Under the pieces are notes generated by a model. That model ran no database searches, was not told the DNA's origin, and saw only the letters and a list, made by a program, of their open reading frames with translations. A DNA stretch of 35,733 nucleotides from Chromatiales bacterium (GTDB lineage Bacteria; Pseudomonadota; Gammaproteobacteria; Thiohalospirales; Thiohalospiraceae), in NCBI GenBank assembly GCA_026982395.1, contig JALSHD010000001.1, forward strand, positions 1 to 35,733. Reading direction: 5' to 3'. This document shows, piece after piece, positions 1 to 35,733 of the stretch (its first letter is position 1; each line of letters begins with the position of its first letter). The translations under genes and the position numbers were made by a program.

Positions 1-182
1 TTGATTCCACTCTGTTCAAACACCTGATCATCAGAGTTTATCTCATCGGCAAACTCCAGCACATAGGCCATTCCTGAACAACCGGAGGTACGAACCCCCA
101 AGCGCAATCCAACACCCTTGCCACGTTTGGCAAGAAATTTCCGGACATGCTCGGCTGCGGCTTCTGTCAGGGAGATACCCAT
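1..182 (-). CDS. iscA: IscA, iron-sulfur cluster assembly protein (partial, C-terminus outside window)
   Basis: The first 60 codons of an A-type Fe-S carrier, cut by the window edge. IscA receives iron or clusters and passes them to apo-proteins in the cytoplasm. The visible part begins [17 protein letters not shown] and contains the first conserved cysteine at residue 35 in the motif [10 protein letters not shown]; the other two family cysteines (a C-x-C near the C-terminus) would lie beyond position 1. The ATG at 182-180 sits directly against the iscU stop codon, so the two are co-transcribed and probably translationally coupled. Gene order with iscU, iscS and iscR supports IscA rather than ErpA or SufA. 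Confidence 0.93.
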
Positions 183-593
183 TCAGGCCACCTCCTCCCG
201 GCTGCCACTGTCATCCTGCTGCTTGGCCTGGTAGTCGGAAATGGCCGCCTTGATGGCATCTTCCGCCAATACGGAGCAATGAATCTTGACCGGCGGCAAA
301 GCCAACTCCTCCGCAATATCGCTGTTTTTAATCTCCGCCGCCTGATCCAGCGTCTTGCCCTTGACCCATTCGGTCAACAGGGAACTGGAGGCAATTGCGG
401 AGCCGCAGCCGTAGGTCTTGAAGCGCGCATCCTCAATGACACCCTCCTCGCTCACCTTGATCTGCAGCCGCATCACGTCTCCACAAGCAGGTGCCCCGAC
501 CATACCTGTTCCTACCTTCTGGTCATCCTTGTCGAAGGTGCCGACGTTACGCGGATTTTCGTAGTGGTCGATTAATTTTTCGCTGTATGCCAT
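183..593 (-). CDS. iscU: IscU, Fe-S cluster assembly scaffold
   Basis: Scaffold on which IscS-derived sulfur and iron are assembled into [2Fe-2S] clusters in the cytoplasm. The 136-residue protein has the family length plus a short charged tail. The three cluster ligands are at Cys37 (GAPACGD, with Asp39), Cys63 (YGCGSA) and Cys106 (KIHCSVLAED), and the LPPVK chaperone-recognition motif precedes the last cysteine, indicating that an HscA/HscB system is used. Start MAYSEKLIDHYENPRNVG is the canonical one. It lies 35 bp after iscS and abuts iscA on the same strand. No hsc or fdx gene is visible; they would be beyond the left edge. Confidence 0.97.
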   Translation of the reverse strand: MAYSEKLIDHYENPRNVGTFDKDDQKVGTGMVGAPACGDVMRLQIKVSEEGVIEDARFKTYGCGSAIASSSLLTEWVKGKTLDQAAEIKNSDIAEELALPPVKIHCSVLAEDAIKAAISDYQAKQQDDSGSREEVA

Positions 594-628
594 GGCAAAG
601 TTACTCTATTAAAGCCCAAACAATCTAC

Positions 629-1846
629 TCAATGAGCAGCCCATTGTACCGATTCCAGATCGATACCCTCCTGGTGCATCTCCCAAAGCGGAGATAGCTT
701 GCGCAGTTTCTCAACCTTCTCGTGCAACAGATTGATTGCATAATCGATCTCTTCCTCATTGGTAAAGCGACCAATGGAGAAACGCAGTGAACTGTGGGCC
801 AGTTCATCACTCCGGCCCAAAGCACGCAGCACATATGACGGTTCCAGGCTGGCAGAGGTGCAGGCCGAACCGGATGAAACTGCTATATCCTTCAACGCCA
901 TCATCAATGATTCACCCTCAATATAGTTGAAACTGATATTGAGATTGTGGGGTACACGCTGCTTCATGTCACCATTGATATAGATCTCTTCGATATCCTG
1001 CAACCCGTTCAGCAGTCGATCACGCAGCTGGCGAATCCGCTCGTTCTCCTCGGCCATCTCTTCCCGCGCAATACGGAAGGCCTCCCCCATCCCAACGATT
1101 TGGTGGGGTGCCAGTGTCCCGGAGCGCATGCCACGTTCATGGCCACCACCGTGCATCTGCGCTTCAATGCGAACCCGCGGCTTGCGGCGCACATAAAGCG
1201 CACCGATACCCTTTGGCCCATAAACCTTGTGGGCAGAAAGCGACATCAAATCAACATCCAGTTCCTGAACATCAATGGCTACCTTGCCGGCGCTCTGGGC
1301 AGCATCCACATGAAAAATGATCCCTTTGCTGCGCGTAAGCTCACCGATAGCCTTGATATCCTGAATTACCCCGATCTCGTTGTTGACGTGCATGATGGAT
1401 ACCAGAATAGTGTCATCACGCAAGGCAGCTTCCAGCTTGTTCAGATCAACTAGACCGCTGGGCTCGGGAGCCAGATAGGTAACCTCGAATCCCTCCCGCT
1501 CCAGCTGCCGGCAAGAGTCGAGCACTGCCTTGTGCTCGGTCTTGCAGGTGACAATATGCTTCCCTTTCCTTGCATAGAAATGAGCCGCACCTTTAAGCGC
1601 CAGATTGTCGGACTCAGTCGCACCCGAGGTCCAGACGATCTCCCTGCTGTCGGCATTCAGCAGCGCCGCCACGTTTTTGCGCGCATTCAGCACCGCCTCC
1701 TCCACTCGCCAGCCGAAAACATGCGAGCGTGAAGCTGGATTGCCGAACAGCCCTTCTTCCATGGTCAAGTAACGGCACATCTCTTTTGCAACCCGGGGAT
1801 CAACCGGAGTGGTCGCTGAATAATCAAAGTATATTGGTGTCTTCAT
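629..1846 (-). CDS. iscS: IscS, cysteine desulfurase
   Basis: PLP-dependent enzyme that removes sulfur from L-cysteine as a persulfide and hands it to IscU, and to tRNA thiolation proteins. The chosen start, [18 protein letters not shown] at 1846, gives 405 residues, the usual length; an upstream extension in the same frame to 1918 would run into iscR and has no family counterpart. The PLP lysine is in [12 protein letters not shown] and the catalytic cysteine in the loop [17 protein letters not shown]. It lies between iscR and iscU with a 13-bp gap to iscR, so it belongs to the isc operon and should be under IscR control. Confidence 0.97.
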
Positions 1847-1859
1847 ATTTGTCCGTATT

Positions 1860-2318
1860 TCAGGCGCTCTTTCTGTTAAAACAAACCCATTCCTGACGCT
1901 CGTAGATCTCCTGTACATCCCGCTGCTCCATCAGTTTTCCCAGATTGATATTCTCGAGATAACCATAGATTTGTCTGCTGAGATCCATCCATAGCTCATG
2001 GGTCAAACAGCGGGCATGATCCTGGCAATTTCCTTCGCCATCACATGCGGTTGCATCAACTTTCTCATCAACTGCTGTAATAACATCCAGAACAGGAATC
2101 TCACTTGGAGGCCGGCTTAGCCTGTAACCCCCACCCGGTCCCCGCGTACTGCTAACCAGTCCCTTTTTGCGCAGTTTGGCAAACAGCTGCTCCAGATAGG
2201 AGAGGGAAATTCCCTGACGCCTTGAAATGTCCGCCAAAGTGATGGAACCCTTGTCAAAATGAATGGCCAAATCCAGCATCGCCGTTACGGCATACCGGCC
2301 TTTTGTCGTAAGTCGCAT
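1860..2318 (-). CDS. iscR: IscR, Rrf2-family [2Fe-2S] transcriptional regulator
   Basis: Represses the isc operon when it carries a [2Fe-2S] cluster. The start [18 protein letters not shown] at 2318 gives 152 residues with an N-terminal winged helix (recognition part [19 protein letters not shown]). The three cluster cysteines are regularly spaced (C-x5-C-x5-C, in [14 protein letters not shown]), followed by a histidine three residues on (CLTH), the expected fourth ligand. It is the first gene of the isc operon, and a matching operator lies about 125 bp upstream. The longer open frame reaching 2510 crosses the promoter and operator and overlaps cysE, so it is not the real start. Confidence 0.95.
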
Positions 2319-2434
2319 ATCCTGCTCCTCGTTTGCCAGCTCTAATACTTGCAATGGAATACCGCTCTTCAACCAATGAATCTCCAGCCAGAGAACACCT
2401 ACATATTCAGTTGGTATGAGACGGCACAAAGTAG

Positions 2435-2462
2435 AGTCTAGAATACCAACTGTTTTTGTCAA
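2435..2462 (-). promoter_or_regulatory. Predicted sigma-70 promoter of the isc operon
   Basis: Read on the minus strand, TTGACA (2462-2457) is followed after 16 bp by TAGACT (2440-2435). The -35 is a perfect consensus; the -10 matches 4 of 6. It lies in the gap between cysE and iscR and is the only good candidate there. The leader to the iscR ATG is about 110 nt. Confidence 0.6.
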
Positions 2463-2466
2463 GTAT
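2443..2466 (-). promoter_or_regulatory. Predicted IscR type 1 operator overlapping the isc -35 box
   Basis: On the minus strand this reads ATACTTGAC, then a short A-rich centre, then CAGTTGGTAT. It follows the E. coli type 1 IscR consensus (ATASYYGAC...AGTCRRSTAT) closely except for one missing base near the right end. It contains the -35 hexamer, so bound holo-IscR would block RNA polymerase. The 10-bp right half (2443-2452) also occurs inverted at 2408-2417, making a perfect inverted repeat across the presumed transcription start. Confidence 0.65.
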
Positions 2467-2469
2467 TTA

Positions 2470-3231
2470 TTATTTCTTTGTCTCGGGTTTCTCGTCAAGC
2501 AGCGCTTCACAAGGGGGTAATTCCGGCAGTTCCAGCTTTTCTCCCAGCCGGTTCAATGCCTCGCAAATCTTTTCGTTGCGACTATCCAGCACATGCATAT
2601 GATCCAGTACGCAATCAATCGCCCTGGCGACCGGATCAGGCATATCCTGTGTTGTACCATAGGCGTCAAATCCGATTTTTTTCGCTATGGCATGGCGCTG
2701 CTGCTCCCTGTCGGAAAGCTGCTGTCCGACGATGTGTCCGGGAATACCAACCACCGTCGCCCCCTCCGGGACATCCTTTACCACCACTGCATTGGATCCT
2801 ACTCGCGCACCACGGCCAATTGTGACAGGGCCAAGTACCTTGGCACCAGCGCCAACTACAACATCATCCTCCAGTGTGGGATGCCGCTTGCCCTTTTCCC
2901 AACTGGTACCTCCCAGCGTAACACCATGATACAAAGTACAATCATCGCCAATCCGGGTTGTCTCTCCAATGACGACACCCATACCGTGATCGATAAAAAA
3001 GCGCCGTCCAATCACAGCTGCCGGATGAATCTCTACACCGGTTAACCAGCGGCCAAGAGCCGATAACACTCGTGCCGGCAAGCGCAACCGCTGCCGCCAC
3101 AACCAGTGACTCACCCGGTGAATACGAATGGCATGAAAACCCGGATAGGAGATCATTACCTCAAATACGGAACGGGCTGCCGGATCCCGTTCAAAAACAC
3201 AATTAACGTCTTCACGAATACGTTCAAACAT
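2470..3231 (-). CDS. cysE: CysE, serine O-acetyltransferase
   Basis: Transfers acetyl from acetyl-CoA to L-serine, the committed step of cysteine synthesis. The start [21 protein letters not shown] at 3231 matches the family; the frame opens six codons earlier, but a purine-rich ribosome site (AGGGAAAGG) sits right before 3231. The N-terminal helical domain is followed by a left-handed beta-helix of hexapeptide repeats ([19 protein letters not shown], later [14 protein letters not shown]). Catalytic histidines are in [10 protein letters not shown] and [10 protein letters not shown]. The C-terminal tail is longer than in short CysE forms. It lies immediately upstream of the isc promoter; cysteine is the substrate of IscS, so the placement is functionally coherent. 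Confidence 0.93.
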
Positions 3232-3312
3232 ACCTTTCCCTGCCACCACTGTATTTGTTGAGTAATGTTATCAGGATTAGTAGCCCCTTGGTAAACCCGC
3301 CAATGCAGAGGG

Positions 3313-4038
3313 TTAACTATTGTTTTTTTGCGCTGCTGAGAGAATGCCACGCAGAATATTAAGTTCCATTCTGTCGAGATGGCTGCGATTGAAAAGACGG
3401 CGTAAACGCCGCATCAACTGGCGTGGATTGGCCGGATCGAGGAAGCCAATGTCAATCATTGCCTGTTCCAGGTGGCGGTAAAATCCGGCCAGTTCATCCG
3501 CCGTAGCCAGCGGTGTATGCGTCACATCGCCTCCACGGCTGCCGCCATCGCCGCTGCATGCCATTCTCATTTCATAGGCCAGTACTTGGACCGCCGCAGC
3601 CAGATTCAATGAGCTGAACTCCGGATTGGCAGGAATGTGTACCAGATAGTGGCACTGCTCAAGCTCCTCATTGGTCAATCCGGCATGCTCCCGGCCAAAC
3701 ACCAGCGCCACTTCGGCAGAGTCATCCAGGTTTGAAATCACACTGGCGCACTGGCGGGGGTCGACCTGCGGCCAGGTGATGGTTCGCAGACGGGCGCTGG
3801 CGCCAAAAGCCAGCACGCATCCGACCAGCGCATCTTCCAGTGTTTCACAGACCACCGCCGCTGCAAGTAGATCATCGGCACCGGAAGCTCGTGCAGTGGC
3901 ATCGGCATGAGGAAAGTGCCTGGGCTCTACCAGGCATAATTTTTCCAGCCCCATGTTTTTCATCGCCCGAACTGCTGCCCCGATGTTACCGGGATGAGTG
4001 GTTTGAACCAGCACAACACGTATATTTGACAGTTTCAT
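3313..4038 (-). CDS. trmJ: TrmJ, tRNA (cytidine/uridine-32-2'-O)-methyltransferase
   Basis: SPOUT-family methyltransferase that 2'-O-methylates position 32 in the tRNA anticodon loop using S-adenosylmethionine. The start MKLSNIRVVLVQTTHPGNIG at 4038 gives 241 residues, as expected; the open frame runs another 266 codons upstream only because it is antisense to suhB. Family motifs are HPGNIGAAVRAMKNMGL near the N-terminus, VFGREHAGLTNEEL in the middle, and NPEFSSLNLAAAVQV forming the SAM-binding trefoil knot. A trmJ just upstream of the isc genes is a recurrent gammaproteobacterial arrangement. It is divergent from suhB with a 177-bp gap. Confidence 0.93.
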   Translation of the reverse strand: MKLSNIRVVLVQTTHPGNIGAAVRAMKNMGLEKLCLVEPRHFPHADATARASGADDLLAAAVVCETLEDALVGCVLAFGASARLRTITWPQVDPRQCASVISNLDDSAEVALVFGREHAGLTNEELEQCHYLVHIPANPEFSSLNLAAAVQVLAYEMRMACSGDGGSRGGDVTHTPLATADELAGFYRHLEQAMIDIGFLDPANPRQLMRRLRRLFNRSHLDRMELNILRGILSAAQKNNS

Positions 4039-4064
4039 GAAATTCCGTACAGTTTCCGACCAGG

Positions 4065-4092
4065 TTGTCACCAGGAACACCGGCCTTATTAT
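4065..4092 (+). promoter_or_regulatory. Predicted sigma-70 promoter for suhB-lipA
   Basis: TTGTCA (4065-4070), a 16-bp spacer, and TATTAT (4087-4092), each one base off consensus. It lies in the trmJ/suhB divergent gap and points toward suhB, leaving a leader of about 115 nt. A TAGAAT further down (about 4132-4137) could be a second -10, but it has no good -35. Confidence 0.5.
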
Positions 4093-4215
4093 CACACTAC
4101 AGCGGCTGCCTGGGGGAGACTTTTTTCTGTTAGAATGTTCACCCACCAAATCCTGAAGCACTATTGCAAACCTAGTGCCCCGGGATATGAAACACCCAGA
4201 CTGGAGACTACCCGG

Positions 4216-5013
4216 ATGCATCCCCTGCTTAACATCGCTGTCCGTGCCGCACGCAATGCCGGTACTATCATCAGCCGCTCGGTAGAACGTATCGACAGCC
4301 TGACCATCGACACCAAGGCGCAGAATGATTTTGTCACAGAGGTGGATCGGCTGGCTGAACAGGAGATTATCCAGACAATCCGCAAATCCTATCCCGATCA
4401 TGCCATTCTGGCTGAGGAGAGTGGTCAACAACCGGGAGACGAGTATGAGTGGATCATCGATCCCCTGGATGGCACCACCAATTTTCTGCATGGGTTCCCC
4501 CAATTTGCCGTCTCTATTGCAGTTCGTCACCGGGGCCGACTCGAACATGCCGTAGTTTATGATCCCATGCGCCAGGAGCTGTTCACCGCATCCCGGGGAG
4601 CCGGTGCACAACTGGACGACCGCCGCATTCGTGTCAGCAGGCGCAAGGGACTTGAGGGGGCACTCATCGGCACCGGTTTCCCCTTCAAACAACAGCAGCA
4701 TCTGGATGTTTACATGGAAACCTTCAAGGCGTTGTTCCCCATGACGGCGGGAATCCGGCGCCCCGGTGCCGCTGCGCTGGATCTGGCCTATGTCGCCGCC
4801 GGCCGGCTGGACGGGTTTTGGGAAATTGGTCTGCAACCCTGGGACATGGCAGCCGGCACGTTACTGATTCAGGAAGCCGGTGGGCTGGTTGGTGATTTCA
4901 GCGGAAACAACCGGTTCCTGGAAACCGGCAATCTGGTGGCAGGCAACGTCAAAGTGTTTCGCACCATCCTGCAAACCATCCAGCCTCATCTTTCCGCAGA
5001 TCTAAAATGCTGA
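4216..5013 (+). CDS. suhB: SuhB, inositol-1-monophosphatase family
   Basis: Mg-dependent phosphatase of the FIG superfamily; in E. coli SuhB also associates with ribosomal-RNA antitermination complexes. The 265-residue protein starts [18 protein letters not shown], the family start; an upstream in-frame extension to 4135 lacks similarity. Metal-binding motifs are intact: [10 protein letters not shown] with ILAEESG (first aspartate and glutamates), [15 protein letters not shown], and the distal [15 protein letters not shown]. The last 7 bp overlap the start of lipA, so the two are coupled. I cannot tell from sequence whether the phosphatase or the antitermination role dominates. Confidence 0.93.
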
Positions 5014-5963
5014 AATCCGGCTCCGGAAGGCCGCTCATCCCTCTCAAGGGTAAGTCAAAAACGGCCCGCATTCCCATCAAGGTGGTACCGGCAGAGAATC
5101 CGCTGCCCAAGCCCCACTGGATCCGCGCCAGGTCCCCCAACAACCCGGAGGTAAAACGGCTGAAACAGGTACTGCGCGATCACCGGCTGTACACTGTCTG
5201 CGAAGAGGCTGCCTGCCCCAATCTGGGCGAATGTTTTGCCCATGGCACCGCTACTTTCATGATCATGGGAGGGATCTGCACCCGGCGCTGCCCCTTTTGT
5301 GACGTGGCCCACGGACGTCCCGAACCACTGGATAGCAGTGAACCGGAAAACCTGGCCCGAACCATCGACGCCATGAGGCTCAAATATGTGGTAATCACCT
5401 CCGTCGATCGTGATGATCTGCGAGATGGCGGTGCTGAGCATTTTGCTGCCTGTATCCGCGCAATCCGCCAACACACACCCGGCACACAGATAGAGATCCT
5501 GGTGCCCGATTTCCGCGGACGCACTGCGGTTGCACTGGAACAACTGAAAAACGAGCCACCCGATATTTTCAACCATAACCTGGAAACCGTTCCACGCCTG
5601 TACAGGCAGGCCCGGCCAGGTGCAGACTATGAAGGCTCGCTCCATCTGCTGCGAGCATTCAAGGAGAGCGACCCCCGCATCCCGACCAAGTCCGGCCTGA
5701 TGCTGGGGCTGGGAGAGAGCAATGAGGAGATTGAGCAGGTAATGCTGGATCTGCGTGCCCACCAGGTCGATATGCTGACCCTGGGGCAATACCTCCAGCC
5801 AAGCCGTCACCATCTTCCGGTAGAGCGCTACGTTACTCCGGAACTGTTCCGGAAGTTCGGGGAAATCGGGCGCAAGATGGGTTTCAGCAATGTAGCCAGC
5901 GGCCCCATGGTGCGCTCATCCTACCATGCCGATCTGCAGGCCGCCGGAGATATCATTAAATAA
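5007..5963 (+). CDS. lipA: LipA, lipoyl synthase
   Basis: Radical-SAM enzyme that inserts two sulfur atoms into protein-bound octanoyl groups to make lipoate, consuming its auxiliary [4Fe-4S] cluster. The 318-residue protein shows the auxiliary cluster cysteines ([12 protein letters not shown]) and then the radical-SAM motif CTRRCPFC; a conserved serine occurs near the C-terminus (MVRSSYHAD). The start [15 protein letters not shown] overlaps the suhB end. Its partner lipB is not adjacent here, unlike in many Proteobacteria. The stop shares one base with the next start (TAATG), indicating a three-gene operon suhB-lipA-ydcF-like. It depends on Fe-S supply of the kind encoded at 1-2318. Confidence 0.96.
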
Positions 5964-6742
5964 TGCCCGAAATCACCCGCCTCATCGAAGCAGCAATACT
6001 CCCTCCCGGAATCCTGTTGCTGACGGGTGCCGCCGGTTTGCTGCTGTTGAAGAGAAAACCGCAGACCGGGTATCTCCTGACGGGAGGCAGCTTGCTGATG
6101 CTGTACCTGTTGAGTATCCCGGTGGTCTCTCTCACCCTGATCGGAAGCCTCGAGAATAACTGGCCTGCCCTGACCAAGCAGCAACTCGCCCGCCCATCCG
6201 CCCAGGCAATTGTGGTATTGGGCGGCGGCCACAAACCCAATGCACCGGAGTATGGAGCCGATACCGTTTCACATTACACTCTGTCCCGGACTCGCTACGC
6301 CGCCTGGTTGTATCGGCGTACCCACCTACCCATCATTGCCAGCGGAGGAGTCGTACTCTCCGGGAAAAGAACATCGGAAGCTGCGCTCATGGCGCAAATA
6401 CTGCGGCAGGAGTTTCAAATCCCCGATGTTCAGACTGAGGAGCTCAGTCGAACAACACGCGAAAATGCTCTCCATACCCTGGCTCTGCTTGAAAGCCAGA
6501 ATATAAATCAAATCTACCTGGTTACCCATGCCTTTCATATGCCCCGCGCTGTATCCTCTTTTGCCGTCAGGAATATCGAGATAATTCCCGCCCCTACCGA
6601 TTTCATCAACAATCCGGCCAGCAGCACGAGGACGCTTCGGGATTATCTGCCGCACCCGGTCGCGCTGAAAAACAGTCATCTCGCCCTGCGGGAGTATCTC
6701 GGTATGCTTTGGTACTACCTTATCGGAGTGGCGGAAAAATAA
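5963..6742 (+). CDS. YdcF/ElyC/SanA-like membrane protein (DUF218)
   Basis: A 259-residue protein with two N-terminal hydrophobic segments (roughly residues 12-28 and 33-57) followed by a DUF218 domain. Family motifs are AQAIVVLGGGHKPNA, the SRTRYAAWLY helix, IIASGGVV, the acidic LSRTTRENALHT segment, and LVTHAFHMPRAVSSF. The two-helix plus DUF218 layout is closest to ElyC, an E. coli inner-membrane protein linked to envelope polysaccharide precursor metabolism, but the exact function of this copy cannot be read from the sequence. It is translationally coupled to lipA (TAATG overlap). It is the last gene of the operon. Confidence 0.85.
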   Translation: MPEITRLIEAAILPPGILLLTGAAGLLLLKRKPQTGYLLTGGSLLMLYLLSIPVVSLTLIGSLENNWPALTKQQLARPSAQAIVVLGGGHKPNAPEYGADTVSHYTLSRTRYAAWLYRRTHLPIIASGGVVLSGKRTSEAALMAQILRQEFQIPDVQTEELSRTTRENALHTLALLESQNINQIYLVTHAFHMPRAVSSFAVRNIEIIPAPTDFINNPASSTRTLRDYLPHPVALKNSHLALREYLGMLWYYLIGVAEK

Positions 6743-6881
6743 GGGACCTCTAAAAAATAGTTATTTTTTCGCGAAAGCAAGGAAGCTCCGCACACACAAT
6801 TGCCGGGAACCGCCATGTAGAAGAAACACATGAGGATTCGAGCACGGTTCAGAAGAGAGCCGAGCAGTCAGGCCAAATGCA
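6743..6881 (+). other. Intergenic region with AT palindrome and hairpin-forming sequence
   Basis: A 139-bp gap between convergent genes. It starts with a perfect 8-bp AT inverted repeat (6752-6769, arms AAAAAATA and TATTTTTT), which may serve as a weak bidirectional terminator. Further on, GAACCG (6807-6812) pairs with CGGTTC (6845-6850) around an inner CATGT/ACATG stem. No coding potential is convincing. It could be a remnant of a repeat element. Confidence 0.4.
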
Positions 6882-7529
6882 CTATTTGTCATCAAAATGT
6901 TCGGCCAGCCTTTCCAGGCGCTGACTCATCTCTTCAATCTTTTGTTCCAGCAAAGAGATACGCTCGTCATACCGGCCTGACGGAACCTCGGCCTGCTCCG
7001 GCATCTCGGGAATATCCACTTCACCACTGAAAAGATGCGCATAACGTGACTCTCTCCTCCCCGGCTCCCGTGGCAACCTGACTACCAGCGGGCCACTCTC
7101 TCGCTCCATCAGGCTGCGAAGCGTTACCTCAACCTCCCGCACATCGACAAATTTGCATAACCGGCCGGTACGGTTGCGCAACTCCCCGGGGGTTTGCGCG
7201 CCACGAAGAAAAAGCACACAAATTACAGCCAGTTGCTGCCCGGTAAACTGAAGCTGACTGAATTCGGTATTGGCAAACCGATGCTGATATTTGATCACCC
7301 TGCTGCCAAAGCCGCTTTTCGCAGTTACGAGTCGCTTTTTTATCAGCTCATCAAGCACACCCTGCACTGTGTTTTCATCAAGCTCTACAACCGGCTCACG
7401 GTTGCTCTTTTGATTACAAGCGTTAACCAGCGCGTTCAGTGACAACGGATATTGATCCGGGGTAACGATCTCTTTTTCTATCAGCGAACCGATGATACGT
7501 GTTTCATTGAAAGTTAATATTATATCCAC
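6882..7529 (-). CDS. yceH: YceH-family (DUF480, UPF0502) protein
   Basis: A 215-residue protein that matches the YceH family end to end: N-terminal [40 protein letters not shown], two winged-helix-like repeats, the [18 protein letters not shown] segment, and a C-terminal coiled coil (residues about 185-212, rich in E, L and R). The biochemical role of the family is not established; the fold suggests nucleic-acid or protein binding. It stands alone on the minus strand, about 100 bp downstream of uup, convergent to the lipA operon. Confidence 0.88.
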
Positions 7530-7631
7530 ACCATGTTTCCTTTATTTCCGCTGTGAATTAACCCGCAGGGACGAGAATACTCAGATTGCTTCTGGTACGC
7601 TATCAGATCAAGGCAGATATAAACCAACAGT

Positions 7632-9512
7632 TCAGTTTTCCAGCTCTTCCCAACGCTTATACAGCTGTTCCAGTTCATCTTCGATCTGCCCGAGCTCGGC
7701 CAGCTTTTTTGCAATGATCTCATGCGGTTGTTGATAAAAACCCGACCGATTTATGCATCTTTGCAGCTCCTCTTTTTCTTGCTCCAGCTCTTCAATCCGG
7801 AGGGGAATAGAGTCCAGCTCCCGCTGTGTCTTGTAGCTTAACCAGCTCCCTGGTGATTTTTTTCCCACAACAGGGTTGCTTGATTTTGGCGTTGCAGGTT
7901 TCGGCTTTTTTTCCCCTTTTTTCGCTTGCCGAATCCAGTCATTGTAACCACCAACATACTCAGCAATTCTACCGTCACCTTCGAATACGAAGGTGTTTGT
8001 CACTACATTGTCCAGAAAAACACGATCATGGCTCACCAACAGCAGGGTTCCCTGATAATCGATCAACAGCTCTTCCAGCAACTCCAGTGTCTCCACATCG
8101 AGATCATTGGTAGGTTCATCCATGACAAGGAAATTGGCGGGGCGGGTAAACAGGTGCGCAAGAAGTAACCGGTTGCGCTCTCCTCCAGAGAGGGAGCTGA
8201 CGGGTGAGCGCGCACGCTGGGGCGGAAACAGGAAGTCCTGCAAGTAGCTGATAACATGGCGCGACTTTCCGTTTATATTCACCATATCACTGCCGGAAGC
8301 AATATTGTCGATCACCGTTTTTTCCGGATCGAGCTGGGCACGCTGCTGGTCAAACCAGGCTGTCTGCAGTTTGGTACCCAACTTGACGGAACCACTGTCG
8401 GGCTCCAATTGCCCCAGTAACAGCTTGATCAAGGTGCTCTTGCCAACCCCATTGGGCCCGATGATTCCGATACGATCACCCCGCATGATCCGGGTAGAAA
8501 AATCCTGGATGATTGTGTTGCCCTGGTAAGCCTTGCAAATATTTTTGGCCTCGAGCACGAGCCTGCCGGAGTGTTCGCCGTCATCCACCACCAGTTTGGC
8601 CCGGCCCGGCTGTTCACGGCGCTGACTACGCTCACGCCGCAGCTGCTGCAAGGCTCGTACCCTGCCTTCATTGCGCGTACGCCTCGCCTTGATCCCCTGA
8701 CGGATCCAGACCTCTTCCTGCGCCAGTTTTTTATCAAATTTGGCGTTGTGATCTGCCTCCACCGCCAGACGCTCCTCCCGCTTTTGCAGATAGGTGGCAT
8801 AATCACCGGGCCAGGAGGTAAGCAGCCCCCGATCCAGTTCAATAATACGGGTGGCCAGGCGCTGCAAAAAAGCCCGGTCATGAGTGATGAACAGTAACGC
8901 ACCGTTGTAGCCGGCCAGGAACTCTTCCAGCCAGTTGATCGATTCGATATCCAGGTGGTTGGTCGGCTCATCCAGCAACAGGAGTTCCGGCTCGCAAACC
9001 AGAGCCCGCGCCAGCAATACCCGTCGCCGATAACCGCCAGACAGTTCGCCCAGTGTACAATCTTCAGGCAGTTCAAGGCGGGACAACACCGCCTCCACAC
9101 GCTGTTCCAGCCGCCATCCATCAGCCGCCTCCAGGGCCTCTTGCAGACGGGTCAGGCGGTTCATCAACTGTTCGCTGGAGTGCTGTGCCAGCTGTGATAC
9201 GGTGTGATGATACTGTGCAATTGTTTCACCCAGCTCGCCCAACCCCTCGGCAACCACATCAAATACGATACGTTGCTCAGCGATGGGCACATCCTGCGGC
9301 AGATAGGCAATGCGCAGGTCATCGCTTCGCCAGACAGTTCCGTCATCTGCCTCAATTTCCCCGCCAATCAGCCTCATCAGGCTGGATTTTCCGGTACCGT
9401 TCCGACCCACCAGACAGATACGCTCTCCTGGCTCAATATTGAGTTTCACTCCATCCAGCAGAGCATGATGACCGTACGCAAGTGAAACGTTTTCGAGTGT
9501 CAGCAGTGGCAT
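7632..9512 (-). CDS. uup: Uup-like ABC-F ATPase
   Basis: A soluble tandem ABC protein of 626 residues without membrane segments, typical of ABC-F translation factors. The first domain has Walker A GRNGTGKSS (from residue 36), signature LSGGYRRRVLLARAL and LLLDEPTNHLD. The second has GPNGVGKST (about residue 350), LSGGERNRLLLAHLF and VMDEPTNDLD. After an arginine- and lysine-rich linker (KARRTRNEGRVRALQQ) and the second domain, a C-terminal coiled coil (about residues 555-626) identifies Uup rather than EttA or YheS. Uup acts at ribosomes and influences precise excision of transposons in E. coli. It has its own start 35 bp downstream of the large envelope gene, on the same strand. Confidence 0.93.
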   Translation of the reverse strand: MPLLTLENVSLAYGHHALLDGVKLNIEPGERICLVGRNGTGKSSLMRLIGGEIEADDGTVWRSDDLRIAYLPQDVPIAEQRIVFDVVAEGLGELGETIAQYHHTVSQLAQHSSEQLMNRLTRLQEALEAADGWRLEQRVEAVLSRLELPEDCTLGELSGGYRRRVLLARALVCEPELLLLDEPTNHLDIESINWLEEFLAGYNGALLFITHDRAFLQRLATRIIELDRGLLTSWPGDYATYLQKREERLAVEADHNAKFDKKLAQEEVWIRQGIKARRTRNEGRVRALQQLRRERSQRREQPGRAKLVVDDGEHSGRLVLEAKNICKAYQGNTIIQDFSTRIMRGDRIGIIGPNGVGKSTLIKLLLGQLEPDSGSVKLGTKLQTAWFDQQRAQLDPEKTVIDNIASGSDMVNINGKSRHVISYLQDFLFPPQRARSPVSSLSGGERNRLLLAHLFTRPANFLVMDEPTNDLDVETLELLEELLIDYQGTLLLVSHDRVFLDNVVTNTFVFEGDGRIAEYVGGYNDWIRQAKKGEKKPKPATPKSSNPVVGKKSPGSWLSYKTQRELDSIPLRIEELEQEKEELQRCINRSGFYQQPHEIIAKKLAELGQIEDELEQLYKRWEELEN

Positions 9513-9546
9513 TTTTTGGCTTACAGTTTTATTGTGATCGGGGACG

Positions 9547-12318
9547 CTAAAAGCTGTTCCCCAGGCTCAGATAGAAGCGGTCACCTCCACCGGTATCAAA
9601 ACCGTGGGCGTAACCGATCCGCAAACGCAGATTCATCAAATAAAACAGATTGACATCGGATAGCAGCTCAATACCTGCACCGGTAAAATAGCTGTCGGGG
9701 GAACTGCCCTGTTCCCATGCCGTACCACTATCGATAAACAATTTCCCGGACCATTGCTGCAAGCCGGCCGGTAGCGCCATCCAGCTTCTCTCAACCCGTT
9801 TGAGAGGAAAGCGCCACTCCAGACTCGCCAGTTGCATACGCCGCCCCTGCAGTGAGGCCAGGCTGGCGGGGTAACCACGCAAGGCAAAGTCACGCCGATT
9901 CAGGCGTGGACCGCTTGTTGTTGTCTCATCCAGCCCCTCTCCTGTTTCCCCCCCCAGCCGGAACGGTTTTGGTTGCTCGGTTCCCCAGCCCAGCGCCAAG
10001 CGTAAAGCCATCACATGCTGGCTGCCAAGGAGAATATACTCACGCCAGTCGGCTACAAATGTGTTACCGCTGTAGTCTCCTCCAAAAAAATCACTGTTCT
10101 CGATAACCAGATTAATGCGGCGGCCATCGCTGCGACTAATAGAGTTGGTAAACAATCTGCTATTGTCAAACAGCAGCATGCCACCCAGCAGGTTGTCGCG
10201 GCTGGCTGGCTGTCCGTTAAGCAAATCCGCATGCCAGATATCACGTTCTTCCTCGGTCACCACACCCAGTTTCAGGTTCCAGCGATAGTCCAGTCGGCTG
10301 AAAGGAAACGAAACATCCGCTTGCAGAAAATCCCGTCGGCGGCTGCGCACCAAACCTGCCTCGCTATCATAAAAATAATTGTTGTAACGGCTGGCAACCA
10401 GGGAAAAACGGTTGCTGTACCTGTAGCCGATCAACCCCAGCAGGCTATCTGTTTCGGACTCCCAGGCAACATTCAGCGTATAGCCATGGGTGCCCAGTGC
10501 ATCCTGACCCGAAGTTAGAAAACCCAGTTCTGTTACATCGGGAGAAAGCACCAGATGCGGAAACCAGTGCCGAGGCCTGAGGCTGGACCAGGGAGAGTAT
10601 GCCGAAGACGTTATCTCCTGCTCTTCCACTTCAACTGCCGGCTGCACCTTTGTTTCAGACACGCCAACCGACAATGGTGTGGAAAGGGGTGCATCCAGCC
10701 TGTACAACTGCTGACCATCAACACCGAAGTTCAAATAGTAGATCGCACCATCACGGCTTCCCTGGCTGGGATAAAACGCCCCTCCTTCCACCCGGGTCAA
10801 AGTGGTCACGGCACCCTTTTGCAGATCCATCCGCCGTAAATTATATATTCCCCCATGATCGGAAATGAACAGAACATAATGACCGTCAGGAGTATATTGG
10901 GGCTGCCCCACCACCGAGCCATCAGCTACCAGCGTCTGCCAGCTCCCCAACAGCAAATCGAAATGCTGCAGTGACCACCCCTCACCGCGGCGCCACCTGG
11001 CTGCGATGATCCTGCGCCCATCGGGTGACCAGTCCGGCAGGGAAATCTGCTCATTCCGGCTGCTCTGCCACAGTTGACGAATCGTACGGCCTGCACTGTC
11101 CAGTAACAGTAATTGGGGGCCGTCCGGGGTTGCCTTTACCGCAACGATGCTCTGACCATCCGGACTCCAGCTTGCCCACTGAATGCGCTCACAGCGGCTC
11201 AGGCGCTGCAGATGGCCGGTAGCGTTTTGATAATGGTACAGATCGTAATAGATATTGTATTCGTCACAAATCTCCGGCTGGGTAATCAGCACCCCGGCCT
11301 GCTCATGCACATCCATCCGCGCCTGTTTGCGCAGTTCAACCAGCGCAGCCCGCCGGTCGTTTTTCCACTGCATCAGTCGCGGCTGCCGGTAGCCGTCATC
11401 GTGAATAAAATAGACGCTGCCGTCCGCCATGGCACGCACCATCCCCCCATAGTCACCCTGCGAAACCAGCATTTCACCCATTGACAGCCCGGCAGCTCGA
11501 ACTCCCTCCAGTTGTAGTTCAAACTCCTTTTTCAGGTAACGTTCAAACTCCAGCCAAAGCTGATCAAGAGTTTTTCCAAAAAAGCACCTTGGATTACTGT
11601 AGATACGAAACGGAATCAGATTGTCACTGTATTCGTCAATCCATTGATTGATTGCCCTGGCACTGTAAGTCTGCTCGAGATAGTGAAAGAACCAGACGCC
11701 GTACAGATAGTTGGCCGTACCTCCCGGCCAGCTGCGCATCGGCAGGTTGATCTGACGCAGGGGTTTCAGGCCACGCGCAACCTCCATGCGCATCAACATT
11801 CGGTAGTAGGCGCTCTGACCCCGTCCGTAACCAGCTTCGTAGTCTGTCTCAGCGTAGGTTGCCAACCCCTCGGTGATCCAGGCTGGCTGGAACAGGTTGG
11901 GAAACAGCAGAAGATCCCGGCCGAAAAGCCGACGCAGGAAAGCCGGCACACCGGATACCCTGTCCAGATGCAGTACATGGGCATATTCATGAACAAACAG
12001 CATCTCCAGCCAGTCATCACTATCTTCCAGACCACGAACATCATTCGGAATGGAAAGATAAAGCAACATCCGGTCAAACGGAACCACTGAAGCCATTCCG
12101 TTGGGCAACCCGGACTCGTCGGACAGCACCACTTCTGTGCGCTCCTGCGGTTGCCACTCAAGTTCGCGGACAAGCCGTTGATGAACCCGCTCGGCAATCT
12201 TTGCCATATCTGCGGCAAATTTCTCCCCTCCGGGAGAAAAATGGATATTGAAATGGGGCGTCTGCAGCGTACGCCAGTCAAGCGCTGGATTGACAGCAAA
12301 AGCGATCTTGCAAAACAA
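9547..12318 (-). CDS. Outer-membrane metallopeptidase-like protein: gluzincin, TolB-type propeller and beta-barrel
   Basis: A 923-codon frame with three parts. Residues about 10-270 resemble peptidase MA-like gluzincins: the HEYAH zinc motif is at 110-114 and the third ligand glutamate at 150 in WITEGLATYAE. Residues about 380-570 carry TolB-like blades (WSPDGQSIVA, WSPDGRRIIA, YTPDGHYVLF). Residues about 600-923 look like a BamA/surface-antigen type beta-barrel and end in phenylalanine, as outer-membrane proteins do. The start is unsettled. 12318 is a TTG with no ribosome site, but the frame continues upstream as a hydrophobic signal-peptide-like stretch (GRFLFFSLAVLFCKIAFA), and an ATG at about 12353 is out of frame by one base in a run of six G. 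The function is not known; envelope proteolysis or peptide handling is an inference. Confidence 0.8.
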   Translation of the reverse strand: MFCKIAFAVNPALDWRTLQTPHFNIHFSPGGEKFAADMAKIAERVHQRLVRELEWQPQERTEVVLSDESGLPNGMASVVPFDRMLLYLSIPNDVRGLEDSDDWLEMLFVHEYAHVLHLDRVSGVPAFLRRLFGRDLLLFPNLFQPAWITEGLATYAETDYEAGYGRGQSAYYRMLMRMEVARGLKPLRQINLPMRSWPGGTANYLYGVWFFHYLEQTYSARAINQWIDEYSDNLIPFRIYSNPRCFFGKTLDQLWLEFERYLKKEFELQLEGVRAAGLSMGEMLVSQGDYGGMVRAMADGSVYFIHDDGYRQPRLMQWKNDRRAALVELRKQARMDVHEQAGVLITQPEICDEYNIYYDLYHYQNATGHLQRLSRCERIQWASWSPDGQSIVAVKATPDGPQLLLLDSAGRTIRQLWQSSRNEQISLPDWSPDGRRIIAARWRRGEGWSLQHFDLLLGSWQTLVADGSVVGQPQYTPDGHYVLFISDHGGIYNLRRMDLQKGAVTTLTRVEGGAFYPSQGSRDGAIYYLNFGVDGQQLYRLDAPLSTPLSVGVSETKVQPAVEVEEQEITSSAYSPWSSLRPRHWFPHLVLSPDVTELGFLTSGQDALGTHGYTLNVAWESETDSLLGLIGYRYSNRFSLVASRYNNYFYDSEAGLVRSRRRDFLQADVSFPFSRLDYRWNLKLGVVTEEERDIWHADLLNGQPASRDNLLGGMLLFDNSRLFTNSISRSDGRRINLVIENSDFFGGDYSGNTFVADWREYILLGSQHVMALRLALGWGTEQPKPFRLGGETGEGLDETTTSGPRLNRRDFALRGYPASLASLQGRRMQLASLEWRFPLKRVERSWMALPAGLQQWSGKLFIDSGTAWEQGSSPDSYFTGAGIELLSDVNLFYLMNLRLRIGYAHGFDTGGGDRFYLSLGNSF

Positions 12319-12402
12319 GACCGCCAGAGAAAAAAACAGAAACCTCCCCCCATACCCGTGACTCTGCTTCGCTGAAAAGAAATGACTTTTGTAACTACTC
12401 AG

Positions 12403-13128
12403 CTATTTTTTCTGCTTCAGTATCTGTATCAACCGTTCGGCAGGAACATACCCCGGCACCCGGCGTCCATCCTCCAGAAACAGAGTAGGCGTGGCGTTGA
12501 CACCTAACTTCTGCACCAGCTCCATGTGCTGTTCCACTGGGTTGTCACAGCTTTTTTCCTCTACCTTCTGGCCACTTTTCGCCCGGGTCATCGCCGCTTC
12601 GCGATCCTTTGCGCACCAGACGGAAACTGCCTTTTTGTAGGAGTCAGAGCCGATCCCGGCACGGGGAAACGCCAGATAACGAATCTTGATACCGGCTTTA
12701 TTGTAGTTCTCCATCTCATCATGCAGTTTACGGCAATAGGGGCAGTCGATATCGGTAAAGATGGTTACTGTATGTTTGACCTGCTCGGGAGCATAGACAA
12801 TCATGGACTCCTCACCCAGTTCGTCGATAGCCGCCTTGTACAGTAGCGAACGCCGTTCATCACTGATGTTGCGGCGCTGTGCCACATCAATAAGATCACC
12901 ATCCAGCAAGTAGCGTCCATCCGCACTGACGTAAACCACTTGGGTGCCCAGCACCACCTCGTACAACCCTTTCACTGCGGCAGGCCGGATACTGTCCGGT
13001 TTAGCGTTGCCCTGGGTCATTTTTTCAATGGCCGCCCGGACCGTGGCTTCAGCATCCGTTTCCGCATAAAGCGTGCTGCTGCCAAAAATTGCTGCGGCCA
13101 GGGTCAACAAGATATAAAGTTTTTTCAT
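12403..13128 (-). CDS. dsbC: DsbC, periplasmic thiol:disulfide isomerase
   Basis: Corrects wrongly paired disulfides in periplasmic proteins and is kept reduced by DsbD. The 241-residue precursor has a signal peptide (MKKLYILLTLAAAIFGSSTLYA, cleavage after about residue 22), an N-terminal dimerisation domain, a linker helix, and a thioredoxin-fold domain with CPYC at residues 129-132 (TDIDCPYCRKL). The cis-proline loop reads NATPTLF. A second cysteine pair (WCAKD and KSCDN) corresponds to the structural disulfide of DsbC. It lies between xerD and the large envelope protein on the same strand; xerD-dsbC adjacency is common in Gammaproteobacteria. Confidence 0.95.
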   Translation of the reverse strand: MKKLYILLTLAAAIFGSSTLYAETDAEATVRAAIEKMTQGNAKPDSIRPAAVKGLYEVVLGTQVVYVSADGRYLLDGDLIDVAQRRNISDERRSLLYKAAIDELGEESMIVYAPEQVKHTVTIFTDIDCPYCRKLHDEMENYNKAGIKIRYLAFPRAGIGSDSYKKAVSVWCAKDREAAMTRAKSGQKVEEKSCDNPVEQHMELVQKLGVNATPTLFLEDGRRVPGYVPAERLIQILKQKK

Positions 13129-13183
13129 GGTTTTTTTCTCTGATTAAAGAAACAGAATTTGAGTAGTGAAAAATCTGAAAAGT

Positions 13184-14089
13184 TCATCCTCGCGGGTGAT
13201 GCCGACTATGCAGATCCTGCAACCGGGTGCGGGCGATATGAGTGTAGATCTGGGTGGTAGAGAGATCGCTGTGTCCTAGCAGCATCTGTACCACACGAAG
13301 ATCAGCACCGTGGTTCAGCAGATGGGTGGCAAAAGCATGACGCAATGTGTGCGGAGACAGCTCTGTGCTGATTCCCGCATTGCGAGCATGACGTTTGATA
13401 AGATGCCAGAATGCCTGACGGGTCATGCCACTCCCGCGGTGGGTAACATACAGCTCATCACTCTGATGTCCCCGAATCAGTACCGGCCGACCTTCGGCCA
13501 GATAGCGCTCCAGCCAGGCAAGAGCCTCATCCCCCAATGGAACAAGCCGCTCCTTACCCCCTTTTCCGGTGATCCTTACCACCCCCTGTCGCCTGTTCAA
13601 CTGGCCGATCCGGAGCTTTACCAATTCTGAAACCCGCAGCCCGCTGGCATACATCAACTCCAGCATGGAACGGTCCCGTAAACCAAGAGGAGTATCGATG
13701 TCAGGAGCAGACAACAGCAGCACTACCTCCGATTCAGTCAGACTCCGGGGAATGGACCGAGCAATCCTGGGAGCATCGATACGCGCACTGGGGTCTTCCC
13801 GGAGACGCCCTTCGCGCACCAGATAGCGATAGAAACCATGCACACTGGAGAGCAGACGTGAACTGGAACGGGGTCTTGCTCCCGCCCCAATCCGCGCGGC
13901 CAGATAAGCCAGCAGGGTTTCCCGGCTGACCTCCAGCAGTGAGCTGTGATGGGTATCACGCAGCCAGCGGGCCAGCCCTTGCAGATCGTTTCGATAGGCA
14001 GACAGGGTATTGGCAGTCAACCCCCGCTCCATCCACATGGCATCAAGAAAAGCCTCAATCTCGGACCGATCCGCTTCAATCAGTTTCAT
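13184..14089 (-). CDS. xerD: XerD, site-specific tyrosine recombinase
   Basis: Works with XerC and FtsK at dif to resolve chromosome dimers. The start MKLIEADRSEIEAFLDAMW at 14089 gives 301 residues, the family length; the longer frame to 14224 overlaps the upstream gene without similarity. The N-terminal SAM-like domain (NTLSAYRNDLQGLARWL) is followed by the catalytic domain. The first arginine is in ASGLRVSELVKL, the lysine in GKGGKERLVPLG, the second histidine-arginine box in LSPHTLRHAFATHLL, then LLGHSDLSTTQIYTH with the tyrosine nucleophile. The first 14 bp overlap the end of the upstream alkyltransferase-like gene. The preceding codons of dsbC follow 55 bp downstream. Confidence 0.95.
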   Translation of the reverse strand: MKLIEADRSEIEAFLDAMWMERGLTANTLSAYRNDLQGLARWLRDTHHSSLLEVSRETLLAYLAARIGAGARPRSSSRLLSSVHGFYRYLVREGRLREDPSARIDAPRIARSIPRSLTESEVVLLLSAPDIDTPLGLRDRSMLELMYASGLRVSELVKLRIGQLNRRQGVVRITGKGGKERLVPLGDEALAWLERYLAEGRPVLIRGHQSDELYVTHRGSGMTRQAFWHLIKRHARNAGISTELSPHTLRHAFATHLLNHGADLRVVQMLLGHSDLSTTQIYTHIARTRLQDLHSRHHPRG

Positions 14090-14558
14090 GCGCCAGTAAC
14101 CAACGTTTAACAGAGAGGTTCCGTCCGGAGGTATGGCCGGCATAACCCCCAAGCCCGGAAGCAGAAACAACGCGATGACACGGAACGATGACAGGCAATG
14201 GGTTGGAGCGGCAAGCGTTGCCAACAGCGCGGGGGCTGCTGGTCAGCAGTTCGGCAACTGCACCATAGGTACATCTTTCACCGGCCGGAATAGAGACCAA
14301 AGCCTGCCACACGCGGCGCTGAAACGGCGTGCCCCGCAATTCAACAGGGAGATCAAAGCGGTATCCGGCATTCTCAAAATAGTTACCCAACTGGGCAACC
14401 ACCTCTTTGGCAAGTGACGTATCGGGGGCAAGCGGTTCAGAACCCGAGAAGATATAGTCAATCCCGACGAGAGATTCATCATCAATCTGAATTCCCAGCA
14501 GACAAGAGGGCCGGGGGAAAGGCGCCTCGATGACAGCCTGATATCTACCCAAATCCAT
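14076..14558 (-). CDS. Methylated-DNA--protein-cysteine methyltransferase (Ogt/MGMT family)
   Basis: Suicide repair protein that transfers alkyl groups from O6-alkylguanine or O4-alkylthymine to its own cysteine. The active-site box NPLPVIVPCHRVV is intact, preceded by the DNA-binding helix (GTPFQRRVWQALVSIPAGERCTYG) and the arginine finger region (SSPRAVGNACRSN). I chose the ATG at 14558 (MDLGRYQAVIEAPFPRPS), which has GGAG just before it. A GTG at 14588 is in frame but sits inside the rplS terminator hairpin, so it is unlikely. About 160 residues, with a shorter N-terminal domain than Ada-C. Its end overlaps xerD by 14 bp, implying a small repair/recombination operon. Confidence 0.87.
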   Translation of the reverse strand: MDLGRYQAVIEAPFPRPSCLLGIQIDDESLVGIDYIFSGSEPLAPDTSLAKEVVAQLGNYFENAGYRFDLPVELRGTPFQRRVWQALVSIPAGERCTYGAVAELLTSSPRAVGNACRSNPLPVIVPCHRVVSASGLGGYAGHTSGRNLSVKRWLLAHETD

Positions 14559-14572
14559 TACTCCGTCACAAT

Positions 14573-14607
14573 CAAAAACGGCTCCCACGCCAAAACGCGG
14601 GAGCCGT
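14573..14607 (-). terminator. Intrinsic terminator of the rpsP-rplS operon
   Basis: On the minus strand ACGGCTCCC and GGGAGCCGT form a 9-bp GC-rich stem around a 12-nt loop that can itself pair GC/GC, followed by TTTTTG. It lies 30 bp past the rplS stop codon and just before the alkyltransferase-like start, closing the ribosomal operon. Confidence 0.85.
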
Positions 14608-14637
14608 GCTGTTACATAAAGCCATCAGCGATGGATA

Positions 14638-15312
14638 TCAGGCCTTTTCGCGGCCACCATCCAGTTCGTCCTGCCATACCTTCAGCTCATTCCATTTACC
14701 ATCACGCGCCATTTCAGCCTGCTTTGGCCACGTTTCCGGATCATGAGAGGCAAAGGCACCGCCGGCTTCTGCCAGAATTTCCCGAATCTTTTCCGGGTTT
14801 GCAGCGGCAAGATCGGCGAAACTGCTAAAGCCTGCGTCGTTGAGCAGTCCCGAAATTTTTGGTCCGATACCCTCGATGCGGGTCAGGTCATCAGCAGCTG
14901 CGGCTGGGGCAGCAGGCTTGGTCGTGGCAGCCGCTTTTTTACCGGCTTTGGTGACCGCACTGCTGGCTACCAGTTTTTCCTTGATACGTGCAGCCTTGCC
15001 CCGACGCTCACGCAGATAGTAGAGCTTGGCGCGACGCACATCGCCACGACGCTTGACCTTTATCTCGGCGACCGCCGGACTGTAGGTCTGGAATACTCGC
15101 TCTACCCCTTCCCCGTGTGAAATCTTGCGCACGGTAAAAGCTGAATTCAGGCCACGGTTGCGCTTGGCAATCACTACGCCTTCAAAGGCCTGCAGACGTT
15201 CACGATTACCCTCCTTTACCTTTACCTGTACCACGATGGTATCGCCAGGGCCAAACTCCGGCACTTCACGATTCATCTGTTCCGCTTCCAACTGGTCAAT
15301 GATGTTGCTCAT
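14638..15312 (-). CDS. rplS: Ribosomal protein L19 with C-terminal helix-hairpin-helix extension
   Basis: Residues 1 to about 115 are a normal L19 of the large subunit, which sits at the subunit interface ([20 protein letters not shown], then [19 protein letters not shown], and the basic [25 protein letters not shown]). The protein then continues for about 110 residues: an alanine- and lysine-rich linker (116-142) and a helix-hairpin-helix domain beginning [19 protein letters not shown], followed by a tryptophan-containing tail. Ordinary L19 is about 115 residues, so this one is nearly twice as long. The start at 15312 has a strong ribosome site (GGGAGAG) inside the 3' end of trmD, which it overlaps by 17 bp. 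The reading frame is continuous, so this is a true fusion. Confidence 0.93.
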
Positions 15313-16087
15313 CGTTCTCTCCCGAGACAAGTTCAATTAAATCTTCACTACCCTGCTGCTCGCGAATGTATTCCTGCAACAGGGCACTCTGCTGTTCACT
15401 CAAATTCAGTTTCTCAAGCAGATCAGGGCGCCGCTGCCAAGTGCGTCCCAATGCCTGCTTCTCCCGCCAGCGGCTGATAGCCTGGTGGTCACCGCTAAGC
15501 AGCACCCCGGGCACCCGCTCTCCATCTATCTGTTCCGGCCGGGTATAGTGGGGGCAATCCAGCAACCCCTGGACGAATGAGTCCTGCTGTGCCGACTCCC
15601 GATGCCCCAGAGCCCCCGGCAACAAACGAACTACACCGTCGATAACTACCATTGCCGCCAATTCGCCACCGCTCAGCACGTAGTCGCCGAGGGAGAGTTC
15701 ATAATCCACCTCGGTCTGGATCAGGCGTTCATCAATCCCTTCATAACGGCCGGCAAGCAGAATGATGCGCTCCTGCTGCGCCAACAGTTCAAGGCCCGCC
15801 TGGTCAAGACGCCGCCCCTGGGGTGACATATAAACAACCTGCGCCGGGGTTGCATCCTGTTCCCGCGCCGCCTGTATGGCCTCCCGCAGGGGTTGCAACA
15901 ACATCAGCATCCCCGGTCCGCCACCATAGGGGCGATCATCTACAGTACGATGTTTATCGTGTGTATAGTCACGCGGATTCCAGGTCTCCAGCTGCAGCAG
16001 CCCGGACTGCACTGCCCTGCCTGTTATTCCGTATCCGGTTATTGCATCAAACATTCCCGGAAACAACGTAACAACATCAAACCGCAT
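15296..16087 (-). CDS. trmD: TrmD, tRNA (guanine-37-N1)-methyltransferase
   Basis: Methylates G37 next to the anticodon of tRNAs reading CNN codons, preventing frameshifts. The start [21 protein letters not shown] at 16087 is the family start; 263 residues. SPOUT-fold signatures are visible: [38 protein letters not shown] and [24 protein letters not shown], the last forming the SAM-binding knot. The ATG shares one base with the rimM stop (TAATG), so translation is coupled. The 3' end carries the ribosome site of rplS. Confidence 0.96.
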
Positions 16088-16599
16088 TAAAACTCCGGAT
16101 CCCAATCCACCCGCATCAGCTGGTGTTCGAGATCGACGTCCACAACCACATCCCCGACAAGAAAGGGGATCAACCGTTCCCGCTCTCCCTGAACCACCAG
16201 CACATCATTGGCGCCGGTCTCCATCAGACTCTTGACCATACCCAACTCTACATCATCGAGGGTGACAACCTTCAGGCCAACCAGATCGGTCCAGTAATAT
16301 TCACCTGCCGCTGTTTCAGGTAGCTGAGAGCGGAAAACAGCAATATCGGCTCCCATCAGAGTAGCGGCCATATCGCGGTCATTACAACCTTCCAGCCGGA
16401 CAACAACACCCTTGCCCTGCTTGCGCCCTTCCGCTACCCGCATCTCGCGCCACTCACCAGCAAGTTTCACCTGCCAGGGGGAGTAGCCGACTATCGCCTC
16501 CCGCGGCTCGGTCCAGGAGTAAACCTTGACCCAGCCGCGGACACCGTACAATCCGGCAATCCGGCCAACAACTATCTTTCGGTCACACTGCTCTGCCAC
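16087..16599 (-). CDS. rimM: RimM, 16S rRNA processing / 30S maturation factor
   Basis: Binds S19 and the 3' domain of 16S rRNA during 30S assembly. The 170-residue protein has the N-terminal beta-barrel ([24 protein letters not shown]) and a C-terminal PRC-barrel ([36 protein letters not shown]). It begins with GTG at 16599; a likely ribosome site, AAGGTG, lies seven to twelve bases upstream. That site is immediately outside a perfect 37-bp inverted repeat that separates it from rpsP, so the hairpin is positioned to influence expression of rimM and the genes after it. Confidence 0.94.
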
Positions 16600-16613
16600 C
16601 CAACATCACCTTG

Positions 16614-16702
16614 GGAGGCTGTCCGGGAATAAAGAGCCTACTGCGGAAAAATGGTCCAAAATGGATTTTCCGCAGTAGGCTCTTTATTCCCGGACAGCCT
16701 CC
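16614..16702. repeat. Perfect 37-bp inverted repeat (giant hairpin) between rpsP and rimM
   Basis: Left arm 16614-16650 and right arm 16666-16702 are exact reverse complements; the loop is 15 nt and contains a further TCCA/TGGA mini-stem. The arms include GGCTGTCCGGGAATAAAG and its complement. It lies 31 bp after the rpsP stop and 14 bp before the rimM start. No U-run follows on either strand, so it is not a classical intrinsic terminator. A miniature transposon-like insertion or an RNA processing/attenuation hairpin is more likely. I see no clear target duplication. Confidence 0.95.
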
Positions 16703-16733
16703 TGGCAGCGTATCGGACCCGCCGTAAGAAACG

Positions 16734-16994
16734 TTACCCGGCAGCTGTCTGATCAGCCGGATGCTGCTTGATCAGCCTGGCAACACGCTCGGAAGTCTTG
16801 GCGCCCTGCGACAGCCAGTAGTTGATACGCTCCATATCAAGCCGCAGCGTCTCTTCGTTACCCCTGGCGACGGGATTGAAAAACCCCAAACGCTCGATGT
16901 AACGACCGTCACGGCGATTGCGGCTGTCTGTGACGACAACATGATAAAAAGGACGCTTTTTTGCGCCTCCACGAGACATGCGAATGGTTACCAT
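16734..16994 (-). CDS. rpsP: Ribosomal protein S16
   Basis: Small-subunit protein needed for 30S assembly. The 86-residue protein starts [21 protein letters not shown] and contains [23 protein letters not shown] and [19 protein letters not shown], all canonical. It is the first gene of the rpsP-rimM-trmD-rplS operon; a GGAGAG ribosome site precedes the ATG and a promoter lies about 70 bp upstream. Confidence 0.97.
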
Positions 16995-17062
16995 TGCCCG
17001 TATTCTCTCCAGTTAATCTCTGTTATCAGCCGCTGCAAACAACGACCAAGGTTAAACGATTA

Positions 17063-17091
17063 ATTGTACGCAGTTTTGTTGCAATAATCAA
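17063..17091 (-). promoter_or_regulatory. Predicted sigma-70 promoter of the rpsP operon
   Basis: On the minus strand TTGATT (17091-17086), a 17-bp spacer and TACAAT (17068-17063). Spacing is ideal and the -10 matches 5 of 6. It sits between the ffh stop (17109) and the rpsP start (16994), so rpsP can be expressed independently of ffh. Confidence 0.6.
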
Positions 17092-17108
17092 AAACAGCCT
17101 GTTTGCCG

Positions 17109-18467
17109 CTAGAACGGCATACCGGGCGGCATACGGCCTTTCATGCCGCGCATCATTTTTGCCATGCCGCCACCGGACATCTTCTTCATCATCTTTTGCA
17201 TCTGTTTGAACTGTTTGAGCAGGCGGTTGACATCCTGAACCTGGGTTCCCGACCCGTTGGCAATGCGCCGCTTGCGCGAGCCTTTAATAAGTTCGGGACG
17301 CTGGCGTTCCCTGGCTGTCATGGAGTTTATGATTGCTTCGAGACGTGCCATATCCCCGTCATTTACCTTCTCCTTGACACCCGGCGGCAGGTTACCCATA
17401 CCGGGCAACTTGTCGAGCATACCCGCAACACCGCCCATTTTTTTCATCTGCTGCAGCTGGGCGCGGAAATCCTCCAGGTCAAAGCCCTTGCCCTTTTTGA
17501 TTTTCCGCGCCAGTTTTTCCGCTTCAGCCTTGTCAACTTTCTGCTCAACCTCTTCGATCAGGCTGAGAACATCCCCCATACCCAGGATTCGGGAAGCAAC
17601 CCGCTCCGGGTGGAACGGCTCCAGCGCGGTGTTCTTCTCACCAACACCCAGAAATTTGATTGGTTTACCGGTGATCTGCCGGATGGAGAGAGCAGCACCG
17701 CCGCGGGCATCACCATCCGTCTTGGTAAGAATGATTCCGGTCAGCGCCAGCTGTTCATTGAAGGCCCTGGCTGTGTTGGCCGCGTCCTGACCGGTCATGC
17801 TGTCCACCACAAACAGGGTCTCTACCGGGTTCAACTCCTTGTGCAGACGTTTGACCTCATCCATCATCTCCGCATCCACATGCAGACGGCCGGCCGTGTC
17901 GACAATCAGCACATCGGCAAACCGGGTGCGCGCATGCTGAAGGGCGGAACGGGCAATTGCCACCGGATCCTGACTGGCCTCACTGGGGAAAAACTCTGCT
18001 CCAACCTGGGTGGCAACTGTCTCCAGCTGCTTGATGGCCGCAGGGCGGTATACATCAGCACTGACCACCATGACCGATTTGTTCTGCCGCTCTTTGAGCC
18101 AGCGCGCCAGCTTGCCGGTGGTGGTGGTTTTACCGGAGCCCTGCAGGCCAGCCATGAGGATTACAGCCGGTGGCTGGGCGGCCAGATCAAGTTCCTCATT
18201 GGCCTCCCCCATGACATGGATCAGCTCCTCCTTGACCACCTTGATCAAGGCCTGTCCCGGAGAGAGACTGGTCATTACCTCTTTACCTACCGCGCGCTCG
18301 CGGATCCGGGCGATGAAATCCCGTACCACAGGCAAGGCGACATCCGCCTCCAGCAGAGCCATACGCACTTCGCGCAGCGTATCCTTGATATTGTCTTCGG
18401 TAAGCCGCCCCTGCCCACGCAGGTTCTTCAGGGTGCGCGCCAGACGTTCGCTGAGATTGTCAAACAT
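17109..18467 (-). CDS. ffh: Ffh, signal recognition particle protein
   Basis: GTPase that binds 4.5S RNA and signal sequences of nascent inner-membrane proteins and docks with FtsY. The 452-residue protein has the N-domain (MFDNLSERLARTLKNLRGQG), the G-domain with GLQGSGKTTTTGKLA, DTAGRLHVD and TKTDGDARGG, and a methionine-rich M-domain (MKKMGGVAGMLDKLPGMG, MTARERQRPELIKGSRKRRIA). The C-terminus is a very Met- and Gly-rich tail. Adjacency of ffh to rpsP is widely conserved. Confidence 0.97.
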   Translation of the reverse strand: MFDNLSERLARTLKNLRGQGRLTEDNIKDTLREVRMALLEADVALPVVRDFIARIRERAVGKEVMTSLSPGQALIKVVKEELIHVMGEANEELDLAAQPPAVILMAGLQGSGKTTTTGKLARWLKERQNKSVMVVSADVYRPAAIKQLETVATQVGAEFFPSEASQDPVAIARSALQHARTRFADVLIVDTAGRLHVDAEMMDEVKRLHKELNPVETLFVVDSMTGQDAANTARAFNEQLALTGIILTKTDGDARGGAALSIRQITGKPIKFLGVGEKNTALEPFHPERVASRILGMGDVLSLIEEVEQKVDKAEAEKLARKIKKGKGFDLEDFRAQLQQMKKMGGVAGMLDKLPGMGNLPPGVKEKVNDGDMARLEAIINSMTARERQRPELIKGSRKRRIANGSGTQVQDVNRLLKQFKQMQKMMKKMSGGGMAKMMRGMKGRMPPGMPF

Positions 18468-18516
18468 GAAATGCCCCGGTTGTTTTATCCTGAATCATGT
18501 CAGGAACAAAGAGATA

Positions 18517-19281
18517 TTATAGCGTGAAGTGCGCCCCACCGGCCAAACCGGAAACATCCCGCTCTGCCAGCAGTTCCCTGCACTCTCTCAGGATGGCGGA
18601 CTCCTCCCCGGGTTTGGCATGAATAATATAAATACGGGGACGATGGCGCAGCTTTCCCAGATCGACCGCCAGCAGCCGCGGACAGTAGTGGCGGGCAATA
18701 TGAGCTAACCGTTCATCCTTGTTGCTGAATGCGGTCTCCACCAGCAGAAAATCCAGATTGGGATGCGCATTCAATGCCTCCCAAAAGCTGTCGTTACAAG
18801 TAGTATCTCCACTTATCGCAAAAGCTCCTTCGCCACCTTCTACGCGGTACCCCATGCAGGGAACCGTGTGATTGACGGAAATTGCCTCGACGCTGCGCGC
18901 TCCCAGCCGAAGCACTTCTCCCGGCAGTAACGGCTGAAATCTGAAAACCGGCTCATGCTTGTTGGGAATACGGGTAAAATCCGGCCAGATAGTATCGTTG
19001 AAAATATGGCGCCGCAACGCATCCAGCGTCTCGGGCAAGGCATAGACCTTAACAGACTCAGGTATGAGACCAAATACCGTATCACCCAGAAGGGGCAAAT
19101 AAGCAATATGATCCAGATGTGAATGGGTAAGAAAAACATGCCGAAGACGACTCAGCTCATCAATCGAAAGCTGTGCCACGCCCGTGCCGGCATCAATCAG
19201 AATATCATCATCTATCAAAAGCGATGTGGTGCCTTTGCCGTTACCAACCCCTCCGCTGGAGCCCAAAACCCTTACATCCAT
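18517..19281 (-). CDS. Metallo-beta-lactamase-fold hydrolase, class II cyclic-nucleotide phosphodiesterase-like
   Basis: The start MDVRVLGSSGGVGNGKGTTS at 19281 gives about 254 residues. The metal site is clear: LTHSHLDHIAYLPLLG (HxHxDH), histidine in SVNHTVPCMGYRV, and aspartate in AISGDTTCNDSFW, with a final IIHAKPGEE histidine. The pattern resembles 3',5'-cyclic-AMP phosphodiesterases of class II and RNase Z-like enzymes; the true substrate is unknown. The frame could start 11 codons earlier (19314), but the glycine-rich beginning fits the fold better. It is divergent from the acyltransferase at 19372, with a 90-bp AT-rich gap that probably holds both promoters. Confidence 0.8.
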   Translation of the reverse strand: MDVRVLGSSGGVGNGKGTTSLLIDDDILIDAGTGVAQLSIDELSRLRHVFLTHSHLDHIAYLPLLGDTVFGLIPESVKVYALPETLDALRRHIFNDTIWPDFTRIPNKHEPVFRFQPLLPGEVLRLGARSVEAISVNHTVPCMGYRVEGGEGAFAISGDTTCNDSFWEALNAHPNLDFLLVETAFSNKDERLAHIARHYCPRLLAVDLGKLRHRPRIYIIHAKPGEESAILRECRELLAERDVSGLAGGAHFTL

Positions 19282-19371
19282 AACCCTGATAATCCTTTCG
19301 TCACAAATCTGCACATTAGCGCATAAAGTGAGATAATATAAAGTGATACATGCCGCACTTTACCGAATCAG

Positions 19372-20298
19372 ATGCAACATTCCAATTCAACCTTTAACCC
19401 ATCACCTTTTCTTGCTCCCCGTTACTGGCCCACCTGGCTGCTCCTTGGCCTGTTCCGGGCACTGGTGATGCTGCCTTATCCATGGCAGCTCAAATTGGGC
19501 GCAGGGCTGGGCGATCTAAGCCGATACCTGCTGCCACGCCGGCGCCGGATTGTGGAAAAAAATATAGCCTTGGCGTTTCCCCGTCTCTCGAGACAGCAGC
19601 AACAGCGACTGGTAAAAGAGAGCATGCGCAACTCGGGGATCGCTGTATTTGAAACCCTGCTCAGCTGGTGGGGAAACGAAAAACAGTTGAGCTCCCTGGC
19701 TCACATAGAAGGTATGGAGTATTTGCAGGAAGCATGGAAAGCTCAAAAAGGGGTTATTCTGCTGGGTGGACACTTTACCTGCATGATGCTTGCTGGCCGC
19801 ATGCTGTCCACCCGGCTCCCTTTCCAAATCCTGGTCAAAAAGACAAAAAATCCGCTGTTCGAGGCACTCATGCGTCACTACCGGGAAAAGTATTACCAAG
19901 GGGTCATCGACAGTCGCAACCTGCGCGCCATGGTCCGGGCGCTGAAAAACAACCGGATCTGCTGGTATGCTCCGGATCAGGACTTCGGCCGCAGACACGC
20001 TGTTTTCGCCCCGTTTATGGGTATACCGGCTACTACTCTCACGATCACCGCACGCCTTGCCGAATTGTCAGGAGCTCCCGTATTGCCGATCAGTTATCGA
20101 CGGCTGCCGAAAAGCGGAGGATATCGGATCACTATTTCCCCCTCCCTGGCCGAATTTCCGTCCGGAAATGAGCTGCAGGATGCAACTCGTATCAATCAGC
20201 TTATGGAACAACAGATCCAGCCCGCCCCGGAGCAGTACCTGTGGGCCCACCGACGCTTTAAAACCCGGCCCCCAGGCGAACCCGGATTTTATTATTAA
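19372..20298 (+). CDS. LpxL/HtrB-family lipid A acyltransferase homologue with altered catalytic motif
   Basis: Inner-membrane enzyme family that adds secondary acyl chains to Kdo-lipid IV-A. The 308 residues align with E. coli LpxL: a transmembrane helix at about 20-36, RRRRIVEKNIALAFP, the catalytic loop, WYAPDQDFGRRHAVFAPFMG, and the C-terminal PAPEQYLWAHRRFKTRPPGE. The family catalytic pair is His-x4-Glu; here it reads GGHFTCMMLAG, so the histidine (134) is present but the glutamate position (139) is methionine. The region after it (LVKKTKNPLFEALM) is otherwise normal. It may be impaired, use another acid, or have a different role. It stands alone between divergent and convergent neighbours. 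Confidence 0.88.
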   Translation: MQHSNSTFNPSPFLAPRYWPTWLLLGLFRALVMLPYPWQLKLGAGLGDLSRYLLPRRRRIVEKNIALAFPRLSRQQQQRLVKESMRNSGIAVFETLLSWWGNEKQLSSLAHIEGMEYLQEAWKAQKGVILLGGHFTCMMLAGRMLSTRLPFQILVKKTKNPLFEALMRHYREKYYQGVIDSRNLRAMVRALKNNRICWYAPDQDFGRRHAVFAPFMGIPATTLTITARLAELSGAPVLPISYRRLPKSGGYRITISPSLAEFPSGNELQDATRINQLMEQQIQPAPEQYLWAHRRFKTRPPGEPGFYY

Positions 20299-20351
20299 CC
20301 CGTATATGGTCTCCTCCCGTTTTGCAGGCCATTGCGGTGACGGTAAAAAAA

Positions 20352-21287
20352 CTAAAGCAGGAAATAACCAAAGCTCTCCTTGAACCGATCAGTAAACTCA
20401 TCCATGGTAAAACTGTGGTTCTGGGTACCATGGTGTTCGACCTTTATTGCTCCCATCAGCGCCGCTACTCGGCCCGTGGTAGGCCAATCCAGATCATTGA
20501 TTAGCCCGAACAGCAAACCGGCACGGTAGGCATCTCCACAGCCGGTGGGATCCACCGCCGCCGCAATGCCGGCAGCAGGAATCTCGGTGCAGGTTCCGTC
20601 AGCATAGACCAGCGATCCCTCGGCACCACGCGTCACCACAATGGCCTGTACCATGCCGGCCAGCTGTTCTACCGTTTTCCCGGTGCGCTCCTGCAATAGC
20701 TGTGACTCATAGTCATTCAGTGCCACCCAGCTGGCCTGCTCGACAAAACGCAGCAGATCATCACCGTCAAACATGGGCATACCCTGGCCAGGATCGAAAA
20801 CAAAGGGAATACCGGCCTCGGCAAACTGGGCGGCATGTTCAATCATCCCTTCCCGCCCGTCAGGCGACACGATGCCAATCGTTACCCCCCGGGCATCACC
20901 AACCCGGTTCTCATGAGCCATACTCATCGCGCCCGGATGGAATGCGGTGATCTGATTGTCATCCATATCGGTGGTAATAAAAGCCTGGCCGGTGAAGCTT
21001 CCAGGAACAGTCCTGATATGTTTTTGCTCGATTCCACAGTGTTCAAACCACTTTGCATAGGGGGCAAAATCGTCACCTACAGTCGCCATGGGCAACGGGT
21101 CGCCCCCCAAAAGCTTCAGGTTATAGGCGATATTTCCGGCACAGCCACCAAACTCCCTGCGCATATCAGGAACCAGAAAAGAGACATTCAGGATATGCAC
21201 CTTGTCCGGCAGAATATGATTTTTGAATTTATCATGGAACACCATGATAGTGTCATAAGCGAATGAACCGCAGATTAACGCAGACAT
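20352..21287 (-). CDS. PfkB-family carbohydrate/nucleoside kinase
   Basis: A ribokinase-superfamily enzyme of 311 residues from MSALICGSFAYDTIMVFHD. The N-terminal substrate-binding part has the double-glycine motif (REFGGCAGNIAYNLKLLGGDP), and the C-terminal signature with the catalytic aspartate reads DPTGCGDAYRAGLLFG. VVTRGAEGSLVY precedes it. It resembles proteins annotated as adenosine kinase or general carbohydrate kinase in Gammaproteobacteria; the substrate cannot be decided here. The frame reaches 21368, but that would add 27 residues without similarity and overlap the divergent neighbour's promoter. It is convergent to the acyltransferase gene. Confidence 0.85.
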   Translation of the reverse strand: MSALICGSFAYDTIMVFHDKFKNHILPDKVHILNVSFLVPDMRREFGGCAGNIAYNLKLLGGDPLPMATVGDDFAPYAKWFEHCGIEQKHIRTVPGSFTGQAFITTDMDDNQITAFHPGAMSMAHENRVGDARGVTIGIVSPDGREGMIEHAAQFAEAGIPFVFDPGQGMPMFDGDDLLRFVEQASWVALNDYESQLLQERTGKTVEQLAGMVQAIVVTRGAEGSLVYADGTCTEIPAAGIAAAVDPTGCGDAYRAGLLFGLINDLDWPTTGRVAALMGAIKVEHHGTQNHSFTMDEFTDRFKESFGYFLL

Positions 21288-21375
21288 ACTGTTTTTCCTT
21301 ATTGTTGGCGTATGAAAGTGTGGCACACTACCGACTGACCGAAAAAAATTCAATAGCACATTATTCACTCATCAC

Positions 21376-21600
21376 ATGAATATACTTCGCCTTATCGCCA
21401 TATTTATTGTTATCTGGCTGCTTATCCGCATAGTGAAAAATTACCGCAACAGAGCAAAGCTCGATGCTTCACGCCGGAACAGCGGCAATCTCGGTACGAT
21501 GGTCAAATGCTCTCATTGCGGACTGCACGTTCCCAAACAGGAAGCCTTCAGAAAAGGCAGTCGCTACTACTGCAGCAAACAGCACGCTGATGAAGATTAA
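21376..21600 (+). CDS. PP0621-like small membrane protein with a C-terminal cysteine motif
   Basis: A 74-residue protein with one N-terminal transmembrane helix (residues 3-19, LRLIAIFIVIWLLIRIV), a basic stretch, and a zinc-ribbon-like C-terminal part (MVKCSHCGLHVPKQEAF followed by SRYYCSKQHADED). This matches the small PP0621 family seen near pilS/pilR in Pseudomonas. Function unknown. It precedes the pilin and pilB genes on the same strand. Confidence 0.8.
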   Translation: MNILRLIAIFIVIWLLIRIVKNYRNRAKLDASRRNSGNLGTMVKCSHCGLHVPKQEAFRKGSRYYCSKQHADED

Positions 21601-21695
21601 AGGGCCCTGTCACTCTGACCGATAACAGTTTTAGAGACAGGATAGATTATTGTCCTGATATTAAAACCGCTTATCGACTGACAGCAGTGGCATAC

Positions 21696-22079
21696 ATGAA
21701 CAACCCTTCCCCGCAAAAAGGTTTTACCCTGATTGAAATCATGATTGTTGTTGCAATACTGGCGATAGTCACCACTATCGCGGTACCTGCATACACAGGA
21801 TATGTGGAGACGGCACAGAGAACCGAGGGCTGGAACAATCTCAACGGTCTGCAGCTTGCACTGGAAGAGTACTATATCGAGAACGGCACTTACGTGACTA
21901 CCATGGAAGATGACTATAACTCTGCCGCTCTCAACTGGTCGGCAAAACCGGGGGCCGGTGGCACTCACCATTTTACCTATTCGATTGCGGCATGCAGCAG
22001 CGGAACTATCAGCACCTGCTACACAATCACCGCCACTCGCAAATCAGACAGCAGCACTCTCACCCTGTCCGGACCATAA
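21696..22079 (+). CDS. Type IV pilin (PilA/PilE-like)
   Basis: A 127-residue prepilin. A short positively charged leader (MNNPSPQKG) ends in glycine before the class III cleavage site, followed by FTLIEIMIVVAILAIVTTIA with the glutamate at mature position 5. The rest has the pilin helix (AYTGYVETAQRTEGWNNL) and a C-terminal disulfide loop (ACSSGTISTCY). An in-frame GTG three codons upstream (21687) is a less likely start. The neighbouring PilD should process it and PilB/PilC assemble it. It is related to PilE-type pilins; whether it is the major subunit cannot be decided. No sigma-54 promoter was found just upstream. Confidence 0.88.
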   Translation: MNNPSPQKGFTLIEIMIVVAILAIVTTIAVPAYTGYVETAQRTEGWNNLNGLQLALEEYYIENGTYVTTMEDDYNSAALNWSAKPGAGGTHHFTYSIAACSSGTISTCYTITATRKSDSSTLTLSGP

Positions 22080-22258
22080 CCCGCCAGAGCAGTTTTGAGG
22101 AATCGGCAGGAATCTGTTTCAGAGCAGAAATACAACCCTTTCAAAGACAGAAATGGCGCGTTTCAGGAGCAAGCCAAGTAGTTACCCGGCATTTTGCGTA
22201 TTTCTCCTGAGCTTTGAAACAGTTCAAGTTTTTTGTTTCATAGCCGACATAACAGGAT
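22080..22258 (+). repeat. Pilin-pilB gap with a partial copy of a dispersed repeat (22138-22185)
   Basis: No gene is visible in this 179-bp gap. Positions 22138-22185 are about four-fifths identical, by eye, to the right arm of the palindromic element at 30427-30474; the shared core is GCGTTTCAGGAGCAA. Flanking it, CTGTTTCAGAGCAGAAATAC (22114 on) and the complement of TATTTCTCCTGAGC...GAAACAG (22200 on) form an imperfect inverted repeat. Confidence 0.6.
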
Positions 22259-23977
22259 ATGAACGCAGCAATGGAAAAAGAATCAGTCACCCTCAGCGGC
22301 CTTGCACGACGGCTGGTAACCAACGGCGTGCTGGATGAAGAAAAGGCCCGCACCACCTACCTTGAATCAGTTGAAAGCGGGGGCTCTTACATCTCACACC
22401 TACTGACAGACAAAACCCTTGACGGGTATGGTATCGCAGTGGCTGCCTCGCAGGAGTTCGGGGTTCCACTGTTCAACATCACTACCATGGAGCTGGAACC
22501 CGATGTCATCAATCTGGTCAGCCCGGAGCTGATCCAGCGCCACAACGCGTTACCCCTGTACAAACGTGGCGGACGGCTGTTTGTCGCCGTAGCCGATCCA
22601 ACCAACCTGCAGGCGCTTGACGAGATCAAGTTCCATACCGGCCTTAATATCGAGCCGGTGATGACCGCCCACGACATACTGCAGGTACTTATCGGAAAAA
22701 TACTGGACGGAGCCACCGATAGCCTTGGCGATCTGGATGACGATGCTCTCTCCGAACTGGAAACGGAAGCAGAATCCGATCAAACAGCTCAGGAAGACAG
22801 CGAAGCAGACATCAATGACACCCCGGTCGTCCGCTTTGTCAACAAAATCATGCTGGATGCCATCAAGCGGGGAGCCTCGGATATTCATTTTGAACCCTAT
22901 GAAACCAGCTACCGGGTACGTGTGCGTCTCGATGGTATCCTGCAGGAGGTGGCCCATCCACCAGTCAATCTGGGCAGCCGCCTGACCGCCCGTATCAAGG
23001 TTATGGCCCAGCTGGACGTATCGGAACGCCGTATTCCCCAAGATGGACGAATCAAACTCAAGCTATCCAGGAAGCGAGCCGTCGATTTTCGCGTCAGCAC
23101 CTGCCCCACCCTTTTCGGTGAAAAGGTGGTTATGCGTGTACTGGATCCCATGGCCTCCCATTTGGGTATTGACTCCCTCGGTTTCGATGAAGAGCAAAAA
23201 GAGTTGTTCATGGCAGCTATCCGGCAGCCAAATGGAATGGTACTGGTAACCGGCCCCACCGGCAGCGGTAAAACTGCCACGCTCTATACCGCGCTCAATA
23301 TACTCAACACGGAAGACACCAACATCTGTACCGCGGAAGACCCGGCTGAAATCAACATGCCGGGAATCAATCAGGTCAACATCAACACCAAGACAGGCCT
23401 GACCTTTGCCAGCGCCCTGCGCTCGTTTCTGCGCCAGGATCCGGACATTATCATGGTAGGCGAGATCCGTGATCTGGAAACCGCGGAGATTGGAATCAAG
23501 GCGGCCCAGACCGGCCATCTGGTTCTCTCCACCCTGCATACCAATGACGCCCCCAAGACGCTCACCCGCCTGCTGAATATGGGAGTGGCAAGCTACAACA
23601 TCGCCTCCACCATCTCACTGATCATCGCCCAGCGCCTGGTACGGCGGCTGTGTGAGCACTGCAAGGAACCTGAAGATCTTCCACGGGAAGCGCTGTTGAA
23701 AGAGGGTTTCAACGAAGATCAGCTTGATGGCATAACCATCTTCCATCCCGTTGGATGCGACAAATGCAACAACGGCTACAAGGGGCGTTTAGGTATTTTC
23801 CAGATCATGCCGATATCAGAAGCGATGGGACGCCTGATCATGAAAGGCGGAGACGCCATGCAGATCGCCGATCAGGCCCGTTCTGAAAACATCCCCGATC
23901 TGCGCGGCGCCGGGCTGAAAAAAGTCATATTGGGCGAAACCAGTCTTGAAGAGGTCAACCGGGTAACCAAAGAGTAA
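22259..23977 (+). CDS. pilB: PilB, type IV pilus extension ATPase
   Basis: Hexameric GspE-family ATPase that powers pilus polymerisation at the inner membrane. The 572 residues comprise an N1 MshEN-like domain (SVTLSGLARRLVTNGVLDEEKA), an acidic linker (EAESDQTAQEDSEADINDTP), and the catalytic core: Walker A GPTGSGKT at about residue 332, Asp box TAEDPAEI, Walker B DIIMVGEIRDLETAE, His box TGHLVLSTLHTNDAP. Zinc-binding cysteines are in CEHCKEP and CDKCNNGYKGR. It is followed by pilC after 5 bp. Confidence 0.97.
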   Translation: MNAAMEKESVTLSGLARRLVTNGVLDEEKARTTYLESVESGGSYISHLLTDKTLDGYGIAVAASQEFGVPLFNITTMELEPDVINLVSPELIQRHNALPLYKRGGRLFVAVADPTNLQALDEIKFHTGLNIEPVMTAHDILQVLIGKILDGATDSLGDLDDDALSELETEAESDQTAQEDSEADINDTPVVRFVNKIMLDAIKRGASDIHFEPYETSYRVRVRLDGILQEVAHPPVNLGSRLTARIKVMAQLDVSERRIPQDGRIKLKLSRKRAVDFRVSTCPTLFGEKVVMRVLDPMASHLGIDSLGFDEEQKELFMAAIRQPNGMVLVTGPTGSGKTATLYTALNILNTEDTNICTAEDPAEINMPGINQVNINTKTGLTFASALRSFLRQDPDIIMVGEIRDLETAEIGIKAAQTGHLVLSTLHTNDAPKTLTRLLNMGVASYNIASTISLIIAQRLVRRLCEHCKEPEDLPREALLKEGFNEDQLDGITIFHPVGCDKCNNGYKGRLGIFQIMPISEAMGRLIMKGGDAMQIADQARSENIPDLRGAGLKKVILGETSLEEVNRVTKE

Positions 23978-23982
23978 CAACT

Positions 23983-25209
23983 ATGGCAGAACAAACCGCT
24001 AAGCTGGAACACTTTATCTGGCAGGGAAAGGACAAAAAAGGCAACAAGGCCAATGGAATCATGGAGGCCGAAAACAGCGCTGTTGTAAAGGCTGAACTGC
24101 GCCGGCGTGGCATTCTGCCCGGCAAGATAAAGAAAAAACCCAACTCGGTTCTGGACAAACTGTTCAACAAACCCAATGCCGGCGACATCGCTGTATTCAG
24201 CCGCCAGCTGGCGACCATGATCAACTCCGGCGTACCACTGGTGTCAGCCCTGGAGATTATCGCCGCCGGTATCGAAAAACCCGCCATGCGCGAAATGATT
24301 GTGTCAATAAAAAATGATGTTGGTGGAGGCACACCACTGGCCGCTGCCATGGGGCGATTCCCCGAGTATTTTGACGAACTGTTCTGTAACCTGGTAAATG
24401 TGGGCGAACAGTCGGGAGCACTGGATATTCTGCTGAAAAACATCGCGGAATACAAAGAGCGGATGGAGAGCATCAAATCCAAAATCAAAAAGGCGATGTT
24501 CTATCCCATCGCCGTTATCGCCATTGCCGTCATTATTACCGTCATTCTGATGATCTTCGTGGTTCCCGCCTTTGCCGAACTGTTTGGCAGCTTTGGTGCG
24601 GAGCTGCCGCTGCCGACGCGGATTGTCATTGCCATGTCCGAATTCCTGCAGACCTGGGGCTGGGCGATATTGGGCGGAATTATCGTGGGTGTTTATCTGT
24701 TCATCCGGATTTATAAAAAATCCCCCGCCCTGCGCGCAGGCATGAGCCGGTTGTCGCTAAAACTGCCCATCTTTGGCAGCATCTTTACCAAGGGCGCCAT
24801 GGCGCGTTTCGCACGCACCATGTCCACCATGTTTGGCGCTGGTGTACCACTGGTAGAGGCCATGTCATCCGTATCCGGAGCAGTGGGCAACGTTGTCTAT
24901 GCCAAGGCAGTACTTGAGATGCGCGACCAGGTTGCCACCGGTCAGCCACTCAATGTGGCCATGCGCGAAACCGAACTGTTTCCCAACATGGTGATCCAGA
25001 TGACCGCCATCGGAGAAGAGGCCGGCTCCCTGGACAGCATGCTGGCAAAAGTGGCTGATTTTTTTGAAGAGCAGGTAAATGATGCAATCGACGCATTGAG
25101 CAGCCTGATGGAACCCATCATCATGGCCGTTCTTGGCACCCTGATTGGCGGACTGGTGATTGCCATGTATATGCCGATATTCCAGATGGGTAGTGTCGTG
25201 GGCGGATAA
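23983..25209 (+). CDS. pilC: PilC, type IV pilus inner-membrane platform protein
   Basis: GspF-family platform protein that couples the PilB motor to pilin subunits. The 408 residues have two cytoplasmic helical-bundle domains (FSRQLATMINSGVPLVSALEII and the repeat FARTMSTMFGAGVPLVEAMSSV) and membrane segments at about residues 176-200, 222-244 and 376-402 (PIIMAVLGTLIGGLVIAMY). Full-length, canonical, in the pilBCD operon with short gaps. Confidence 0.97.
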   Translation: MAEQTAKLEHFIWQGKDKKGNKANGIMEAENSAVVKAELRRRGILPGKIKKKPNSVLDKLFNKPNAGDIAVFSRQLATMINSGVPLVSALEIIAAGIEKPAMREMIVSIKNDVGGGTPLAAAMGRFPEYFDELFCNLVNVGEQSGALDILLKNIAEYKERMESIKSKIKKAMFYPIAVIAIAVIITVILMIFVVPAFAELFGSFGAELPLPTRIVIAMSEFLQTWGWAILGGIIVGVYLFIRIYKKSPALRAGMSRLSLKLPIFGSIFTKGAMARFARTMSTMFGAGVPLVEAMSSVSGAVGNVVYAKAVLEMRDQVATGQPLNVAMRETELFPNMVIQMTAIGEEAGSLDSMLAKVADFFEEQVNDAIDALSSLMEPIIMAVLGTLIGGLVIAMYMPIFQMGSVVGG

Positions 25210-25220
25210 CGGGATAAACT

Positions 25221-26090
25221 ATGGAAATAATGGAATTTCTCGCAGGAAGCCCTCTGCTGCTGATAATCATATCCGTCCTGCTGGGTCTGATCATCGGCAG
25301 CTTTATTAACGTTGTCATTTATCGTCTGCCAAAGATGATGATGCGCGACTGGCGATTGCAGTGCCATGAACTGCAGGGTACAGCTCCCGCCGAAGATGAT
25401 CTGAAACCCTACAACCTCAACACCCCGCGCTCTCGCTGCCCCGGCTGCAACCACGCCATCAGCGCATGGGAAAACATCCCCGTCATCAGCTATCTCTTCC
25501 TGCGCGGACGTTGCAAAGAGTGCGGCCAATCCATCTCCATCCGTTACCCACTGATAGAGACGCTTACTGCCCTGCTCTCCGCTCTGGTGGCCTGGCACTT
25601 CGGTTTCAGCTGGCAGACCGCCGCTGCACTGCTGCTCACCTGGGCACTGATTCCGCTGGTATTCATCGACCTGGAGCATCAACTGCTGCCGGACGACATT
25701 ACCCTCCCCCTCCTGTGGCTGGGACTGGGGCTGAGCCTGTTTGGCATATTCACCGATCCCGGCAGCGCCATCGTCGGCGCCATGGCGGGATATCTCTCCC
25801 TGTGGAGTGTCTACATCCTGTTCAAGCTTGCTACCGGCAAGGAGGGAATGGGTTATGGTGATTTCAAGCTGCTTGCCCTGTTCGGAGCCTGGCTGGGGTG
25901 GCAAACCATCCCGTTGATCATCATCCTGTCATCGCTGGTGGGAAGCATCGTTGGTATCACCCTGATCATTCTGCGTCGTCACCAGCGGGAGATCCCCATT
26001 CCTTTTGGTCCCTACCTGGCCGCGGCGGGATGGATTGCGCTGATGTGGGGGGACAGTATTACCAATGCTTACCTGAACTGGATTGGGTGA
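25221..26090 (+). CDS. pilD: PilD, prepilin peptidase / N-methyltransferase
   Basis: Inner-membrane bifunctional enzyme that cleaves the glycine-phenylalanine bond of prepilins and methylates the new N-terminus. The 289 residues contain the cytoplasmic zinc motif (CPGCNHAIS and CKECGQS), and the two catalytic aspartates in FIDLEHQLLPDD and GMGYGDFKLLA. Several membrane helices surround these. GSFINVVIYRLP near the N-terminus is a family hallmark. Substrates would include the pilin at 21696. Confidence 0.97.
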   Translation: MEIMEFLAGSPLLLIIISVLLGLIIGSFINVVIYRLPKMMMRDWRLQCHELQGTAPAEDDLKPYNLNTPRSRCPGCNHAISAWENIPVISYLFLRGRCKECGQSISIRYPLIETLTALLSALVAWHFGFSWQTAAALLLTWALIPLVFIDLEHQLLPDDITLPLLWLGLGLSLFGIFTDPGSAIVGAMAGYLSLWSVYILFKLATGKEGMGYGDFKLLALFGAWLGWQTIPLIIILSSLVGSIVGITLIILRRHQREIPIPFGPYLAAAGWIALMWGDSITNAYLNWIG

Positions 26091-26149
26091 AGGAATTGGT
26101 TGTCAGTTGTCAGAAAATGATAGGCGGCGCTGTACTCTGGTTCCGGTTG

Positions 26150-26354
26150 GCTTGAAAAGGCTTTCCTGAATCGGTCAAAGAGTGCATACAGTTTCTGCGC
26201 TACTCGAAAGGTTCCTGCGGCGAATTACGTATCCAAATATATAATCGGCATGGACGTTGGATACATCCACCCGAAAACAGGCAGGCAGCGGATCAGGGAA
26301 ACCAGAGAGCTATCCACCATGCTGGTCGGCCTGATCCGAACAAAACAGGGATAA
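26150..26354 (+). pseudogene. Decayed four-helix-bundle protein gene (S23 / 23S rRNA intervening-sequence family)
   Basis: Between pilD and coaE, translation gives GFPESVKECIQFLRYSKGSCGELRIQIY and, after a +1 shift at about 26242, IGMDVGYI, then GRQRIRETRELSTMLVGLIRTKQG and a stop at 26352-26354. These fragments resemble the C-terminal two-thirds of four-helix-bundle proteins of the S23/Avd-like family. The N-terminal half is missing and an in-frame stop lies before GFPES. This is from memory of the family, not a search. Confidence 0.6.
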
Positions 26355-26359
26355 TAAAA

Positions 26360-26998
26360 GTGCAGAACAGCTCAGACAAACCAGAACCCGCAACCCCCTG
26401 CCCCCTTGTCATCGGCCTGACCGGAGGAATCGGCAGCGGCAAAAGCAGCGTGGCGGCTTACTTCTCGGAACTTGGTGTGCCGGTCATCGACACCGATATC
26501 ATCGCCCGTCAGCTGGTTGAGCCGGGACAGCCGGGATTGCGCCAGATCATCACCTGTTTCGGCAAGCAGATACTCAACCCGGACGGTACCCTGGATCGCG
26601 CACAGCTGCGTTCGAAAATATTCAGTGATCCCGCCGAGCGGCTCAAACTGGAACAGATTCTGCACCCATTGATCCGCGCCGAAATGCAGCGGCAAATCCA
26701 ACAGGCCGATACGCACTACTGCATAGTAGAGATCCCGCTGCTGCTGGAGTCCGGCTGGAGGGATGAGGTAGATCGGGTTCTGGTTGTAGACGCGCCACCC
26801 GCTCTGCAGATCGAACGGGCGATACAACGCAGCGGTATTGACAGAGAAGAGGTGGAGCGGATCATCGCAACCCAAATGGAACGCAGCAAACGGATCGCTG
26901 CCGCCGATGATGTTATTCTCAATGAGGGCAGTCTGGCTGATCTCAAACAGCAGGTGGCACGGCTGCATCAACTCTACCAAAAGGAGACAGGCCAATGA
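26360..26998 (+). CDS. coaE: CoaE, dephospho-CoA kinase
   Basis: Phosphorylates the 3'-OH of dephospho-CoA in the last step of coenzyme A synthesis. The 212-residue protein starts with GTG and has about 14 residues before the P-loop [13 protein letters not shown]. Next come [15 protein letters not shown] (acceptor site), [19 protein letters not shown] and a lid [19 protein letters not shown]. The coaE stop overlaps the yacG start (ATGA). The pilD-coaE-yacG order is conserved with Pseudomonas. Confidence 0.95.
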
Positions 26999-27183
26999 CC
27001 AGAACCGTAAAATGCCCCACCTGTGGCAAAGAAATTCCCTGGAGCAGTAACCAGCCCTGGCGCCCATTCTGCAGCGAGCGCTGCAAGCTTATCGACCTGG
27101 GCGAATGGGCCAGCGAGTCACATCGTATCCCGGGTCAACCGGCGTCCCCGCAACATGATGACGAATCCGAACATCATCACTGA
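26995..27183 (+). CDS. yacG: YacG, zinc-binding DNA gyrase inhibitor
   Basis: Small zinc protein that in E. coli binds GyrB and blocks DNA binding. The 62 residues hold the four-cysteine site CPTC (residues 7-10) and CSERC (residues 26-30), followed by [17 protein letters not shown], the family signature. The histidine-rich C-terminus (ESEHHH) is short. It overlaps coaE by 4 bp and pilS by 29 bp. Confidence 0.93.
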
Positions 27184-28786
27184 TTTCACTGCCGGCCCGC
27201 CCACCCCCGGCAGCCGTCCAGAGCCCCGCAACTGGCGTCTGCTGCACCTGCTCAACCGCTACCGGTTTGTTCTCGCTACCCTGCTCCTGCTGCTGCTTCT
27301 CTTCGGCAGCAGATATGTTCCCTATGGCCACCTCAGTCCTGGAATGGCACTTTACACCTGCACCGCCTGGCTGCTGTTCAGCGGTGCACTGTTCATCCTG
27401 CCCCGCCAGCCCTCCCTGAACAGCCGTCTCTACCTGCAGATAGCAGTAGACATTGCCGCCATCACCCTGCTCATCTATGCCAGTGGCGGCGTATCCAGCG
27501 GCCTCGGCATGCTGCTGATCCTTCCCCTGGCGCTGACCGGCGTCATCATGCCAGGCCGTATTGCCGCCATGTTCGCAGCCATCGCTGCCCTGGCCCTGTT
27601 GGGAGAAGAGCTTTACGCCCATGCCCGCAACACCTTCGCCGCCAACTACTTTCAGGCCGGACTCTCCGGCACCATCTTTTTTGCCACCGCCCTGCTCGCC
27701 TCACTGCTGGCGCAACGGCTGCGCGAAAGCGAACAGCACATCAAAAAACAGAGCAGCGAACTGGCCGATCTCACCCAGCTGAACGAACATATCATTCAGC
27801 AGATGCAGTCCGGTGTCATCGTGGTGGATGCAAGCGGCCGTATCCACCAGATGAATCATGCTGCCATCGCAATGCTTCAGAGCTCAACGGAAAACCGCCC
27901 TCAAACAGTATCGGAACTCATCCCGGAACTCGCAGAGCAGCTACGACATGGCATTTCACCCGAACCCATCCTGCTCCACAACCGGCAGCTACTCACCCGC
28001 CTGACACCGCTGGGAAATGGTCCCGATGGCTGCATCATTATCTACCTGGAGGACAGCACTGCGCTGGCACAGCAGGTACAGCAGATGAAACTGGCCTCAC
28101 TGGGCCGCCTCGCCGCCAGCATCGCCCACGAGATCCGCAACCCCATCGGCGCCATCAGCCATGCGGGACAGCTGCTGGCCGAATCCCCCCGCCTGAACGA
28201 CGCGGATCAGCGTCTGGGAGAGATCATCCGCACCCACGCCGGACGGGTGAACACCATTATCGAAAACATCCTGCAACTGGGCCGGGGGAGACCCGCCAAC
28301 AGCCGCACCATCCGCCTGAAACCCTGGCTGGATGCAATGGTTTCAGAATTCCGGGAGATAGCCGATAAACAGAACATCACGATTCATACAGAAATCACAC
28401 CATCCGATATGGAGATTACCTTCGACCCGGATCAGCTGCATCAGGTGATCTGGAACCTGTGCCAGAATGCGGTTCATGCCCGCCCCGACCAGCCGGAGAT
28501 AAAACTGTACGGCACCATCAACCCGGACAGCAGTACACCGTTTCTGGAGATCAGCGACAACGGTCCTGGCATCAAACCGGAACTGGAACAGCAGATATTC
28601 GAACCCTTTTTCACCACAGACACCAAAGGAACCGGACTGGGACTCTATATCGTGCGCGAACTGTGCAGCGCGAACCAGGCCAACATCCAGTATCGACCCG
28701 GCGCCAGTGGCGGCGCCTGCTTCCGTATCAACTTCCCTGTGGAGAAATCACCACAGAGACACGGAGAACAAAAAGATACCCGATGA
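27155..28786 (+). CDS. pilS: PilS, sensor histidine kinase of pilus regulation
   Basis: Membrane kinase partner of PilR. From ATG 27155 ([11 protein letters not shown]; a second ATG follows at 27158) there are 543 residues: about six hydrophobic segments between residues 35 and 195, a PAS domain ([25 protein letters not shown]), the HisKA box with [20 protein letters not shown], and the ATPase boxes N ([11 protein letters not shown]), G1 (SDNGPGI), F (FEPFFTTD) and G2 (GTGLGLYIV). The frame is open upstream into yacG, but that part is antiphase overlap without similarity. The last residues ([13 protein letters not shown]) are encoded by a repeat-like CACCACAGAG sequence, so the tail is probably acquired. 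Confidence 0.93.
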
Positions 28787-28820
28787 ATAAACAAACGATT
28801 CAACTCCACCCTCTGTGGTG
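28749..28820. repeat. 10-bp inverted repeat spanning the pilS end and pilS-pilR gap
   Basis: CACCACAGAG (28749-28758) and its exact complement CTCTGTGGTG (28811-28820) with 52 nt between. The sequence around the left arm (ACAGAGACACGGAGAACA) resembles CACAGAGACACAGAG-type repeats that occur scattered in many proteobacterial genomes. It extends the pilS reading frame and could form a hairpin before pilR. Confidence 0.5.
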
Positions 28821-28845
28821 CAAAACAGAAACAGGCTAAAAACAG

Positions 28846-30201
28846 ATGACCCGACCACTTGCACTAATCATCGACGATGAACCGGATATCTGTGAGCTGC
28901 TGGAGCTCACTCTCTCCGGCATGGAGATAGACACCCTAGCAGCAACCACGCTGGCCGAGGCGCAGCTCCTGTTGAAACAGCATGAATTCGATATCTGTCT
29001 CACCGACATGAAGCTGCCGGATGGAAACGGCCTGGATCTTCTCAAACAGATCAGGGAAAAAAATCCCGCACTTCCGGTAGCGGTCATCACCGCCCACGGC
29101 AACATGGAACTGGCCATCGAAGCACTCAAGGCCGGTGCCTTTGATTTTCTCTCCAAGCCGGTCGACCTGCAGATGCTGCGCAACCAGATCAGCAGCGCCC
29201 TGCGCATCTCACCCCGGCTCCCCCGTGAACGACGCACCCGCCATATCCTGCTGGGCGACTCCGACGCCATGTGTTCACTACGGGGCTCGGTGGAAAAAGT
29301 ATCCCGCAGCCAGGCACCCGTTTTCATCCGTGGCGAATCGGGCACAGGCAAGGAGCTGGTGGCACAGATGATTCACAGGCAAGGGCCACGCAGCGACAAA
29401 CCATTCGTGCCGGTCAACTGCGGTGCCATCCCCGCGGAACTGGTGGAAAGTGAATTTTTCGGACACAAGAGAGGCAGCTTCACCGGCGCAACGGCGGACA
29501 AGGAGGGGCTGTTCAAGGCAGCGGATGGCGGCACTCTATTCCTCGATGAAGTAGCCGATCTGCCCTTGAACATGCAGGTAAAACTGCTACGCGCCATTCA
29601 GGAAAAAAATATTCGCCCGGTCGGTGCCGCACAGGAGCTCCCGGTGGACGTACGCATCCTCAGTGCCACCCATAAAAACCTTGCGGATCTGGTGGATCAG
29701 GGAGCCTTTCGCCAAGATCTCTACTACCGTATCAACGTCATCGAAATACCCGTTCCCGCCCTGCGCGATCGCCTGGAAGACATCCCATTGCTAATAGAAC
29801 ACATCATGCAAAAACTGGCCAGACAGAACCAGCTGCCCGCCCCGCGAATTGCACCTGAAGCCATCGGCCTTCTGCACCAGTATGACTTTCCCGGCAACGT
29901 GAGGGAGCTGGAAAACATCCTGGAGCGGGCATTCGCCCTGTGTGAAAATGAAACAATCCAGCCACAGGATCTGGGCATCACCCCGGCCACAGAGTCACAA
30001 CAGGGAACCTCAGCACAACAAGACAGAGAGCTGCCGCTGGAAGAGTATCTGACCAGCGTCGAAAAAGAGGCCATCCAGGCCGCACTGGCCCAGACAGGAA
30101 ACAACAAAACCGCCGCCGCCGAACTGCTGGGGATGAGCTTCCGCTCCCTGCGTTACCGGCTCAAAAAACTGGGGCTGGAGAAACACAACGGGAGAGCTTG
30201 A
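28846..30201 (+). CDS. pilR: PilR, NtrC-family sigma-54-dependent response regulator
   Basis: Activates sigma-54 promoters of pilin genes when phosphorylated by PilS. The 451 residues contain a receiver domain (IIDDEPDICELLE, phosphoacceptor Asp54 in LTDMKLPDGNG, lysine in LSKPVD), an AAA+ domain (Walker A GESGTGKE, the sigma-54 contact loop KRGSFTGA, Walker B GGTLFLDEVADL, arginine finger FRQDLYYRI) and a Fis-type helix-turn-helix (NNKTAAAELLGMSFRSLRYRLKKLGL). The contact loop has GSFTGA rather than GAFTGA; I recall the same in known PilR proteins. Confidence 0.95.
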   Translation: MTRPLALIIDDEPDICELLELTLSGMEIDTLAATTLAEAQLLLKQHEFDICLTDMKLPDGNGLDLLKQIREKNPALPVAVITAHGNMELAIEALKAGAFDFLSKPVDLQMLRNQISSALRISPRLPRERRTRHILLGDSDAMCSLRGSVEKVSRSQAPVFIRGESGTGKELVAQMIHRQGPRSDKPFVPVNCGAIPAELVESEFFGHKRGSFTGATADKEGLFKAADGGTLFLDEVADLPLNMQVKLLRAIQEKNIRPVGAAQELPVDVRILSATHKNLADLVDQGAFRQDLYYRINVIEIPVPALRDRLEDIPLLIEHIMQKLARQNQLPAPRIAPEAIGLLHQYDFPGNVRELENILERAFALCENETIQPQDLGITPATESQQGTSAQQDRELPLEEYLTSVEKEAIQAALAQTGNNKTAAAELLGMSFRSLRYRLKKLGLEKHNGRA

Positions 30202-30353
30202 TCCTTGCGAGCCAGATCCCGAATATATTCAGGAAGAAGAGCTGTAATCCCTGCCGGCAACACGTTGGTCTACATGCAGTATCAGACTCCCTGCTTGTTT
30301 TACAAACCACTTGATTTCACGCCATCTGGCACCGATAATAAGCAAATATGGCA

Positions 30354-30474
30354 GCAACTGCTCAGCTTGCTTCTGAAATGCGTCAGATCAAGGCGGAAAA
30401 TGTGAGTTTGCACTGGCAAATGACCATTTTCCAACGCAGAGATGGTGCGTTTCAGGAGCAATCTGAGCAGTTAC
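30354..30474. repeat. About 120-bp imperfect palindromic element (MITE-like)
   Basis: The outer arms are AACTGCTCAGCTTGCTTCTG (from 30356) and the complement of the right-end CAGGAGCAATCTGAGCAGTT; inner arms around GGAAAATG and CATTTTCC also pair, so nearly the whole element folds back. It occupies the gap between pilR and the antitoxin gene. The right arm recurs, diverged, at 22138-22185. No coding region or transposase is inside; the upstream frame reading through it from 30348 is not a credible protein start. Confidence 0.7.
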
Positions 30475-30500
30475 ATATGGCAAAAACTGGAACCGCTATC

Positions 30501-31007
30501 ATGAGCACAGCAATCAAATCCCGCAACACGGCAGAAACCGGCAACGGGGCAGGACGGCATTCCGCCGGGAAAGGCGCAACGGCATCGGTGATCCCCTTTC
30601 CCGGCGCGGCCCGCAGTCTGGAGTTGAACATCCACAGCCGCACGGAGCTGATCGAGTTCATCCGCAAGGGGTTGCCGTTCAAGGCGCTGGAGAATCTCTC
30701 CCGAACCCTGGGATTGCCAGAGCGGGAGGTGGCGCGATATGTGGACATCTCGGCACGCACCCTGGCCCGGCGCAAGAAGGAGGGGCGGTTCCATACGGAT
30801 GAGTCGAACCGCATCACCCGCCTCGCCATGCTGTTCGACGACGTGGTGGAGCTGTTCGAGGGCGACATCGCCTCCGCCGGCCACTGGTTCCACACCCCGA
30901 AGAAGGCGCTGGGGGGAGCCGCACCCATCGAATATGCCGATACCGAACCGGGCGTGCGCGAGATCCAGGATCTGATCGGCCGTCTGGAGCACGGTATCTT
31001 TGCATGA
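30501..31007 (+). CDS. Xre/MbcA/ParS-family antitoxin of a RES toxin-antitoxin pair
   Basis: A 168-residue protein from ATG 30501 (MSTAIKSRNTAETGNG). After a low-complexity N-terminus comes a helical Xre-like part (LSRTLGLPEREVARYVDISARTLARRKKEGRF) and the C-terminal DUF2384 toxin-binding domain (ALFEGDIASAGHW-type segment, PKKALGGAAPIEYADTEPGVREIQDLIGRLEHGIFA). An ATG at 30477 is an alternative start; anything earlier lies in the repeat element. Its stop overlaps the toxin start (ATGA), the usual coupling for antitoxin-toxin operons. Such antitoxins usually repress their own promoter, which here would lie in or next to the palindrome. Confidence 0.88.
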   Translation: MSTAIKSRNTAETGNGAGRHSAGKGATASVIPFPGAARSLELNIHSRTELIEFIRKGLPFKALENLSRTLGLPEREVARYVDISARTLARRKKEGRFHTDESNRITRLAMLFDDVVELFEGDIASAGHWFHTPKKALGGAAPIEYADTEPGVREIQDLIGRLEHGIFA

Positions 31008-31471
31008 CCCGGCTCCCCGCCTACCGCATCACCAAGCGGAAATGGGCGGCAACCGCATTCGATGGCGAGGCGGCGCAGCGCTATCCCGGACGCTGGAACC
31101 TGCGCGGTCATCCCGTCATCTACACTGCAGCCTCCCGCTCCCTTGCGATACTGGAGATCCTGGTCCACTACGAGGATCACGAGCTGCTGAACGAACACTT
31201 CATCTGCATCCCGCTGCGCATCCCGGAGGAGTGCATCCTGGAGCTGGATGACCCCCTCCCCCCCGACTGGCGCAGCGATCCCCCTCCGGCCTCCACCCGC
31301 GCCCTCGGCAGCGGCTGGCTGGAGGGCGGAAGATCGCTCGCGCTGCGCATCCCCAGCACCCTGGTTCCGGCGGAGAACAACTACCTGATCAACCCGCGGC
31401 ACGAGGCGTTCGGCGAGCTGGAGATCCAGGCTCCAGAACCGCTGGACCTGGACCCCCGCCTGATCGGCTGA
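31004..31471 (+). CDS. RES-domain toxin (NAD-depleting family)
   Basis: A 155-residue RES protein. Known family members degrade NAD+ with an ART-like fold, halting growth when the antitoxin is lost. The family pattern is visible: an N-terminal arginine-tyrosine (YRITKRKWAATAFDGEAA), the glycine-arginine-tryptophan motif (RYPGRWNLRGHPVIYTA), SLAILEILVHY with the conserved glutamate, and the late serine/asparagine segment (SLALRIPSTLVPAENNYLINP) near the end. Full-length and apparently intact. It is coupled to the antitoxin by a 4-bp overlap. Confidence 0.9.
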   Translation: MTRLPAYRITKRKWAATAFDGEAAQRYPGRWNLRGHPVIYTAASRSLAILEILVHYEDHELLNEHFICIPLRIPEECILELDDPLPPDWRSDPPPASTRALGSGWLEGGRSLALRIPSTLVPAENNYLINPRHEAFGELEIQAPEPLDLDPRLIG

Positions 31472-31501
31472 ACGGCAAAACCGATCCCGCCGCAATACGC
31501 C

Positions 31502-31551
31502 GCTCCCGGCACCTTCTATACTTCTATTATCAAATGAAGCAGGCCGGGAGC
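31502..31551 (+). promoter_or_regulatory. nifJ leader: 9-bp inverted repeat around candidate -10 boxes and including the ribosome site
   Basis: GCTCCCGGC (31502-31510) is exactly complementary to GCCGGGAGC (31543-31551), separated by 32 AT-rich bases containing TATACT and TATTAT. The right arm includes GGGAG, the ribosome site 8 bases before the nifJ GTG. Depending on where transcription starts, this is either an operator around the promoter or a hairpin hiding the ribosome site. Confidence 0.5.
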
Positions 31552-31558
31552 AGCACTG

Positions 31559-35176
<3,618 letters not shown>

Positions 35177-35608
35177 TTACGCAATATTTCGCAGGAGCAC
35201 CTCAAGCACCGCCCCACTTTTGCTGAGGGAGGTTCATTTCAACCCCTTTTCCACTGCTCGCTGACCGCCATGGAGAGCGAAGCGAAGGCGGTTAGTCCCC
35301 GATAGGCAACACCGTCTGCATATTCGCAGTTAGGAGCATTAGCGAGTGACGGAGAAGATGCAGCAGCGGCTTTCTGTTGCCGTAGAGTCATTGAGGGAGT
35401 CATGGCGAGGAACGAGGTCATACGGAGCCGTGACGGACGCAGGACGGTCAGAGCAAAAGGAATCAGCTGTCGCGTAGGCGAGTCGATTTTTGACAGGGAG
35501 GTCAAAAATCTATCACGAGGTAGCGACACTATCGCTTTTGTAGCACTTTGCTCTGGTAAAGTCCCCAGGATATGAGAATGGCGCCGCCACCGATGTTTGT
35601 CCGGAAAA
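35177..35608. other. Intergenic region with nested inverted repeats, no convincing gene
   Basis: Contains three nested stems: CAGAGCAAA/TTTGCTCTG (35449 and 35547), TGTCGC/GCGACA (35468 and 35523) and the perfect 10-bp pair GATTTTTGAC/GTCAAAAATC (35485-35510, 6-nt loop). A 96-codon minus-strand frame (35529-35239) is open, but its translation is of low-complexity, serine-, alanine- and arginine-rich character without a recognisable domain or ribosome site, and it crosses the stems, so I do not call it a gene. The region looks like repeat-derived or structured non-coding DNA next to the intron insertion. Confidence 0.55.
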
Positions 35609-35733
35609 ATCGAGTAGGAGGCGGGGTCACCCCCGCCGTCCTCTCACACCACCGGACGTGCGGTTCCGCATCCGGCGGTTCATGAGACACTCTGGAGTCG
35701 TCGCACGGTATCGAGCAACGACACCAGCCCCAG
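35609..35733 (-). mobile_element. Group II intron, 3' end (domains V-VI; continues beyond the window)
   Basis: On the minus strand, 35679-35648 folds as domain V: ACCGCCGGA pairs with TCCGGTGGT including a G-T wobble inside a CGC triad, a two-base CG bulge on the 3' side, then TGCG/CGCA closed by a four-base loop. After a short linker, GGCGGGG-GTGA-CCCCGCC (35637-35620) is domain VI with a GNRA loop, followed by TCCTACTCGAT, a typical group II 3' end with a candidate branch-point A. The predicted 3' splice boundary is at 35609. The CGC triad suggests class C (IIC), with moderate confidence. Confidence 0.75.
35680..35733 (-). CDS. C-terminal end of the group II intron reverse transcriptase/maturase (partial)
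   Basis: The minus-strand frame entering from the right edge reads LGLVSLLDTVRRLQSVS and stops at TGA (35682-35680), directly before domain V. This is where the intron-encoded protein in domain IV must end. Only 17 codons are visible, so identity rests on position rather than similarity. Confidence 0.45.
   Translation of the reverse strand: MGLVSLLDTVRRLQSVS

Follow-up and report, generated by a model that had tools for sequence, protein, structure and literature searches.

Prokaryotic MITEs, as exemplified by QMITE1 and QMITE2 of Coxiella and Chunjie of Geobacter, are non-coding elements of 50-500 bp, mostly intergenic, with TIRs and short target repeats, and with shortened derivatives present beside full-length copies (PMC10969869). 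In Neisseria, the inverted repeats of the MITEs known as Correia elements (CREE/NEMIS) form hairpins in mRNAs that are cleaved by RNase III (PMC2649163, PMC10969869), and in E. coli template switching at quasi-palindromes makes them perfect, resulting in quasipalindrome-associated mutations (PMC7202029). The window, a 35,733-nt stretch of DNA from a Chromatiales bacterium, has an 89-bp insertion between rpsP and rimM that is very probably a copy of a MITE, probably made palindromic by fold-back and presumably read through in the operon mRNA. Its family resembles prokaryotic MITEs in the features listed above, with target repeats that are exact in some copies and imperfect in others. The likeness to QMITE1, QMITE2 and Chunjie is drawn from such features, and the window copy appears to be a palindrome of the family right end, unlike a simple internal deletion.

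The arms of the inverted repeat, identified by a repeat search of the window, are located at 16614-16650 and 16666-16702, so that the element extends from 16614 to 16702. They are complementary at 37 of 37 positions and are separated by a spacer of 15 nt (16651-16665, ATGGTCCAAAATGGA), as the initial annotation had reported. A 22-nt core of the arm is present at a single locus within the window and has no occurrences in shuffled sequences, and the RNA from 16590-16740 of the minus strand has a predicted folding energy of -93.8 kcal/mol versus -48.3 +/- 4.1 for shuffles (z = -11.0). Based on these two shuffle comparisons, the inverted repeat is far beyond chance. The stem is very stable as RNA, the isolated 89 nt having a folding energy of -77.7 kcal/mol. 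The observation that the hairpin is not followed by a U-run also holds, with no T-run 3' of the hairpin on either strand and a terminator scan silent at this position, and the missing U-run rules out an intrinsic terminator. A known RNA family was rejected as its identity because an Rfam search of the window returned no family at the hairpin above the gathering score; the sole match in the window, close to the end of the contig at 35609-35680 on the minus strand, is to the group II intron family (RF00029, 47.3 bits).

Pfam matches confirmed the products of the operon genes as S16, RimM, TrmD and L19, as had been proposed, and the rpsP-rimM-trmD-rplS operon is on the minus strand. Translational control in this operon has been the subject of older work. 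The upstream gene, rpsP, occupies 16734-16994 (PF00886) and rimM occupies 16087-16599 (PF01782), starting with a GTG at 16599 that is, as initially noted, 14 nt from the nearer arm. The rpsP-rimM gap of 134 nt is 45 nt after subtraction of the element. The native rimM ribosome site, an AAGG sequence, is likely outside the element, in agreement with the earlier statement that the inverted repeat ends just short of that site. At the 3'-end of rpsP (16738-16775) there is also a pair of 19-nt direct repeats that are 79% identical. The L19 gene (14638-15336, minus strand) encodes a protein of 232 amino acids that is unusual in being extended at its C-terminus: beyond a full Ribosomal_L19 domain (11-121) it has a helix-hairpin-helix domain (HHH_5, 149-187).

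The initial annotation had proposed a search of the genome and its relatives for the 37-bp arm. With the 116-bp region around the palindrome as the query, two further copies were found in the 193-contig draft of the same genome, at C133:44821-45031 (211 bp) and C12:24375-24584 (210 bp), that are 91% identical to each other and have the terminal sequence GGAGGCTGTCCGNGAA at both ends. Window positions 16643-16702 align with positions 152-211 of the C133 copy at 92% identity. MITE matches are present in 7 of 95 genomes, a set made up of this genome, itself one of the seven, and its relatives. Members of other families of the class (G063, G068, G086 and G088) have copies of 160-162 and 212 bp. 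Three genomes of the same genus (G003, G004 and G006) have partial or diverged relatives of the MITE. A TIR pattern had 56 matches in G086 and 102 in G088, and the reversed control pattern none. The copies share TIRs (GGAGGCTGTCCGNGAAT), are dispersed at unrelated sites (three in the genome of the window and dozens in G086 and G088), and are small, 89 bp in the window and 57-212 bp elsewhere, with no transposase gene. A full-length copy, 76.5% identical, is also present in a Pseudomonas plasmid within a stretch that has no annotated genes. A phage collection gave no matches to the MITE, and a text search of the literature for the TIR letters returned nothing related, as judged by title. These alignments show that the window element has the same ends and right half as MITEs of 160-212 bp, found both in its own genome and in others of the class. 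Remnants of ~30 bp, reduced to the outermost bases of the two ends, were seen at L068 (4147-4180) and L214 (2678-2710). In MITEs of the same genus, at L046 (G006) and L042 (G004), the inner right-end sequence is common but the outermost ends differ (GAGCCTGTCGGACTTAGG in L046), which suggests either end replacement or mobilisation by another transposase.

The rpsP-rimM gap was extracted from 11 genomes, seven of the same genus and four others, and all 11 lack the insertion. In 10 of these, the rpsP stop codon and the predicted rimM start are separated by 9-56 nt, and in the raw sequence of the remaining genome (G009) there are ~14 nt between the end of rpsP and rimM; at each of these short junctions the inverted repeat is absent. 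In the closest relative, G004, with S16 and RimM proteins that are 99% and 88% identical, respectively, the gap is 35 nt. When this empty site is aligned with the joined flanks of the window element, the two differ by another 10 bp next to where the element is inserted. The related elements, the 11 empty sites and target repeats of the CTAG type (see below) all support the initial suggestion of a MITE-like insertion that the operon tolerates. A conserved regulatory hairpin was rejected on account of the empty junctions in all 11 genomes.

Standard copies of the MITE are not palindromic over 37 bp: when the 37 nt at the left end are compared with the complement of the 37 nt at the right, there are 8-15 mismatches. 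The left arm of the window element has 10-16 mismatches in 37 positions when compared with standard left ends, but only 1-5 when compared with the complements of right ends; for the C133 copy, the numbers are 16 and 1, respectively. Given that the left arm is nearer to the complements of right ends than to left ends, both arms correspond to right ends, and this strongly indicates that the family right end was the source of both. The right arm (16666-16702, plus orientation) is then a standard right end, terminating in the TIR ...CCCGGACAGCCTCC, and the left arm (16614-16650) would be an inverted copy of that end rather than a standard left end. At the same place, some standard right ends have a short inverted repeat, GCGGAAA-16 nt-TTTCCGC in the C12 copy, GGAAAA-14 nt-TTTTCC in the C133 copy and CGGAAAA-15 nt-TTTTCCG in a copy from G063 (G063a), and the 15-nt spacer in the window coincides with the spacer of this imperfect repeat. 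When 369 sampled genomes of the class were scanned for the inner palindrome with a strict pattern, the only match besides the window was a 25-bp hairpin in G062, which is unrelated. In an overly permissive scan that took in every genome contig, no examined locus among the matches listed belonged to the MITE family. The other short copies, of 57 bp (G086 C17) and 82 bp (G088 C71), are non-palindromic and resemble ordinary internal deletions.

The quasi-palindrome of the MITE was probably made perfect by a copying error, a fold-back template switch. A transposase acting in trans would have inserted the element at a CTAG-like target, and during or after this step replication would have stalled at the short imperfect inverted repeat in the right end. 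The nascent strand would then have folded back, paired at the short repeat and copied itself out to the terminus. By switching back to the original template within the matching left TIR, it would have deleted the interior and left the perfect palindrome. Right-end arms, and a spacer at a pre-existing quasi-palindrome, are as predicted by such template switching. As in the E. coli quasipalindrome mutations (PMC7202029), the nascent strand would be the template and an imperfect repeat becomes perfect, but here the arm would have grown from ~7 to 37 bp with loss of the interior of the element, a change inferred, not observed. The fold-back event and the order of events are inferred from the end products, which the product of an inverted-dimer transposition would resemble. 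For the exact complementarity, from which the initial annotation had concluded recent origin or active selection, a better explanation is that the arms are copies of one another, probably through this template switch. In the MITE reading, transcription of the operon would run through the element, and the mRNA would carry a 37-bp hairpin as a possible target of RNase III. The operon presumably tolerates the element because rpsP is intact, as is the presumed ribosome site of rimM. A striking perfect palindrome in a conserved ribosomal operon can stem from a mobile element and a copying error, with no need for regulation. If the fold-back reading is right, the locus exemplifies in nature how a MITE quasi-palindrome is perfected in one step, and strong RNA hairpins could arise between genes by such a route.

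Alternatively, the element could be a MITE in which aberrant transposition gave the palindrome as an inverted dimer, built from two right ends. This differs from fold-back copying in mechanism only and predicts an identical end product (right end, spacer, inverted right end), but the junction is at a pre-existing imperfect repeat with its spacer kept, as fold-back predicts and random joining does not, and we regard an inverted dimer as a rather unlikely origin.

The hairpin might also be selected for RNA processing or attenuation, separating the expression of rpsP from that of rimM-trmD-rplS. It is positioned between these genes, and RNase III cuts duplexes of the type that a perfect 37-bp RNA stem would form. 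Cutting of the hairpin is plausible because it is established for the hairpins of Correia MITEs in mRNAs (PMC2649163, PMC10969869). These elements are, however, from a different host group and are likened to the window element by features, with RNase III action demonstrated there and predicted here. Set against a processing role, the hairpin is missing from this junction in all seven genus members and four further genomes checked, and with a single palindromic copy there is no conservation or covariation to draw on; we consider a selected processing hairpin improbable. Since the insertion is absent from all of the relatives checked, such a device is not ancestral, and the earlier proposal of a hairpin for differential expression at this junction is unsupported. 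For the same reason, a conserved role of the element in gene control is unlikely. It is likewise improbable that fold-back turned a neutral MITE into a perfect RNase III substrate that uncouples the rpsP mRNA from rimM-trmD-rplS in this species, which would be a lineage-specific regulatory site made in one mutational step.

Inverted chimeras occur in amplified DNA and the genome is a draft, but an assembly or amplification artefact, a chimeric inverted duplication, is highly improbable, as the inverted copy stops exactly at the TIR and is followed by unique rimM sequence on the far side, whereas, by the internal logic of the assembly, a fold-back chimera would run on into inverted rpsP-side sequence.

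An exact 4-bp direct repeat is present at 16 of the 28 MITE copies for which both flanks are available, most of the others being one base off, and 15 of the 28 have CTAG on both sides. For the C133 copy, the upstream ORF has its stop codon at the CTAG. The window copy is flanked by an imperfect repeat, TTGG (16611-16614) and CTGG (16702-16705), identical at 3 of 4 positions, with CTAG the family consensus; this follows a 4-bp model in which the G at 16614 can be assigned to the repeat or to the TIR. The exact target is unreadable because of this imperfect repeat and the 10-bp difference at the G004 site. The target of the IS5 group is YTAR, and IS5-type elements and the MITE are alike in having CTAG-like 4-bp target repeats. 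No autonomous element with the MITE ends was found among the DDE_Tnp_1 and DUF772 loci of seven genomes, and the ORFs around single-ended MITE copies in G086 and G088 included no parent transposase with matching ends. An IS of ~840 bp in the same genome as the window (L240 1464-2310, G000 C76) encodes a DDE_Tnp_1 domain and, like the MITE, has CTAG flanks, but is not established as the parent because its terminal repeat, GGTCCAGACTCATAAC, is unlike that of the MITE. A transposase fragment near a MITE end at L064 looks IS256-like by eye. Departures from CTAG beside the terminal G are often from CTAGG to CCAGG, or the complement (L003, L004, L038, L045, L052 and the window), changes of the type expected of very-short-patch repair.
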